Source of the DNA: Neisseria sp. oral taxon 014 str. F0314
GTDB taxonomy: Bacteria; Pseudomonadota; Gammaproteobacteria; Burkholderiales; Neisseriaceae
Reading direction: 5' to 3'
Assembly (NCBI RefSeq): GCF_005886145.1
Contig: NZ_CP040504.1
Coordinates: 1,426,001-1,490,000, forward strand
Length of the DNA: 64,000 bases
Each line of letters opens with the position of its first letter. The stretch's first letter is position 1. The notes beneath the pieces are model-generated. The model was not told where the DNA came from, did not search any database, and worked only from the letters and a program-made list of their open reading frames with translations. Positions 1 to 64,000 of the stretch are shown piece after piece. Position numbers and translations under genes: made by a program.

Positions 1-459
1 GACAACATCAACCGTGAGCCGCTCAATCTGATGAAATTCTGGCTGGCGTTCAAGCAGGAATTCACGCTCAACAATCCCGATGCCGTCGGCTGCCTGCGCA
101 TGAACATGGAAGGCAGCAACCTGACCGTGCTCGCCGATACCATGCACGTCCAGCAAATCATGTGGAACCTCTGCAATAACGCATGGCGCCACAGCCGCCA
201 AAACGAAAACGCCATCACAGTATTAATCCGTCCGAGCGGCCGCATGCATATCTCCATTGTCGTCGCTGACAATGGCAAAGGCATTTCCGCAGAGGTGCGC
301 GACCACCTGTTCGAACCGTTCTACACGACCGAAAAACAAGGTACGGGATTAGGCCTTTATGTCGCCCGCGAACTGGCGCACGCCAATATGGGCCAACTGC
401 ATTACCATCCCGAAATGAACGGATTCGAGCTGATTTTACCGAGGGAATTAAATGAGTAA
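1..459 (+). CDS. pilS: Sensor histidine kinase PilS, C-terminal part (5' end outside window)
   Basis: The reading frame is open from base 1, so this is the 3' end of a longer gene; about 152 residues are visible. They form the catalytic ATP-binding domain of a histidine kinase: an N box (QQIMWNLCNNAWRHS), a G1 box (DNGKGIS), an F box (FEPFYTT) and a G2 box (GTGLGLYVARELA). The phosphorylated-histidine domain and sensor part are outside the window. The stop overlaps the pilR start by 8 bases, so the two are translationally coupled. The name rests on the partner being a PilR-type sigma-54 activator; PilS would autophosphorylate at the inner membrane and pass phosphate to PilR, controlling pilin transcription. 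NtrB-type kinases share these boxes, so the identity depends on context. Confidence 0.85.
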   Translation, partial: DNINREPLNLMKFWLAFKQEFTLNNPDAVGCLRMNMEGSNLTVLADTMHVQQIMWNLCNNAWRHSRQNENAITVLIRPSGRMHISIVVADNGKGISAEVRDHLFEPFYTTEKQGTGLGLYVARELAHANMGQLHYHPEMNGFELILPRELNE

Positions 460-2077
460 GCTGCAAGACCCCGTATTGGTCGTCGATGACGAGGCAGACA
501 TCCGCGACCTGATGGAAATGACACTGATGAAAATGGGTTTGCGCGTGCAAACCGCCGTCGGCGTGGAAGATGCCAAAGACAAACTCGACAACGACGATTA
601 CTCGCTGGTGTTGACAGACATGCGTATGCCCGACGGTTCCGGCCTCGAAGTCGTGCAATACATCAACGAACTGATGCTTGACACCCCTGTCGCCGTCATC
701 ACCGCCTTCGGCAATGCCGACCAAGCCGTCGAAGCCTTAAAGGCCGGCGCATTCGACTATCTGCAAAAACCGATTACCCTCTCGCAACTGCGATCCTTGG
801 TCAAATCGGCGGTATCCGTTTCCGACCATGCCGAGGATGCGGCGCAGGCGCCGTCTGAAAAACCTCAGCCCGCTCCTGTCGCCGCAGCGTTCAACAAACC
901 CAAAGCCCAGCCGCCCAAACCTGCCAAACGCGATTTGAGCGGTTCGGTTTCCATCCCCGAAAGCCTGCGTTCGATAAAAGAACGCTTCTCCAGCGGTGAA
1001 ATCGCCATACGTCCGAACGAAGAGCCTCCCGAACTTGGCGGCGAGGCGGATATGCCCCGGCTGCTCGGAATGTCGCCGCAGATGGTCGAAGTCCGCCACC
1101 TTATCCGGCGTTTGGCGCGCAGCGGCGTGCCCGTCTATATTTCCGGCGAATCCGGCACCGGTAAAGAACAGGCTGCGCGCACCATCCACGAACTTTCCGA
1201 CCGGGCCGACAAACCCTTCATTGCCGTCAACTGCGGCGCCATCCCCGAAAATCTGATGGAAAGCGAGTTTTTCGGTTACAAAAAAGGCAGCTTCACCGGT
1301 GCCGACCAAGACCGTCTCGGTTTCTTCCAACACGCCGACGGCGGTACTCTGTTCCTGGACGAAGTAGCCGATTTGCCGCTGGCGATGCAGGTCAAACTCC
1401 TGCGCGCCATTCAGGAAAAAGCCGTGCGGCGCATCGGCGACGCGCGGGAAACTTTCGTCGACGTCCGCATCATCTGCGCCACCCATAAAAATCTCGAAGC
1501 ACTCGTCGAAAGCGGCGCATTCCGCCAAGACTTATACTACCGCCTCAACGTCGTTACCCTGCACATGCCGCCCCTGCGCGAAATGCGCGAGGACATGGGC
1601 GCCCTGATTCTGTATCTGCTCTATAAACACCGCCACGGCACGCAAACCTACAAACTCAGCCCTAAAGCACAGGAAGCCTTACTGCATTACAGCTATCCCG
1701 GCAACTTCCGCGAGTTGGAAAACATCTTGGAACGTGCGGTGGCGCTGACGGTCGGACAGGTTATCCAACTGGACGATCTGCAAATCCAAAAAGCCCCCCT
1801 TCCCAAAGAGAATCACCAAAACGGAGATGTCACTTTAGATGACATCTCCGAATCGGAAGGGCAGCAAATGCAGCCGGAAAACTCATCCGCTCATGGCGCA
1901 CTTCCCCCTTTCGATCCCCGTACCATGCAGATTCAAGACTACCTCGACCAAATCGAACGCGACATCATCGAACAGGCTCTGCAACAAACCCGTTACAACC
2001 GCACGCAAGCCGCAAAGCTACTGGGCATCAGCTTCCGCTCGATGCGTTACCGAATGGAGCGGCTGGACATCAATTAA
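452..2077 (+). CDS. pilR: Sigma-54-dependent response regulator PilR
   Basis: A 541-residue NtrC-family activator with all three domains. The receiver (about 1-120) has the acidic pair D12/D13, phosphoacceptor D56 (LVLTDMRMPD), T84 and K106. A Pro/Ala-rich linker (about 130-165) follows. The AAA+ sigma-54 activation domain (about 200-430) has Walker A GESGTGKE (232-239), the loop that contacts sigma-54 as GSFTGA (279-284; the usual form is GAFTGA) and Walker B GGTLFLDE (297-304). A Fis-type helix-turn-helix (RTQAAKLLGISFRSMRYRM) ends the protein. It should open RpoN promoters after phosphorylation by PilS. A perfect -24/-12 promoter lies upstream of pilE at about 25.3 kb. The gene looks intact. 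Confidence 0.92.
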   Translation: MSKLQDPVLVVDDEADIRDLMEMTLMKMGLRVQTAVGVEDAKDKLDNDDYSLVLTDMRMPDGSGLEVVQYINELMLDTPVAVITAFGNADQAVEALKAGAFDYLQKPITLSQLRSLVKSAVSVSDHAEDAAQAPSEKPQPAPVAAAFNKPKAQPPKPAKRDLSGSVSIPESLRSIKERFSSGEIAIRPNEEPPELGGEADMPRLLGMSPQMVEVRHLIRRLARSGVPVYISGESGTGKEQAARTIHELSDRADKPFIAVNCGAIPENLMESEFFGYKKGSFTGADQDRLGFFQHADGGTLFLDEVADLPLAMQVKLLRAIQEKAVRRIGDARETFVDVRIICATHKNLEALVESGAFRQDLYYRLNVVTLHMPPLREMREDMGALILYLLYKHRHGTQTYKLSPKAQEALLHYSYPGNFRELENILERAVALTVGQVIQLDDLQIQKAPLPKENHQNGDVTLDDISESEGQQMQPENSSAHGALPPFDPRTMQIQDYLDQIERDIIEQALQQTRYNRTQAAKLLGISFRSMRYRMERLDIN

Positions 2078-2204
2078 AAAAGAATGTCTTGCAGAACGCG
2101 GCCTCTTTGATATAGCGGGATACGAAAACGATACCCCCTGCCTGTCCGCCGATAAAACGCAGGCTTCCCGAAACCTGCCGCACTGCCATAGTTAAAACAG
2201 CAAA

Positions 2205-2256
2205 ATAAAGGTGGAGGCCGTCTGAAAACGCACTTTCAGACGGCCTCCACCTTTAT
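2205..2256. terminator. Long DUS-containing bidirectional terminator
   Basis: A perfect 23-bp inverted repeat (arms 2205-2227 and 2234-2256, 6-nt loop) whose core is an inverted pair of uptake sequences. It lies between convergent pilR and aat and can end transcription from both sides. Confidence 0.85.
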
Positions 2257-2292
2257 CCGAATCTGCAAAAACCTTAAACCGGTCCCCCTCCC

Positions 2293-3033
2293 CTAATCCT
2301 GCCTTTTTACGTTATCCGCCAATATCCGCCGCCCGACCGCTTCCTTCAACGGCATATCGTTCAAACGTACCAATGCCGTATGGAACTCGTGGAAATCCAT
2401 CTGTTGCGAACCAAACCGCTTCAAATGTTCGGTATCCTGCTGACAGTCAATCAATTCCACCCCGCATCGTTCAAGAAACGGCACGGCGCAGGCGAAAGCG
2501 ATTTTAGAAGCGTCCGGCGCACGGGCAAACATCGACTCACCGTAAAACACACGGCCGATTTGCACGCCGTACAAACCGCCGGCCAGTTTCAGACGGCCTC
2601 CATCGTCAGTATCGGGATACCAGCATTCAAACGAATGTGCGAAGCCAAGCCGGTGCAGGTCAAAATAGGCCGTCTGAAATTCAGGCGCAATCCATGTTCC
2701 GTCCTGGTTCGGACGCGGCGCAGCGGCACAGCCCGCAATCACATCGACAAACGCCTGATTCACGGTTACGCGGTATGCCTTACCGCGCAGGGTTTTGGCC
2801 AAGGATTTGCCGATATGGATATTTTCGGGCAGCAACACAGTACGCGGGGCAGTGGCAAACCAGTAAAACAACCCGTTTTGCCGAAACCACGGGAAAATTC
2901 CCCTGCGGTAGGCCGCAATCAGACGGCCCGCATCCAAATCGGCGCTGATACCGACCAATCCTTCGCATTCGGCAATGGCATAGTCAGGGTTAGGAAAAAC
3001 GTATTCCTGCGGCGGAAGAAACGGAACTCTCAT
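2293..3033 (-). CDS. aat: Leucyl/phenylalanyl-tRNA--protein transferase
   Basis: About 246 residues. The enzyme transfers Leu or Phe from aminoacyl-tRNA to N-terminal Arg/Lys of proteins, marking them for ClpS/ClpAP (N-end rule); it is cytosolic. Family segments visible: [22 protein letters not shown] near the N-terminus, [37 protein letters not shown] and the C-terminal [15 protein letters not shown]. The frame is open further upstream, but family proteins begin close to the FPNP motif, so I chose the ATG at 3033 giving [16 protein letters not shown]. It is convergent with pilR and downstream of fur, from which a DUS terminator separates it. Confidence 0.93.
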
Positions 3034-3107
3034 ATGAACATACTCAAACCAGACATAAAAACGGTCAAAACACAATCAGACCTTGACGACCGGCCGGCCT
3101 AAAATGA

Positions 3108-3145
3108 TTTCAGACGGCCTGAATGGACTCCGAGGCCGTCTGAAA
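3108..3145. terminator. DUS inverted pair downstream of fur
   Basis: Inverted uptake sequences (3108-3120 and 3133-3145) with a 12-nt loop, between the fur stop and the aat start. Confidence 0.7.
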
Positions 3146-3165
3146 ATCTCAAATCGGTAATCCGC

Positions 3166-3603
3166 CTAGCGTTTCGCTTTGGCTTGACAATCGGCGCATA
3201 CGCCGTACATATACAGAGCATGGTCGACGATACGGTAGCCGTTTTCTTCCGCAATTCTGTCTTGCAGCGCTTCAATTTCCGGATTGTGAAATTCGTGCAC
3301 ACTGCCGCATTTGACGCAGACGATATGATCATGATGGTCGCCCTTGTCCAATTCGTACACGGCCTTGCCCGTTTCGAAATGATGCCGCTGCAAAATACCC
3401 GCCTGTTCAAACTGGGTCAGCACACGGTAAATCGTGGCGACGCCGATTTCGACGCCCTGTTCGAGCAGGATGCGGTAAACATCTTCCGCGCTCAAATGCT
3501 CTTCGGCATGGGCCTCGAACAAATCCAAAATCTTCAGGCGCGGGCCGGTAACTTTCAGTCCGCTGTCCTTCAGTTGCGCAATATTGCTGAAATTATTTTC
3601 CAT
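3166..3603 (-). CDS. fur: Ferric uptake regulator Fur
   Basis: About 145 residues, the usual Fur length. The N-terminal winged helix begins NIAQLKDSGLKVTGPRLKILDLFE. The metal-binding and dimer half carries HHFETGKAVYELDKGDHHDHIVC, then CVKCGS and a C-terminal CADCQAKAK; the two CxxC pairs are the usual structural zinc ligands. Fur represses iron-uptake genes with Fe(II) as corepressor and in meningococci also activates some genes, nuo among them. I chose the ATG at 3603 (MENNFSNIAQLKD) over the longer frame because it matches the known neisserial N-terminus. Candidate Fur sites lie in the fur-bamE intergenic region and upstream of nuoA. Confidence 0.96.
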   Translation of the reverse strand: MENNFSNIAQLKDSGLKVTGPRLKILDLFEAHAEEHLSAEDVYRILLEQGVEIGVATIYRVLTQFEQAGILQRHHFETGKAVYELDKGDHHDHIVCVKCGSVHEFHNPEIEALQDRIAEENGYRIVDHALYMYGVCADCQAKAKR

Positions 3604-3705
3604 AGTATTCAATACCCCTGTGATGTAATAACCGTTATAATACGCACTTTTAGCAGACTTGCCCACTATGGCACAATAAAGGTTTTTAATAAATTATCCG
3701 CTTCG

Positions 3706-3750
3706 ATTCGTGATAATCACATAAAATCTTTACCACAAAGATGATTATCG
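3706..3750. promoter_or_regulatory. Candidate Fur-binding sites between fur and bamE
   Basis: TGATAATCA at 3711-3719 equals the centre of the 19-bp Fur box (GATAATGATAATCATTATC), but its flanks match poorly (about 10/19). GATGATTATC at 3741-3750 matches one half well (8/10). They lie between divergent fur and bamE. Autoregulation of fur is plausible but unproven here. Confidence 0.35.
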
Positions 3751-3820
3751 TTTGCTTTCCCGCGCCGTTTGTGCGAACGTAAGCAGCCGCTCCCAATCAT
3801 TTGAAAAGAAAGGTAAACCC

Positions 3821-4222
3821 GTGAACAAAACCCTGTATCTCGCCCTTGCCGCCCTGTTGGGTTTGGCGGCTTGTTCTGCCGAGCGCGTATCCCTTTTCCC
3901 TTCATACAAACTCAAAGTCGTGCAGGGCAATGAATTGGACCCCCGCGCCGTTGTATCCCTGCAACCGGGCATGACCCGCGACCAAGTTATCCTGCTGCTG
4001 GGCACTCCGTTGCTGCGCGATCCGTTCCACGCCGACCGTTGGGATTACACTTTCAACACCAGCCGCAACGGCGTCATCAAAGAACAGGTCGATCTGATCC
4101 TCTATTTTGAAAACGGACTGCTCGCGCGCGCCGAGGGCAATGCTGTTCAAAAAGCCATCGAAGCCGTGCAGGCCGAACAAAAATCCGCATCGGGCGGGCA
4201 AGCGACCGCTCCGCTGAAATAA
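3821..4222 (+). CDS. bamE: Outer membrane assembly lipoprotein BamE (SmpA/OmlA)
   Basis: About 133 residues. A lipoprotein signal ends in lipobox LAAC with Cys18 as the lipidation site. The family pattern follows: FPSYKLKVVQGNELD, the LQPGMTRDQVILLLGTPLLRDPFHADRWDY segment typical of SmpA/OmlA, and a closing strand YFENGLLARAEG. BamE is an outer-membrane lipoprotein of the BAM complex and supports BamD-BamA during beta-barrel insertion. A longer in-frame ATG exists at 3752, but the GTG at 3821 puts the signal peptide at the N-terminus and has a GAAAGG ribosome site at 3808-3813. It runs divergently from fur and is followed 20 nt later by dapB, probably on the same transcript. Confidence 0.93.
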   Translation: MNKTLYLALAALLGLAACSAERVSLFPSYKLKVVQGNELDPRAVVSLQPGMTRDQVILLLGTPLLRDPFHADRWDYTFNTSRNGVIKEQVDLILYFENGLLARAEGNAVQKAIEAVQAEQKSASGGQATAPLK

Positions 4223-4233
4223 ACAGGGCATAA

Positions 4234-5049
<816 letters not shown>

Positions 5050-5084
5050 ACGTTCCGTGCCGCCATTTTCAAAATCCTTTGAAT

Positions 5085-5118
5085 GAGGCCGTCTGAAACT
5101 GGGTTTTCAGACGGCCTC
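5085..5118. terminator. DUS hairpin after dapB
   Basis: A 14-bp inverted pair of uptake sequences (5085-5098 and 5105-5118, 6-nt loop) directly downstream of dapB. Confidence 0.8.
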
Positions 5119-5186
5119 CAAGTTTTCCCGATTCGTCCGGCCGTATTTGCTACAATACCGCTTTACCACACGCCACACGCCACATC

Positions 5187-6461
5187 ATGACCACACCTCA
5201 ATCCAGCACACTCCGGCAAATCTTCTCGCGGAACATGCTGATCTGCATCTTCACCGGCTTCACTTCGGGCCTGCCGCTGTATTTCCTGATCAACCTGATT
5301 CCGGCTTGGCTGCGCGGCGAACACATCGACCTGAAAACCATCGGTCTGATGGCTTTAATCGGTCTGCCGTTTACTTGGAAATTCATCTGGTCGCCCGTAA
5401 TGGACGCCGTTCGCCTGCCCTTTCTCGGCCGCCGCCGCGGCTGGATGCTGGTTACGCAAATCGGCCTGCTGCTGGCCCTTGCCGCCTACGCCTTCCTCAA
5501 CCCGCACCAACACCTGCCCGTCATCATCGGCCTTTCCGCCGTCGTCGCCTTTTTTTCCGCCAGTCAGGATATCGTGCTGGACGCTTTCCGCCGCGAAATC
5601 CTGCCGGACGAAGAACTGGGCCTAGGCAACTCCATCCACGTCAACGCCTACCGCATCGCCGCCCTCGTCCCCGGCTCGTTGAGCCTGATTTTGGCCGACA
5701 GGATGCCGTGGGGCAACGTCTTCATCATTACCGCCCTCTTCATGCTGCCCGGCCTGCTGATGACGCTGTTTCTCGCCAAAGAACCCGACCTGCCGCCCGC
5801 CGCACCGCGCACACTGGTTCAGACCGTGGTTGAACCGTTTCAAGAATTTTTCTCGCGCAAAGGCACGAAACAAGCCGCCTTGGTGCTGTTGTTCATCTTC
5901 CTGTACAAACTCGGCGACAGCATGGCCACCTCGCTGGCCACCCCGTTTTATCTCGACATGGGTTTCAGCAAAACCGACATCGGCCTGATTGCCAAAAACG
6001 CAGGTCTCTGGCCCGCCGTCATCGCCGGCATACTCGGCGGCATCTGGATGCTGAAACTCGGCATCAACAAAGCACTGTGGCTCTTCGGCGTCGTACAGGT
6101 CGTGACCATCCTGGGATTTGTCTGGCTGGCCGGTTTCGGCAGGTTTGACACCATCACCCTGACCGAACAAATGATGCTCGCAGGCGTTATCGGCGCGGAA
6201 GCCGTCGGCGTCGGATTGGGTACCGCCGCCTTTGTATCCTACATGGCGCGCGAAACCAATCCCGCCTTTACCGCCACCCAGCTCGCCCTGTTTACCAGCC
6301 TTTCCGCCGTACCGCGCACCTTTATCAACGCCACCACCGGCTACCTGATCGAATGGCTGGGCTATGTCCATTTCTTCTGGCTCTGCTTCATACTGGCCCT
6401 GCCGGGCATGTTCCTGCTGCTGAAAGTCGCACCTTGGGGCGGGGACAAACCGACAAACTGA
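5187..6461 (+). CDS. ampG: AmpG-family muropeptide permease (MFS)
   Basis: 424 residues with about twelve hydrophobic segments. The N-terminal half has the AmpG signature: FTGFTSGLPLYFLINLIPAWLR, then PFTWKFIWSPVMDAV, then FFSASQDIVLDAFRREIL. AmpG imports GlcNAc-anhydroMurNAc peptides released by cell-wall turnover across the inner membrane for recycling; in pathogenic Neisseria its efficiency sets how much peptidoglycan fragment is shed. The ATG at 5187 gives MTTPQSSTLRQIFSRN, a short cytosolic lead before helix 1. It is monocistronic, with hairpins on both sides. Confidence 0.92.
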   Translation: MTTPQSSTLRQIFSRNMLICIFTGFTSGLPLYFLINLIPAWLRGEHIDLKTIGLMALIGLPFTWKFIWSPVMDAVRLPFLGRRRGWMLVTQIGLLLALAAYAFLNPHQHLPVIIGLSAVVAFFSASQDIVLDAFRREILPDEELGLGNSIHVNAYRIAALVPGSLSLILADRMPWGNVFIITALFMLPGLLMTLFLAKEPDLPPAAPRTLVQTVVEPFQEFFSRKGTKQAALVLLFIFLYKLGDSMATSLATPFYLDMGFSKTDIGLIAKNAGLWPAVIAGILGGIWMLKLGINKALWLFGVVQVVTILGFVWLAGFGRFDTITLTEQMMLAGVIGAEAVGVGLGTAAFVSYMARETNPAFTATQLALFTSLSAVPRTFINATTGYLIEWLGYVHFFWLCFILALPGMFLLLKVAPWGGDKPTN

Positions 6462-6471
6462 ACCCAAGCGA

Positions 6472-6530
6472 AATCCTGCGGTTTATTGCCTGTCTAACCC
6501 GAAAAACAGACGGCAATAAACCGCAGGATT
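6472..6530 (+). terminator. Hairpin terminator after ampG
   Basis: A 19-bp perfect inverted repeat (6472-6490 and 6512-6530) starting 11 bases past the ampG stop. Unlike most terminators here it is not built on an uptake sequence. Confidence 0.7.
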
Positions 6531-6629
6531 GTTTCCAAACCAAGGCCCTTCCGGCCGGATTTCAGACGGCCTTTTACCGTCGGATATGCTATAATTCGCC
6601 GTTAAATTTCTCTATTTTCAGGAAAAACC

Positions 6630-7721
6630 ATGAGCTTGAAATGCGGCATCGTCGGCCTGCCCAACGTCGGCAAATCCACCCTCTTTAACGCGCTGACCCA
6701 ATCGGGCATCGAAGCAGCGAACTATCCCTTCTGCACCATCGAACCCAACGTCGGCATCGTCGAAGTGCCCGACCCGCGCATGGCGGAGCTGGCGAAAATC
6801 GTCAACCCGCAAAAAATGCAGCCTGCCATCGTCGAGTTCGTCGACATTGCCGGTTTGGTTGCAGGCGCGAGCAAAGGCGAAGGCTTGGGTAACCAGTTCC
6901 TCGCCAACATCCGCGAAACCGACGCCATCGTCAACGTCGTGCGCTGCTTTGACGACGACAATATCGTCCACGTTTCCGGCAAAGTCGATCCGATTGCCGA
7001 CATCGAAACCATCGGCACCGAACTAGCGCTTGCCGACCTCGCTAGCGTCGAAAAAGCCATCGTCCGCGAAGAAAAACGCGCCCGCTCAGGCGATAAAGAC
7101 GCGCAAAAACTGGTCGAACTGTGCAAAAAACTGCTGCCGCATCTGGACGAAGGCAAACCCGTCCGCTCTTTCGGCTTAGACGCTGAAGAACTCGCCATGC
7201 TCAAACCGCTGTTCCTGCTGACCGCCAAACCCGCCATGTACGTCGGCAACGTTGCCGAAGACGGTTTTGAAAACAATCCGCACCTCGACCGCCTGAAAGA
7301 ATTGGCTGAAAAAGAAAATGCCCCCGTCGTTGCCGTATGCGCCGCGATGGAGAGCGAAATCGCCGAGTTGGAAGACGACGAAAAAGCCGAATTCCTCGCC
7401 GAAATGGGCTTGGAAGAACCGGGTCTGAACCGCCTGATCCGCGCGGGCTACGACCTCTTGGGCCTGCAAACCTACTTCACCGCCGGCGTCAAAGAAGTCC
7501 GCGCCTGGACCATCCACAAAGGCGACACCGCCCCGCAAGCCGCCGGCGTCATCCACACTGACTTCGAACGCGGCTTCATCCGCGCCCAAGTCATTTCCTA
7601 CGACGACTTTGTCTCGCTCGGCGGCGAAGCCAAAGCCAAAGAAGCCGGCAAAATGCGCGTAGAAGGCAAGGAATATGTCGTGCAGGACGGGGATGTGATG
7701 CACTTCTTGTTCAACGTATAA
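6630..7721 (+). CDS. ychF: Redox-regulated ATPase YchF (Obg family)
   Basis: 363 residues, the exact family length. The P-loop GLPNVGKST is near residue 9, switch II is [20 protein letters not shown], a helical insertion follows, and the C-terminal TGS domain carries [16 protein letters not shown] and ends [16 protein letters not shown]. YchF is a universal ribosome-associated P-loop protein that prefers ATP to GTP. A TATAAT-like box (6589-6594) sits upstream, and the first uptake-sequence hairpin downstream uses the GTCGTCTGAA variant. Confidence 0.96.
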
Positions 7722-7736
7722 ACCAAATGCAATAAG

Positions 7737-7773
7737 TTTTCAGACGACCTTCCTAACCGAGGTCGTCTGAAAA
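7737..7773. terminator. Variant-DUS hairpin after ychF
   Basis: Inverted pair of the variant core GTCGTCTGAA (7737-7750 and 7760-7773) between ychF and the next gene. Confidence 0.75.
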
Positions 7774-7809
7774 CCATCATTCTGTTGTTTCGGACTTAGG
7801 AAGTTATCC

Positions 7810-8628
7810 ATGAAAAAATCTATTCTCTATATGGCATTATTTTTCGCTGCCTCAACTGCCCAAGCACAAACACCGCAACAAATCGTACAGAAGTTTTATC
7901 CGAAATATTCGCAAAAATACCAATGTTACCAAGTCAATGTGAAAGACAATGGTCAATACTGTGTACGTCAAACCAAAAGCGAAACGCGCCAAACTGCTCA
8001 AGGCAAACTGATGTACCTGCTGTTTACAGGCAACGCATTTAATTTTGAAAAAGGCATAGCAGACGGTGCGCACGTTCAATCCGGTCTGGCGGGCGTATTT
8101 GTTTTGAAACAGACTGGCAACGACTGGAAACTTCTCGCTGCGCAACCACATGGCTGGGCGGGCTCATTCGGTAATGCGCCTGAAGCAAAGTCTTGGTCGT
8201 TCCACGAATTCGGCAAAGACAAATGGGGATTTCTGACCCTTCATGGCGATGTTCATAATGGTTATGCGGGTTCTGCCTATCAATTGTTTGTTCATGACGG
8301 CGCGAAAAAAATCACAAAAAGCAGTATCACGGCAGAAGCAGAAAATACGGGGGCATTAGGCGACTGCTCGGAAAATTTTTATAAAGGTCGTAAAAACACC
8401 GCTACCGAACGACGTAAATGCTTGAGTGAACTGTACAACCTTTCTTCTAAAATCAAAATACTAAAAGACGGTAAAACAAGTGCCGGTTTCTACCCGCTTC
8501 AATTGACGGTATCTGGTTTTGACGGCTCGAAAAAATACACCAATAAAGTCTTTATTGCCACCTATAACTCTGCCAAAGGATATTACAGCACCCCAAAAGA
8601 CTATCCACTGGCAGATAAAGATTTTTAA
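7810..8628 (+). CDS. Secreted protein of unknown function
   Basis: 272 residues that I do not recognise. A Sec signal peptide is clear (MKKSILYMALFFAASTAQA, cut before QTPQQ), so the mature protein is periplasmic or exported. It has four cysteines in two groups (two near residues 38-55, two near 195-215), which could form disulfides. It is rich in Lys, Tyr and Gly with no obvious catalytic motif. The ATG has AGGAAG about 10 nt upstream. Variant-DUS hairpins on both sides isolate it as its own transcription unit between ychF and tyrS. Its codon use looks more AT-rich than its neighbours, which suggests an accessory gene. Confidence 0.7.
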   Translation: MKKSILYMALFFAASTAQAQTPQQIVQKFYPKYSQKYQCYQVNVKDNGQYCVRQTKSETRQTAQGKLMYLLFTGNAFNFEKGIADGAHVQSGLAGVFVLKQTGNDWKLLAAQPHGWAGSFGNAPEAKSWSFHEFGKDKWGFLTLHGDVHNGYAGSAYQLFVHDGAKKITKSSITAEAENTGALGDCSENFYKGRKNTATERRKCLSELYNLSSKIKILKDGKTSAGFYPLQLTVSGFDGSKKYTNKVFIATYNSAKGYYSTPKDYPLADKDF

Positions 8629-8630
8629 TT

Positions 8631-8678
8631 TTTCAGACGACCTCCGATATTTTAAGGTATAGAAAAGGTCGTCTGAAA
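8631..8678. terminator. Variant-DUS hairpin after the secreted protein gene
   Basis: Inverted GTCGTCTGAA pair (8631-8643 and 8666-8678) just past the stop codon. Confidence 0.7.
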
Positions 8679-8703
8679 CACCGACTCTATAAAAGGAATT
8701 TCA

Positions 8704-10002
8704 GTGAAATCAGTTATCCAAGACCTACAATCGCGCGGCTTAATCGCGCAAACTACCGACATCGAAGCCTTAGATGCTTTGTTGAACGAACAAAAAATCG
8801 CCCTCTACTGCGGTTTTGACCCGACCGCCGACAGCCTGCATATCGGCCACTTGTTGCCCGTGTTGGCATTGCGCCGTTTCCAACAGGCGGGGCATACGCC
8901 GATTGCTTTGGTAGGCGGCGCGACCGGCATGATCGGCGATCCCAGCTTCAAAGCGGTGGAGCGCAGCTTGAATTCCGCCGAAACCGTTGCCGGCTGGGTA
9001 GAAAGCATCCGCAACCAACTGAAACCGTTTTTGAGTTTTGAAGGCGAAAACGCCGCCATTATGGCAAACAACGCCGACTGGTTCGGCAGCATGAACTGCC
9101 TCGACTTCCTACGCGACATCGGCAAGCATTTTTCCGTCAACGCCATGTTGAACAAGGAATCCGTCAAACAGCGCATCGAGCGCGACGATGTGGGTATTTC
9201 CTTCACTGAGTTCGCCTACTCCCTGCTGCAAGGCTACGACTTTGCCGAATTGAACAAACGCCATGGCGCGGTTTTGGAAATCGGCGGTTCCGACCAATGG
9301 GGCAACATCACCGCCGGTATCGACCTGACACGTCGTCTGAATCAAAAACAAGTATTCGGTCTGACCCTGCCGCTTGTTACCAAATCCGACGGCACCAAAT
9401 TCGGCAAAACCGAAGGCGGCGCGGTATGGCTGAACGCGAAGAAAACCTCGCCGTATCAGTTCTACCAATTCTGGCTGAAAGTTGCCGATGCCGATGTGTA
9501 TAAATTCTTGAAATACTTCACCTTCCTGTCTATCGAAGAAATCGACGCCATCGAAGCGAAAGACAAAGCCAGCGGCACCAAGCCCGAAGCGCAACGCATC
9601 CTCGCCGAAGAAATGACCCGCCTGATTCACGGCGAAGCCGCCCTGCAAGCCGCGCAGCGCATTTCCGAAAGCCTGTTTGCAGAAGACCAAAGCCATCTCA
9701 CCGAAAGCGACTTCGAACAGCTCGCCCTCGACGGCCTGCCTGCATTTGAAGTTTCAGACGGTTTCAACGTCGTCGAAGCCTTGGTTAAAACCGGCTTGGC
9801 CTCGTCCAACAAAGAAGCGCGCGGTTTTGTGAACAGCAAAGCGGTATTGCTCAACGGCCAAGCCGCCGAATTGAACAACCCGAACCACGCCGCCGAACGC
9901 CCCGACGATGCCTATCTGCTGACCGACGCGCACAAACGCTTCGGCAAATACACCATCGTGCGGCGCGGCAAACGCAACCACGCGCTCTTGGTTTGGCAAT
10001 AA
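8704..10002 (+). CDS. tyrS: Tyrosyl-tRNA synthetase
   Basis: 432 residues, class I synthetase. It charges tRNA-Tyr in the cytosol. The HIGH motif is in [21 protein letters not shown] near residue 45, the Rossmann core has [11 protein letters not shown] and GGSDQWGNI, and the KMSKS-type loop reads KFGKTEGG. The C-terminal S4-like RNA-binding domain ([26 protein letters not shown]) is present. The start codon is GTG with AAAGGAA about 6 nt before it. Flanking uptake-sequence hairpins make it monocistronic. Confidence 0.97.
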
Positions 10003-10013
10003 ACCCGATGCCG

Positions 10014-10046
10014 GAGGCCGTCTGAAAAATATTTTCAGACGGCCTT
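10014..10046. terminator. DUS hairpin after tyrS
   Basis: Near-continuous palindrome of two uptake sequences with a T-rich right flank, directly after tyrS. Confidence 0.8.
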
Positions 10047-10108
10047 TCCCCTGCCGACACCGGCATCACATCAACATCATTCCCGTCTTTAATCTTCCGC
10101 TATTATCC

Positions 10109-12382
10109 ATGAACATCACCCAAATCCTCTCCCAAGAACTCTCCGCCACCGCCGCGCAAATCACCGCCGCCGTCGAGCTTTTGGACGACGGCGCGACCGT
10201 GCCGTTTATCGCCCGCTACCGCAAGGAAGCCACGGGCGGGTTGGACGATACGCAGTTGCGACAGCTTGCCGAGCGGCTGCAATACCTGCGCGAGCTGGAA
10301 GAACGCAAAGCCGTTGTGTTAAAAAGCATTGAAGAACAAGGCAAACTCACGCCCGAATTGCAGGCTGCCATCGAAGCCGCCGACAACAAAACCGCGTTGG
10401 AAGACCTGTATCTGCCCTACAAGCCCAAACGCCGCACCAAGGCGCAAATCGCGCGCGAACACGGTTTGCAGCCGCTGGCGGACGTGTTGCTTGCCGAACA
10501 GCCGCAGGACGTGGAAGCCGCCGCGCAGGGCTACCTGAACGAAAACGTCCCCGACGCCAAAGCCGCACTGGACGGCGCGCGCGCGATTCTGATGGAGCAG
10601 TTTGCCGAAGACGCGGAACTCATCGGCACGCTGCGCGACAAGCTGTGGAACGAAGCCGAAATCCATGCGCAAGTCATTGAAGGCAAAGAAACCGAAGGTG
10701 AAAAATTCAGCGATTATTTCGACCACCGCGAACTCGTCCGCGCCATGCCCAGCCATCGCGCGCTGGCGGTTTTGCGCGGTCGCAACGAAGGCGTGTTGAA
10801 CATCGCGCTCAAATTCCAGCCCGACGACACGCCGATTACCCAGCAAAGCGAATACGAGCAAATCATCGCCCGCCGTTTCAAGGTTTCAGACGGCCACAAA
10901 TGGCTGCGCGACACCGTGCGCCTGACTTGGCGCGCGAAAATCTTTTTGTCGCTGGAACTCGAAGCCTTAGGCCGTCTGAAAGAAGCCGCCGACACCGACG
11001 CGATTACCGTGTTCGCCCGCAATCTCAAAGACTTGCTGCTCGCCGCGCCCGCCGGACGGCTGACCACTTTGGGTCTCGACCCCGGCTACCGCAACGGCGT
11101 GAAATGCGCCGTGGTGGACGACACGGGCAAGCTGCTGGATACCGTCATCGTCTATTTACACCAAGAAAACAATATGTTGGCAACACTGTCGCGCCTGATT
11201 AAACAACACGGCGTGAAGCTCATCGCCATCGGCAACGGCACCGCCAGCCGCGAAACCGACAAAATCGCAGGAGAACTGGTGCGCGGAATGCCCGAAATGG
11301 GGCTGCACAAAATCGTCGTTTCCGAAGCCGGCGCGTCGATTTATTCCGCGTCCGAACTGGCGGCGCGCGAGTTCCCCGACTTGGACGTTTCCCTGCGCGG
11401 CGCGGTGTCCATCGCCCGCAGGCTGCAAGACCCGCTTGCCGAGTTGGTCAAAATCGACCCCAAATCCATCGGCGTGGGCCAGTATCAGCACGACGTGAAC
11501 CAAAGCCAGCTCGCCAAATCGCTGGACGCGGTGGTCGAAGACTGCGTGAACGCCGTCGGCGTGGACGTGAACACCGCCTCCGCCCCGCTCTTGGCGCGGA
11601 TTTCCGGTTTGAATCAAACCCTTGCCCAAAACATCGTCGCCTACCGCGATGAAAACGGCGCGTTCGACAGCCGCAAAAAATTGCTGAAAGTGCCGCGTTT
11701 GGGCGAAAAAACCTTCGAGCAAGCAGCAGGCTTTTTGCGGATTAACGGCGGCAAAGAGCCGCTGGACGCCAGCGCCGTCCACCCCGAAGCCTATCCCGTC
11801 GTCGCCAAAATGCTGGCGCAACAAGGCATTACCGCCGCCGAACTCATCGGCAACCGCGAGCGCGTGAAGCAAATCAAAGCGTCCGACTTCACCGACGAAC
11901 GCTTCGGCCTGCCGACCATTCTGGACATCCTGTCCGAGCTAGAAAAGCCCGGCCGCGACCCGCGCGGCGAGTTTCAGACGGCCTCCTTCGCCGAAGGCAT
12001 CCACGAAATCAGTGACTTGCAAGTCGGCATGATACTCGAAGGCGTGGTTTCCAACGTCGCCAACTTCGGCGCATTCGTGGACATCGGCGTCCATCAGGAC
12101 GGCTTGGTGCACATCTCCGCCCTATCCAATCGTTTCGTCCAAGACCCGCGCGAAGTGGTAAAAGCCGGCGACGTGGTGAAAGTGAAAGTGCTGGAAGTCG
12201 ATGCCGCCAGAAAACGCATTGCGCTGACCATGCGGCTGGATGACGAGGCGGGCGGCGCAACCAAAGGCAACAGGTCGTCTGAAACCCGACATCAGGAACG
12301 CCGCGACCGCAAACCACAACGCAACGACCGCGCCCCGACCAATTCGGCGATGGCGGATGCGTTTGCGAAGTTGAAGCGGTAA
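10109..12382 (+). CDS. tex: Transcription accessory protein Tex
   Basis: 757 residues. Domain order fits Tex: N-terminal helical part beginning [40 protein letters not shown], a YqgF/RNase H-like domain at [23 protein letters not shown], helix-hairpin-helix segments ([24 protein letters not shown]), and a C-terminal S1 domain ([32 protein letters not shown]). Tex is a nucleic-acid-binding factor linked to transcription and virulence-gene expression. Both uptake-sequence variants are read through in frame, one giving EFQTASF and a variant copy near 12270. Confidence 0.96.
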
Positions 12383-12445
12383 CAGTAGTCGAAGTGCTAT
12401 TTGAAAGTAAAACCGTTTTGAAACAAATAAATAAAATTAAATTGT

Positions 12446-12505
12446 AAAAAAAATCCCGTTTTTTTATCATATCGAAGCGATATAGCAAAAAAACGGGATT
12501 TTTTT
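12446..12505. terminator. Nested hairpin between tex and the Fic gene
   Basis: Outer arms 12446-12465 and 12487-12505 (poly-A, TCCCG, poly-T and its complement) enclose a second small hairpin, ATATCG-AAG-CGATAT, at 12470-12484. A T-run follows the right arm. It would terminate tex and lies 23 nt before the next start codon. Confidence 0.75.
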
Positions 12506-12527
12506 ATCATTTAACCGAAACCCTAAA

Positions 12528-13589
12528 ATGTACTCGATCGAACAATTCCCTCCCGAAATAGATTTCGAAACGGTCGCCGTCTTGAAAAAACTGGCTTCCG
12601 CCCATCGTTATCTGGCTGAATTAAAAGGTATCTGCCGCAGTATTCCCAACCAAGGCATTCTGATTAACACGCTGTCTTTGCAGGAAGCCAAAGACAGTTC
12701 CGAAATCGAAAATATCATTACCACCCATGACGAACTGTTCCGTGCAGGAATATCGGCAAGCCCGTCTAGCCCTGCCATCAAAGAAGTGCAGAATTATGCT
12801 TCAGCACTGCATTGCGGCTTCGGCCTTATCCAAAAACACGGAATGCTGACCAACAATCATATTTTGACGATACAGGCTGAGTTGGAAAAGAACCGTGCCG
12901 GATTCCGCAAACAGTCGGGGACGATGCTGAAAAACGACCGTACCGGCGAAACCGTCTATACGCCGCCGCAACATACGGACGACATCATTCGCCTGATGGG
13001 CAGATTGGAAGCATTTATCAACGACGACAACACGGAAAAACCTATCGACCCGCTGATCCGCATGGCGCTGCTCCACCACCAGTTTGAAAGCATTCACCCG
13101 TTTTACGACGGCAACGGCAGAACAGGCAGGATTATCAATGTGCTGTATCTGGTTTTAACCGGATTGCTGGATATTCCCGTCTTATACCTCAGCCGCTATC
13201 TGGTGCGGAACAAAAGCGAATATTACCGCCTGCTGCAACACGTACGCGATACGGGCGAATGGGAAGGTTGGCTGCTGTATATGCTGGAAGCCGTGGAACA
13301 AACCGCCAAGGACGGCATCGATACCGTGCAGCACATCCATCAGGCGATGCTGGACTACAAACACCGCATCAGGCAAAACTTCAGCTTCTACAGCCAAGAC
13401 CTGATTAACCACCTGTTCAATCATCCCTACACAAAAATCGATTTCCTGATGAAAACGCTGAACGTTTCCCGCCCCAGTGCCGCCAAATATCTGGATGAAC
13501 TAACAGAAGGCGGATTCCTGCACAAAGAAAAGATAGGCAGAAGCAACTACTATATCAATATCGCTTTAATGAAGATTCTGCTGCCGTAG
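12528..13589 (+). CDS. Fic-domain protein, class II, with C-terminal winged helix
   Basis: 353 residues. The Fic core motif HPFYDGNGRTGR is at 190-201, with catalytic H190, so AMP transfer or a related nucleotidyl transfer is expected. The inhibitory motif SSEIEN (57-62) precedes the core, the arrangement of class II Fic proteins, where this helix blocks ATP binding. The C-terminus (about 285-350) reads like a winged helix (KIDFLMKTLNVSRPSAAKYLDELTEGGFLHKEKIGRSNYYIN) and may bind DNA, possibly its own promoter. No partner toxin or antitoxin gene adjoins it. It is a different lineage from the class III Fic at 47.3-47.9 kb. Substrate unknown. Confidence 0.88.
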   Translation: MYSIEQFPPEIDFETVAVLKKLASAHRYLAELKGICRSIPNQGILINTLSLQEAKDSSEIENIITTHDELFRAGISASPSSPAIKEVQNYASALHCGFGLIQKHGMLTNNHILTIQAELEKNRAGFRKQSGTMLKNDRTGETVYTPPQHTDDIIRLMGRLEAFINDDNTEKPIDPLIRMALLHHQFESIHPFYDGNGRTGRIINVLYLVLTGLLDIPVLYLSRYLVRNKSEYYRLLQHVRDTGEWEGWLLYMLEAVEQTAKDGIDTVQHIHQAMLDYKHRIRQNFSFYSQDLINHLFNHPYTKIDFLMKTLNVSRPSAAKYLDELTEGGFLHKEKIGRSNYYINIALMKILLP

Positions 13590-13611
13590 GAAACAGCCCG
13601 TTAACGTTATC

Positions 13612-13643
13612 GAGGCCGTCTGAAAACCGTTTTCAGACGGCCT
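13612..13643. terminator. DUS hairpin after the Fic gene
   Basis: Inverted uptake-sequence pair with a very short loop, about 20 nt after the stop codon. Confidence 0.8.
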
Positions 13644-13781
13644 CCGAAACCCATATACCGCCAATTCCACAATCCGCTGCCGTTTGTTTCCCGCCGTTAA
13701 ACACTCTTTTTCACTGCCACCGGTTCATCAAACCGCAAAAATACAATAAAATGCCGAACTATCTCATTTGAAAGAAAAACC

Positions 13782-14492
13782 ATGAACCTGAAAAAAATCT
13801 CCCTCGCCGCCCTCACCCTGTTCGCTTTGGCTGCCTGCGGCGGCAAAACTGAAACCAGCGTTCCCGCCGACGGTGCGCAGCAAAGCACCTCCAGCGCGCC
13901 GGTTCCCGCAGCGGTAACCAGTTTGGTTGAAGGCCAAAACTATACCGTCCTGCCGGTATCGATTCCGCAGAATCAGGCGGGTAAAATCGAAGTATTGGAA
14001 TTTTTCGGCTATTTCTGCCCGCACTGCCAGCATCTGGAGCCGGTGCTGACCGAACACGTCAAAACGTTTAAAGACGATACCTATCTGCGCGGCGAACACG
14101 TCGTTTGGAATGCCGAAATGAAACCGCTGGCGCGCTTGGCCGCAGCCGTGGACATAGCCGGTGAAAAAGCCAAGGCCGACAGCCTGATTTTCAATGCCTA
14201 CATCAACCAGAAAATCAATCTGGCCGATGCCGATACCGTGAAGAAATGGCTGAACGAACAAACCGCCTTTGACGGTAAAAAAGTATTGGCGGCCTACGAA
14301 TCGTCCGAAAGCCAAGCCCGCGCCGACCAAATGGAAAAACTGACCAACACCTACCAAATCACCAGCACCCCTGCGGTTATTGTGGGCGGCAAATACGCGG
14401 TTAAATTCGCCGACTGGCAGTCCGGTATGCAGACCGTCGATCTCTTAATCGACAAAGTACGCGAAGAGCAAAAAACGCAACCCGCAAAATAA
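13782..14492 (+). CDS. dsbA: DsbA-type thiol:disulfide oxidoreductase, lipoprotein
   Basis: 236 residues. A lipoprotein signal ends LAAC (lipobox, Cys19), then a short Ser/Ala/Pro-rich tether, then a thioredoxin-fold domain with active site CPHC in EFFGYFCPHCQHLEPV. The cis-proline loop is TSTPAVIVGGKY. It would introduce disulfides into exported proteins from a membrane-anchored position. Meningococci have two lipidated DsbA proteins (DsbA1 and DsbA2), and this matches that type; which paralogue it is cannot be decided here. Likely substrates in this window include the pilins, which carry paired C-terminal cysteines. Confidence 0.92.
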   Translation: MNLKKISLAALTLFALAACGGKTETSVPADGAQQSTSSAPVPAAVTSLVEGQNYTVLPVSIPQNQAGKIEVLEFFGYFCPHCQHLEPVLTEHVKTFKDDTYLRGEHVVWNAEMKPLARLAAAVDIAGEKAKADSLIFNAYINQKINLADADTVKKWLNEQTAFDGKKVLAAYESSESQARADQMEKLTNTYQITSTPAVIVGGKYAVKFADWQSGMQTVDLLIDKVREEQKTQPAK

Positions 14493-14516
14493 CCGGCTCT
14501 GCGCCGTATCAACGGA

Positions 14517-14549
14517 AAGGCCGTCTGAAATATCGTTTCAGACGGCCTT
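14517..14549. terminator. DUS hairpin after dsbA
   Basis: 14-bp inverted uptake-sequence pair (14517-14530 and 14536-14549) with a 5-nt loop and trailing T residues. Confidence 0.8.
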
Positions 14550-14666
14550 CTTGTTATGAAACCGGCGATACTGGGCTATTTTCCTCCGCCATGCTTTCCC
14601 TGCGCCTGTAACGGGCATAAAATTTAAATGGCAGTTCCCTTCTTTCACAAACCAAGGAGACAGATT

Positions 14667-15161
14667 ATGCGTGGCTCGAAATCAGTTGCATTGTTGTGCG
14701 CTTTGGCATTCAGCGCGCCGGTTTTTTCTGCCAAACTGACCAAAACGCTGCCCGGAGATTTGACAACGGCGCAGGCGCAGGTGGTGGTGCAGGCTTCGAT
14801 GAAAAAGGCGCATGAGATTAAGGTGCCGATGAATATCGCGGTCATGGACGCGGGCGGTAATTTGAAGGCGTTTGCGCGTATGGACGACGCGTTTATCGGC
14901 AGCATCGATATTGCGCAGAAAAAAGCGAAAACGGCACGCTATTTCAATATGTCCACCCGCGATTTGGGCAAGGCTTCGCAACCGGGCGGCGAACTCTACG
15001 GTATCGAAGTAACCAATAACGGCTTGGCCATCTTTGCCGGCGGCGTACTGCTGGTAAACAAAGCGGGCGTTATCGTCGGCAGCGTGGGCGTCAGCGGCGG
15101 CTCGGTGGATGAAGACGAAAGCGTGGCCAAAGCGGGCGCTGCGGCCTTGCCAAGCAGATAA
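14667..15161 (+). CDS. GlcG/HbpS-family exported protein
   Basis: 164 residues. A signal peptide (MRGSKSVALLCALAFSAPVFS) precedes a GlcG/HbpS domain: LTTAQAQVVVQASMKKAHEIKVPMNIAVMDAGGNLKAFARMDDA, then SIDIAQKKAKTARYF, then GGVLLVNKAGVIVGSVGVSGGSVDEDESVAKAGAAAL. Family members include a haem-binding extracellular sensor and glycolate-locus proteins of unclear role, so haem or small-molecule binding is possible but not shown. The ATG at 14667 is chosen because AAGGAGA lies 6 nt upstream and the signal peptide starts there, not at the upstream in-frame codon. Confidence 0.85.
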   Translation: MRGSKSVALLCALAFSAPVFSAKLTKTLPGDLTTAQAQVVVQASMKKAHEIKVPMNIAVMDAGGNLKAFARMDDAFIGSIDIAQKKAKTARYFNMSTRDLGKASQPGGELYGIEVTNNGLAIFAGGVLLVNKAGVIVGSVGVSGGSVDEDESVAKAGAAALPSR

Positions 15162-15174
15162 GCGGGATAATTGT

Positions 15175-15216
15175 AAGGCCGTCTGAAAACCTTGTTATCG
15201 GTTTTCAGACGGCCTT
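15175..15216. terminator. DUS hairpin between convergent genes
   Basis: 17-bp inverted repeat (15175-15191 and 15200-15216) made of uptake sequences, between the GlcG-like gene and valS; bidirectional. Confidence 0.85.
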
Positions 15217-15235
15217 TTGCTTGTTCCGCCGGCAA

Positions 15236-18073
15236 TCAGTCTTTCAACTTCGCCAACTGATTTTGCACTTTCGCCATTTTGTCTTCCAATTCCGCCAAAT
15301 CGGCTTTGTCTTTTTCCACCAGATGCGCCGGGGCTTTTTCGGTGTAGCCGGGTTTGGAGAGTTTGGCGTTGAGTTTGTCCAAGGCTTTTTGCAGCTTCTC
15401 GGCTTCTTTGCCCAAGCGGGCGGTTTCGGCGGCTTTGTCGATTTCGACTTTCAGCATCAGGCGCGCGCCGTTGCAGACGGCGACGGGCGCGTCTTCGCTT
15501 TCGGGCAGGGCGGCGACTTGCTGTGCTTCGGTCAGGCGGGTCATCATCGGCAGGTATTTGAGGTAGTCCGCCAAGTCATCCGCGCTTTCAACAAACAGCG
15601 GGGCTTTCACGTTGGGCTGGATGCCCATTTCGCCGCGCAGGTTGCGGACGGCGCCGATCAAATCCTGCAACACGGTCATTTGCTCGAAGGTCGTCTGAAC
15701 GATTTGTTCGCGGTCGGCTTCGGGGAAGCGGGCGAGCATGATGCTGTCGGCGGTTTTGGCGTCGCACATGGGGGCGACGGTTTGCCACAGTTCTTCGGTG
15801 ATGAACGGGATAATCGGGTGCAGCAGGCGCAGGGCGGCTTCGAGTACGCGCAATAAGGTATGGCGTGTGGCGCGCTGGCGGCTGGCGCAGCCGGTTTGAA
15901 GCTGCACTTTGGCGAGTTCCAGATACCAGTCGCAATAGTCGTTCCATACGAAGCTGTACAGGGTTTCCGCTGCCAAATCAAAGCGATAGGTTTCGTAGGC
16001 TTGCGTTACTTGCTCGATGGTCTGATTCAGACGACCTATGATCCACATATCGGGGAAGGAATAGCCGCGCGGTTCGGTGGCGGTTGCGCCGTAGCCGCAA
16101 TCTTGGTTTTCGGTGTTCATCAAGACGAAGTTGGTGGCGTTCCAAATTTTGTTGCAGAAGTTGCGGTAGCCTTCGGCGCGTTTGAAGTCGAAGTTTACGC
16201 TGCGCCCCAAGCTGGCGTAGCTCGCCATGGTGAAGCGCAATGCGTCCGCGCCCATGCTGGGGATGCCTTCGGGGAAGAGTTTTTTCGTGGCTTCTTCCAC
16301 TTTCGGCGCGGTTTCGGGTTTGCGCAGACCGGTCGTGCGTTTCACCAGCAGTTTGTCCAAGTCGATGCCGTCAATCAAATCGACGGGGTCGATGACATTA
16401 CCTTCGGATTTGGACATTTTTTTGCCTTCGTGGTCGCGCACAATGCCGTGGATGTACACGTCTTTAAACGGTACTTTGCCGGTAAAGTGGGTGGTCATCA
16501 TAATCATGCGTGCCACCCAGAAGAAGATGATTTCGTAGCCGGTTACCAAGACGGTGGACGGCAGGAAGGCTTTGAGTTCGTCGGTTTCAGACGGCCAGCC
16601 GAGCGTGGAGAACGGCACGAGCGCGGAGGAGAACCATGTGTCCAATACGTCTTCTTCGCGGGTCAAGCCTGTTTTGCCGGCTTGTTTTTCGGCTTCCGCC
16701 TGATTGCGGGCGACGTAAACATTGCCTGCTTCGTCGTACCACGCGGGGATTTGATGCCCCCACCACAGTTGGCGCGAGATGCACCAGTCTTGGATGTTGT
16801 TCATCCATTGGTTGTAGGTGTTGACCCAGTTTTCGGGGATAAAGCGTACCGCGCCGCTGTCGACGGCTTTTTTGGCTTTGTCGGCGAGGCTCAGGCCTTT
16901 GAATTCGCTGTCAGGCTCGCCGCCGTTTGGTGTGGCGGACATGGCGACAAACCATTGGCTGGTCAGCATCGGCTCAATCACGGAACCGGTTCGGTCGCCT
17001 TTCGGCGTCATCAGCGTGTGCGCTTTGATTTCGACCAACAAGCCTTGTTCCTGCAAATCGGCAACCATTTGTTTGCGTGCGGCAAAGCGGTCCAAGCCTG
17101 CGTATTTTTCAGGCAGGGCAAAGCCTTGTTGCGCTTCGCCTTTGAAGTTGAACACTTCGGCGTTTGCCAGCACTTTGGCTTCCAAATCGAACACGTTAAT
17201 CAGGCGCGTGTCGTGGCGTTTGCCGACTTCGTAGTCGTTGAAGTCGTGCGCAGGCGTGATTTTCACGCAGCCGGTACCGAAGTCTTTTTCAACGTATTCG
17301 TCAGCAATCACGGGAATGGTGCGGCCGGTCAGCGGCAGGATTAGTTCTTTGCCAATCAAATGGGTATAACGTTCGTCTTCAGGATTGACGGCAACGGCCA
17401 CGTCGCCCAGCAGCGTTTCAGGGCGGGTGGTCGCCACGATAACGGCTTCGGCGGGATTGTCCGCCAGCGGATAGCGGATGTACCACATAGAGCCTTGTTC
17501 TTCCACGCTTTCCACTTCCAAATCCGACACCGCCGTACCCAATACCGGATCCCAGTTCACCAAGCGTTTGCCGCGGTAAATCAAGCCCTGTTCATACAGG
17601 CGCACGAACACTTCGGTCACAGTTTCGGCACGCACGTCGTCCATCGTGAAATACTCGCGCGTCCAGTCGGCGGAACAGCCCACGCGGCGCATCTGCTGCG
17701 TAATCGTGCCGCCGGACACTTCTTTCCATTCCCACACTTTTTCTAAGAATTTTTCGCGGCCCAAGTCATGGCGGGACACGTTTTGCGCGGCAAGCTGGCG
17801 CTCGACCACGATTTGCGTGGCGATGCCCGCGTGGTCGGTGCCGGGAATCCAGGCAGTGTTGCAGCCTTTCATGCGGTAGTAGCGGGTCAGGCCGTCCATA
17901 ATGGTTTGGTTGAAGGCATGGCCCATGTGCAGCGTGCCGGTTACGTTGGGCGGCGGCAGTTGGATGGAAAAAGACGGTTTGGTCAAATCCATATCGGGCT
18001 GGAAATAACCTTGGGTTTCCCAGTTTTGATAGTGTTTGGATTCGATTTCGGCGGGATTGTATTTGTCTAACAT
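15236..18073 (-). CDS. valS: Valyl-tRNA synthetase
   Basis: 945 residues, class Ia synthetase. The HIGH motif is [15 protein letters not shown], the editing (CP1) domain holds [19 protein letters not shown], the KMSKS motif is [14 protein letters not shown], and the C-terminal coiled-coil arm that clasps tRNA ([24 protein letters not shown] ... [20 protein letters not shown]) is intact. It charges tRNA-Val in the cytosol and edits Thr. I chose the ATG at 18073 ([18 protein letters not shown]) because it matches the family start; the frame is open 25 codons further. Confidence 0.97.
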
Positions 18074-18146
18074 GGTAAAAAAATGCTGTCTGTAAAAGGG
18101 TTTGCGGGCAAACGTCTGTTTAAAAAATAATTGCGGATTATAGCGC

Positions 18147-18190
18147 AAAAAGGCCGTCTGAAACGATATTCCGTTTCAGACGGCCTTTTT
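18147..18190. terminator. DUS hairpin between the HTH gene and valS
   Basis: 19-bp perfect inverted repeat (18147-18165 and 18172-18190). It ends the upstream helix-turn-helix gene on the minus strand. Confidence 0.8.
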
Positions 18191-18209
18191 GAAACAAACC
18201 AAAACGGGC

Positions 18210-18503
18210 TTATTTGCCTTTGTCGGATTTGGCTTCTTTCTTCAGGGAAGCGTACAACTCAGGATCGCGGTTTTTCAGCAAGGAGGCCACGGCCAAATCC
18301 TCACGGTTGACTTTTGCCAAGTCCACACGTTCGATATGCACCAAGCGCAGCAGTTCGCGTACGGGTTTGGGCATGTTGCGACCGGACTCATAACGCGAAC
18401 CGCCCGACTGGGTTACACCGATGCGGCTCCAAAAGTCCATTTGATTTAAACCGAGTTTTTTGCGGATATCGCGGATATTGTCAATTTTCTCAAACGACTT
18501 CAT
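18210..18503 (-). CDS. Small helix-turn-helix (XRE-type) regulator
   Basis: 97 residues. The first 70 form a Cro/CI-type helix-turn-helix: IRDIRKKLGLNQMDFWSRIGVTQSGGSRYESGRNMPKPVRELLRLV. The C-terminal tail is short and charged (ASLKKEAKSDKGK). AAGGAA sits about 6 nt before the ATG. It is a single-gene unit between two terminator regions, with 280 bases of AT-rich sequence upstream. Targets are unknown. A toxin partner is not adjacent, so it is probably a stand-alone regulator and not an antitoxin. Confidence 0.8.
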   Translation of the reverse strand: MKSFEKIDNIRDIRKKLGLNQMDFWSRIGVTQSGGSRYESGRNMPKPVRELLRLVHIERVDLAKVNREDLAVASLLKNRDPELYASLKKEAKSDKGK

Positions 18504-18785
18504 GAAATTTCCTTCTTTATTTATCTAAAACTCAAATCCGGCCGACGGAGAACCGCTCCGCCAACCTCACAGATTATCAACAATTAAAGTGTAAGCTCTA
18601 TAATTTTCCGAAACACTGTAGTTTAGACAGCATAATCCAAAGAAGTTTTATCGATGTTGTCATAATCTGGATAAATATTTCCAAACTAACTTTTTCAGAA
18701 AAATTATATTATACAAATCAAAAAGTTATAATTTTATGTAAATAAGCTATAAAGCATATTTTACACAAATAAACACTCTTAAATA
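18504..18785. other. AT-rich intergenic stretch upstream of the HTH gene
   Basis: About 280 bases between map (ends 18786) and the HTH gene start (18503). It is far more AT-rich than its surroundings and contains no open frame I would call a gene. It should hold the HTH gene promoter. I see no clear operator palindrome. Confidence 0.5.
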
Positions 18786-19565
18786 TCAAGGCTTTCCACT
18801 TGCAGGGCTGATAGTAAGGATTTCGCAGCCGGTTTCCGTTACTAAAACTTCATGTTCCCATTGGGCGGAAAGCGAACGGTCTTTGGTAACCACTGTCCAG
18901 CCGTCGGGGAGGATGCGCAGGTGGCGTTTGCCTTGGTTAATCATCGGTTCGATAGTAAAAATCATGCCGGGCTTCAAAACCAGGCCTTGGCCTTTGCGGC
19001 CGTAGTGCAGGACTTGCGGGGCTTCGTGAAAGCCGCGTCCGATGCCGTGGCCGCAAAATTCCTGCACGACGGAATAGCCTGCGTTTTCGGCAACCTGCTG
19101 GCAGGCGTAGCCGACATCGCCGAGCGTGGCACCGGGTTTGACGGCGGCGATGCCTGCCATCATGGATTCGTGGGTAACGTCAATCAGGCGTTGGGCGATG
19201 GGGGAAATTTTGCCGACGGCAAACATGCGGCTGGAATCGCCGTGGAAGCCGTCTTTTTTGATGGTCAGGTCGATGTTGATGATGTCGCCTTCTTTGAGCG
19301 GCTTGTCGTCGGGAATGCCGTGGCAGATGACGTGGTTGACGGAGGTGCAGCAGGATTTGGGATAAGGCGGGTTGCCGTAGTGCAAGGGGGCGGGATAGCC
19401 GCCTTGGACGTTTACATGATAGTCGTAAACGAGTTTGTCGATTTCGTTGGTGGTGATGCCGGGTTTGACGAATTGGCCGATGTAGTCGAGGGCTTCGGCA
19501 ACGAGTTTGCCCAGCTCGCGCATTTTTTCGATTTCTTCGGGGGTTTTGATGATGACTTCGTTCAT
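18786..19565 (-). CDS. map: Methionine aminopeptidase, type I
   Basis: 259 residues. It removes the initiator Met from nascent proteins in the cytosol. The pita-bread fold ligands are visible: H in HYGNPPYPKSCCTSVNHVICHGIPDD, D in INIDLTIKKDGFHGDSSRMF, H in EFCGHGIGRGFHEAPQVLHYG, and E in IFTIEPMINQG and WEHEVLVTETG. AAGGAAG lies 5 nt before the ATG. It has no N-terminal zinc-finger extension, as expected for bacterial type I. Confidence 0.97.
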   Translation of the reverse strand: MNEVIIKTPEEIEKMRELGKLVAEALDYIGQFVKPGITTNEIDKLVYDYHVNVQGGYPAPLHYGNPPYPKSCCTSVNHVICHGIPDDKPLKEGDIINIDLTIKKDGFHGDSSRMFAVGKISPIAQRLIDVTHESMMAGIAAVKPGATLGDVGYACQQVAENAGYSVVQEFCGHGIGRGFHEAPQVLHYGRKGQGLVLKPGMIFTIEPMINQGKRHLRILPDGWTVVTKDRSLSAQWEHEVLVTETGCEILTISPASGKP

Positions 19566-19580
19566 GATGCTTCCTTGATG

Positions 19581-19619
19581 TTTTCAGACGGCCTGCGGGG
19601 ATTCCGATGCCGTCTGAAA
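19581..19619. terminator. DUS inverted pair upstream of map
   Basis: Inverted uptake sequences (19581-19592 and 19609-19619). The right copy is one of the few atGCCGTCTGAA forms here. It would end the transcript of the proline-rich protein gene. Confidence 0.6.
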
Positions 19620-19694
19620 GAATTGAAACCGTCCGAATCCGGTTTTAAACCGTCTGTATCGTCAGACAAATCAAACCGGCGGAACGGGCGGGCC

Positions 19695-20306
19695 TTAAAA
19701 AAGTTCGTCCATCTCTTCTTTTTGCTGCTGGGATTGGGGCTTGGCCTGTTCCGGTGCGGGTTTGGTTTCGGCGGGCGGTTCCGGTTCGGGTTTCGGAGGT
19801 TCTTTGCGCGTTTCCGGCTCCGGTTGTTCGTTTTGCGGCGGAGGCGGAGGTGTTACGGCTTGATTGTCGGGTTTGTCCTGTTTGGCCGCAGCAGGCTGGT
19901 TCGGGCCGGCATCGGTTTCGGAGGCATTGCTGCGGGGGGCGGGTTGCTGGCGGGCGGAATCGCTGTCGGCGGCGGCAGGGCTTCCGTTATTGATTGGAGC
20001 GGGCGGAACCATCCGGTCATCCGTAATGCCCGTCGGATGCTGACCGCCCGCATTCGGATTGATGACAATGCCGCCTGCCGGTACGGCGCCCGACCCTTCG
20101 GGTTTCAATACTTCCACGCGGCCCGTGCCTGTTTCGTCTTTGGGCTGCGCCTCGATGGGACGCGCTTTGTCATGCGAATTGAACGTGCCCACCACGCCGA
20201 CGATGACGGCGACAATGGCTGCGGCACAAACGCTCAACACGGCGGTAACGAGGTGTTTGGGTTTGAGTTGGAAGGGTTGCGGTGTAGGTTTTCTGGATAC
20301 CGGCAT
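19695..20306 (-). CDS. Single-pass membrane protein with Pro/Glu-rich periplasmic tail
   Basis: 203 residues, family not recognised. A short basic N-terminus (MPVSRKPTPQPFQLKPKH) precedes one transmembrane helix (about 19-42, LVTAVLSVCAAAIVAVIVGVVG), so the rest should be periplasmic. That tail is low-complexity: a Gly/Asn/Pro part, then a Pro/Glu/Lys region with PPPPPQNEQPEPETRKEPPKPEPEPP, ending KEEMDELF. The layout resembles proline-rich spacers such as that of TonB, but the TonB C-terminal domain is missing. A structural or anchoring role is possible. Weak GGAACGG stands before the ATG. It lies between terminators, next to dolP. Confidence 0.75.
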   Translation of the reverse strand: MPVSRKPTPQPFQLKPKHLVTAVLSVCAAAIVAVIVGVVGTFNSHDKARPIEAQPKDETGTGRVEVLKPEGSGAVPAGGIVINPNAGGQHPTGITDDRMVPPAPINNGSPAAADSDSARQQPAPRSNASETDAGPNQPAAAKQDKPDNQAVTPPPPPQNEQPEPETRKEPPKPEPEPPAETKPAPEQAKPQSQQQKEEMDELF

Positions 20307-20363
20307 AGTTTGTTTCCGTTCCTTTTTAATAGATTCCCTTGGGATGAAAGACTGTTTCCGTAC

Positions 20364-20404
20364 AGGCCGTCTGAAACCGGATGCCTCAGGTTTTCAGACG
20401 GCCT
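20364..20404. terminator. DUS hairpin after dolP
   Basis: 13-bp inverted uptake sequences (20364-20376 and 20392-20404) between dolP and the proline-rich gene. Confidence 0.75.
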
Positions 20405-20431
20405 TTGAAATGATTAGACCGTTTGGTTTTA

Positions 20432-21040
20432 TTATGGTTTAACGTAATTCTGATACAGCGTAACGACCTTCTGCACGCCGTAGGTGGTGCTGACTTTTCG
20501 GGTAACCTGCTCCTGCTCTTCCGGCGTCAGGATGCCCATGATGTAGGTTACATTGTCGTAGGTAACGATTTTGACGCGGCTCTGCGTGGCCGGCTTCAGG
20601 CCGAGCAGATAGGTGCGGACTTTGGACGTGCCCCATGAATCGGCTGCGACATCGCCGAACGTGCGCGGCTGCGGGGCGACATTGATGTAGTTGTACACGC
20701 CTTGGGCCGCCTGCTCGGAACGGGCGACCTGTTCGGCAAATTTTTTCTCTTCTTCGGTGGCCACCTGACCGAGCAGCAGCAGATGGCGGTTGTAGCCGAC
20801 CACGCTGATTTTCGGCGTGTAACCCGTTACCTGGTTATTCTGGCGCAGGTAGGAACGGATGGTGTTTTCGACGCGTACCGACATAACGCTGTCGTCGGCC
20901 TGCGCGCCGGTGGTACGGCGGTCGGCCAGCGATTTGCCGCCCACGGCCGCCCCGCCCAAAACCGCGCCCACGCAGCCGCTCAGGGTCAGGCTCAATACGG
21001 CGGCGGTCAAAACCGGCTTGACATAGTGTTTGATTTTCAT
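20432..21040 (-). CDS. dolP: BON-domain outer-membrane lipoprotein DolP (YraP; GNA2091)
   Basis: 202 residues. The lipoprotein signal ends LSGC, then GAVLGGAAVGGKSLADRR, then two BON domains (about 50-115, VRVENTIRSYLRQNNQVTGYTPKISVVGYNRHLLLLGQV; and about 128-195, KVRTYLLGLKPATQSRVKIVTYDNVTYIMGILTPEE). This matches E. coli DolP/YraP and the meningococcal antigen GNA2091, which keeps the outer membrane intact and associates with the cell-division site. AAAGGA stands 4 nt from the ATG. The neighbours gmhA, yraN and rsmI repeat the E. coli yraL-yraN-yraO-yraP grouping, supporting the call. Confidence 0.93.
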   Translation of the reverse strand: MKIKHYVKPVLTAAVLSLTLSGCVGAVLGGAAVGGKSLADRRTTGAQADDSVMSVRVENTIRSYLRQNNQVTGYTPKISVVGYNRHLLLLGQVATEEEKKFAEQVARSEQAAQGVYNYINVAPQPRTFGDVAADSWGTSKVRTYLLGLKPATQSRVKIVTYDNVTYIMGILTPEEQEQVTRKVSTTYGVQKVVTLYQNYVKP

Positions 21041-21062
21041 AATTTTCCTTTGTACAAATGAT

Positions 21063-21111
21063 TTTCAGACGGCCTGCCGCTCCGCTTTCGGGAACGGCAG
21101 GCCGTCTGAAA
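21063..21111. terminator. Extended DUS hairpin after gmhA
   Basis: 17-bp perfect inverted repeat (21063-21079 and 21095-21111) touching the gmhA stop. Confidence 0.8.
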
Positions 21112-21114
21112 GAA

Positions 21115-21708
21115 TTACATGCCTTCAAGCAGCATCGTGTCGATACAGTCGCAGATGGCGTGAATCAATAAGATATGGTTTTCCTGAATACGCGCGGTGC
21201 GCGGGTACGGCACATTGAGCAGGATGTCGCTGTCTTGCAGCATGGCGGCGATTTTGCCGCCGTCGCGTCCGGTCAGGGCGATGACCCGCATATCGCGCTC
21301 GTGTGCCGCTTTAATGGCTTCGATGACGTTGGCGGAATTACCCGAAGTGGAAATGCCGACCAACACGTCGCCCGCGCGGCCCAGCGCGCGCACCTGCTTG
21401 CTGAAAATATGCTCGAAACCGTAGTCGTTGCCGATGGCGGTCAGCGCGGAAGTATCGGTGGTCAGGGCGATGGCGGCCAGCTCCATGCGTTCCTTTTCAA
21501 AACGTCCGGTCATTTCGGCGGCAAAATGCTGCGCGTCGGCAGCCGAACCGCCGTTGCCGCAAATCAGAAACCTGCCGTCGTTCATCAGGCACGCCAGCAG
21601 CAATTCCGCCGCCTGCGCGGTCGGTTCGACCAATACCTCGGCCGCCTGCTGTTTCGCTTTGATGCTTTCGGCAAAATGCGCGGCAACGCGCTCTTGTAAT
21701 GTCGTCAT
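21115..21708 (-). CDS. gmhA: SIS-domain phosphoheptose isomerase GmhA / DiaA-like
   Basis: 197 residues, a single SIS domain. Sugar-phosphate-binding residues are in CGNGGSAADAQHFAAEMTGRF, followed by TDTSALTAIGNDYGFEHIFSKQV and GISTSGNSANVIEAI. GmhA converts sedoheptulose 7-phosphate to heptose 7-phosphate for the LOS inner core. The same family includes DiaA, an initiator-binding protein, whose gene sits in this position in E. coli; the neisserial copy is usually called gmhA. An in-frame TTG two codons upstream (21714) has an AGG at better spacing, so the start is uncertain by two residues. It follows yraN by a few bases. Confidence 0.9.
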   Translation of the reverse strand: MTTLQERVAAHFAESIKAKQQAAEVLVEPTAQAAELLLACLMNDGRFLICGNGGSAADAQHFAAEMTGRFEKERMELAAIALTTDTSALTAIGNDYGFEHIFSKQVRALGRAGDVLVGISTSGNSANVIEAIKAAHERDMRVIALTGRDGGKIAAMLQDSDILLNVPYPRTARIQENHILLIHAICDCIDTMLLEGM

Positions 21709-21715
21709 ATCCAAA

Positions 21716-22063
21716 TCAGCCTGTAATATTCTGCACCCATTCGGGCGGGTTTTCTCCCTGAATCAGCACCGCATCCAAGCGGCACGGCGCATGACTCAGA
21801 CCGTGTTGCTGCAAGTAATGTTCCGCGGTTTTCCGCAACTTTGCCAGCTTTGAAGGCGTAATGCTGTATGCCGCACCGCCGAAACCGCCGTTTTTTCGGT
21901 ATTTTACTTCAACAAACAGAATCGTGTTACCGTTTTTGACTATCAAATCGATTTCGCCGAAAGCGCAGTGCCAGTTCCTCTCCACCAGCCTACACCCCCT
22001 GCCCTGCAAAAACGCCAGCGCGGCATCTTCGCCCGCCGCACCCTGTTTATGGTTCAAACGCAT
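21716..22063 (-). CDS. yraN: YraN-family nuclease-fold protein (UPF0102)
   Basis: 115 residues. The UPF0102 pattern is complete: GAAGEDAALAFLQGRGCRLVERNW, FGEIDLIVKNGNTILFVEVKYRK with the PD-(D/E)xK-like E/D/ExK residues, then the C-terminal HYLQQHGLSHAPCRLDAVLI. The family has a nuclease fold resembling Holliday-junction resolvases; its role is not settled. The frame extends upstream, but the ATG at 22063 has GGTGGGAG 6 nt before it and gives the family N-terminus MRLNHKQGAAGEDAA. Cotranscribed with gmhA and divergent from rsmI. Confidence 0.92.
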   Translation of the reverse strand: MRLNHKQGAAGEDAALAFLQGRGCRLVERNWHCAFGEIDLIVKNGNTILFVEVKYRKNGGFGGAAYSITPSKLAKLRKTAEHYLQQHGLSHAPCRLDAVLIQGENPPEWVQNITG

Positions 22064-22159
22064 GATGTCTCCCACCTTCAAAACAAAGCCGCCCGCCCGA
22101 TTTCCCTTATAATACCGACAGCACGATAATCCCATTCCGACTTTCAGACGGCCTCCGAC

Positions 22160-23047
22160 ATGATTCAGAAACAACTCCAGAAAGCCTGCGGCAGCATTAT
22201 GCCCAAAACATTATACGTTGTCGCCACGCCCATCGGCAATTTGGCCGACATCACCCTGCGCGCGCTCGCCGTCCTGCAAAACGCCGACCTTATCTGCGCC
22301 GAGGACACCCGCGTAACCGCCCGCCTGCTGAGCGCATACGGCATACAGGGCAGGCTGGTCAGCGTGCGCGAACACAACGAGCGGCAGATGGCGGACAAAA
22401 TCATCGCCCATCTTTCAGACGGCCTCACCGTCGCCCAAGTCTCCGACGCAGGCACGCCCGCCGTGTGCGACCCCGGCGCCAAACTTGCCGGGCGCGTGCG
22501 CGAAGCCGGATTCAGAGTCGTTCCCGTCGTCGGCGCCAGCGCGGTGATGGGTGCATTGAGCGCGGCGGGCGTAACCGAATCCGATTTCTATTTCAACGGC
22601 TTCCTCCCGCCCAAATCCGGCGAACGGCAGAAGCTGCTTGCCAAATGGGCGCAGGCCGATTTTCCGGTGGTCATGTTCGAAACCCCGCACCGCATCGAAG
22701 CCGCCCTGTCCGACATGGCCGCCCTGTTTCCCGAACGCAGGCTCACCCTCGCCCGCGAAATCACCAAAACCTTCGAAACCTTTTTAAGCGGCACCGTTTC
22801 CGAAATCCAAACCGCCTTACAGGCCGACAACGACCAAATCCGCGGCGAAATGGTGCTCATCCTCCACCCCGCCCGCCGCGAAAAGCACGACGGCCTGCCC
22901 GAAGCCGCGCAACACATCATGAACATCCTCGCCGCCGAGCTGCCGACCAAACAGGCCGCCGAACTTGCCGCCAAGATTACCGGCGAAAGCAAAAAAGCCC
23001 TGTACGACTTGGCGCTGACCCGCAAAGATAAAGGCAAGGCCGTCTGA
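22160..23047 (+). CDS. rsmI: 16S rRNA (cytidine1402-2'-O)-methyltransferase
   Basis: 295 residues. The SAM-binding tetrapyrrole-methylase fold starts TLYVVATPIGNLADITLRALAVL; CAEDTR, VAQVSDAGTPAVCDPGAKL and PVVGASAVMGALSAAG are diagnostic for RsmI. It methylates C1402 of 16S rRNA together with RsmH. The ATG at 22160 agrees with the neisserial N-terminus pattern (MxQKxLQKA), though an ATG at 22199 is possible and neither has a strong ribosome site. The stop codon TGA is part of an uptake sequence (GCC GTC TGA), so the DUS ends the protein. Confidence 0.95.
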   Translation: MIQKQLQKACGSIMPKTLYVVATPIGNLADITLRALAVLQNADLICAEDTRVTARLLSAYGIQGRLVSVREHNERQMADKIIAHLSDGLTVAQVSDAGTPAVCDPGAKLAGRVREAGFRVVPVVGASAVMGALSAAGVTESDFYFNGFLPPKSGERQKLLAKWAQADFPVVMFETPHRIEAALSDMAALFPERRLTLAREITKTFETFLSGTVSEIQTALQADNDQIRGEMVLILHPARREKHDGLPEAAQHIMNILAAELPTKQAAELAAKITGESKKALYDLALTRKDKGKAV

Positions 23048-23072
23048 AAACCCGTCCCGCAGGAAATCCGCA

Positions 23073-23441
23073 ATGTTTACCGTACAACGCATCTACGACT
23101 ACCGGCCCGCCGCCGGACAAACCGCCGTCTTCATCGACCGCCTCTACCCGCGCGGCGTAACCAAAGAAAAATTCGCCGCCGCCGAATGGCTGAAAGACAT
23201 CGCCCCCAGTGCAGAGCTGCGCCGCTGGTACCACGAAGACCCCGCGCAACATTTCGCCGCCTTCGCAACCCGCTACCACGAAGAATTGCAGGGCGAAACG
23301 CAGCAAAAAGCCGTCGCACACCTCTTGGAGTTGGAAAAGCAGCACGGCGCCGTGCTGATACTGACCGCCGTCAAAAACCCGCAGCAGTCGCACGTCTCCG
23401 TGCTGGCGCAATACCTAGGCATCCCCTTCGTTTACCGATAG
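23073..23441 (+). CDS. DUF488-family protein (YeaO-like)
   Basis: 122 residues. DUF488 features: a strand followed by [37 protein letters not shown], then a helix and [24 protein letters not shown]. The fold is small and has no known activity. It starts 25 nt after rsmI with CAGGA about 9 nt from the ATG, so probably cotranscribed with it. Confidence 0.88.
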
Positions 23442-23471
23442 GCCGTCTGAAACGCCTGCGGAAAACAATAT

Positions 23472-23501
23472 TTGCATTCCGCAAACCCGTGTTGCTATAA
23501 T
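23472..23501 (+). promoter_or_regulatory. Promoter of tRNA-Pro
   Basis: TTGCAT (-35, 23472-23477) and TATAAT (-10, 23496-23501) with 18-nt spacing; the -10 box ends 11 nt before the tRNA. Confidence 0.75.
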
Positions 23502-23512
23502 ACCGCCTTATT

Positions 23513-23589
<77 letters not shown>

Positions 23590-23596
23590 AATATCA

Positions 23597-23634
23597 AACC
23601 CGCTTCGGTTTCCAACACCGAAGCGGGTTAATTT
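23597..23634 (+). terminator. Terminator of tRNA-Pro
   Basis: 13-bp hairpin (23597-23609 and 23617-23629), 7-nt loop, then AATTTTT, 8 nt past the tRNA. Confidence 0.9.
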
Positions 23635-23639
23635 TTCAA

Positions 23640-24130
23640 AGCGCAATTCGTCGTTTCATCGTTCGGGCAGTCATGCAGATATCCCGTCATTCCCGTCAGG
23701 TTTTCATTTCAGACGGCCTCGGCAGTTAAAATCCGCCTTATCCCGTTTTCGCCGCAAATCCAATCAGTAGGACGGGCATCCATGCCCGACACGCACCATC
23801 CGATTTACGGCAACCCTCTACCCGTCATTCCCGCGCAGGCGGGAATCCAGACCTTTCCCTTGTGGAACCGTGGAAGAAAAAAGGGTACCTCACCCCGACA
23901 TTCTGGATTCCCGCCTGCGCGGGAATGACGAATGTTTGAATTGACTGAATTGCGCAGCCTGAAATTCCAAGGTGTCGGGCATTCATGCCCGACACCCCGT
24001 ATTCCGGCAACCAACAGAAATACCCACCCTATCGATGCGGATGGGCGGGTGTAGGGAGATTTGGAAAGATTGGGCTTATTGGGACAAATCTTTCCAAATC
24101 GTCGGAAGCGCGGACAAGGTCGGTGTAGGC
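23640..24130. repeat. NIME-type repeat array (dRS3 and a GGGCAT palindrome family)
   Basis: No gene in about 500 bases. Two dRS3 palindromes in inverted orientation (23827-23846, ATTCCCGCGCAGGCGGGAAT, and 23907-23926) enclose a 60-nt repeat-sequence unit, the structure of a neisserial intergenic mosaic element. A second palindrome family occurs twice: ACGGGCATCCATGCCCG near 23772-23790, and GGTGTCGGGCAT-TC-ATGCCCGACACC at 23971-23996. A truncated dRS3 lies near 23685, and a lone uptake sequence near 23710. Confidence 0.85.
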
Positions 24131-24147
24131 CGTGCTTCAAAAATCTG

Positions 24148-24606
24148 TTAAAGGGTAAGCAGCGTTCCCGGGCATGAAGAAGGAGCAATATCGGAAGGCA
24201 AATCGGTACCGCACTCCCATACGCCTGAACCGGTCGTATAACGAATATTGATTTTTTTACCGATAATTTTATCGTTTACGTTGGCGCTTTTAAAAGTAAC
24301 CGTAAGCAGGCATTGCGTTGTATTCTTCTGCACCGCCACATCGTTTACATAATGCCCTTGACTTACGCTGTTGGTAAACCACGGTTTGGACGTATCACAA
24401 GCACCAATACCTTCCGCCGCTATCGCTTCTACCAATGGGCTTTTCAATCCTGCCAACAATGATTGGCCTTCAGAAGCCTGGGCTCTGGCACTGTAATTGC
24501 CGAATAAAGGCAATGCAAGCGCAGAGATAATACCGATTAAGGCGACGACAATCATTAATTCAATAATGGTAAAACCGTTTGCATTCATGTTTGACGTGTT
24601 CATCAT
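24148..24606 (-). CDS. Second type IV pilin-like prepilin
   Basis: 152 residues. The prepilin leader ends in Gly before Phe1 (NANG then [24 protein letters not shown]), with Glu5 present, so PilD should process it and it can join a pilus fibre. The region GNYSARAQASEGQSLLAGLKSPLVEAI closely parallels the neighbouring pilE. It has four cysteines; the C-terminal pair encloses CGTDLPSDIAPSSC. Possible starts are 24606, 24603 or 24588, and none has a strong ribosome site. It lies downstream of pilE beyond a terminator and shows no clear promoter. It is full length with its own start codon, so it is not a promoterless silent cassette lacking the 5' end. It may be a second major pilin, a minor pilin, or poorly expressed. 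Confidence 0.88.
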   Translation of the reverse strand: MMNTSNMNANGFTIIELMIVVALIGIISALALPLFGNYSARAQASEGQSLLAGLKSPLVEAIAAEGIGACDTSKPWFTNSVSQGHYVNDVAVQKNTTQCLLTVTFKSANVNDKIIGKKINIRYTTGSGVWECGTDLPSDIAPSSCPGTLLTL

Positions 24607-24641
24607 GAATAATCCGCGATAATGTTTAGAATTAAGTTGTT

Positions 24642-24670
24642 ATAAAAAGCCCGCCGATTCAGCGGGCTTT
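24642..24670 (-). terminator. Intrinsic terminator of pilE
   Basis: Read on the minus strand, AAAGCCCGC-loop-GCGGGCTTT is followed by TTTTTATA. It stands 33 nt after the pilE stop and about 36 nt before the second pilin start. Confidence 0.85.
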
Positions 24671-24702
24671 ATTCATTCTACTTCTACAATTTATGCTATG
24701 AA

Positions 24703-25167
24703 TTAAATTGCATCACGGCAAGCAGCAGGAGATACGTTTTTATCCAAGTCAGATTTACATGTCCATTTGCCATCAGAAGGATTCAGAGTCATAACAATTT
24801 TGTGGCCTGCTACTTTATCGTTGACACCTGCAGAAGCAGCCTTAAAAGTAGCTGTCAAGCCGCAATTAGAACCATCTACTGCCGCGACTACGTTATCAAC
24901 GTATTTACCGGTAGTTACCGCCGATTGGAACCAAGGTTGGTTATCATTAGCACCTGTTGTACCCTTACAAGCAACCGCATTACTGCTTGCTGCTACTGCT
25001 TCAACCAGCGGGGTTTTCAAACCGCCCAACAGTTCGTAACCTTCGGTGGCTTGGGCGCGGGCTGTGTAGTCGCCGTACATCGGCAGGGCGATGGCGGCCA
25101 GAATACCGATAATGGCTACGACAATCATCAATTCGATCAGGGTGAAACCTTTTTGCATTGCTTTCAT
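24703..25167 (-). CDS. pilE: Type IV major pilin PilE (commensal, class II type)
   Basis: 154 residues. Short leader MKAMQKG, cut by PilD before Phe1, then the canonical helix [22 protein letters not shown] with Glu5. The alpha-helical spine continues [27 protein letters not shown]. The globular part has four cysteines, the last two bounding the D-region ([14 protein letters not shown]). The protein is shorter than gonococcal PilE and lacks the hypervariable loop, as in commensal pilins that do not vary antigenically. It is the major subunit of type IV pili used for adherence, twitching and DNA uptake. A sigma-54 promoter lies about 165 bases upstream of the start, with a terminator downstream. 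Confidence 0.93.
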
Positions 25168-25330
25168 TTTATAAACTCCAGTTTAAATGTGAATAAATTG
25201 TTTAATGTTATAAATAAAATCCGTAATGTGCTTGGCACGTTTCTATTATGAGTAAAACTTAAAAGAAGGAATATACAGCTTCCCGGCTTGGCTTTTACTG
25301 CTTTCCAGCTTTGCCGGACATTAGGTATCA

Positions 25331-25347
25331 AGCAACGGGCGTGCCAA
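25331..25347 (-). promoter_or_regulatory. Sigma-54 (-24/-12) promoter of pilE
   Basis: On the minus strand the sequence is TTGGCACG-CCCG-TTGCT, a full match to the RpoN consensus TTGGCACG-N4-TTGC. The -24 element is 25340-25347 and the -12 element 25332-25335. Transcription should start near 25320, giving a leader of about 150 nt before pilE. PilR, the expected activator, is encoded at 452-2077. Confidence 0.88.
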
Positions 25348-25460
25348 TCAGCTATATTTTTTCGAATCTTTATTTACAACTTTGTTTTTAAACATTTTTA
25401 TATTCATTTAGCCTGCGAGCGGTATTTCTTGGGTGCTAATATGCCAAATATTTATTCATG

Positions 25461-25526
25461 CAATATGACGTTTTCCGTCATATTGTGCTTTTATGATTAA
25501 GGCATTTTTTACATTTTCCGTCATAT
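25461..25526 (-). promoter_or_regulatory. Candidate upstream activator sites for pilE
   Basis: TTTTCCGTCATAT occurs at 25471-25483 and again at 25514-25526, 43 nt apart (about four helical turns). The first copy lies in a perfect 10-bp inverted repeat, CAATATGACG (25461-25470) and CGTCATATTG (25476-25485). They sit 140-205 bases upstream of the predicted start, the usual range for enhancer sites of NtrC-type activators such as PilR. Confidence 0.55.
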
Positions 25527-25620
25527 GTCATTTTTTGGCACATGTGGTTTGCGCGTTATGTATATCGAAACAGGCGGTATGTCTTGCCGATTGTCGGTTT
25601 TGCATCGTTATTTCCCTCAG

Positions 25621-25775
25621 CGTGCCGTCGGGCATAAATACCCGACCTACTTTACTGCGTCCTTAACCGTCATTCCCGCGCAGGCGGGAATCCAGAACGC
25701 GGCATGTTAGGAAACCTTTTTTCCGACAAGTTTATGTACGGACAGGTCTGGATTCCCGCCTGCGCGGGAATGACG
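25621..25775. repeat. NIME: paired dRS3 with RS core
   Basis: dRS3 copies at 25672-25691 and, inverted, 25752-25771 enclose a 60-nt core (CAGAACG...AGGAAACC...GGACAGGTCTGG). A degenerate palindrome of the CGGGCAT family (GTCGGGCATAAATACCCGAC) lies just upstream at 25627-25646. Between here and the pilE promoter region (about 25530-25620) I see no gene. Confidence 0.85.
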
Positions 25776-25794
25776 GGGACGGGTATAAAGTGCC

Positions 25795-25826
25795 GAGGCC
25801 GTCTGAAAATATTTTCAGACGGCCTC
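25795..25826. terminator. DUS hairpin after pyrH
   Basis: Near-perfect palindrome of two uptake sequences 33 nt downstream of pyrH on the minus strand. Confidence 0.75.
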
Positions 25827-25858
25827 TTGGTTTGTTTTATCGCAATGCCCTGTTTCAA

Positions 25859-26578
25859 TCAGCAATGTACCAGCGTGCCTTCGTTTTCGCCGATAACGAC
25901 GCGCTTGAGCGAACCTTGTTTGGCGATGCCGAAGACGACGATGTTGAGTTTGCGTTCGCGGCAGAGGGCAAAGGCGGTCGCGTCCATGACTTTGAGGTTT
26001 TTGTTCAAGGCTTCGTCAAAGGTGATGGTTTCGTAGCGCGTGGCGGACGGGTCTTTTTTCGGGTCTGCGGTATAAACGCCGTCGACGTTGGTGGCTTTGA
26101 GCATGACGTCGCAGTTCATTTCGGCTCCGCGCAGGGCGGCGGCGGTGTCGGTGGTAAAGAACGGGTTGCCCGTACCAGCGGCGAAGATGACGACTTTGCC
26201 TTCTTCCAAATATTGAATGGCTTTGGGGCGGGCGTAGGTTTCGGCGATTTGCTGCATGGAAAGCGCGGATTGTACGCGCGCTTTGATGCCGAGGGTTTCG
26301 AAAGCGTCTTTGAGGGCAAGTGCGTTCATGACGGTTGCCATCATGCCCATGTAGTCGGCGGTGGCGCGGTCCATGCTGCCTGCTTGAGCGGATACGCCGC
26401 GGAAGATGTTGCCGCCGCCGACGACGATGCCGACTTGTACGCCCATTTTGACGACTTCGGCGATTTCACCGACGGTTTGGACGATGGTGTCGTGGTTGAT
26501 GCCGAAAGGGTCGGAACCCATCAGGGATTCGCCGGAGAGTTTCAGTAATACGCGTTTGTATTTGATTTGCTGTGTCAT
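25859..26578 (-). CDS. pyrH: Uridylate kinase (UMP kinase)
   Basis: 239 residues of the amino-acid-kinase fold. The phosphate loop is [11 protein letters not shown]; other family blocks are [50 protein letters not shown] and [13 protein letters not shown]. It phosphorylates UMP to UDP using ATP, is hexameric and is regulated by GTP/UTP. It lies downstream of rpsB-tsf in the usual bacterial order, but a terminator and about 220 bases separate it from tsf, so it probably has its own promoter. Confidence 0.97.
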
Positions 26579-26797
26579 GGGATACCTTGCTTTCTTTGGG
26601 TGGATAGCGCTCGTTATGCAGGGCGCTGCTTCAATTCGGGGAAAGGGCGTTTGATTTTTCAGACGACCTTTCGGGATGTTTGGCTGACAGGGTAACGCGT
26701 TTTCCGTGGGTGTATGGGTTTGGATAAATTATTATGTGTTGATTATGATGAAATATTTTCTTTTCGACAGTATTTTAAACAGTGTAGCTCTCAAAAA

Positions 26798-26832
26798 AAA
26801 GCACCCTGATTCGTTTGGAATCCAGGTGCTTT
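26798..26832 (-). terminator. Terminator of the rpsB-tsf operon
   Basis: Inverted repeat AAAGCACC...GGTGCTTT with two mismatches in a 15-bp stem; on the minus strand it is followed by a run of T residues. It starts 17 nt after tsf. Between here and pyrH there is no gene. Confidence 0.85.
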
Positions 26833-26848
26833 CTTTTTCATCTCTGCC

Positions 26849-27703
26849 TTACACTTTAGCAGCAGCGGCAACTTCGGCTGCGTAGTCGACAACGGCTTTT
26901 TCGATACCGTCGCCTACTTTGTAGCGTACGAAGCTGACAACTTCCGTACCGTTTTCTTTAGCGAATTGGGCAACGGTTTGGTCAGGGTTCATGACGAATG
27001 CTTGGCCGTTCAGGGTGATTTCAGCCAAGAATTTGCGGATACGGCCTTCAACCATTTTGGCGGCGATGTCGGCAGGTTTGCCGGAAGCGATGGCTTGCTC
27101 GGTGTAGATGTGGCGTTCTTTTTCGATGGTTTCGGCATCTACCTCGGCTTCGGTTACGCATTGCGGTTTGGCGGCAACGATGTGCATACCGATTTTACGC
27201 GCTACGTCTTCAGAGCCTTTGAACTCAACCAATACGCCTTCGGTAGCCAATGCGCCGTGGATGTAGGCAACCAGTTGGTTGGCGGTGTCGATGACTTGGA
27301 AGCGGCGGACAGACATGTTCTCGCCCAATTTGGCGATGATGGCTTTGCGTTCTGCTTCAACCAGTTCGCTCAGTTCTTCAACGGTAGCCGGTTTTTTCTC
27401 GGCAGCGGTTTTGGCAACGAAGTTGGCGAATTCTACGAAGCCTGCGTCTTTGGCAACGAAGTCGGTTTCGCAGTTTACTTCAACCAATGCGCCGACATTG
27501 CCGTTGATGGCGTAAGCCAATACGCCTTCGGCAGCGGTACGGCCGGCCAGTTTGCCGGCTTTCGCGCCGGATTTGATGCGCAGGATTTCTTCGGCTTTTT
27601 CGAAGTTGCCTTCGGCTTCAACCAAGGCTTTTTTGCATTCCATCATGCCCAGGCCGGTAGCGGCGCGCAGGTCGGCAACCATTTTTGCAGTAATTTCTGC
27701 CAT
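26849..27703 (-). CDS. tsf: Translation elongation factor Ts
   Basis: 284 residues. The N-terminal UBA-like domain starts [41 protein letters not shown]. The EF-Tu-contacting core follows ([30 protein letters not shown]), with the C-terminal dimer-like modules after it. It exchanges GDP on EF-Tu. I chose the ATG at 27703 because AGGAGA stands 6 nt upstream and the N-terminus matches the family; the frame is open another 33 codons. Cotranscribed with rpsB, 123 nt upstream. Confidence 0.97.
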
Positions 27704-27826
27704 TTTGAATCTCCTAGATTTTGGGGAAACACGGGGTATCCGTGTTTGGGAATGGGGTCGTCTGAAAAGGTTTTTCAGAACGGGATTTGAGAAAAGGGGC
27801 ATAACGCCCCTCTTCGGTTTGCCGGA

Positions 27827-28555
27827 TTACTCGGCAGCAGCTTCTTGGGCAGCGGCTACGGTTTCTTGCAGCGCTTGGTTTTTGCCTTCCAAAACTGCGT
27901 CGGCGATGCCGCGGCAGTACAGGCGGATGGCTTTGGCGGAGTCGTCGTTACCGGGGATGACGTATTTCACGCCGTCAGGGCTGTTGTTGGTATCGACTAC
28001 GGCGATAACGGGGATGCCCAGTTTTTCAGCTTCGACCAAAGTACCTTTTTGGTAGCCGGTGTCGATAACGAAAATCGCGTCAGGCAGGCCTTTCATGTTT
28101 TTGATACCGCCCAAAGAACGTTCCAGTTTTTCAACGTCGCGTTGCATTTCCAGAATTTCTTTTTTGCCGAAACCGCTTTCAGCAGCGTTTTCCAAAGCGG
28201 CGGTTTTTTCTTCCAGACGTTTGATGGATTGCTTAACGGTTTTGTAGTTGGTCAGCATGCCGCCCAACCAACGGTGATCGACGAAAGGCATACCGGCGCG
28301 GGTGGCTTCTTCGCGGATGATTTCGCGCGCCTGGCGTTTGGTGCCGACGAACAGCACGGTGCCTTTGTTGGCAACCAGACGGCGTACGGCTTCCTGCGCT
28401 TCCAAGAACATCGGCAGGGTTTTTTCCAGGTTTACGATGTGGATTTTGTTACGCGCGCCGAAAATGTATTGCTCCATTTTCGGGTTCCAGAAACGGGTTT
28501 GGTGGCCGAAGTGAACGCCGGCTTCAATCATCTGACGCATTGTAATTTGAGACAT
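27827..28555 (-). CDS. rpsB: 30S ribosomal protein S2
   Basis: 242 residues. Family blocks: [86 protein letters not shown] and [47 protein letters not shown]. It binds the 30S head/body junction. The ATG at 28555 follows TAAGGAAAA. The untranslated leader of more than 100 nt contains GC-rich hairpins (about 28600-28640); in other bacteria the rpsB leader mediates feedback by S2, which is possible here too. Confidence 0.97.
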
Positions 28556-28679
28556 GTTTTTCCTTAAAGGGTTAGAGGCACACATTCAATCGCATAGAAC
28601 TTGGCGCGGGGCCAAGCACCCTTCGGCGAAAGTGGGCGTAGTTTAAAAAATAAACGCTTCCGAAATGGAAAGCGGTGGG

Positions 28680-28708
28680 ATTATATAGGAATACGGGCCG
28701 TCTGAAAA
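28680..28708 (-). promoter_or_regulatory. Likely rpsB promoter
   Basis: On the minus strand, TATAAT (28680-28685) with a 17-nt spacer to TTTTCA (28703-28708), which lies inside an uptake sequence. The -35 match is weak (4/6). Confidence 0.5.
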
Positions 28709-28727
28709 GGTGTAACGGCTTGATTCT

Positions 28728-28934
28728 TCATTCGTCGGCCGCGGGCGGCGGCGGCGCGGCTTCCTCCTGCTTCATGCGCTTGTTGCGGCGGCGGATTCTG
28801 ACGGCGAATACGGTGAACAGGCTGGGCAGCACGGCCCAAAAAACTAAGTAAATCAACGCCCGCGCGATACTCGGCTGGGCGGCGGAATACATCACGGCAA
28901 CGAAAAGATAGCCGATGGCGACGATGTGCCACAT
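28728..28934 (-). CDS. Small two-helix membrane protein, unknown function
   Basis: 68 residues. Two hydrophobic helices (about 2-19 and 24-44) are joined by a short loop (SAAQPSIAR), followed by a basic patch RIRRRNKRMK and a Pro/Ala-rich acidic tail. The positive-inside rule puts the C-terminus in the cytosol. AGGAAT lies about 8 nt before the ATG. It is divergent from fthC and close to the rpsB promoter. I do not recognise a family. Confidence 0.65.
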   Translation of the reverse strand: MWHIVAIGYLFVAVMYSAAQPSIARALIYLVFWAVLPSLFTVFAVRIRRRNKRMKQEEAAPPPPAADE

Positions 28935-28999
28935 GGTTCGGATTCCTGGAACGGATGTTTTATAATTTTGAAATTCTACAATAAAAGGCCGTCTGAAAA

Positions 29000-29617
29000 A
29001 TGGGAAATCAGGAAAAATCGGAACTGCGCCGCCGCCTGCACCGCGCCCGCGCGCAGTTGGCCGGAGACGAGCGGGCCGCCGCCGAACGCGAAATCGGCCG
29101 CCTGCTCAAACGGCGCATCAAACGCGGCTGCAGAATCGGCGTGTATTGGCCGATGGGCAGCGAGCTGCGGCTGGACGGTTTTGTCCGCGCGGCGCAAAAA
29201 CGCGGGGCTAAACTGTATCTGCCTTATATCGAACCGCGTTCGCGGCGGATGTGGTTTACGCCCTATCCTGCCGACGGAGTGAAACAGGAACGCAAGCGCG
29301 GCAGGGCGAAGTTGCATGTGCCGCAGTTTGCGGGGCGCAAAATCCGCGTGCACGGTTTATCTATATTATTGGTTCCGATTGTCGGCATCGACCGCGAAGG
29401 CTACCGCTTGGGACAGGCGGGCGGTTATTATGATGCGACGCTCTCGGCGATGAAATACCGTTTGCAGGCAAAAACCATAGGCGTGGGCTTCGCCTGCCAA
29501 CTGGTTGACAGGCTGCCGCACGAAGCGCACGATGTCCCGCTGGACGGTTTCGTTTCGGAACGGGGCGCATTGGCGTTCCGGCGTTTCAGACGGCCTGTCC
29601 GCAGGAGGACATCATGA
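29000..29617 (+). CDS. fthC: 5-formyltetrahydrofolate cyclo-ligase
   Basis: 205 residues. It converts 5-formyl-THF to 5,10-methenyl-THF using ATP. Family blocks: KSELRRRLHRARAQL at the N-terminus, GVYWPMGSELRLD, LPYIEPRSRRMWF, and the C-terminal nucleotide site VPIVGIDREGYRLGQAGGYYDATL. An uptake sequence touches the start codon, and a second is translated near the C-terminus (FRRFRRPVRRR), so the tail is probably DUS-derived and dispensable. A TATAAT box (28961-28966) lies upstream. The stop overlaps the next gene by 4 bases. Confidence 0.93.
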   Translation: MGNQEKSELRRRLHRARAQLAGDERAAAEREIGRLLKRRIKRGCRIGVYWPMGSELRLDGFVRAAQKRGAKLYLPYIEPRSRRMWFTPYPADGVKQERKRGRAKLHVPQFAGRKIRVHGLSILLVPIVGIDREGYRLGQAGGYYDATLSAMKYRLQAKTIGVGFACQLVDRLPHEAHDVPLDGFVSERGALAFRRFRRPVRRRTS

Positions 29618-30204
29618 CCGGATTCAACGACAAACCCACCCTCTCTTTCAACCGCGTCCGCCTCGAACCGCTGACGCTGCAACATGAAGACGGCCTGCGC
29701 GAAGCCGTGTGCGACGGCAGGCTGTGGGAGCTGGCGGTTACCTCCGCCCCCGCGCCCGACCAAGTGGCGGCGTATATTCAGACGGCCTCGGCCACGCGCA
29801 CGGCGTTTGCCGTTATCGACGAGCGCAGCGGCAAAGTGGTCGGCTCGACCAGCCTGTACCACATCGACGAAGCCGTCCCGCGCGTGGAAATCGGATTCAC
29901 ATGGTATGCGCAATCCGTACAGCGCACGCACGTCAATACGAGCTGTAAGCTGATGTTGCTGACTTATGCGTTTGAAACGCTGGGTTGCGTCTGCGTGGGC
30001 TGGCGCACCGATATTCTGAACACGGCGTCGCAACGCGCCATCGAACGGCTGGGCGCGCAAAAAGACGGCATCCTGCGCCGCCACCAAATCCGCAAAGACG
30101 GCAGCGTGCGCGATACGGTGATGTACAGTATGCTGCGCGAAGAGTGGCCGGCGGCGCAGGCGGCTTTGCGCAAGCGGCTGGAACAGGGGACGGAAGCCCG
30201 ATAA
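29614..30204 (+). CDS. GNAT-family acetyltransferase (RimJ/RimL type)
   Basis: 196 residues. The RimJ/RimL-like pattern: RVRLEPLTLQHEDGLREAVCD at the N-terminus, FAVIDERSGKVVGSTSLYHIDEAVPRVEIGFTW, then the acetyl-CoA region NTSCKLMLLTYAFETLGCVCVGWRTDILNTASQRAIERLGAQKDGILRRHQIRKDGSVRDTVMYSML. It would move acetyl from acetyl-CoA to an amine; the substrate is unknown. The start overlaps fthC by 4 bases (ATGA) with GGAGG just upstream, so translation is coupled. A DUS is translated in frame (IQTAS). Confidence 0.88.
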   Translation: MTGFNDKPTLSFNRVRLEPLTLQHEDGLREAVCDGRLWELAVTSAPAPDQVAAYIQTASATRTAFAVIDERSGKVVGSTSLYHIDEAVPRVEIGFTWYAQSVQRTHVNTSCKLMLLTYAFETLGCVCVGWRTDILNTASQRAIERLGAQKDGILRRHQIRKDGSVRDTVMYSMLREEWPAAQAALRKRLEQGTEAR

Positions 30205-30205
30205 A

Positions 30206-30238
30206 CAAAGGCCGTCTGAACATTTCAGACGGCCTTTG
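30206..30238. terminator. DUS hairpin after the acetyltransferase gene
   Basis: 15-bp inverted uptake pair with a very short loop, starting next to the stop codon, followed by T-rich sequence. Confidence 0.85.
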
Positions 30239-30400
30239 CTTTTACAATCGACTGTAAAGCGCAAACAAAGTCTTTGCATTCCGCCAAAAAATCCTCTAAA
30301 TTCTGTAATATCCTGTTGTCAGCCGACGCGCATACAACGGAGGAATGAAAATAAATAACCACAAAGGCTGAAAGACAGCCTGATATTTAGGAGTATAACC

Positions 30401-31873
30401 ATGACTGAAGCAACAGACGTCATCTTGGTTGGCGGAGGTATTATGAGCGCCACTTTAGGCGTTCTTCTGAAAGAACTCGAACCCTCGTGGGAAATCGTCC
30501 TGATCGAGAGACTGGACGAAATCGCACAAGAATCTTCCAATCCGTGGAACAACGCGGGCACGGGGCATTCGGCCTTGTGCGAACTGAACTACGCGCCGCT
30601 GGGTGCCGACGGCAAAGTCCATCCAGAACGCGCGCTCAACATTGCCGAACAATTCCAACTCAGCCGCCAGTTTTGGGCGTCGCTGGTCAGCGAAGGCAAG
30701 CTGGCGGACAACTCGTTCATCAACACCGTTCCCCATATGTCGCTGGTCATGTGCCAAGACCATTGCGACTATCTGCAAAAACGCTTCGACGCGTTCCGCA
30801 GCCAAAAGCTGTTTGAAAAAATGGAATTTTCCACCGACCGCGCCCGAATCGGCGAATGGGCGCCGCTGACCGTCGAAGGCCGCAGCGAAGGGCAGCCGCT
30901 GGCCGCCACCTACGCCGCCGAAGGAACGGACGTCGATTTCGGCAACCTGACCCGACAGATGGTGAAATACCTGAAATCCAAAGGTGTGAAACTCAAATGC
31001 GGCCTGCACGTCGAAAGCGTGGACCGCGAATCCGACGGCGCATGGGCCGTCAAAACCACCGCTACCAGCGACCCCAAACAACGCCTGACGCTGCGCAGCC
31101 GCTTCGTTTTTTTGGGTGCGGGCGGCGGCGCACTGACGCTGTTGCAGAAATCGGGCATACCCGAAGGCAGGGGCTACGGCGGCTTTCCGGTGTCGGGGCT
31201 GTTTTTCCGCAACCACAACCCCGAAACCGCGCAACGCCACAACGCCAAAGTATACGGACAGGCTTCGGTGGGCGCGCCGCCGATGTCGGTTCCCCACCTC
31301 GACACGCGCCATGTGGACGGACAGCGTTACCTGATGTTCGGCCCCTACGCCGGCTTCAAACCGAACTTCCTGAAACAGGGTTCGCTGATGGATTTGCCGC
31401 AATCCATCCACCTGCACAACATCTACCCGATGCTGCGCGCGGGCTGGGACAATATGCCGCTGACCAAATACCTCTTCGGCGAACTGCGCAAAACCAAGGA
31501 AGAGCGGCTCGCGTCGCTGCTGGAATACTATCCGCAGGCCGATCCCGACGACTGGGAACTGATTACCGCCGGCCAGCGCGTGCAGGTGATTAAGAAAGAT
31601 TCGGAAAAAGGCGGCGTGTTGCAGTTCGGTACGGAACTGGTCACCCACGCCGACGGTTCGCTGGCCGCCCTGCTGGGTGCGTCGCCGGGCGCGTCCACCG
31701 CCGTGCCGCTGATGATACGGCTGCTGCACGAATGCTTCCCGAAACGCGCCGCATCGTGGCAGAGCCGCCTGAAAGATCTGGTGCCGGGCTACGGGGTCAA
31801 ACTCAACGACAACCCCGATCTGGCCGAGGAAATCCTCAGCCATACGGCGAAAGTGCTGGGCATCCACCATTAA
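30401..31873 (+). CDS. mqo: Malate:quinone oxidoreductase
   Basis: 490 residues. It is an FAD enzyme on the inner face of the membrane that oxidises malate to oxaloacetate and passes electrons to quinone, replacing NAD malate dehydrogenase in Neisseria. The dinucleotide motif is VILVGGGIMSATLGVLLKELEP; then SSNPWNNAGTGHSALCELNYAP, GAGGGALTLLQKSGIPEGRGYGGFPVSGLF, YLMFGPYAGFKPNFLKQGS, and the C-terminal LLGASPGASTAVPLMIRLL. GGAG lies 8 nt before the ATG. Transcription is monocistronic, ended by a DUS hairpin. It feeds the same quinone pool as the Nuo complex. Confidence 0.97.
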   Translation: MTEATDVILVGGGIMSATLGVLLKELEPSWEIVLIERLDEIAQESSNPWNNAGTGHSALCELNYAPLGADGKVHPERALNIAEQFQLSRQFWASLVSEGKLADNSFINTVPHMSLVMCQDHCDYLQKRFDAFRSQKLFEKMEFSTDRARIGEWAPLTVEGRSEGQPLAATYAAEGTDVDFGNLTRQMVKYLKSKGVKLKCGLHVESVDRESDGAWAVKTTATSDPKQRLTLRSRFVFLGAGGGALTLLQKSGIPEGRGYGGFPVSGLFFRNHNPETAQRHNAKVYGQASVGAPPMSVPHLDTRHVDGQRYLMFGPYAGFKPNFLKQGSLMDLPQSIHLHNIYPMLRAGWDNMPLTKYLFGELRKTKEERLASLLEYYPQADPDDWELITAGQRVQVIKKDSEKGGVLQFGTELVTHADGSLAALLGASPGASTAVPLMIRLLHECFPKRAASWQSRLKDLVPGYGVKLNDNPDLAEEILSHTAKVLGIHH

Positions 31874-31892
31874 GGGATTGCCCTGCCAAACG

Positions 31893-31925
31893 CAAAGGCC
31901 GTCTGAAATGTTCAGACGGCCTTTG
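31893..31925. terminator. DUS hairpin after mqo
   Basis: 15-bp inverted uptake pair (31893-31907 and 31911-31925), then TTTTTG. Confidence 0.85.
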
Positions 31926-32106
31926 TTTTTGTTATCGGTATCGGGTTGGAGGGGACGCCGGCCCGACTTGTTATTTCAGAAATTTAATTTCGATAGATTT
32001 TCCATTAAGATTTAAAATTCATTAAATTATAACAAAACAAGTTTTATTAGGTTAAATTAAGATTAATCATGAACTTTATTTTAGTTAAAAATGTCATAGT
32101 TGCGTA

Positions 32107-32115
32107 TGATTATCA
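32107..32115. promoter_or_regulatory. Fur-box-like site upstream of the GG-leader peptide gene
   Basis: TGATTATCA is the reverse complement of the Fur-box centre TGATAATCA; over 19 bases the match is about 13. It is 104 bases before the start codon in an AT-rich 290-base stretch (31926-32218) that otherwise holds no gene. Confidence 0.4.
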
Positions 32116-32218
32116 ATACGTTTACTAAGCGTAAATAAGATATTCATGCTTTTAACTATGCTTATAGTTATATAAATATAAGCATTCAACCTTAAATTGA
32201 TTGAACAAGGAGTAACTT

Positions 32219-32416
32219 ATGAAAGAATTAAATAATTACGAAATTGAATTGGTTGCAGGCGGCGTAGATTGGGGCGAAGTCGGTGCCGGACTCGGAGCCG
32301 TTGGACTCGGTGTGGCTATCGCAGCTACACCAGTAGGCTGGTTGGGCGCCTTAGGTGCAGCAGCATTTGCTGGTGCTGGCGGATATGGTATAGGTGATGG
32401 TCTATTCAATAAATAA
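32219..32416 (+). CDS. Double-glycine-leader microcin/bacteriocin-like peptide precursor
   Basis: 65 residues. The leader MKELNNYEIELVAGG has every hallmark of a GG leader counted back from the cut: Gly at -1 and -2, Val at -4, Ile at -7, Glu at -8, Leu at -12. Cutting by a peptidase-containing ABC transporter would release a 50-residue peptide rich in Gly and Ala (VDWGEVGAGLGAVGLGVAI... GYGIGDGLFNK) with several GxxxG motifs, as in class II microcins and class IIb bacteriocins that insert into membranes. AGGAG stands 6 nt before the ATG. The surrounding DNA is AT-rich. No exporter gene is in the window, so export must rely on one elsewhere. A small membrane protein gene follows. Confidence 0.8.
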   Translation: MKELNNYEIELVAGGVDWGEVGAGLGAVGLGVAIAATPVGWLGALGAAAFAGAGGYGIGDGLFNK

Positions 32417-32527
32417 CCTTAACCTAAAAAACAAGGAATCGGTAAATAAATCAATTCTCATCACCAAATGTTAATGGGATTGGAATTATTTTTTACTGAT
32501 TCCTTCCTTAAAACAGAAAGATTCCAT

Positions 32528-32698
32528 ATGTCAATTTACTTGTATATTCTAATTTTTATTATCTTTCTTGCTCTTGTTATAACCGTCGGCATCCATAAAA
32601 AATGGATTAAAACCGAACAACAAACCAACAAACGTATTTTTTGGATAGGCATCGGAATCGCCCTTGCCTCAAGCGTTTTTGCCGCCATTGTCGGCTAA
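32528..32698 (+). CDS. Small two-helix membrane protein, candidate immunity protein
   Basis: 56 residues from the ATG at 32528: MSIYLYILIFIIFLALVITVGI (helix 1), a charged loop HKKWIKTEQQTNKR, then IFWIGIGIALASSVFAAIVG (helix 2). Size, topology and its place 111 bases after the GG-leader peptide gene fit an immunity protein that guards the producer membrane. The frame is open 20 codons further up (32468), but only the 32528 start has a purine-rich AGAAAG and gives a clean membrane protein. The function is inferred from context only. Confidence 0.6.
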   Translation: MSIYLYILIFIIFLALVITVGIHKKWIKTEQQTNKRIFWIGIGIALASSVFAAIVG

Positions 32699-32749
32699 AT
32701 CCCGTCAATTTCTCCCCACGCACGCACCTTACAAACAACTTAATCAATC

Positions 32750-32900
32750 CAGCTGGTAGGTCGGGGATTCATGTTCGATGTTCCCTTCTCCGCTGCCCCT
32801 CCCACGCAGGCGACAATCTGGAACGTAAAATTTAAGAAACCTTTTCTCCTGACAGATTTCTGTATGGACAAGTTTGGATTCTCGCCTGCGCGGGAATGAC
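32750..32900. repeat. Degenerate NIME
   Basis: The left dRS3 has decayed (near 32800-32818); the core AACGTAAAATTTAAGAAACCTTT is recognisable; the right dRS3 (32878-32897) has one change. Upstream GTAGGTCGGGGATTCATG (32756-32773) is a damaged copy of the CGGGCAT palindrome family. Confidence 0.75.
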
Positions 32901-32957
32901 AGATTGAGGATTTACGGGTAACTGGGCGACGGGCCGGATTTCGTTCTATGTAAGTCG

Positions 32958-32989
32958 AGGCCGTCTGAAAATAAAATTTCAGACGGCCT
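32958..32989. terminator. DUS hairpin overlapping the end of waaA
   Basis: Inverted uptake pair (32958-32970 and 32977-32989). The right arm lies inside the waaA reading frame and provides its TGA stop. Confidence 0.75.
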
Positions 32990-34244
32990 GCACCGCTTTG
33001 GCGACTTCCTGCGCCATACGGCTGCTCGCGCCGCGGTGCTGCGCCACGAACGCCTGCGCCTGGGCGGCAAATCGGGCGCGCAGGCTGTCGTCCGAGAGCC
33101 ATGTTTCCACCGTCTGCCGCCACTCGTCCGCGCTGCCGACCTGCACCGCCGCGCCCGCTTTCAGCGCGTTTTCGCAGGCGGAAGAAAAATTGTAGGTGGA
33201 GAAGCCGAACACGGTGGGCACGCCGCAGGCTATCGGTTCGATGATGTTTTGGCAGCCGGTGTCGACCAGGCTGCCGCCGACGAAGGCCGCGCTGCCGGTC
33301 AGGTAATACGCGAACAGTTCGCCCATGCTGTCGCCTATCCACACCTGCGTCTGCGGCGAAACCATCGCATTGTCGCTGCGCTTTTGCACGCGGAAGCCGA
33401 GCGACCGCGCCGTATCATAGGCCGTCTGAAACCGCTCCGGATGGCGCGGCACGACGACCAGCAGCGCATCGCCGCGGTATTGCCGCCAAGCCGACAGCAG
33501 CAGCTCGGTTTCGTCTTCGCCCCGATAGAACCGCGTGCTGGCGCACACCGCCACCGGCCGCCTGCCGATGCGTTCGGCAAAACCGGCCGCCAGCGCGCGC
33601 ATTTTGTCGGGCGGGGAAATATCGTATTTGGTGTTGCCGCAGACGTGCACGTTGGACGCGCCGATCAGGTGCAGCCGTTCGGCATCGGCCGCGGTTTGCG
33701 CGAAACAGCCGCTCAGGGTCTGCATCGCCGGTTCGACCAGCCCGCGCACTTTCAGGTAGCCGCGCTGCGATTTTTCCGACAGCCGCGCGTTGGCAAGGAA
33801 CAGCGGCACGCCTTCTTCGGCGCAGCCGTGCATCAGGTTGGGCCAGATTTCCGTTTCCATCAGCACGCCGAACAGCGGGTTGTGTTCGCGCAGAAACTGC
33901 CGCACCCATTCGGGACGGTCATAGGGCAGATAACGGCATTGTGCGTCGGGGAACAGTTCCTGCGCGGCGGCGCGGCCGGTCGGCGTCATCTGCGTCAGCA
34001 GCAGCGGCGCGTCGGGGAAATGCCGGCGCAGTGCTTCCGCCAAGGGCTGCGCGGCGCGGGTTTCGCCCACGGAAACGGCGTGTATCCACACGGGGCGCTG
34101 CACGGGGTCGGACAAAGGTTCGCCGAAACGCTCGCCCCAGTTTTCCAGATAGGCGGGCGACTTGCGTCCGCGCTTTTTCAGATAGCGGCGGATGAGCGGC
34201 GGTGCAAACTGCCAGAGTCGGGTGTAGAACCAGCGGTTTATCAT
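32979..34244 (-). CDS. waaA: 3-deoxy-D-manno-octulosonic acid transferase
   Basis: 421 residues of glycosyltransferase family 30. It adds Kdo to lipid IVA at the inner membrane in lipooligosaccharide synthesis. An N-terminal hydrophobic/basic anchor (RWFYTRLWQFAPPLIRRYLKKRGRKS) is followed by the WIHAVSVGETRAAQPLAEAL acceptor site with the catalytic Glu, then LMETEIWPNL, ANARLSEKSQRGY, and the nucleotide-sugar half GGSLVDTGCQNIIEPIACGVPTVFGFSTYNF. The stop codon is given by an uptake sequence. Divergent genes are not present; the FUSC gene ends upstream. Confidence 0.96.
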   Translation of the reverse strand: MINRWFYTRLWQFAPPLIRRYLKKRGRKSPAYLENWGERFGEPLSDPVQRPVWIHAVSVGETRAAQPLAEALRRHFPDAPLLLTQMTPTGRAAAQELFPDAQCRYLPYDRPEWVRQFLREHNPLFGVLMETEIWPNLMHGCAEEGVPLFLANARLSEKSQRGYLKVRGLVEPAMQTLSGCFAQTAADAERLHLIGASNVHVCGNTKYDISPPDKMRALAAGFAERIGRRPVAVCASTRFYRGEDETELLLSAWRQYRGDALLVVVPRHPERFQTAYDTARSLGFRVQKRSDNAMVSPQTQVWIGDSMGELFAYYLTGSAAFVGGSLVDTGCQNIIEPIACGVPTVFGFSTYNFSSACENALKAGAAVQVGSADEWRQTVETWLSDDSLRARFAAQAQAFVAQHRGASSRMAQEVAKAVQAV

Positions 34245-34326
34245 GGATTTGGATTTGCCCGGAAAATGTAGGAAATGCCCATTCTAACGGATTTGCGGGG
34301 GATTGGGGAGGACGGGGCCGCTCGGA

Positions 34327-34362
34327 GGGGCCGTCTGAAAACCGGTTTTTTCAGACGGCCCC
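34327..34362. terminator. DUS hairpin after the FUSC-family gene
   Basis: 15-bp inverted repeat GGGGCCGTCTGAAAA and its complement; the right arm overlaps the last codons of the upstream gene. Confidence 0.8.
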
Positions 34363-35496
34363 ATCGTCCGAAACATTCGCCCTGCGTTCCATCAGGTGCG
34401 CCCTGAGCCGTTGCAGCTCCCGCGTGTCCAGCCAGCGGCGGCGGGTGCGCTGGAGCAGGATGGCCAGCGCGGCCACCTCCATACGCATGTTGGTACCCAG
34501 CCATAAGAAGCCCTGCCACTCAAACGGCAGATGCTGCGCCAGCCGTCCCAGCCGCGGATTGATGTCGGTATCGATGCGCACGCGCCGCGCGTAATGGCCT
34601 TTGAGCAGGCGGGCGGTCAGGCGCAGGTCGCGCTGCAAACGCTGGAAATGGCTGTCGAGCAGGCTGCGCTCTTCCGCACTCACGTCGGGCGGCGACAGTT
34701 TGGCGGCGGTGTTCAGCAGCAGCTCGGTGCTGTTGACGATTTTGCGGTGGGCGTGCTGCATGGCCTCCATCATGGCGGGGCTGATGTGGCTTTCGCCCGA
34801 TGTGGCGGCAAGGTGGCTGCGGCTTTTGACCATGCGGGCGTTGATTTGGCGCATTTTGATCATGTTCTGCTCCAGCCGCTCGCGGGTCATGCGCCTGCCA
34901 TTGCCAACTTCGGCAAGGATGCGGCTGCATGCGGTCAGATTGTCGGCCAGCATGAACCGCCACATCAGGGTGGATTTCAGCGGCAGCAGCTTGGCGGCGC
35001 CGATGGCGATGACTGCGCCGAGCAGCACGTTGAACGCGCGCATCAGGCCGCTGTCGAGCCATTCCGTGCCGTTGTCGCCGATAAGCATACACATGGTCAG
35101 CCCCGCCAACATCGGGATATAGCCGTTTTTGCCCACCGCCGCCCAGCCCGCCGCCGCACTCGCCGCGCCGACGGTCAGGTAAAACGGAAGCCCGCCGTGG
35201 AAATAATGCTGGTTCAGCCACAATACGGCCAACCCCGCGCCCAACCCGATAACCGTGCCGAGCATACGTTCCACCGCTTTGGAGTAAATCGCGCCCTGAA
35301 ACTGCAACATGCCCAGCACGACGAACACGGTCATGCCTATCCATTCGCCGTGTTTCAGGTGGAACACGCGCGCCACCGCCGTGGCGAACAGCACCGCCAT
35401 CCCCAGCCGGACGGCGTGTATCAGCCGGCTGTAACGGTAGCGTTCGTAGGCGTTGAGCCAGCGTTCGGCAAACGGGATGTGCAGGGGGAGTTTCAT
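34351..35496 (-). CDS. FUSC/YccS-like inner-membrane protein
   Basis: 381 residues. After a short N-terminus, six or so helices occur between residues 25 and 170 (AVRLGMAVLFATAVARVF, WIGMTVFVVLGMLQF, TVIGLGAGLAVLWL, FYLTVGAASAAAGWAAV, MLAGLTMCMLIG, AFNVLLGAVIAIGAAKLLPL), including the FUSC signature FQGAIYSKAVERMLGTVIGLGAG. A cytosolic helical domain (about 180-360) is rich in Arg/Gln. Relatives include the aromatic-acid exporter subunit AaeB and YccS. The substrate is unknown; no membrane-fusion partner gene adjoins it. Confidence 0.85.
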   Translation of the reverse strand: MKLPLHIPFAERWLNAYERYRYSRLIHAVRLGMAVLFATAVARVFHLKHGEWIGMTVFVVLGMLQFQGAIYSKAVERMLGTVIGLGAGLAVLWLNQHYFHGGLPFYLTVGAASAAAGWAAVGKNGYIPMLAGLTMCMLIGDNGTEWLDSGLMRAFNVLLGAVIAIGAAKLLPLKSTLMWRFMLADNLTACSRILAEVGNGRRMTRERLEQNMIKMRQINARMVKSRSHLAATSGESHISPAMMEAMQHAHRKIVNSTELLLNTAAKLSPPDVSAEERSLLDSHFQRLQRDLRLTARLLKGHYARRVRIDTDINPRLGRLAQHLPFEWQGFLWLGTNMRMEVAALAILLQRTRRRWLDTRELQRLRAHLMERRANVSDDGAV

Positions 35497-35590
35497 GGCG
35501 GGGCGGGGATAAAGTCCAAAGGGCGCGGCTTTTGCGCAAAGGCCGCTATATTAAACCGAAACGGGAAAATTTTATACGGCGGCGGGCAGC

Positions 35591-35625
35591 GCAGGCCGTC
35601 TGAAAAGAGTGTTCAGACGGCCTGC
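35591..35625. terminator. DUS hairpin after the photolyase gene
   Basis: 14-bp inverted uptake pair (35591-35604 and 35612-35625), 16 nt past the stop on the minus strand. Confidence 0.8.
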
Positions 35626-35641
35626 CGCATGTTCGCACATC

Positions 35642-36976
35642 CTAGCGGAACAAGGCCGCATACGCCCTGCCCTGCCGCGCGCAATCCGCCATCGGCGGCG
35701 GATAACCGTGCGTGTCCACGCTGGCGCGGGCCAGCCACGGGGCATGGACGACGTCTTTGGGCAGGTGCGCCAGTTCGGGAACATAGCGGCGGATGAACGT
35801 GCCGTCGGGATCGAGCTGCTGCGCCTGCAACACCGGATTGGCGGCGCCTCCGGAAAACAGGCCGAACACGCCTGCCGCCTCCTGCCAGTTGCCGGTATTG
35901 GAAGCGGGGTCGTAATCGGTCAGACAGCGCGCGAACCAAGCCGCGCCGTGCCGCCAGTCTGCCAGCAGTATCCGGCACAAAAACGCGGCGGCGGCGGCGC
36001 GCAACGCCGGATGCAGCCAGCCGGTGGCATTCAGGCTGCGCATGGCGGCATCTATCAGCGGGAAACCGGTCTGCCCCTGCTGCCAGCGCGACAGAACGTC
36101 TTGGCCGCCCGGCCATTTTATCCCGCGGTATTCGGGGCGGAGGGCTTCGGCGGCGGCTTCGGGACGGTGGAACATGACCTGTCGGAAGAAATCGCGGCGG
36201 ACAAGATTGTCCAGCCATTGCGCCGCGCCCCGTTTTGCTGCTGCCTGCGCCAGTTCGCGCGGCGAGAGGCAGCCGGCGGCAAGATAGGCGCCGACCCTGC
36301 CCGTGCCTTTTTTGGCGGGGAATCCGCTCATGAGCGGATAGTTGCCGATGTCGGCGGCAAACCGCGCCCACTGCCGTCGCCCCGCCGCCTCGCCGCCCTG
36401 CTGCCGCCACTCTTGCGGTGCGGTTTCGGGCAGTGCCGGAAACGGCGGCAGGATTCCGAAGGCCGTCTGAAAACCGACGGGCAGGCTTTCAGACGGCCTT
36501 CGGTCTGCAAAACGCTGCGCAAAAGCCCGCAGCCACGCCTGCCGGTACGGCGCAAATTCAAAATACGGCCGGCCGTGTTCATCCATTATCTCCGCTCTGG
36601 CAAACGCCGCGCCGTCGTTGACGCGCTCAAACGCGCGGCCTTGCGCGTCCAGCACCCGCCAAATCCGGTTGTCGCGCGCGGTTTCGTCGGCCATACAGCC
36701 TTCGTCGGCCACCACCACCGCCGCGTCCAGCTCGGCGGCAAGCCGCGGAATATCGGTTTCGGCCTCCTGCGCGACAAACAGCGGAATGCCCCGTTCAGCC
36801 AGCGCACGGTGCAATTCTGCCGCCGAAGCCCGCAGAAATGCCGCCTGCCGCGGGTTGGCCGCATCCGCCGCAAACACGCCCGCCACCGGCAGCCCGCGCC
36901 GCACGGCGGCGGCTAAGGCGGCATTGTCGGTAAGGCGGAGGTTGCGGCGGAACCAAACGAGTGTGTTTTTTTGCAT
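35642..36976 (-). CDS. phrB: Deoxyribodipyrimidine photolyase
   Basis: 444 residues. It repairs UV pyrimidine dimers with light, using FAD and an antenna pigment. The N-terminal antenna domain begins MQKNTLVWFRRNLRLTDNAALAAAV. The FAD-binding C-terminal half carries TGRVGAYLAAGCLSPRELAQA, WLDNLVRRDFFRQVMFHRPE, WQQGQTGFPLIDAAMRSLNATGWLHPALRAAAAAFLC and ASNTGNWQEAAG (usually YYQW/TGDWQ-like). I chose the ATG at 36976; the frame is open 29 codons above it but reads non-family sequence across an uptake sequence. Two uptake sequences are translated inside the gene near 36465-36500. Confidence 0.93.
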   Translation of the reverse strand: MQKNTLVWFRRNLRLTDNAALAAAVRRGLPVAGVFAADAANPRQAAFLRASAAELHRALAERGIPLFVAQEAETDIPRLAAELDAAVVVADEGCMADETARDNRIWRVLDAQGRAFERVNDGAAFARAEIMDEHGRPYFEFAPYRQAWLRAFAQRFADRRPSESLPVGFQTAFGILPPFPALPETAPQEWRQQGGEAAGRRQWARFAADIGNYPLMSGFPAKKGTGRVGAYLAAGCLSPRELAQAAAKRGAAQWLDNLVRRDFFRQVMFHRPEAAAEALRPEYRGIKWPGGQDVLSRWQQGQTGFPLIDAAMRSLNATGWLHPALRAAAAAFLCRILLADWRHGAAWFARCLTDYDPASNTGNWQEAAGVFGLFSGGAANPVLQAQQLDPDGTFIRRYVPELAHLPKDVVHAPWLARASVDTHGYPPPMADCARQGRAYAALFR

Positions 36977-37253
36977 GGTGAGGCCGTCTGAAAAGATGGG
37001 ATAGGGAATTTTAACAGAATCGCCGAGAACGGACGGTCTACGACCGAATTCGGCAGACGACATTGTTGGTGTCGGATGGCAATGCGCATCGCTACGCCTG
37101 ACAGGCAGGAAACCTAAAAATCGGGCCTAAAAATTCTGTCGCTTCTTTGAAATGTCATTAATCGACTAAAACTCGAAATGCTGATGTGCTCTAGACGGAT
37201 AATAAAAAATGAATAATAATTTTCATACTTTAACATGACGTAATGGAATAGAT

Positions 37254-37685
37254 ATGAATTTGAAAATCATACCTTGTCTGCTGTTTTTAAGTGCATGTAC
37301 AGCAGTTAATGTCCAACCTCTGACTACTGAGCATCCTGTACAACGCATCTGTATCGTTAAAAATAGAGCGGTTACTATCAGCGATTTTGTGCCAACAATA
37401 CAGGAACGGTTGCAATATCACGGCGTCCTTAGTACGGTTGTAGAGGACAATAGTTCACTGGATTGCGAATATCAATTACGTTATACGGCACGGCGTAGTT
37501 GGGACATCACCCCCTATCTGTCCCAAGCGGAACTGACCTTATGGTATGAGGGAAAACAGATTGCGAAGGCAAATTATCATTTACGCGGAAAGGGCGGGCT
37601 TTCATTGGTTAAATGGGCGTCCGTTCCCAGTAAGATGAACCCTGTTATTGATGCACTGCTCGGCTCTCAGGCAATTAAAAAATAG
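37254..37685 (+). CDS. Small lipoprotein, probably Sbal_3080-like family
   Basis: 143 residues. A lipoprotein signal MNLKIIPCLLFLSACTAV (lipobox LSAC) precedes a domain with RICIVKNRAVTISDFVPTIQERLQYHG, CEYQLRYTARRSWDITPYLSQAELTLWYEGKQIAKANYHLRGKGGLSLVKW. The YTARRSWD and YHLRGKGG blocks suit a widespread family of small lipoproteins of unknown role that I recall as Sbal_3080; I could not check. The gene and its flanks are AT-rich compared with phrB and proB, and the 190 bases before it show no uptake sequence. Confidence 0.75.
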   Translation: MNLKIIPCLLFLSACTAVNVQPLTTEHPVQRICIVKNRAVTISDFVPTIQERLQYHGVLSTVVEDNSSLDCEYQLRYTARRSWDITPYLSQAELTLWYEGKQIAKANYHLRGKGGLSLVKWASVPSKMNPVIDALLGSQAIKK

Positions 37686-37795
37686 TTGCGTCGCTGATAA
37701 ATTCTAGAAAATATTGAGTCATTCAATATTTTTGAATACTAGCTTTTTTACTATAGCGGATTAACTTTCCGATATAGTAATTTACTAACCTCCGT

Positions 37796-37818
37796 CATTC
37801 CCGCGCAGGTGGGAATGA
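37796..37818. repeat. Single dRS3-like palindrome
   Basis: ATTCCCGCGCAGGTGGGAAT (37798-37817) with one change from dRS3, not paired with a second copy. The rest of 37686-37935 has no gene. Confidence 0.75.
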
Positions 37819-37879
37819 CGATTGACAGTGGATGTTGTGCTGTATCAGAAATTAAGTGAATCAGCTACATGGCCGTATC

Positions 37880-37912
37880 AGAGGCCGTCTGAAAAATTTT
37901 CAGACGGCCTCT
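37880..37912. terminator. DUS hairpin between convergent genes
   Basis: 16-bp inverted uptake pair (37880-37895 and 37897-37912) between the lipoprotein gene and proB. Confidence 0.85.
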
Positions 37913-37935
37913 GATTTGTTCTCCGCCCGATTACC

Positions 37936-39063
37936 CTACCAATGCGACGCCATATTGTCGCGGTGGATAAGTTCGTCTTCGTGGGCGTAGCCTAATTTTT
38001 CGGCGATGCGCTCGGACGGGGTTTGCAGGATTTTGGCGGTTTCGCCGCTGCTGTAATTGGTGAGGCCGCGGGCGATTTCTTTGCCGTCGGTATCGAGGAT
38101 GGCGACGAGTTCGCCGCGGTGGAAATGTCCGTCCGCGCGGATGCAGCCGACGGGCAGCAGGCTGGCGTGCTGTTCGGTCAGGGCTTTTGCCGCGCCGCTA
38201 TCGACGGTCAGGCTGCCGGCGGTTTGGACGTGTCCGAGCAGCCATTGTTTGCGGGCGGCGACGCGGCTGTGCGCGCTGGTAAAGAGCGTGCCTATGCTTT
38301 CGCCTTGTTTGAGGCGGACGAGGACGTCGGGTTCGCCGCCCCATGCGACGACGGTGGCGGCTCCGCTGAGTGCGGCGCGTTTGGCGGCGGTCACTTTGGT
38401 GTACATGCCGCCTGTGCCGACGCTGCTGCCTGCGCCGCCTGCCATGCTTTCGAGATCGGGATGGTCGGCTGCGATGGTCGGAATCAGTTTGGCTTGCGGA
38501 TTTTTGCGCGGGTCGCTGTCGTACAGGCCTTTTTGGTCGGTCAGGAGGACGAGTGCGTCGGCTTCGATGAGGTTGGTGACGAGCGCGCCAAGGGTGTCGT
38601 TGTCGCCGAGCTTGATTTCGTCGGTGGTCACGGTGTCGTTTTCGTTGATAACGGGGACGATGCCTTTGGATAGCAGGGTTTGCAGGGTGCTGCGGGCGTT
38701 GAGGTAGCGGGTGCGGTTGCTCAGGTCGTCGTGGGTGAGCAGGATTTGGGCGGTGCGGATGCCGTGCGGTGCGAACGCGGCTTCGTAGGCTTGGGCGATG
38801 CCGGTTTGCCCTACGGCTGCGGCGGCTTGCAGTTCGTTGATGGCGGTGGGGCGTTTGCTCCAGCCCAGACGCTTGATACCTTCGGCGATGGCGCCGCTGG
38901 AAACGAGGACGGTTTGCACGCCTTGTTTGCCCAGTTCGGCGATTTGCGCCGCCCAGCGGTCGAGTGCGGCTTGGTCTATGCCTTTGCCGCCCGCGGTAAC
39001 GAGGCTGGAGCCGACTTTGACGACGAGGGTGCGGATGTTGGAGAGGTTTTGTTGCAGGGACAT
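37936..39063 (-). CDS. proB: Glutamate 5-kinase
   Basis: 375 residues: an amino-acid-kinase domain (1-260) and a C-terminal PUA domain. It makes gamma-glutamyl phosphate, the first step of proline synthesis, and is inhibited by proline. Motifs: [123 protein letters not shown]. proA is not adjacent. It follows the DUF2818 gene by about 54 bases at the end of the nuo gene row, so it could receive read-through. Confidence 0.97.
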
Positions 39064-39117
39064 GGTTTTTCTCGTATGTTCGGGATGGCAGAATAGGCGG
39101 GAGGTCGTCTGAAAAGT

Positions 39118-39417
39118 TTATTCGCGATTACGCGCGTGCCAAAAATAACGCCACACGAAACAAGGGAAGGCGAATATCAGGTAGAGGCAGACTACGGTAG
39201 CGTAAAACTCCCAATCTTGATGCTGAACCGCGCCGGCGCGGGATTCGAGGATGTAGGCGAGGACGGCGGTCAGGATGAAGCCTGCCGCCAATTCGACAAG
39301 ATGATGCCCGAAATGTTTGCGCTTGAGCGGGAACACGCCGAAAAATTTGGTGGTAACGAAAGGAGCGTTGGCAAAGATGAGCGCCAATACTAAAAGGATG
39401 TACATGGATGCGGTCAT
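39118..39417 (-). CDS. DUF2818 membrane protein
   Basis: 99 residues with three hydrophobic segments (about 5-22, 40-58 and 73-90) and the pattern MYILLVLALIFANAPFVTTKFFGVFPLKRKHFGHHLVELAAGF. DUF2818 genes regularly follow nuoN in beta-proteobacteria, as here (330 bases after nuoN, with a NIME between), suggesting a link with complex I assembly or the membrane arm. No catalytic motif is visible. The ATG has AGAAAG some 12 nt upstream. Confidence 0.85.
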   Translation of the reverse strand: MTASMYILLVLALIFANAPFVTTKFFGVFPLKRKHFGHHLVELAAGFILTAVLAYILESRAGAVQHQDWEFYATVVCLYLIFAFPCFVWRYFWHARNRE

Positions 39418-39493
39418 GATGTATGTGTCTTTCTGTTTTCAGACGACCTTTTTTTTAAGGTAAATTCTGATAAAGCTGTTTATTAAACCCCGT

Positions 39494-39615
39494 CATTCCC
39501 GTCCCCGCCTGTGCGGGGGCAGGCTCCAGCGAGAATCTAGAACGTAGAATTTAGGAAACTTTTTACCCAATAGGTTTCCAGCTGGACAGCCCTGGATTCC
39601 CGCCTGCGCGGGAAT
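39494..39615. repeat. NIME between nuoN and the DUF2818 gene
   Basis: The right dRS3 is intact (39596-39615). The left arm (39494-39535) is rearranged (CCCGTCCCCGCCTGTGCGGGGGCAG). The core AACGTAGAATTTAGGAAACT is shared with the other NIMEs. Downstream, GGCAGCC...GGCTGCC (39710-39734) forms a hairpin that may terminate nuoN. Confidence 0.8.
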
Positions 39616-39747
39616 GACGACGGTCGGTTGCTGTATTGAAAACCCAAGTATTGAACAAGCAAAAGGTCGTCTGAAAAATAATGTTGGGACGGCATATCTT
39701 AACAAAAACGGCAGCCTCTGACACGGCTGCCGTTTCGGTTCATCGCT

Positions 39748-41223
39748 TCACAAGGTGTTTTCCAAAGCCCTGGCACACCAGTCAATCACCGTTTGCGGCA
39801 TGATGCCCCACAAAATCAGCAAGAACGCGTTGACGCTTAGGAAGAACTTGGCGGCATAGTTGCTGCCGACGGGCTGGTCATGGGTGGCTTCGTCGAAATA
39901 CATGACTTTGACCACGCGCAGGTAGTAGAACGCGCCGATTAACGACATCACCACGGCGAACACGGCAAGTACGATGTATGTGCTGCCCGCCATGGCGGCG
40001 TTTTGGGCAGTCGATGCGCTCAACAAAGCCTTAATCACGCCGAATTTGGCGTAAAAGCCCATCAGCGGCGGAATACCCGCCATCGAGAACATCGCCAACA
40101 GCATCAGGAAGGCAAACCAGGCATGGCGTTGGTTCAGACCCGCCAAGTCTTTGATTTCTTCGCACTCAATATTGTCGGTGGACAATACCATCAATATGCC
40201 GAAACCGACCGCCGCCATCAGCGCATAAGTAATGGCGTAATACAAGCCCGCCGCGAAACCGACCGCCCCCGCCATAAACGCCAGCAGAATGAAGCCCATA
40301 TGCGATATGGTGGAATAGGCGAGCATACGTTTGATGTTTGCCTGCATGATGGCGGCAAGGTTACCGATCAAAAGCGATGCCACCGCCAACACGGCGAACA
40401 TCTGCGACCAGTCGTGATGCACCGTTCCCAAACCGGTAACCAAGATGCGGAAGGCAAAGACGACGGCGGCGATTTTCGGCGCCGTACCGACAAACGCAGC
40501 AACGGATGTCGGCGCGCCGTGGTACACGTCGGGCACCCACATATGAAACGGCACCGCGCCCAGTTTGAACGCTACCGCCACAACGATAAACACCAGCCCC
40601 AGTTTCAACAGCCATTCGTTGGCAAGCTCGCTGTACGACGACGCCAAAACAGTGGCAAATTCGAGCGAACCCGTCGCGCCGTACACCATCGAAATGCCGT
40701 AGAGCAGCAGGCCGGAAGCCAGCGCGCCCAAGACGAAATATTTGAGCGCGGCTTCGGCGGAACGGCCGGAATCGCGGCGCAGCGCAATCATGGCATAAAG
40801 CGACAGCGACAAAAGTTCCAAACCGATGTAGGCGGTCAGGAAATGCGCCGCGCTCACCATCACGCTCATGCCTAACAGGGCAAACAGCGACAAAGTATAA
40901 AACTCGCCTTTAAAAATACCGCGCGCCTGATTGTAGGGTTTGCTGTAAATAAACAGCCCGAAGGTCAGCCCGTACAGCACCAGCTTGGACAGGCGCGACA
41001 TACCGTCGGCGATATACATTCCGTGAAACGCCAGCGTACTGCCCTGCTCCCACACCGCCAGCTGCGTAACCGCCACGATAATAACGGTTCCCAAGCTCAT
41101 CAGATGGGTCAGATAGCGGTTTTCATCGCTAATCCACAAATCTGCCAGCAATACGGTAATCAGCAGCGCAAACAGCACGATTTCGGGCATGGCAGGCATT
41201 AAGTTCAAATCAATCAAGTTCAT
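39748..41223 (-). CDS. nuoN: NADH-quinone oxidoreductase subunit N
   Basis: 491 residues, about 14 helices, an antiporter-like proton-pumping subunit of the complex I membrane arm. Family signals: LSLYAMIALRRDSGRSAEAALKYFVLGALASGLLLYGISMVYG, KLGAVPFHMWVPDVYHGAPTSVAAFVGTAPKIAA and MLAYSTISHMGFILLAFMAG, with the key Lys residues of the channel helices. The frame begins two codons earlier with GTG, but the ATG at 41223 has GAGGTG at 5 nt and gives MNLIDLNLMPAMPEI, the family start. The gap to nuoM is 9 bases. Confidence 0.96.
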   Translation of the reverse strand: MNLIDLNLMPAMPEIVLFALLITVLLADLWISDENRYLTHLMSLGTVIIVAVTQLAVWEQGSTLAFHGMYIADGMSRLSKLVLYGLTFGLFIYSKPYNQARGIFKGEFYTLSLFALLGMSVMVSAAHFLTAYIGLELLSLSLYAMIALRRDSGRSAEAALKYFVLGALASGLLLYGISMVYGATGSLEFATVLASSYSELANEWLLKLGLVFIVVAVAFKLGAVPFHMWVPDVYHGAPTSVAAFVGTAPKIAAVVFAFRILVTGLGTVHHDWSQMFAVLAVASLLIGNLAAIMQANIKRMLAYSTISHMGFILLAFMAGAVGFAAGLYYAITYALMAAVGFGILMVLSTDNIECEEIKDLAGLNQRHAWFAFLMLLAMFSMAGIPPLMGFYAKFGVIKALLSASTAQNAAMAGSTYIVLAVFAVVMSLIGAFYYLRVVKVMYFDEATHDQPVGSNYAAKFFLSVNAFLLILWGIMPQTVIDWCARALENTL

Positions 41224-41232
41224 TCGCACACC

Positions 41233-42729
41233 TCAAATCTTGCTTTGCGCCACATGGGCAATCAAATCGTTTGCCGCCTGATGCACCACTTCGATAAACG
41301 CCTGCGGATACAGGCCCATACCCAATACCGCAACCGCCAAAATCGCCAGAATCGCAAATTCGCGGCAGTTGATGTCTTTCATATCGGCAACATGCGGATT
41401 GCCGACCGCGCCGAAAATCACGCGCTTATACATCCACAGCGTGTAAGACGCACCGTAAATCAGCGTCAGCGCCGCCAGCGCGCCTACCCAGAAATTCACT
41501 TTGACCGCGCCCATAATCACCATAAACTCGCCCACGAAGCCCGAAGTCGCCGGCAGACCCGCGTTCGCCATCGCAAACAGCATCATAAACGCCGCAAACT
41601 TGGGCATCACGTTCGCCACGCCGCCGTAATCGGCGATATTGCGCGTGTGCAGGCGGTCGTACATCACGCCGATGCACATAAACATCGCCGCCGACACAAA
41701 ACCGTGCGAAATCATCTGGATGACCGCGCCTTTCAATGCCCAGTCGTTCAACTGCCCGTTAATGAACAAGAACATCCCCAAGGTAACGAAACCCATATGG
41801 CTGATGGACGAATACGCCACCAGTTTTTTCATATCGGTCTGCACCAGCGCAACCATGCCGATATACACCACCGCAATCAGGCTCAACACGATGATGACCG
41901 GCGCGAAATAGCGCGACGCGTCGGGCAGAATCGGCAGGATGAAGCGCAAAAAGCCGTATGCGCCCAATTTCAGCGTAATCGCCGCCAACACCATCGAACC
42001 GCCCGTCGGCGCCTCAACGTGGGCATCCGGCAGCCAAGTGTGCACGGGGAACATCGGCACTTTCACCGCAAACGACAGGAAGAACGCCACAAACAAAAGC
42101 TGTTGCACGCCCAGCGGGATTTGTTTGATGTTTTGGAAATCCTCAATCGAAAAGCCGCCCGCCTGGTAAGACAGGTACACAATCGCCACCAGCATCAGCA
42201 GCGAACCCATCAGCGTATAGAGAAACAGCTTCACCGACGCATACACGCGGCGCGGACCGCCCCAGACGCCGATAATCAGGTACAGCGGAATCAGCATGCC
42301 CTCGAAGAACACATAAAACAGCAGGGCATCCCGCGCCGAAAACGCGCCGTTAATCAGGCCCGACATGATTAAAAACGCCGCCATATACTGCGCCGGACGC
42401 TTCTGAATCACTTCCCAACCCGCCAGCACCACCATCAGCGTGATAAACGCGTTCAGAATGACAAACAGCACCGAAATACCGTCCACCCCCAGCGAGTAGT
42501 TGATTCGCAAAAGCGGAATCCACTCGTGGAACTCGGTAAACTGATAGCCGCCGCTCAAACGGTCGAAACCCGTAAACAAGGGCAGCGTTACCAAGAAACC
42601 GGCAAGCGCACCGATTAAAGCGAGCACGCGGGCAAGCGGCGCACGGCTGTCCGGCCCCGTCGCCAAAACCAGCACGCCCGCAGCGATGGGTATCCATATT
42701 GCCAAGCTGAGTAGGTAGTTGGAAAACAT
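41233..42729 (-). CDS. nuoM: NADH-quinone oxidoreductase subunit M
   Basis: 498 residues, about 14 helices, antiporter-like. Signals: RINYSLGVDGISVLFVILNAF, FFEGMLIPLYLIIGVWGGPRRVYASVKLFLYTLMGS, VKVPMFPVHTWLPDAHVEAPTGGSMVLAAITLKLGAYGFLRF and KKLVAYSSISHMGFVTLGMF; the Glu and Lys residues in FFEGM and VKVPMFPVHTW are those required for proton pumping. Upstream lies 220 bases with a variant-DUS hairpin (42779-42810) and a decayed dRS3, then the PLD-type nuclease gene, so the operon is interrupted here. Confidence 0.97.
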   Translation of the reverse strand: MFSNYLLSLAIWIPIAAGVLVLATGPDSRAPLARVLALIGALAGFLVTLPLFTGFDRLSGGYQFTEFHEWIPLLRINYSLGVDGISVLFVILNAFITLMVVLAGWEVIQKRPAQYMAAFLIMSGLINGAFSARDALLFYVFFEGMLIPLYLIIGVWGGPRRVYASVKLFLYTLMGSLLMLVAIVYLSYQAGGFSIEDFQNIKQIPLGVQQLLFVAFFLSFAVKVPMFPVHTWLPDAHVEAPTGGSMVLAAITLKLGAYGFLRFILPILPDASRYFAPVIIVLSLIAVVYIGMVALVQTDMKKLVAYSSISHMGFVTLGMFLFINGQLNDWALKGAVIQMISHGFVSAAMFMCIGVMYDRLHTRNIADYGGVANVMPKFAAFMMLFAMANAGLPATSGFVGEFMVIMGAVKVNFWVGALAALTLIYGASYTLWMYKRVIFGAVGNPHVADMKDINCREFAILAILAVAVLGMGLYPQAFIEVVHQAANDLIAHVAQSKI

Positions 42730-42950
42730 AGTGGTTAACCTGTGGTTAAAATAAAAATATAGTTGTGTGGGTTGGTTTTTCAGACGACGTTTTAAGAGGT
42801 CGTCTGAAAAAGATTATGTGTATTTTGTGTATGGCGGAATCAATAAAAACGTATATCTGCCGTCGTTCCCGTGTAGGCAGGAATCCAGCAGGTAGGTTGG
42901 TTCTATATCCAACCTATCCCTCCTCCACCTTAACTTCATCCAATCAAGGA

Positions 42951-44099
42951 TTATTTCCGATACTTGTCTTGGATTAAAACATCTAATTCAGCCAAATTTT
43001 TAATTTTTGATTGTTTGACCAATACAGCTCTTAACTTCATACTCAAATCAATATATTTGGAACCTTCACTTGCTCCATGCGCCGAACGAAACTTGTTGTC
43101 TTTGTCTCTTAAAAATTTTTCTACGGGTTCATTGAGTAATGGATATTTATCAGGATACTCTTGGCAAAGCATTTCAGAAAAAACCGAACGGCGAGTAGAA
43201 ACTCCACATTCTTTTAGCCAATCAATTTGTTTGGCAACAACACTATCTTTATCAGCAGATGGTGCATCAAAAACTGCTTGGATAACGCAACATAATTTTC
43301 GGAAATCTGAAGACTTACCCTTCCTCGTCCATGTTTTATCTTGAAAACGATTACCTATCCCTTTACCTTTATTCTCATTCTCCCAAGACCATAATTTATT
43401 AAATTCCACATAAAAATCATCATTTCCTATCTTTCCACTAGCACATTGATTAATAAGATTTTTTAATTCTTCACGCACAGTTTGATGTTTTCTCATCTGT
43501 TCTCTCCGTGCTTTAATCAATTCGTGATTATAAGGTGGTATTTTCAAAGATAATCCGTCTATTGCTGATCTACTAGAAGCTGATTTCTTATAGCTAATTT
43601 CAGCTTCTTTATATCCCTTAAGCCAATCTTCCGATACTGGAATAGATTTCATCGCAATTTCATTAGCCCAAGATTTGACTTTTATAAAATCCTGCTCAGA
43701 AATTTTAGTCAAAATATTTGCTTCATAATTGCTATTAAACGCAGCATGAGTCAAATTTGAAGAACCGATTAAAGCATAATATTCATTCTTATCATTCTTC
43801 CAAAATACAGCTTTAGGATGAAAACCCTGAATGCCTTGAGCTACCATCAATGTGAATTTCAAATGGGACGGAAGCCATTTCAACACTTTCCGAATAGCCT
43901 CTTTTTTAGACAATCCGAAATCTTGTCCAAAAATAAATTTAAACTCTTGCAATTTGCTATTGAGCTTATTTTTTACATCCCAATGAGTGAGATACGCAGA
44001 GAAAATATACAGCTCTACTGCCTCTGAAACAGCTTTCTCATATATTGAAATCAGTGCCTTATCATTTGATGTATCTGAATGTAAAAACAACTGCGTCAT
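42951..44099 (-). CDS. PLD-superfamily nuclease-like protein
   Basis: 382 residues. The N-terminal half (about 1-150) is a phospholipase D-type domain: one HxK motif, FHPKAVFW (His94, Lys96), followed by GSSN (112-115), the active-site layout of single-HKD nucleases that dimerise. The C-terminal half (about 200-380) is Lys-rich and I do not recognise it; a DNA-binding or target domain is possible. Such proteins occur as restriction or defence nucleases, but no methyltransferase is near. The gene is clearly more AT-rich than the nuo genes around it and lies between the cupin gene and nuoM, suggesting recent insertion into the nuo operon. The real substrate is unknown. Confidence 0.75.
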   Translation of the reverse strand: MTQLFLHSDTSNDKALISIYEKAVSEAVELYIFSAYLTHWDVKNKLNSKLQEFKFIFGQDFGLSKKEAIRKVLKWLPSHLKFTLMVAQGIQGFHPKAVFWKNDKNEYYALIGSSNLTHAAFNSNYEANILTKISEQDFIKVKSWANEIAMKSIPVSEDWLKGYKEAEISYKKSASSRSAIDGLSLKIPPYNHELIKARREQMRKHQTVREELKNLINQCASGKIGNDDFYVEFNKLWSWENENKGKGIGNRFQDKTWTRKGKSSDFRKLCCVIQAVFDAPSADKDSVVAKQIDWLKECGVSTRRSVFSEMLCQEYPDKYPLLNEPVEKFLRDKDNKFRSAHGASEGSKYIDLSMKLRAVLVKQSKIKNLAELDVLIQDKYRK

Positions 44100-44156
44100 C
44101 TCTTCTTACTCCAACCTACAATTCCATTGCAGTCTGAAACCTCTTTTCAGACGACC

Positions 44157-44477
44157 TCAAACACTGCCTTCTTTCTCAATCACCAAAATCCGTGCTTCGC
44201 CGCATGGATGGGCGACGTGTTCCGTGCCGATTCCTGCGTAGAAGATATCGCCGCTTATCAACCGAACGATGTGTTCTTCGCCGTTTTCCCGGTAGTGCAT
44301 ATCGACTTCGCCGTCCATCACGGCAAACACTTCCTCGCCGTCGTTGACGTGCCATTTGTAGGGCTGGTCCGTCCAGTGCAGGCGCACGATGGTGCCGTTC
44401 ATATTGGCGATGTTGAGTGCGCCCCATGCGCGGGAAGCGGTAAATTCAGCGGAGCGGATGGTGTGCGTGTCGGGCAT
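44157..44477 (-). CDS. Cupin-domain protein
   Basis: 106 residues forming one small beta-barrel. Metal-site residues of the cupin motifs are visible: WHVNDGEEVFAVMDGEVDMHYRENG and ISGDIFYAGIGTEHVAHPCGEARILVIE. The role is unknown; such single cupins bind small ligands. It starts upstream of the PLD gene after a NIME. The stop is followed by a variant uptake sequence. Confidence 0.82.
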   Translation of the reverse strand: MPDTHTIRSAEFTASRAWGALNIANMNGTIVRLHWTDQPYKWHVNDGEEVFAVMDGEVDMHYRENGEEHIVRLISGDIFYAGIGTEHVAHPCGEARILVIEKEGSV

Positions 44478-44542
44478 TTTCGCGTCTCTTTGATTCTGTA
44501 TCTAGATAAACCTGTCAATACAACTGTTTATTAAATCCCGTC

Positions 44543-44642
44543 ATTCCCGCGCAGGCGGGAATCCAGAACGTAGATTTTAGGAAGCCTTTTTCCTTGACAG
44601 GTTTATACGCCGATAGGTCTGGATTCCCGCCTGCGCGGGAAT
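44543..44642. repeat. NIME inside the nuo gene row
   Basis: Two perfect dRS3 palindromes in inverted orientation (44543-44562 and 44623-44642) enclose a 60-nt core (CAGAACGTAGATTTTAGGAAGCC...GATAGGTCTGG). It lies between the chorismate mutase and cupin genes. The pair can fold into a 100-nt hairpin in the nuo transcript. Confidence 0.9.
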
Positions 44643-44679
44643 GACGGCGGTCGGCAAATTCCGTATCTATCCAAGTAAA

Positions 44680-45006
44680 TCAATTATGACCGAAATGTTG
44701 ACTGCCCCCATCAACACGGTTGGTTTCCATCTCCAGTTTAATGAAGGCGTCAATCATACTGCGCCAAACTGCTTCGGCTACTTCGGGCGACAAACCGACC
44801 TTTTGGGCGTAGGCGCGGCGCGAGGCAATCACTTGCGCTACCCGTTCGGGCGCAGAAACCGCCTGCACATCGTTTTTAGGTTTCAGACGGCCTGCCTGCC
44901 GTACCAGCTTCTGCCGGCGGGCAAGTAATTCTATTAATTCCTTGTCCAAACCGTCGATGGCTTCGCGGACTTCGTCTAGGGTTTGCGGTAATTTGTCTTC
45001 AACCAT
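44680..45006 (-). CDS. Stand-alone chorismate mutase, AroQ type
   Basis: 108 residues. The helical AroQ pattern: LDEVREAIDGLDKELIELLARRQKLVRQAGRLK, then ERVAQVIASRRAYAQKVGLSPEVAEAVWRSMIDAFIKLEM, with the Arg and Lys residues that bind chorismate. It converts chorismate to prephenate for Phe/Tyr; the related PchB isochorismate-pyruvate lyases share this fold and cannot be excluded. An uptake sequence (GRLK codons) is translated in frame. Its position between nuoL and nuoM is unusual for a metabolic gene. Confidence 0.85.
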   Translation of the reverse strand: MVEDKLPQTLDEVREAIDGLDKELIELLARRQKLVRQAGRLKPKNDVQAVSAPERVAQVIASRRAYAQKVGLSPEVAEAVWRSMIDAFIKLEMETNRVDGGSQHFGHN

Positions 45007-45060
45007 TGTTTCTCATGTTTCCTTTTTCAGACGACCTAAACGTCGTCTGAAAATCCGTCT

Positions 45061-47085
45061 TTATCTGAACAAGCCCCAGAAGGTCATGCCGAGCAATACC
45101 AATACGCCGAATACCATAGCGGCGGCGTAGGTGTAGATAAAGCCGGTTTGGGCTTTGCGTACCTGCGCAGCAATCGCGCCGACCAGTTTGGCGGAACCGT
45201 TGACGATACCGTTGTCGATAATGGCAGTATCGCCGACTTTCCAGAAGAAATTGCCCAATGCGCGCGTGCCTTTGGCGAAGACGTTGAAATACAGGGCGTC
45301 GAGGTAGTATTTGTTTTCAAACAAAACATAAACCGGACGGAACGCCTGCGCGATTTTGGCGGGCAGGTGCGGCAGTTTGACGTACAAGAGCCATGCGCTC
45401 AATACGCCTGCGATAGCGAGATAGAGGACGGGCGAATGCAGGCTGTGCGACACCATCGCCAATGCGCCGTGGAACTCTTCTTTCATGATGTGCATGGTCG
45501 GATGCGCGTCGGCATTGACGAAAATCACGTCTTTGAAGAAATCGCCGTAGAGCATGGGTTCGATGGCGATGTAGCCGATGATGACGGACGGAATGGCAAG
45601 CAGAATCAGCGGCAGGGTAACGACCAGCGGGCTTTCGTGCGGATTGTCGTTTTTGCCCAAGCCGTGATGCTCTTCACCATGGTCGTCTGAATGGTGTTCA
45701 GGCAGGCTGCGCCATTTTTCTTCACCGTGGAACACCATAAAGTATTGGCGGAACGCGTAAAACGCGGTAACGAACACGCTGGCGAGAACGGCGAAATAGG
45801 CAAAGCCGCTGCCCGGCAGGGTGCTGTATTTCGCCGCTTCGATAATCGAGTCTTTGGAGTAGAAGCCGGAGAAGAACGGCGTACCGATCAGCGACAAGTT
45901 ACCGATCAGCATGGTCAGCCAAGTAATCGGCATGTATTTTTTCAGATTGCCCATGTGGCGCATATCTTGGTCGTGGTGCATACCGATAATGGCGCTACCC
46001 GCCGCCAAGAACAGCAAGGCTTTAAAGAAGGCGTGGGTCATGACGTGGAACATCGCCACGGAATAGGCGGACGCGCCCAGAGCCACGGTCATATAGCCCA
46101 GTTGCGACAGGGTGGAATACGCAACCACGCGCTTGATGTCGTTTTGAATCACGCCCAAGAAACCCATAAACAGGGCAGTAATCGCGCCGATAACCATAAT
46201 GACCGACAGCGCGGTGCTGCTCATTTCGTAAATCGGCGACATACGCGACACCATGAACAGACCCGCCGTAACCATCGTCGCGGCGTGAATCAATGCGGAA
46301 ATCGGCGTCGGGCCTTCCATCGAATCGGGCAGCCAGACATGCAGCGGGAATTGTGCCGATTTACCCATCGCGCCCACAAACAAGAGCAGACAAGTTACGG
46401 TAATCAAAGACCATTCCACACCGGGGAAAAGCTGGATGGTGGCATTTTGTACGTTGGGCAGATAGGCGAATACGTCCTGATAACGCAGGCTGCCGCCGAA
46501 ATAGGCAAGCACCAAGCCGATACCGAGCAAAAAGCCGAAGTCGCCGACACGGTTGATCAAAAAGGCTTTCAGGTTGGCAAAAATCGCGCTCGGACGTTTG
46601 AAATAGAAACCGATTAAGAGATACGACACCAAGCCCACCGCTTCCCAACCGAAGAAGAGTTGGACGAAGTTGTTGCTCATAATCAGCATCAACATGCTGA
46701 ATGTAAACAAAGAAATATAGCTGAAGAAGCGTTGGTAGCCGACTTTTTCATCGTGCATATAGCCGATGGTATAGATATGCACCATCAACGACACGCCCGT
46801 TACCACGACCATCATCATCGCCGTCATCGTATCGACCAAGAAGCCGACGGAAAAATCCAAACCGCCCATCGTCAGCCAGGTATAGACATTCTCGTCAAAC
46901 TTGGCGCGGCTGCCGTCGATAAAGCCCCACAGCACATAAGCCGACAGCACGGCGGACACCGCCACGCCGAGTATCGTAACCGTATGCGCGCCGGCACGTC
47001 CGATTTTATTGCCGAACAAACCCGCAATCAGCGAGCCTGCCAAAGGCACGAGGGCAATGATGAGATATAAAGTCATGTCGTTCAT
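45061..47085 (-). CDS. nuoL: NADH-quinone oxidoreductase subunit L
   Basis: 674 residues, the largest membrane-arm subunit, with about 14 antiporter-type helices and a long C-terminal lateral helix. Signals: GFLVDTMTAMMMVVVTGVSLMVHIYTIGYMHDEKVGYQRFFSYISLFTFSMLMLI, FFGWEAVGLVSYLLIGFYF, KSAQFPLHVWLPDSMEGPTPISALIHAATMVTAGLFMVSRM and KRVVAYSTLSQLGYMTVALG. A His-rich stretch (about 475-500, EEKWRSLPEHHSDDHGEEHHGLG) lies in a loop. It contains one variant uptake sequence (near 45682). Divided from nuoK by the Fic gene. Confidence 0.97.
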   Translation of the reverse strand: MNDMTLYLIIALVPLAGSLIAGLFGNKIGRAGAHTVTILGVAVSAVLSAYVLWGFIDGSRAKFDENVYTWLTMGGLDFSVGFLVDTMTAMMMVVVTGVSLMVHIYTIGYMHDEKVGYQRFFSYISLFTFSMLMLIMSNNFVQLFFGWEAVGLVSYLLIGFYFKRPSAIFANLKAFLINRVGDFGFLLGIGLVLAYFGGSLRYQDVFAYLPNVQNATIQLFPGVEWSLITVTCLLLFVGAMGKSAQFPLHVWLPDSMEGPTPISALIHAATMVTAGLFMVSRMSPIYEMSSTALSVIMVIGAITALFMGFLGVIQNDIKRVVAYSTLSQLGYMTVALGASAYSVAMFHVMTHAFFKALLFLAAGSAIIGMHHDQDMRHMGNLKKYMPITWLTMLIGNLSLIGTPFFSGFYSKDSIIEAAKYSTLPGSGFAYFAVLASVFVTAFYAFRQYFMVFHGEEKWRSLPEHHSDDHGEEHHGLGKNDNPHESPLVVTLPLILLAIPSVIIGYIAIEPMLYGDFFKDVIFVNADAHPTMHIMKEEFHGALAMVSHSLHSPVLYLAIAGVLSAWLLYVKLPHLPAKIAQAFRPVYVLFENKYYLDALYFNVFAKGTRALGNFFWKVGDTAIIDNGIVNGSAKLVGAIAAQVRKAQTGFIYTYAAAMVFGVLVLLGMTFWGLFR

Positions 47086-47289
47086 TTTGGATGAACCTTT
47101 TTGATTTTAGGAGTTTTCTAAACTTCAGACTGCCCGAAAGTTTTTTAGATTGGCTTGCCAATTCAATACTTTCAAGCTGTCCTTCAAGACAACGGGCTTA
47201 AATTGGTCATGTTATTTTTTCGTCGGGGTTAGCCCAACCTATCGCATCAGGTCGTCTGAAACAGTCTGAAATCGCTTTTCAGACGACCT

Positions 47290-47865
47290 TCAGCCTTTTT
47301 CATACCCTTCGTAATAATATGACTGATCAATACCTTTAAAGATGATTTCACGGTTGTCCACATCGTCGGTCAGATTGTCCTTTAACAGAAAGCGCAGTTC
47401 TAAATCGTTGACGGGGCTGCGTTCCATCGCCTGCAAATACAGGGTTTTGCTTACATTTTGCCAGTTCACAACTTTTTTCAGGTTTTTCTTCAGCACCAAG
47501 TCCAGCCAGATGCGGGTACTTCTGCCATTACCCTCCAAAAACGGATGAGCAATGTTCATTTCAACATATTTGGCGATGATTTCTTCAAAAGTCCGCTCGG
47601 GCATCTGCTCGATTTTAGCCAAAGCCTCTTTCAGATACATGGCGTTGGCAAAACGGAAACCGCCTTTGGAAATGTTGTCTTCCCTGATTTGACCCGCAAA
47701 ATCATATAAGCCGCCGAACAGGTAACAGTGAATCTGTTGCTGGCCCGCGGTGGTACCGACTTCGATACTGTCGATGTCGCCGCTTTCAAACAGGCGGCAG
47801 GCATTATGCAGGCTTTGTTCGTCTATGGACTTCATCGTTTTTCCTATCGGGTTTTCAGACGGCAT
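47290..47865 (-). CDS. fic: Class III Fic protein, adenylyltransferase (NmFic type)
   Basis: 191 residues, the length of meningococcal NmFic, and near-identical to it as I recall. The Fic motif [12 protein letters not shown] starts at His107. The C-terminal inhibitory helix carries SYYYEG with Ser182, Tyr183 and Glu186; in NmFic, Glu186 blocks ATP and auto-AMPylation at Tyr183 releases it when the tetramer dissociates. NmFic AMPylates DNA gyrase GyrB and ParE. The key residues agree in number, so the same switch is expected. It sits between nuoK and nuoL, the same kind of location as in meningococci. Confidence 0.95.
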
Positions 47866-47901
47866 CGGCGCCTTGTCGGGCCTCGACCAAACCTACCTTT
47901 A

Positions 47902-48207
47902 TTACCCTTTCAACTCGTCCAAATCGGCAACATTAATCGTTTGTCGGTTGCGGTACACCAGCACCATAATTGCCAAACCGATGGCGGATTCGGCAGCAGC
48001 GACGGTCAATACGAAGAATACGAAAATCTGTCCGGCGGTATCGCCCAGATGCTGCGAGAAAGCGATAAAGTTGAAGTTCACCGCCAAAAGCATCAGCTCG
48101 ATCGACATCAGCAAGACCAGCACGTTTTTGCGGTTCATAAAGATGCCCATCGCGCTGATACCGAACAGGAGCGCGCCCAATACCAAATAATGCGTCAAGG
48201 TAATCAT
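47902..48207 (-). CDS. nuoK: NADH-quinone oxidoreductase subunit K
   Basis: 101 residues, three helices. [51 protein letters not shown] contains the conserved Glu of helix 2 (SIELML), and the third helix has [22 protein letters not shown] with the second conserved Glu. It is part of the proton path. The start overlaps the nuoJ stop by 4 bases. Confidence 0.97.
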
Positions 48208-48875
48208 GCTTTGCCCTCCTCTTTCGGCTTGAGGCCGTCTGAAACTTCGTTTTCTTCCGCAGATTCGGTTTGCGGTTTCACGGCTTCCATTTTCACCAAG
48301 CGCATACGGCCTTGGTCGGCGCGTACTTTAACTTGGTCGGCAGGATCCATGCGTTTCGGATTGAAGGTTTTGCGATGAACCAATGCAATCGCCGCTACCA
48401 TGCCCAACAACAGCAATACGGAAGCCAGCTCAAACGGCAGCAGATAATCGGTATAAATACGACTGCCCAAATCGCGGATATTGTTGTAATCGGCAGGAAT
48501 GTCTTTCATCAAGCCAAATGCGGCAAGGTCAGTTTTCGGGTTAACCAGAATCAGAATCAGGGCAACTGCCAACAGCGTACCGACCACACCGGCAACAGGC
48601 GCATGCCGCCAGAAACCGGCGCGCATTTCCTCGATGTCGATATTCAGCATCATCACGACGAACAGGAACAGCACCATCACAGCGCCGACATACACGACCA
48701 CCAGCGTCACGCCCAAAAACTCCGCCTGCATCAACATCCAAATCATCGCGCTCACACAGAAGGTCAGCACCAGATGCAAAGCGGCGTGGACAGGGTTTTT
48801 CGCGGTAACGGTACGCAGCGCGCCGTATAGGACGATGGCGGCAAGGATATAGAACAGAATCGCGGAAAAAGTCAT
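48204..48875 (-). CDS. nuoJ: NADH-quinone oxidoreductase subunit J
   Basis: 223 residues, five helices in the first 165 ([77 protein letters not shown] is the family N-terminus with the bulge helix 3). The hydrophilic tail (about 175-223) includes [22 protein letters not shown] and ends with [13 protein letters not shown], of which VSDGLK comes from an uptake sequence. 11 bases after nuoI and overlapping nuoK. Confidence 0.96.
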
Positions 48876-48886
48876 TCGTCTGCTCC

Positions 48887-49366
48887 TTAGCGGTACGGCG
48901 CGTCAGCGGCTTTGCGTTTGGCGATTTCGGCTTCGTATTTGTCGCCGATTGCCAAGAGGATCGGCTTGGTCATGTGCAAGTCGCCTTTTTTCTCGCCGTG
49001 GTATTCAAAAATATGCGTTTCCACAATCGCATCGGTCGGACAGGCTTCTTCGCAGAAGCCGCAGAAGATGCACTTGGTCAGGTCGATGTCGTAACGCTTG
49101 GTGCGGCGCGTGCCGTCTTCGCGTTCTTCCGATTCGATGTTGATCGCCATTGCCGGACACACTGCCTCGCACAATTTACACGCGATGCAGCGTTCCTCAC
49201 CGTTCGGATACCGCCGCTGCGCGTGCAGGCCGCGGAAACGCACAGATTGCGGCGTTTTCTCTTCGGGGAAATAAATCGTGTCTTTGCGGGCGAAAAAGTT
49301 TTTGAGCGTTACGCCCATACCTTTTACCAACTCGCCCAAAAGAAAGGTTTTTACTAGGTTTGCCAT
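48887..49366 (-). CDS. nuoI: NADH-quinone oxidoreductase subunit I
   Basis: 159 residues with two 4Fe-4S motifs: [13 protein letters not shown] and [13 protein letters not shown], carrying clusters N6a/N6b that lead electrons towards NuoB. An N-terminal helix and [18 protein letters not shown] precede them. It bridges the peripheral and membrane arms on the cytosolic side. The three-gene cassette at 49425-52330 separates it from nuoH. Confidence 0.97.
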
Positions 49367-49424
49367 GCTGCATTCCTTTACATGGTTTTTCTTTTCAGAC
49401 GACCTGCTATTTGCAAGTCATCCT

Positions 49425-49994
49425 TTATTTGAATTCGATTAAAACATATCCCTGCTTACGGTATTCGGCAGGTGTATTTTTCGCCGTTTTGGCGCATAAC
49501 CGTTCTCCGCATTTGACAATATCCGCCTGACTGAATAATTCCAGATTTTCCACACTGGCTTTTTTCTCACGGACAACCTGTCCGTAATACCAACCCTGCC
49601 ATAGGGAAACACCGATAACGCAGACCAATGCAGCAACGGCAAGGTACCCGATTCTCAACAATACCGAACGGCTGGCGGCATCCAAACGATTTTGGGCGAC
49701 GGCGGAAAAACCTGCAAAATCTTCCATATGTTTTTTCACATCATCAATTTCCGCCCTCAAATCATCCAATCCTTCCTGACTGCCTTTCTTGATATTGCGC
49801 CGCAAGTCACCCGACACGGCAGCCATCTGATTAGAAACCTCATCGGCAACCAACCGATTGACTTCCGACAGCCCCTCTTCCAACCTTCTGATACCCTGCG
49901 CCTGCAATGACAAGGCTTCGGTACTCTGCTTCTGAAGCTCCTGATGTAGTGCCGAAATATTGATGATTAATTGCTGTAATTGCCGTTCGTCCAT
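49425..49994 (-). CDS. Membrane-anchored coiled-coil protein, unknown function
   Basis: 189 residues. Residues 1-105 are predicted coiled coil (RQLQQLIINISALHQELQKQS, RRLEEGLSEVNRLVADEVSNQ, LDDLRAEIDDVKKHMEDF). One transmembrane helix follows (about 115-135, LLRIGYLAVAALVCVIGVSLW), then a C-terminal domain of about 55 residues with two cysteines (KCGERLC). No signal peptide, so the coiled coil is cytosolic and the tail periplasmic. Of two adjacent start codons I chose the ATG at 49994 over GTG. It follows the candidate effector gene by 72 bases and probably belongs to the same cassette. Family not recognised. Confidence 0.7.
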   Translation of the reverse strand: MDERQLQQLIINISALHQELQKQSTEALSLQAQGIRRLEEGLSEVNRLVADEVSNQMAAVSGDLRRNIKKGSQEGLDDLRAEIDDVKKHMEDFAGFSAVAQNRLDAASRSVLLRIGYLAVAALVCVIGVSLWQGWYYGQVVREKKASVENLELFSQADIVKCGERLCAKTAKNTPAEYRKQGYVLIEFK

Positions 49995-50066
49995 CACTTT
50001 TCCGAATGTTCCGAATAACTTTGTTATCTTTTCTGTCTCGACAGGCCGTCTGAAACCTTAAACCCG

Positions 50067-51431
50067 TCAGCCTATGCTCATACCGCGCGAGTGGCTCTGC
50101 GCCATCCTTTCCATTTCGCGCTGCCTTGCCTGTTCTTCAAACTCTCGCTCTGTCCGCTGAGCCGATTCCATACTCTCCTGCATCCCCGTCAGTGAAGCAT
50201 TCCGCGCATTTACCGATGCCGTCCTGAAATCGGGGAAGGATTCGTCGCCGATGTTGACTTGCCCGTCCGCGACGGAAATCATCGAAACGCATTTCATCCT
50301 GCTGCGGCAGCCTGCCGCTGCCAATGCCGCAGCCGTATTGTCCAATGCCTCTTCGCGGTAGCGGATACCTTGTTCCTGATAATATCCGGCAAGCTGCTCC
50401 CTACTGTCTTTGTACAGATTCCGAAAACGGTCAGACATATCCTCCATCTCCAACCTTTGAAAACGGTTCGGCAGCATCTCCTCCCCGTATCCCGGATTGC
50501 GGCTGAGGAATGCCTGCGCCGTCATGGCGGATTCCCTCTGCATCTGCCGCACATCGTCCCTGCCCATAAAATCCGACAGGGCGGCTTGGTCGCCCGATTT
50601 CAGGCGGGTTATCAGATCGTTGGTGGCGGACAGGAAATCGTCTTGTTTGGCAGCCGCCGCGTATTGCATTTCCTGCGCCTGCTCAGCTTCCGAAAACAGC
50701 AAGGGCTTGAACCTGCTGACATTGCGAATCCACTTTGCAGCTTCCATGCGGTCGGCTTCACTGACCCTCCTCACTTGCAGGGTATCGCCCATAATTACGG
50801 GGATGCCGTCATTGTCTTCCTCCGCCGAATGCGCCACCGTATTCCCTATCCGTTCTCCTCTTTTATTGAAGTAGATATGCCCTTGTGCATAATCTTCCAC
50901 TGCCTGATACAACACTGCGCTTTCGGTCAGCGCGCCTATACCGCTGCCACGCGTCGCCAACAGTTTCTGCCAGATTTCTTCCTGCCTCCGCTCCCCTTCG
51001 TACTTCCCTATCAGCTTCATCGGGGTTTCCAGCGTCCAGTTGTTGATGGATAAACCGTTTTTCTCAAATACTTGTTTATGAAAATCTCGCATTTCATCAA
51101 AGCGAACATCACGGGGAAGCTTACCCAATTGGCTTTCCAAAAAATCCAAATAGCCTTCTGCCATCCCTTCACGAATCCGGTTCAATTTCTGTTCGGAAAA
51201 CGTTTGTTCCGAAGAATCCTTCATAAACATCACCGCTGCCCGACCCGTCGTCTCCCCTTTCGGCAGGCTGCTCCAAGTCATGCCCTCCGCTTCCGCCACG
51301 CCTTTCGCCCAGCCCGCATAGTTGTAGCCCTTAGACAACAAGTCGGAATAGGTTCGGACAACGCCTTGGATATGGTTCTGCTTGATGTCGTTTTTGTAAC
51401 GGTCAATATCTTGCTGCGTCAGCGGTCTCAT
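50067..51431 (-). CDS. Candidate secreted effector/toxin with XVIPCD-like C-terminus
   Basis: 454 residues, no signal peptide or membrane helix, mostly helical. The N-terminus contains a TYSDLLSKGYNYAGWAKGVAEAEG segment of the kind I associate with secreted polymorphic effectors. The last 90 residues (about 365-454: NTAAALAAAGC, then MISVADGQVNIGDESFPDFRTASVNARNASLTGMQESMESAQ, then a Gln/Arg-rich tail) have the strand-helix layout and Gln-rich end of XVIPCD, the secretion domain of Xanthomonas-type type IV effectors. I cannot identify the catalytic activity. It overlaps the lipoprotein gene by 4 bases. No secretion system is encoded in this window. Function is inference. Confidence 0.5.
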   Translation of the reverse strand: MRPLTQQDIDRYKNDIKQNHIQGVVRTYSDLLSKGYNYAGWAKGVAEAEGMTWSSLPKGETTGRAAVMFMKDSSEQTFSEQKLNRIREGMAEGYLDFLESQLGKLPRDVRFDEMRDFHKQVFEKNGLSINNWTLETPMKLIGKYEGERRQEEIWQKLLATRGSGIGALTESAVLYQAVEDYAQGHIYFNKRGERIGNTVAHSAEEDNDGIPVIMGDTLQVRRVSEADRMEAAKWIRNVSRFKPLLFSEAEQAQEMQYAAAAKQDDFLSATNDLITRLKSGDQAALSDFMGRDDVRQMQRESAMTAQAFLSRNPGYGEEMLPNRFQRLEMEDMSDRFRNLYKDSREQLAGYYQEQGIRYREEALDNTAAALAAAGCRSRMKCVSMISVADGQVNIGDESFPDFRTASVNARNASLTGMQESMESAQRTEREFEEQARQREMERMAQSHSRGMSIG

Positions 51432-52330
51432 TTTTTGCCTCCTGTTGTTTTACGATGGGCATCTGCCTCTATATCTTTATCGGCAGCTTCTGCAAACGCC
51501 AAAACTGCTTTTCCCGCCTGTTCCTCTATTTTTCTCCAGTCATATAGACGGTGTCGGCTATAACCCAAACTAAAATTAATATCTAGCCCACTTTTCCTAA
51601 ATAAAAATTTATGAGAACAAGGCGGATTGGGTACATCAGTATTTGTCGCACATGCGATATAGCTGAGCACATGACCATCCTTACTTCGATTAATGAATAT
51701 ATCATCTTCATTATTCCCCGGTTCGTTCCGATACAATAACCCAGTTTCAGGGTTAATACCCAAAACTCTATACTGCTCCAAACCGTAAAGGTTTTCATCT
51801 GGCAATCTGACATACCGTCTATACGGAGGATTAGTTGTTCTTAAACGTGTCGCCAATAAACGGTCAAATTGATCAGGCGTCTTATCCAAAGGATGTAGAT
51901 TATTTCCCACACCGACAAATACCCAAGGCGTACCCGAAACCTTCAATTCATCGTAAAAACCGTCGTCATGGCGTATATCGCGGATAACGCCCGTTTCGTA
52001 ATTCAGGTAAAAGTCAAATCCCGTCAACACCGAATCATACGTCCTCGGCGGGGCTTTGTATGTCTCCCAGTCTTTTGAAAACGCCGTCGGCGTATCGGTA
52101 TAGGAGACATCCTGAACCTGATAGGATGACATCCTGACCTTCCTGCCGCCCAATGTGCCGATCTTGTAGGAATCCTCCGGCACTTCCACCCTGCCCTTGT
52201 CCGAAAAGACCGCGTCTTGTAGCTCTCTTTGGGTTTTCCCGATCAAGAGGCCGTCTGAAAAGGAGCATACCGACAACGTTGCCAACCCGAACAGCAAACA
52301 CAATCCCAGCAGCCATTTCTTTATCTTCAT
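51428..52330 (-). CDS. Exported lipoprotein-like protein, candidate immunity factor
   Basis: 300 residues. A hydrophobic N-terminus (MKIKKWLLGLCLLFGLATLSVC) forms an export signal; LSVC resembles a lipobox but has Val at -1, so lipidation is uncertain. The following FSDGLL is an uptake sequence read in frame (near 52248). The mature part is a globular beta-rich domain: DSVLTGFDFYLNYETGVIRDIRH, TPWVFVGVGNNLHPLDKTPDQFDRLL, YGLEQYRVLGINPETGLLYRNEPGNNEDDIF, with four cysteines. The pairing, stop overlapping the start of the toxin-like gene (ATGA), is that of periplasmic immunity lipoproteins encoded beside bacterial-killing effectors. Confidence 0.55.
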   Translation of the reverse strand: MKIKKWLLGLCLLFGLATLSVCSFSDGLLIGKTQRELQDAVFSDKGRVEVPEDSYKIGTLGGRKVRMSSYQVQDVSYTDTPTAFSKDWETYKAPPRTYDSVLTGFDFYLNYETGVIRDIRHDDGFYDELKVSGTPWVFVGVGNNLHPLDKTPDQFDRLLATRLRTTNPPYRRYVRLPDENLYGLEQYRVLGINPETGLLYRNEPGNNEDDIFINRSKDGHVLSYIACATNTDVPNPPCSHKFLFRKSGLDINFSLGYSRHRLYDWRKIEEQAGKAVLAFAEAADKDIEADAHRKTTGGKK

Positions 52331-52393
52331 CCTCTATTTCTCTCAGCTATTACGGTTATCATTTTCAGACGGCCTTCAAACGTCGTCTGAAAC

Positions 52394-53470
52394 TTATTTC
52401 CACAAATTCAGCGGCGAAATCATCCACAGACCCAAAATCACGATATAGGCGAAGCCGATGGGAATCAGCACTTTCCAGCCCAAGCGCATGATTTGGTCGT
52501 AGCGGTAGCGCGGGAAGGTGGCGCGTATCCACAGATACCAGTACAGCACAGCCGCCATTTTCACGAACATCCAGAATGCGGAAGGCGTGCCAACAATGCC
52601 CCAGCTTTGCGGGAACGGGGACAGCCAGCCGCCGAGGAACATCAGCGATGTCAGCGCGGCAATCAGAATCATGAAAATGTATTCGGCAAGGAAGAACAGC
52701 GCGAACGCAAAGCCGGAATATTCGACGTGGTGCCCGGCAACGATTTCGGATTCGCCCTCTGCCACGTCAAACGGCGCGCGGTTGGTTTCGGCAACGGCGG
52801 AAATCAGATAGACGATGAAGATTGGGAAGAGCGGCAGCCAGTTCCACGAGAACACGGAACCGCCCGCGATGCCTTTTGCTTGCGCGGCAACGATGTCGGA
52901 GAAATTCATACTGCCCGACACCATCACGACGCACACCAGCGCGGCGCTCATGGCGATTTCGTAAGAAATGCTTTGCGCGGAGGCACGCATTGCGCCCAGG
53001 AACGAATATTTGGAGTTGGAAGCCCAGCCCGCGATAATCACGCCGTAAACCGACAGCGAGGTAATCATCAGGATGTACAAAAGGCCGATATTGATATTGG
53101 TCAGCACCCATTCTTCGTTGAACGGAATCACCGCCCACGCTGCGAAAGACGGGGCGAGCGACATAATCGGACCGATGTAGAACAGGGCTTTGTTTGACAG
53201 CTTCGGACGGGTTACTTCTTTAAACAAGAGTTTGAACACGTCGGCAAACGGCTGAATCAGACCCCACGGACCGGTTACGTTCGGGCCGACGCGAAGCTGC
53301 ATGAAGCCGATGACTTTACGTTCGAAATAAGTCAGGTAGGCGACGGTCAGAATCAGCGGAATCAGGATAATCACGATTTTGACGATGACGGATACCACCA
53401 AGCCTACGGTGATGCCCAAATCGCCCAGACCGAGCGTTGCGGCAAAGAGGTTTTGGAACCATTCCTGCAT
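52394..53470 (-). CDS. nuoH: NADH-quinone oxidoreductase subunit H
   Basis: 358 residues, eight or nine helices. It forms the quinone-binding junction of complex I. Signals: [77 protein letters not shown] and [24 protein letters not shown] chose the ATG at 53470 ([14 protein letters not shown]), the family start; the frame has two more codons. Two bases separate it from the nuoG stop. Variant and normal uptake sequences follow downstream (52365-52392). Confidence 0.97.
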
Positions 53471-53472
53471 AA

Positions 53473-55734
53473 TCAAGCTCCCGCCAGTTCAATAGTGTCC
53501 ATCAACGCACCCAGCGCGGCATTTTCGGTATGCAGCGGCAGATGCACCACGTTTTCAGGCAGTCCGGCATCGGCTTTGACCATCACGGACACGCCTGCGC
53601 CGTTTTGTTTGGCAACAGCGTTTTGTCCGTCTTGCAGGCCTAAGCGCGCCAATGTGTTCGGATTCACACGCGCGGCAGGCACGGCGGCATGGCTGGTTTC
53701 TTGCAACGGCGCGGAACGGCGCACGATGGCATCGGTGTGATAGATGCCGACTCCGCCCACGCGCACGAGGCGGCTTGAGGTCGTCTGAAAATCTTTTTGA
53801 GTCGAAGCGGCGCGGTTGTTCAGTTTGGACGGCAGGCTTTCCGCGTCCAGCGCGTCTTTCAGAATCGCAGCGGTATCGTGGTATTCAAAGCCTTGCAGGT
53901 CAAACAGGTTGCCCAATACGCGCAACACTTTCCACAGCGGACGCGAATCGCCGAAGCCCTGAACGACGCCGTGGAAGGATTGCAGACGGCCTTCCATATT
54001 GATGAAGCTGCCTGAGGTTTCGGTAAACGGCGCAATCGGCAGCAATACGTCGCACACGTCCAGCAGCGTTTCGCTGACAAACGGCGTAAACGCCATCACG
54101 CTTTTCGCCTGTTTCAACGCGGCTACGGCTTTTGCACCGTCCGCCGTATCGATTTCCGGCTCGACATTGAGCAGCAAAACCGCCTGTTTCGGCGCGTTTG
54201 CCATTTCGGCAACGCTCTCGCCCGAGTTCACGCCCAATACGTCCGCACCGACGCTGTTGGCAGCCTGCGGCAAAATACCCAGTACCGCGCCGGTTGCATC
54301 CGCCAGCTCTTGCGCGGCGGCGTAAATCGCAGCGTAATCGGGATGGTTTTGTACTTCCGCGCCCAAAATCACCGCTGCTTTTTCAGCGTTTTTCAGGCTC
54401 GCGGTAATTGCGTGTTCCGCATCGGCAGACAGATTTTTCAGACGGCCTGCCCACTCATCGGGATGTGCAGCTTCTTGAGACAGAAGCGGCATCAACAATT
54501 CTTCTTTACTGCTGGCCAATACGCTCAAAGCCATGCGTTCTTTGGCGGCACGGCGCAGGCGGGCGGTCAGGAGCGGCTGTTCTTTGCGCAGGTTTGCACC
54601 GACCACCAGTACGGCTTCGTTGTCCGCCAGCGATTCGATACTTTGTCCCAACCATTGCGCACCATTGAGGTCGTCTGAAAGACGTTTGTCCTGTTGGCGT
54701 AGGCGGGTGGCGAAGTTTTTAACGCCCAAGCCGTCGGCGAGTTTTTTCGCCAAGTACAGCTCTTCAACCGTATTCATCGGGTTCGCCCAAATGCCGACTT
54801 GGTTTTGGTTGCCGTCTTTGGCGATGCATTCAATCGCGCTGCGGACATATTCCAGCGCGGTTTTCCAATCCACGTCCATCCACTCGCCGCCCTGTTTGAT
54901 TTTCGGGTTTTTCAGACGGCTTTCGTGATACAGGCCTTCGTAGGCGAAACGGTCGCGGTCGGACAGCCAGCATTCGTTAATGGCTTCGTTTTCCAGCGGC
55001 AGCACGCGGCGGACGGTATGGTCTTTGGTTTGCACAATCAGGTTGCTGCCCAAAGCGTCATGGGCGGAAACGGATTTGCGGCGGTTCAGCTCCCAAGTAC
55101 GCGCGTTGAAGCGGAACGGTTTACTGGTCAGCGCGCCGACGGGGCACAAATCGATGACGTTGCCCGACAGCTCGGTTTCCACCGCTTTGCCGATAAAAGG
55201 CATGATTTCGGAGTGTTCGCCGCGATTGGCCATCGCAATTTCCTGCAGGCCGGCGATTTCTTCGGTGAAACGCACGCAGCGGGTGCAGTGGATGCAGCGG
55301 CTCATTTCCTTGGCGGAAACCAAAGGCCCCATGTCTTTGCCGACGACGGAACGTTTTTCTTCGGTGTAGCGGCTGGTGGTTTTGCCGTAGCCCACCGCCA
55401 AATCCTGCAACTGGCATTCGCCGCCTTGGTCGCAGGTCGGACAGTCGAGCGGATGGTTGATGAGCAGGAACTCCATCACGCCTTCCTGCGCCTCGCGGGC
55501 TTTTGCCGAATGCGTACGCACAATCATGCCGTCCGTTACCGGCGTTGCGCAGGCGGGCAACGGTTTGGGGGCTTTTTCCACGTCCACCAGACACATACGG
55601 CAGTTGGCGGCGATGGAGAGCTTTTTGTGGTAACAGAAATGCGGAATATAAGTACCGAGCTTGTGCGCGGCCTCAATCACCGTCGCGCCCTGCTCCACAG
55701 ATACCTGTTTGCCGTCGATTTCGATTTGTAACAT
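53473..55734 (-). CDS. nuoG: NADH-quinone oxidoreductase subunit G
   Basis: 753 residues. N-terminal 2Fe-2S ferredoxin domain: [32 protein letters not shown]; then the His-ligated 4Fe-4S cluster in [24 protein letters not shown] and a 4Fe-4S cluster in [16 protein letters not shown] with the distal DLCPVGAL. The molybdopterin-oxidoreductase-like C-terminal half (about 230-753) is present without catalytic molybdenum. It carries electrons from NuoF/E to NuoI. Three uptake sequences are translated inside it. DUF559 and a repeat region separate it from nuoF. Confidence 0.96.
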
Positions 55735-55886
55735 GGTTCGTTCCTAGTTACGGGTATTTGATAAATAATCTTTTCTGGAGGTCGTCTGAAAAATGGGTTT
55801 CAGACGGCCTTTAAAGTATAAGTTTATTGCTTGTTTATTTTTAGGAGGGGTTTCTTAATTTTAAAAAATCCAAATTCTAGTACAAC

Positions 55887-55922
55887 CTATCCCCCCACCC
55901 TCTCCCGCCTGACGGGAGAGGA
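55887..55922. repeat. CCCTCTCCCGCC-type hairpin repeat, copy 1
   Basis: CTCTCCCG-CCTGA-CGGGAGAG (55900-55920) preceded by CCCCCCACC. It shares its outer C-rich stretch and hairpin with copies 2 and 3 that bound the DUF559 gene. The surrounding 55735-56104 has no gene apart from an uptake-sequence hairpin of mixed dialect at 55779-55813. Confidence 0.7.
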
Positions 55923-56043
55923 AATAGGTTTCTGTCAGAACATATAGTGGCAGATTCTGCTGCCATGTCTTTCAATATTATGTTTTATGTTTACTTGAAT
56001 CTCAGGAATCAACCCGAAACATTCAAATCTGCTACCGTCTGTC

Positions 56044-56084
56044 CCTTCCCCCGTCTGGCGGGGGAAGGCTAGGATGGGGGTGGT
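56044..56084. repeat. Inverted repeat bounding DUF559 gene, 3' side (copy 2)
   Basis: Hairpin CCTTCCCCCG-TCTGG-CGGGGGAAGG (56044-56068), then CTAGGATGGGGGTGGT. It is the inverse of copy 3 and lies 20 bases from the DUF559 stop. Confidence 0.7.
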
Positions 56085-56104
56085 TTTGCAACGTTGCAGC
56101 CGTC

Positions 56105-56461
56105 TTATGTTCCGCCACACATTTCGATAATCTTTTCCAGTACTGCTTCGGTTTGCTGCAAAACTTCATTATTCCAAAACCGCAACACCCGATAACCTTG
56201 GGCATTCAAAAACGCCGTCCGCTGCTCGTCATACTCAATCTGTTCCGAATGTTGTCCACCGTCCAATTCAATAATCAAACGATGCTCCATACTGACAAAA
56301 TCGACGATATATCCGCCTATTGTCTGTTGGCGTCGGAATTTTATTCCGTTCAACCGTTTGCCGCGCAAGTGATGCCACAATTTCTGCTCGGCCAAAGTCA
56401 TATTCTGCTTCAGATTACAGACATTCTGTTTTAATGCCGTATTTCTTGTGCTGTACCGCAT
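56105..56461 (-). CDS. DUF559 (Vsr-fold) endonuclease-like protein
   Basis: 118 residues. DUF559 pattern in full: MTLAEQKLWHHLRGKRLNGIKFRRQQTIGGYIVDFVSMEHRLIIELDGGQHSEQIEYDEQRTAFLNAQGYRVLRFWNNEVLQQTEAVLEKI. The Asp of YIVDFV, the Glu-Leu-Asp of IIELDGGQH and the His match the catalytic core of very-short-patch-repair-type nucleases. The biological role of DUF559 is unknown. The gene is bounded by inverted copies of a C-rich hairpin repeat and lies between nuoG and nuoF, so it may be a small mobile unit. Confidence 0.88.
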   Translation of the reverse strand: MRYSTRNTALKQNVCNLKQNMTLAEQKLWHHLRGKRLNGIKFRRQQTIGGYIVDFVSMEHRLIIELDGGQHSEQIEYDEQRTAFLNAQGYRVLRFWNNEVLQQTEAVLEKIIEMCGGT

Positions 56462-56552
56462 AGCCGAGTTGGCCTCAATCTTTTTTCAGACGACCTATAC
56501 GGAGGCCGTCTGAATCTTGCCCGTATAAAATCTGTTTCAAAATATTCCAAGC

Positions 56553-56595
56553 ACCACCCCCACCCTAACCCTCCCCCGCAAGCGGGAGAGGGAAT
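56553..56595. repeat. Inverted repeat bounding DUF559 gene, 5' side (copy 3)
   Basis: ACCACCCCCACCCTAACC followed by hairpin CTCCCCCGCAAGCGGGAG-type sequence (56571-56587). It is the opposite orientation of copy 2 and starts 91 bases before the DUF559 start codon. Confidence 0.7.
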
Positions 56596-56646
56596 CAAGT
56601 CGCTTGAGAATCCCAAACACCACCGATACTCAGGTCGTCTGAAACC

Positions 56647-57942
56647 TCAACACCACTTATTCGGCTTCATCGGCCCGCCGTGTTCAATGTAATGCACAAA
56701 CTCCTCACGGAAATGCTTGGTAAAACTGCGGACGGGGAAGACGGCGGCGTCGGCGAGGGCGCAGATGGTGCGGCCTGCCATTTGGTTGCCGACGGAATCC
56801 AGCAAATCCAAGTCTTCCATGCGGCCTTTACCTTCTACGATGCGGTGGACGATGCGGTAGAGCCAGCCGGTACCTTCGCGGCAGGGGGTGCATTGGCCGC
56901 AGGATTCGTCGTAGTAAAAATAGCTTAACCGTTCGAGGGCTTTGACCATGCACACGTCTTCGTCCATCACGATAATCGCGCCGGAGCCGAGCATGGAGCC
57001 GGCTTTGGAAATCGAGTCGTAATCCATATTGGTCTGCATCATAATGTCGGCAGGCAATACGGGCGCGGACGAACCGCCGGGGATAACGGCTTTGAGTTTT
57101 TTGCCGCCACGCATACCGCCCGCCATTTTCAGGATTTCGGCAAACGGCGTGCCCAACGGCACTTCATAGTTGCCCGGACGTTCGACGTGGCCGGAGATAC
57201 AGAACAGTTTGGTACCGCCGGCATTCGGAATGCCTTTGTCGGCAAATGCCTGACCGCCGTCGCGGACGATAAACGGTACGGAGGCGAAGGTTTCGGTATT
57301 GTTGATGGTGGTCGGTTTGCCGTACAGGCCGAACGAGGCGGGGAACGGCGGTTTGAAGCGCGGCTGGCCTTTTTTGCCTTCCAGCGATTCGAGCAATGCG
57401 GTTTCTTCGCCGCAAATGTATGCGCCGTAGCCGTGGTGGGCGAAGAGTTCAAATTCAAAATCCGAACCCAAAATATTTTTACCCAAAAAGCCTGCGGCGC
57501 GCGCTTGGGCAAGTGCGGCTTCAAAACGTTGATAACCTTCGAAAATTTCGCCGTGAATGTAGTTGTAACCCGCTTTCGCGCCCATCGCGTAACCGGCGAT
57601 AATCATGCCTTCAATCAGGGCATGGGGGTTGAACATGATGATGTCGCGGTCTTTGAACGTACCCGGTTCGCCTTCGTCGGTGTTGCAGACGACGTATTTT
57701 TCACCGGGGAAGGAACGGGGCATAAAGCTCCATTTCAAGCCGGTCGGGAAGCCCGCACCGCCGCGCCCGCGCAGACCGGAGGTTTTGACTTGGTCAATCA
57801 CGTCGGTTTGCGAGATGTTTTCGGACAGGATTCTACGCAGCGCGCTGTAACCGCCGCGTTTGACGTATTCGTCCAATGTCCAGCAGTCGGGATTGGCGGT
57901 ATCCACTTGGTCAAAAATCACGCCTGATTGGTAAATAGCCAT
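56647..57942 (-). CDS. nuoF: NADH-quinone oxidoreductase subunit F
   Basis: 431 residues. It binds NADH and FMN at the tip of the peripheral arm. The FMN/NADH loop [16 protein letters not shown] is near residues 55-72, then [23 protein letters not shown] sequence, then [29 protein letters not shown], and the N3 4Fe-4S ligands in [15 protein letters not shown] with the distal TICALADAA. Starts at [17 protein letters not shown]1643 gene separates it from nuoE. Confidence 0.97.
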
Positions 57943-58030
57943 TTTGGTGTGCCTGTTCGTTTTCGTATCGGTTGCGGCCGCTGTTTCAGACGACCTGAAT
58001 ATATTTTGTATTGGTTCCCAACCTACTTCG

Positions 58031-58555
58031 CTAAATTTTCTCCAAAAAATTCAGCATGTCCATTTTCTTTAATTGGTTACTATACGCTGCATATAATGGG
58101 TGTTGAGGCTGTCCGCTCTTCAAAAACTCCCCAATTCTTAACCAATTTACAGGGTACTGTTTTAAGTTTTCGTAAAGCTGTTTTAAGCAGTCGGAGAAAT
58201 ACGCTCTAGAATAAAATAAACCACCCCAAGCCAACAAAATATCACTAGTTACTTGTTGTGAGATCAATTTAGAAATGATTTCAACATTTTTTTGTATAAT
58301 TTCTTTACTAGCTTCTTGCGGTAAATCATTAGGATTCGTTGCTCTTTGTGGATACAAATTAAACATTACAAAACTTGTATATCCATTTTCCTCAGCAAAA
58401 CCCATAACTTTTCTAATTGTAGAATCAGGTTCTTTATTATCTGCAGTACTGGGATTAATACCAAAAACGAAAAGCGTTTTTTCAGATATAGAGCCTAATG
58501 CAAAACGATATTTATTTAATTCATCTGTTTCATAAATATCTATTATGTATTCCAT
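58031..58555 (-). CDS. DUF1643-family protein
   Basis: 174 residues. DUF1643 pattern: [63 protein letters not shown], then DILLAWGG and [20 protein letters not shown]. The function is unknown; the glycine-poor GINPSTA and Asn-Leu-Tyr-Pro motifs resemble uracil-DNA-glycosylase-like folds, which I offer only as a guess. The gene is much more AT-rich than nuoE and nuoF around it, which suggests insertion into the operon. Its end is followed by a variant uptake sequence. Confidence 0.82.
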
Positions 58556-58581
58556 ACTATATCCCTTTTTAAGACGGTCTT

Positions 58582-59055
58582 TTATTTCAGTTCCGCCAAT
58601 TTCTTCTCAATCGCCTCTTCAGTCATAAAGCTGCACATACTGTGGTTGTTTACCAGCATAACGGGGGCGTCGCCGCATGCGCCCATGCATTCGCCTTCGA
58701 CAAGGGTAAATTTGCCGTCGGGCGTGGTTTCGCCGTAGCCGATACCGAGTTTTTTCTTCAGGTATTCGCCGGTATCCATGCCGCCGCGCAGGGCGCAGGG
58801 AAGGTTGGTGCAGACGGTCAGTTTGTATTTGCCGACCGGCTCGAGGTTATACATATTGTAGAAAGTAGCGACTTCATATGCCTGCGCCGGCGTGATGCCG
58901 ATGTAGTCGGCAACAAAGGCGATGGTTTCGGGGGCGAGCCAGCCTTTTTCGGTTTGGGCGATACGCAACGCGCCCATGATGGCGGAACGGCGTTGGTCGG
59001 CGGGATATTTCGCCAACTCGATGTCGATTTGTTTTAAGGATTCTGCGGATAACAT
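58582..59055 (-). CDS. nuoE: NADH-quinone oxidoreductase subunit E
   Basis: 157 residues, thioredoxin-like fold with the N1a 2Fe-2S cluster: VCTNLPCALRGG and ECMGACGDAPVML give the four cysteines. The N-terminal helical part has ESLKQIDIELAKYPADQRRSAIMGALRIAQTEKGWLAPETIAFVADYIGI. The start codon overlaps the nuoD stop by one base, so translation is coupled. Confidence 0.97.
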   Translation of the reverse strand: MLSAESLKQIDIELAKYPADQRRSAIMGALRIAQTEKGWLAPETIAFVADYIGITPAQAYEVATFYNMYNLEPVGKYKLTVCTNLPCALRGGMDTGEYLKKKLGIGYGETTPDGKFTLVEGECMGACGDAPVMLVNNHSMCSFMTEEAIEKKLAELK

Positions 59056-60311
59056 TATCGGTCAACCTCCCCGAATACGATGTCCTGCGTACCGATGATG
59101 GCAACAACGTCAGCCAGCATGTGACCTTTTGCCATTTCGTCCATGCCTTGCAGGTGGGCAAAGCCGGGTGCGCGGATTTTCAGGCGGTAGGGTTTGTTTG
59201 CGCCGTCTGAAATGATGTAAACGCCGAACTCGCCTTTCGGGTGTTCGACAGCGGTGTAGGTCTCGCCCTCAGGAACGTGCATACCCTCGGTAAAGAGTTT
59301 GAAATGGTGAATCAGGTCTTCCATACCTGTTTTCATTTCGGTGCGTTTGGGCGGGGCAAATTTGTGGTTTGTGGTGATGACCGGGCCGGGATTGACACGC
59401 AGCCAGTCGGCACATTGTTTGATGATGCGTACGGATTGGCGCATTTCCTCCATACGGCAGAGGTAGCGGTCGTAGCAGTCGCCGTTAACGCCGACGGGAA
59501 TATCGAAATCCATTTGGTCGTACACTTCATACGGCTGTTTCTTACGCACGTCCCATTCCACGCCCGAACCGCGCAGCATCACGCCGGTAAAGCCTTTTTG
59601 CATGGCGCGCTCGGGGGAGACGACGCCGATGCCGACGGTACGCTGTTTCCAGATGCGGTTGTCGGTCAGGAGGGTTTCGAGTGTGTCGATGTTTTTCGGG
59701 AAACGTTCGCAGAAGGCGTCGATGAAGTCGAGCATGGTGCCTTCGCGGGATTCGTTGAGCTGCTTCAATACTTTGGCGTTGCGGAATTTGCTGCTCTCGT
59801 ATTTGGGCATGAAGTCGGGCAGATCGCGGTAAACGCCGCCGGGACGGAAGTAGGCGGCGTGCATACGCGCGCCGGAAACGGCTTCGTACAAGTCCATCAG
59901 CTCTTCGCGATCGCGGAAGGCGTAGAGGATGGCGGTCATAGCGCCGATGTCGAAGGCGTGCGAACCGATGCCCATCAGGTGATTGAGGATGCGCGTTACT
60001 TCGGCGAACATGACGCGGATATATTGGGCGCGGATAGGCACATCAATTCGGGCGAGTTTTTCTACCGCCAAGCAATACGCCTGCTCGTTGACCATCATGG
60101 AAACGTAGTCCAGCCTATCCATATAAGGCAGGGCTTGCAGGTAGGTTTTGGTTTCCGCCAGTTTTTCAGTACCGCGGTGCAGGAGGCCGATATGCGGGTC
60201 GGCGCGGACGATGGTTTCGCCTTCCAACTCCAAAATCATGCGCAATACGCCGTGCGCCGCAGGGTGTTGCGGACCGAAGTTGATGGTGTAGTTTCTTAAT
60301 TTATTGGCCAC
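59055..60311 (-). CDS. nuoD: NADH-quinone oxidoreductase subunit D
   Basis: 418 residues, related to the large subunit of hydrogenases, helping form the quinone site. Signals: [72 protein letters not shown], and the end [36 protein letters not shown] chose the GTG at 60311 (reads [16 protein letters not shown]) with AGGAG 8 nt upstream; an in-frame GTG five codons earlier is less likely. The start overlaps the end of nuoC. Confidence 0.96.
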
Positions 60312-60894
60312 CGTAGTTCTCCTCACGGACGATACGCGGCGTGATTTCGCGCGGCTCGATGGTAACAGGTTGGTAAATCACGCGTTTTTGTTCTTCGTCG
60401 TAACGCATTTCCACATAGCCGGAAATCGGGAAGTCTTTGCGGAACGGGTGTCCGACGAAACCGTAATCGGTCAGGATGCGGCGCAGGTCGGGATGGTTGT
60501 TGAACATGATGCCGTACAAATCGAAGGCTTCACGCTCATACCAATCTGCGCTGTTGTAAACGGGAACCACGGATTCGACCACGGGGAAATCGTCGTCTGA
60601 AACCCAGACGCGCACGCGGATGCGCTGATTGTTTTTAACGGAAAGAAGCTGGCTGACAACGGCGAAGCGTTTGCCCTGCCATGCTTCGTTTTTGTAAGTG
60701 CTGTAATCGACGCCGCACAAATCGACCAAAAGCTCGAAATGCAGTTCTTCATGGTCGCGCAACGTGGTCATCACTGAAACATAATGTTCGGGCAGACACT
60801 CGACTGTAATCTCGCCCAAAGCGGAAATGACTTTGCTTGCCTGATTGCCCAAAACGCGGCTGACGGTATCGTATAAGTTTTGAATGCTTGCCAT
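60301..60894 (-). CDS. nuoC: NADH-quinone oxidoreductase subunit C
   Basis: 197 residues. The 30-kDa-subunit signature appears in [39 protein letters not shown], followed by [37 protein letters not shown]. It is separate from nuoD here (fused in E. coli). The ATG at 60894 is chosen; the long upstream frame reads through the nuoB C-terminus in another frame. It lies 11 bases after nuoB. Confidence 0.96.
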
Positions 60895-60905
60895 ATCGTT
60901 CCCCC

Positions 60906-61388
60906 CTACTCGTCCCGCGCGATGGTGGAAGTGCGCTTGATTTTTTGTTGGAGCTGCATCAGGCCGTAAATCAGGGCTTCCGCAGTCGGCGGGCAACCCG
61001 GCACATAAACGTCTACCGGCACGACACGGTCGGCACCACGCACGACGGAATAAGAATAATGATAGTAGCCGCCGCCGTTGGCACACGAACCCATAGACAA
61101 TACCCAACGCGGCTCGGCGAGTTGGTCGTACACCCGGCGCAGGGCGGGCGCCATTTTATTGGTAAGCGTACCCGCCACAATCATCAGGTCGGCCTGACGG
61201 GGCGACGGACGGAAAATAATGCCGAAACGGTCAAGGTCGTAACGCGCCATACCCGCGTGCATCATTTCCACGGCGCAGCAGGCCAAGCCGAAAGTAACCG
61301 GCCACAGCGAACCGGTACGCATATAGTTCAGCACCGTATCCGCGCTGGTGGTGATGAAACCTTTTTTCAAAACGCCTTCTATTCCCAT
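60906..61388 (-). CDS. nuoB: NADH-quinone oxidoreductase subunit B
   Basis: 160 residues. N2 cluster cysteines: [13 protein letters not shown] (tandem Cys), [18 protein letters not shown] and [20 protein letters not shown]2 is the last cluster before quinone. The ATG at 61388 ([27 protein letters not shown]) overlaps the nuoA stop by 10 bases. Confidence 0.97.
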
Positions 61389-61735
61389 TCCAGCGCACCT
61401 TTTTTCCATTCGTAAACAAAGCCTACCGTCAGAACGACGATAAACACCAGCATAGACCAGAAACCGTATGCGCCCAAATCTTTGAACACCACCGCCCACG
61501 GCAGCATAAACGCGACCTCCAAATCGAAGAGGATGAACAGGATGGCGACGAGATAATAACGCACGTCAAACTTCATCCTGGCGTTTTCAAAGGCTTCGAA
61601 GCCACATTCGTAAGCCGCGTCTTTTTCGGCGTAGTGGTGTTTCGGACCTAAAATCGTGCCGAGCAGGATAAACAGCACGCCGGCCGCAAGGCCGACGAGG
61701 ATGAATACGAGGACGGGAAAGTAACTGGCCAACAT
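61379..61735 (-). CDS. nuoA: NADH-quinone oxidoreductase subunit A
   Basis: 118 residues, three helices. [43 protein letters not shown] is the ND3 signature, including the conserved Cys loop that moves during turnover. First gene of the operon. The ATG at 61735 gives [16 protein letters not shown]; an upstream in-frame TTG would add eight residues. A Fur-box-like site and an 11-bp inverted repeat lie upstream. Confidence 0.97.
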
Positions 61736-61791
61736 GGTTTGTACCTGATTTTTTAACAATAAATACCGCTAAAGATTCTGTCTTATTTTAA

Positions 61792-61818
61792 CGAACTTCA
61801 AAAACTATTTGAAGTTCG
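61792..61818. promoter_or_regulatory. Perfect 11-bp inverted repeat in the nuo leader
   Basis: CGAACTTCAAA (61792-61802) and TTTGAAGTTCG (61808-61818) around AACTA, 57 bases before nuoA. It may be an operator or a leader hairpin. Confidence 0.55.
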
Positions 61819-61865
61819 AGGCATGAAAAAAGCACAAAAAAAGCCAATAAATTCAATAACTTTTC

Positions 61866-61884
61866 GATAACGATTCTCATTTAT
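61866..61884. promoter_or_regulatory. Candidate Fur site upstream of nuoA
   Basis: GATAACGATTCTCATTTAT agrees with the Fur box at 13 of 19 positions, 131 bases before nuoA. Fur-dependent activation of nuo genes has been described in N. meningitidis. The rest of 61885-62032 has no gene; an imperfect hairpin GATGCTTAATAAGCATC lies at 61894-61910. Confidence 0.5.
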
Positions 61885-62032
61885 GTTTACACCCGATGCT
61901 TAATAAGCATCAGGCTAGTCCTTTTGTCGCACCGCCTCCGCAAGTCCTTTCCTACTTTCGGAATAGTACGGGCAAGGCGGAGATTATCGTTTGACGGCGG
62001 TTTCGCCGATATTCCGCACACAACGAAACCAA

Positions 62033-62062
62033 AGGCCGTCTGAAACCCTTTTCAGACGGCCT
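62033..62062. terminator. DUS hairpin after the LOG-family gene
   Basis: 13-bp inverted uptake pair (62033-62045 and 62050-62062), 39 bases beyond the stop on the minus strand. Confidence 0.8.
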
Positions 62063-62100
62063 GCGCCCTCCGATATGAAACGGCAGCGGCAGTACACCAC

Positions 62101-62832
62101 CTACAAACCCAGCGACCAAGTATCCGCCCCCAATTCGCCCAACGTTTCCAGCCGGTTTTCATAATGAGCGAAAATTTCTTCGATGATTTCGTCTTCGTCA
62201 TCAATCAGGCGGATTAAATCCATGTCTGCCGCCGCGATCAGGCCGCGTCCGAGCAGCTCTTTGCGTATCCAGTCCAACAATCCCGACCAAAAATCCCTGC
62301 CCACCAAAATAATCGGGCGGTTGGGCGTTTTGCCCGTCTGCACCAGCGTCAGGCTTTCAAACAGTTCGTCCAACGTGCCGAAGCCGCCGGGCATGACCAC
62401 ATACGCCACCGCGTGTTTCACAAACATTACCTTACGCGGGAAGAAATGTTGGAATTTGATGGACAAATCCTGATACGGATTTGCTTTTTGTTCGTGCGGC
62501 AATACGATATTCAGCCCGACCGCCGGACTTGCGCCTGCAAACGCGCCCTTGTTCGCCGCCTCCATAATCCCCGGTCCGCCGCCTGAAATGACGGAAAACC
62601 CCGCATCCGACAGCTTGCGCGCCAGCCGCAGCGTAAATTCATAGTCGGGATGATTCTCCGGCGTGCGCGCGCTGCCGTAAATGCTGACCGCAGGCTGAAT
62701 GGCGCGCAGCTCTTCGCCTGCTTCGACAAATTCCGAAATAATCTTCAAAACATGATACGACTCCCGCGCCTGAATCTCGCGGCGCGTCTCATCGGGCAAC
62801 ATGGGTTTGGGCAGTTTTTTGAGCAGGCTCAC
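62101..62832 (-). CDS. LOG-family (TIGR00730) nucleotide-processing protein
   Basis: 243 residues. Lysine-decarboxylase-like fold with both LOG motifs: SGGGPGIMEAANKGAF and the PGGFGTLDELFE active-site loop (PGGxGTxxE). Family enzymes release ribose 5-phosphate from nucleoside monophosphates (cytokinin-activating LOG in plants, PpnN-like in bacteria). Position in a longer bacterial subgroup is supported by the N-terminal ETRREIQARESYHVLKIISEFVEAGEELR. I chose the GTG at 62832 because AAAGGA precedes it; the frame continues upstream across an uptake sequence with no better start. Confidence 0.9.
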   Translation of the reverse strand: MSLLKKLPKPMLPDETRREIQARESYHVLKIISEFVEAGEELRAIQPAVSIYGSARTPENHPDYEFTLRLARKLSDAGFSVISGGGPGIMEAANKGAFAGASPAVGLNIVLPHEQKANPYQDLSIKFQHFFPRKVMFVKHAVAYVVMPGGFGTLDELFESLTLVQTGKTPNRPIILVGRDFWSGLLDWIRKELLGRGLIAAADMDLIRLIDDEDEIIEEIFAHYENRLETLGELGADTWSLGL

Positions 62833-62926
62833 AGATTTTCCTTTATGGTTGGTTCGGAAAGGATTGTAACTGATTTGGTTCGAATGTTCAGAGGCCGTCT
62901 GAAACGCAATACTTTCACCAGGCATT

Positions 62927-63370
62927 TTAAAACGGCATGACTTTGTTCCATGCACGGGCGATACCCAGCCAGCAGGCGAAAATCCAGCTTGCCGAGCTGA
63001 CCGCCCCTACAATCGAAATCAGCACGGAAATCCCATAGGAAAAATCGGCCAGCACGGTTTGCTCCTTAACATGACGCCCTAAAAGGTGCACCAGATAGCC
63101 GTTGGCCGTCAGCACCGCCACGCAGATAAATTTCACCCACAGTTTGGGATTGTTGAGATAGCCTTGGCTGGTCACCATGCCGTAAACCACCAGCGCCGCG
63201 CCCGTAACAATCAATCCCGCCAAACCCCACAAAGCGATTTGTTTGGCTTTGCCGATTTTGTCGACAAGGTCTTTATCCAGCGGTACGGCATAATTTTTCA
63301 GCAGCAAAAAATCGACATGCAGCACCTTGGTCAACACCGCAGCGGCAAGGGCAAAATGCGCGAACACCAA
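62927..63370 (-). CDS. Four-helix membrane protein with unclear start
   Basis: 147 residues by the longest reading. Four hydrophobic segments (about 1-20, 45-65, 78-98, 108-135) and conserved-looking His residues near the membrane ends (VFAHFALAAAVLTKVLHVDFLLLK; VHLLGRHVKEQ). Family not recognised; a quinone- or haem-type membrane protein is only a thought. There is no ATG near the start: the possible codons are TTG (63370) or GTG (63367), neither with a Shine-Dalgarno. An ATG upstream is in another frame, so a small indel or a non-ATG start should be considered. Confidence 0.6.
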   Translation of the reverse strand: MVFAHFALAAAVLTKVLHVDFLLLKNYAVPLDKDLVDKIGKAKQIALWGLAGLIVTGAALVVYGMVTSQGYLNNPKLWVKFICVAVLTANGYLVHLLGRHVKEQTVLADFSYGISVLISIVGAVSSASWIFACWLGIARAWNKVMPF

Positions 63371-63416
63371 ATCCGAGGAGAAATCCGTTTCCGCCGCAAT
63401 CGGAACACATTTGCAA

Positions 63417-63449
63417 AAGGCCGTCTGAAAACGTTTTTCAGACGGCCTT
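63417..63449. repeat. DUS inverted pair between divergent genes
   Basis: Two uptake sequences in inverted orientation forming an almost gapless palindrome. It lies between two gene starts, so it is not simply a terminator for either; it may shield the RNase gene from antisense read-through. Confidence 0.8.
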
Positions 63450-63518
63450 ATATCCGTTCGTCAAAGTGATAATCTGTTAAAATCCCTCCCATTCCAAACT
63501 TCCCCACTGCCTGAATAC

Positions 63519-64000
63519 ATGAATATCTTTTACGAAGAGTCCGGCCAATTCAAAGTCGCCGCCATCGTCCAAAAAAACGACGCCACCTACCAAGTCGATA
63601 CCCAACACGGCAAACGCACCAAAGTGAAGGCGAACAACGTCTTTACCGAGTTTGACGGCGATATGGCGGCGTTTTTGGAAAACGCGCAGGCACAGGCGGC
63701 GGACATCGATACCGATTTATTGTGGGAAGTATGCGGCGAAGAAGAATTTTCCGCCGAGGCGATTGCCGAAGAATATTACGGCCATGCACCGACCAAAACC
63801 GAGCTGGCGGCGACCTTGATTGCGCTGTACGCCGCGCCGATGTATTTCTACAAAAAAGCCAAAGGCGTGTTCAAAGCCGCACCCGAAGAAACCTTAAAAC
63901 AGGCGCTTGCCGCCATCGAACGCAAAAAACAACAAGACGCGCAAATCGACGCTTGGGCGGAAGCCTTGAAACGCGGCGAGATGCCATCTGAAATCGCGGC
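63519..64000 (+). CDS. RNase II-family (RNB) ribonuclease, N-terminal part
   Basis: Starts at ATG 63519 and is open to the window end (about 160 codons). The protein begins MNIFYEESGQFKVAAIVQKND, followed by a cold-shock-like strand region (YQVDTQHGKRTKVKANNVFTEF) and a helical part (LLWEVCGEEEFSAEAIAEEYYGHAPTKTELAATLIALYAAPMYFYKKAKGVFKAAPEETLKQALAAIERKKQQ). This N-terminus is typical of the RNB ribonucleases of beta-proteobacteria, but the catalytic RNB domain is outside the window, so the call rests on the N-terminal pattern only. Confidence 0.75.
   Translation, partial: MNIFYEESGQFKVAAIVQKNDATYQVDTQHGKRTKVKANNVFTEFDGDMAAFLENAQAQAADIDTDLLWEVCGEEEFSAEAIAEEYYGHAPTKTELAATLIALYAAPMYFYKKAKGVFKAAPEETLKQALAAIERKKQQDAQIDAWAEALKRGEMPSEIA

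Follow-up and report, generated by a model that had tools for sequence, protein, structure and literature searches.

The window, as the whole analyzed stretch of DNA is called here, comprises 64,000 nucleotides (positions 1426001 to 1490000) of a Neisseria genome of 2.50 Mb assembled in a single contig. Within it, a double-glycine (GG) peptide precursor gene is followed on the same strand by a gene for a small hydrophobic protein, and the pair lies in an AT-rich island between a gene that we take to be mqo-like (30401 to 31873) and, on the opposite strand, a presumably waaA-like gene (Table 1). The GC content of positions 31961 to 32730 was 35.5% versus 53.7% in the whole window, though the peptide ORF alone reached 50%; both this island and its bounding terminator with DUS repeats, which had been proposed from the sequence alone, were recovered, the latter as an inverted-DUS hairpin. 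Terminator-like sites numbered two, compared to a shuffle mean of 1.4. The element AGGCCGTCTGAA, which we take to be the DUS repeat of Neisseria, was counted in 31 copies on one strand; together with named Neisseria relatives of the peptide, it points to this genus. The proposed decayed NIME may correspond to a stretch spotted by eye near 32880, which resembles what we assume to be the dRS3 motif. A promoter was not located, with three sigma-70-like sites in positions 31850 to 33000 compared to a shuffle mean of 2.9, and no Rfam match at the gathering score was obtained in positions 31800 to 33000. A comparison with empty sites gave no result, since the 1.5 kb behind 27 further mqo sites in the genus (five about 50% identical overall, one followed by just 65 bp of sequence) contained neither waaA nor the pair.

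Table 1. Features of the peptide locus (window positions) and related loci elsewhere in the genome (contig positions)
Feature	Position	Strand	Properties
Inverted-DUS terminator-like hairpin, 3' of mqo-like gene	31892..31926	+	16-pair stem, 8 GC pairs, T tail
AT-rich upstream region (251 nt 5' of the peptide)	31968..32218	+	21.5% GC; includes Shine-Dalgarno AAGGAG at 32207-32212
Double-glycine precursor ORF, 65 aa	32219..32416	+	reads MKELNNYEIELVAGG followed by VDWGEVGAGLGAVGLGVAIAATPVGWLGALGAAAFAGAGGYGIGDGLFNK; Shine-Dalgarno AAGGAG at 32207-32212
Double-glycine leader, 15 aa	32219..32263	+	MKELNNYEIELVAGG; E = 6.2e-7 in the leave-one-out profile; aligned with further leaders of Neisseria in A6
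Core, 50 aa	32264..32416 (stop included)	+	pI 4.05, 30% Gly, 22% Ala, without Cys; helical hairpin predicted; family alignment A5
RNA hairpin between peptide and partner genes	32433..32505	+	-28.2 kcal/mol, z -4.24, without U tail
Candidate immunity protein, 56 aa	32528..32698	+	hydrophobic segments 6-22 and 40-56; predicted charge about +3.6
C39 ABC exporter, 700 aa	contig 1247361-1249463		C39, ABC-membrane and ABC-ATPase domains above Pfam cut-off
GG-leader loci of the genome	contig 273-274, 1075, 1213, 1252, 1458, 1870, 1876, 2170 kb		

The leader match exceeds chance. A leader pattern, written after the peptide had been seen, fitted a single window ORF and had no match in 30 dinucleotide-shuffled windows or 2000 shuffled islands. 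In a leave-one-out profile of 11 other leaders, with the window peptide excluded, the runner-up among the 708 window ORFs of at least 25 aa reached only E = 1.5. Together with full-length precursor relatives at 95% and 86% identity, the ORF and its profile score confirm the proposed precursor of 65 residues, and the core is Gly/Ala-rich, as had been described. The acidic core has a predicted mass of 4.57 kDa and ends in GYGIGDGLFNK without a serine; inspection by eye found no Ser/Gly-rich C-terminal siderophore motif of class IIb microcins in it. In the AlphaFold2 prediction for the precursor, the leader is helical and the core forms a helical hairpin (helices 18 to 35 and 41 to 63), with a mean pLDDT of 77.6 and a pTM of 0.51 for the best model and mean pLDDT values of 62 to 72 for the remaining four. 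Foldseek comparison of the peptide model with the PDB gave no match at E ≤ 0.001 (the top rows, with E > 2, were not used), and the best profile match among PDB sequences (E 0.99) was rejected.

The gene behind the peptide had been read as encoding a two-helix membrane protein, and two hydrophobic segments are indeed present in its ORF. The start at 32528 is preferred, although the protein could begin in frame at 32468 and would then be longer; the database includes 56- and 57-aa versions. The search with this partner yielded 20 proteins including its own, 16 of them at 71 to 80% identity. Two relatives at 73% identity (P0022 and P0023) are present in 155 and 108 contigs, compared to 10 for the closest peptide cluster, and no peptide as common as partner relatives of this type turned up in the database; this higher abundance of the partner relatives speaks against tight pairing. 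All NCBIfam matches for both the peptide and the partner were below the cut-off.

The two ORFs are separated by 111 nt containing a strong hairpin, the stability of which was equalled or exceeded by 1 of 200 shuffles. Gene overlap is often seen in microcins, and such a gap with a hairpin in place of an overlap counts against reading the pair as a microcin cassette. The hairpin was also considered as a repeat element and rejected, with no second copy in the genome and otherwise three matches of 18 to 36 bases (E 0.2 to 0.7). It may lower the expression of the partner or shield the peptide message.

The profile search, in which the 7993 candidates sharing most words were scored, detected at least 49 family proteins at E ≤ 0.001. 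The named sources include Neisseria weixii, N. iguanae, Noviherbaspirillum, Aestuariibacter, an Alteromonadaceae bacterium, Alteromonas, Pseudoalteromonas, Pseudomonas, and Burkholderia, and family loci were fetched from Aestuariibacter, Rheinheimera, Noviherbaspirillum, and Paraburkholderia. Judged from these sequences, the family is rare and scattered over beta- and gammaproteobacteria. It was found in 2 genomes of an order-wide sample of 399 and in 2 of 46 genomes of the genus, the latter count excluding one mostly-leader match (G006, E 0.0028), which covers only residues 1 to 35, i.e., the leader and a short piece, lies within a GG-peptide array, and was rejected as a family member. The earlier suggestion of a little-described neisserial bacteriocin is fair, but the family extends beyond Neisseria.

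Alignment A5 contains 43 rows, namely, 40 of the 49 proteins and three DNA-derived sequences; nine truncated, short, or poorly covered proteins (P0003-P0005, P0058, P0060, and P0066-P0069) were omitted. Leader Gly14 and then Trp18, Gly24, Pro38, and Ala47 are invariant in it. With the Pfam microcin V profile PF17508 (MccV), the window peptide scored 16.1 bits versus the curated cut-off of 27 bits; 18 of the 43 members matched at E ≤ 0.01 and none exceeded the cut-off, the best being P0065 with 25.6 bits, to which the precomputed database annotation assigns PF17508.8. Among viral contigs, 148 pattern stretches for the peptide and 36 for P0022 were obtained and no relative was confirmed in either set; plasmid records contained no relative of the peptide or of P0022, and phage records gave no match to a composed family query, so there was no sign in these collections of a plasmid or phage carrier.

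A small hydrophobic ORF on the same strand adjoins or overlaps the peptide gene in all six contexts (the window, L008, L015, L016, L017, and L018), in five of them downstream and in one upstream. The strict two-segment test was passed by four contexts, L015 and L016 having one segment each, and by 292 of 30,000 random places, a conservative comparison because this background contains the true loci. BLASTP gave no alignment in four of the five partner pairs tried, which counts against the bacteriocin reading preferred below; the partners of L015 and L016 aligned with E 1e-7. At locus L008 (genome G016), whose peptide agrees with P0040 of N. iguanae in alignment A5, the peptide gene is followed by a two-helix ORF and a decayed exporter piece (2029 to 2235) corresponding to residues 3 to 98 of the exporter of the window genome (56%, with 27 internal residues missing), a link between the pair and exporters of this type. 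The gaps between peptide and partner in L008 (about 20 nt) and L016 (about 44 nt) are too short for a hairpin such as that in the window. With the exporter and adaptor as tblastn queries, no such gene was found in the 16 kb around the peptides of L015 to L018, and the matches in L016 were confined to the ATPase part at 25 to 35% identity. A C39 frame of more than 700 aa was present in all four other named family-carrying genomes that were fetched.

The sequence-only reading had noted no exporter nearby and suggested a transporter encoded elsewhere, which is supported by the single C39 match in the whole genome, approximately 209 kb from the peptide; the refuting outcome named in that reading, a genome lacking any C39 transporter, did not occur, and tblastn of the exporter and adaptor against the window gave no match at E ≤ 1e-3. 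The match belongs to an ABC exporter in which Cys26, His99, and Asp115 occupy the positions expected for the C39 triad (motif assignment by eye). An HlyD-type adaptor gene adjoins it, a gene for an OEP (TolC-type) channel follows 2.2 kb further, so that the export set looks intact, and the neighboring genes encode polysaccharide-export and ABC-2 domains.

The search for other GG-leader genes, which had been proposed along with that for a C39 transporter, was likewise productive. The leader profile (17 positions and 12 rows, 10 of them from the window genome) gave 16 matches at E ≤ 0.01 at eight loci. The further GG precursors include four between the adaptor and channel genes, four near 274 kb, and one at 1.87 Mb. 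With 16 leader matches and one C39 exporter, the exporter is probably common to many GG peptides. Across the genus, leader matches occurred in 11 of 46 genomes, with 25 in G008. Of the 12 genomes in which a C39 frame of about 700 aa is present, 7 had such matches, compared to 4 of the 34 others (Fisher P = 0.003); after removal of the three genomes that had contributed profile rows, the counts were 5 of 10 versus 3 of 33 (P = 0.010). These tests ignore kinship among the genomes and define the frame outside the window genome by open-frame length and a C39 match alone. The counter-cases comprise five of the 12 C39-frame genomes without a leader match, one of them with an internal stop in the frame, and four frame-less genomes with a match. 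C39 domains in frames of about 190 to 260 aa, perhaps stand-alone peptidases like NapP, were also seen in G005, G012, G015, G016, G020, G021, G036, G039, G042, and G043.

Several other GG peptides were recorded as separate observations. In the window genome, a precursor at 1075339 (L101, 1501 to 1668) has a core with ten consecutive histidines and is possibly metal-binding, and two adjacent GG peptides with similar Pro-rich cores are located near 2170 kb (L100, 1170 to 1551). A second Gly/Ala-rich GG peptide of 81 aa near 1942 kb (L108, 1462 to 1707), with a weak leader match (E 1.24), is followed by a 77-aa two-helix ORF (1792 to 2025); this arrangement favors the microcin-like reading given below. 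In G021 (L114, 761 to 1557), an 83-aa two-helix ORF is flanked by two different GG precursors, one of them long and Gly/Ala-rich, approximately 5 kb from a C39 match of that genome. Among 59 peptides, those with a core of at least 45 aa and 35% Gly plus Ala had a two-helix neighbor in three of five cases, compared to 4 of 54 for the others (P = 0.0096), which is a hint only, because the threshold was set post hoc, two peptides share one neighbor, L113 just misses the limits, and L108 was left out by the leader pattern.

On modest balance, and judging from sequence features, we consider that the pair encodes a class II microcin-like bacteriocin with a candidate immunity gene, exported in trans. 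The precursor would be recognized through its GG leader, cleaved after GG, and exported by the distant C39-ABC/HlyD/TolC-type machine, which many GG peptides probably have in common. The core, predicted to form a membrane hairpin, would by analogy with class II microcins damage the inner membrane of sensitive neighbors, probably near relatives, and the two-helix protein would reside in the inner membrane of the producer and serve self-protection. The intergenic hairpin may set the relative amounts of the peptide and partner mRNAs.

Four other explanations were weighed against this reading. The core might instead be an extracellular signal, a pheromone released via the shared C39 machine, with the partner as a sensing part or unrelated. 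Scattered GG peptides served by one exporter would fit this, as would the wider distribution of the partner relatives, and the available text of PMC2784325 brings up a signaling role for the GG peptides of meningococci. We regard it as unlikely, since inspection by eye recognized no sensor kinase or regulator gene among the ORFs of positions 29000 to 36500, homologs are rare in the order, and this long hydrophobic core differs from short pheromones. A self-lytic, bacteriocin-like peptide exported to act on the stationary-phase cells of the producer itself, as described for the gonococcal Naps, is quite unlikely: the genus, the GG motif, and the low-GC island are common to both, but the Naps are cationic, 16 to 36 aa long when mature, and clustered according to the accessible part of PMC11798529, whereas the window core is acidic, 50 aa long, single, and unlinked to its exporter.

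That the pair is a drifting remnant, which was acquired by transfer, has since lost its expression or export, and persists by chance, is improbable. The number of promoter-like sites at chance level and the decayed exporter piece at the N. iguanae-type locus point that way; both ORFs are, however, intact with a good Shine-Dalgarno sequence, the precursor is 86 to 95% identical in two relatives, and the core pattern is kept across genera. The peptide could also be a bacteriocin next to an unrelated small membrane protein, with its immunity determinant elsewhere. The mismatch in distribution, the 111-nt gap with its hairpin, and the partner pairs lacking similarity agree with this, but the recurrence of a small hydrophobic neighbor in every context examined argues against it, and class II microcin immunity proteins are recognized without sequence likeness, as stated in the accessible text of PMC10233263; we therefore consider an unrelated partner very improbable.

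If the preferred bacteriocin reading is extended, a picture of "one pump, many cartridges" can be drawn, which we put forward tentatively and with more doubt than belief. In some Neisseria, one C39 exporter would serve up to a couple of dozen dispersed GG-leader peptides, and exporter-free cassettes of a microcin plus its immunity gene would move between beta- and gammaproteobacteria and work wherever a compatible C39 exporter exists. Gram-negative microcins would then need no adjacent exporter, searches of exporter neighborhoods would miss such cassettes, and Neisseria would gain candidate competition peptides with self-protection genes. Among the papers found, the Neisseria GG peptides tested so far promote self-lysis, as reported in the accessible part of PMC11798529. 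Among open-licence papers, judged by titles and the abstracts shown, none dealt with this peptide family or with exporter-free Neisseria microcin cassettes.

Class II microcins, as characterized in the available text of a review (PMC10233263), have an N-terminal GG/GA cleavage signal, a size of about 5 to 10 kDa, and clustered genes for precursor, immunity, transporter, and adaptor; export proceeds through a C39-domain ABC transporter, an adaptor, and TolC, as in microcin V with CvaC, Cvi, CvaB, CvaA, and TolC. Their immunity proteins are recognized from a nearby gene position, small size, and the presence of membrane helices and not from sequence (PMC10233263), and the missing similarity among the partners agrees with this description. 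The window pair resembles microcin V in that a GG leader precedes a small hydrophobic core, a small membrane protein is encoded alongside, and PF17508 matches weakly, and its genome offers a C39-ABC, adaptor, and TolC-type set. Unlike microcin V, it has an unlinked and probably shared exporter, a core of 4.6 kDa that lies just under the 5-to-10-kDa range and contains no Cys, and a profile score below the Pfam cut-off, and its family occurs outside Enterobacteriaceae; unlike the class IIb (siderophore) microcins, it lacks the C-terminal siderophore motif. The pair would work like a class II microcin, but as it lacks the linkage of that group and stays below the MccV cut-off, it is filed as a microcin-like variant and not as a member.

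The systems compared by description include McbABCI of Moraxella catarrhalis, in which, according to the accessible text of PMC2761928, McbC has activity toward M. catarrhalis strains and the immunity protein McbI has 74 aa. In both, a GG bacteriocin gene precedes a small immunity gene, the two genes being candidates in the window; in McbABCI, however, the exporter genes share the operon, mcbI overlaps mcbC, and four helices are predicted for McbI. The gonococcal Naps, as presented in the available part of PMC11798529, have class II microcin features, promote autolysis, and had no antibacterial activity detected against competitors; they have a pI of 9 to 10.1 and are encoded in the napABC cluster with the C39 peptidase NapP and the FapF-like channel NapF, and napI downstream of the Nap genes was likened to an immunity protein. 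By these described features the window peptide, with no C39 gene nearby, is set apart from them. In N. meningitidis 8013, five candidate GG-peptide genes and two export units were described in the accessible text of PMC2784325, with a bacteriocin or pheromone role proposed. Compared by description, that strain has fewer peptide genes and more export units than the 16 leader matches and one exporter found here, and its accessible description names no immunity partners; in both cases a Neisseria genome combines several GG peptides with C39-ABC export, adaptors, and a TolC-like channel. Scattered GG peptides accompanied by C39 exporters are already published for Neisseria, as the available texts of PMC2784325 and PMC11798529 attest.
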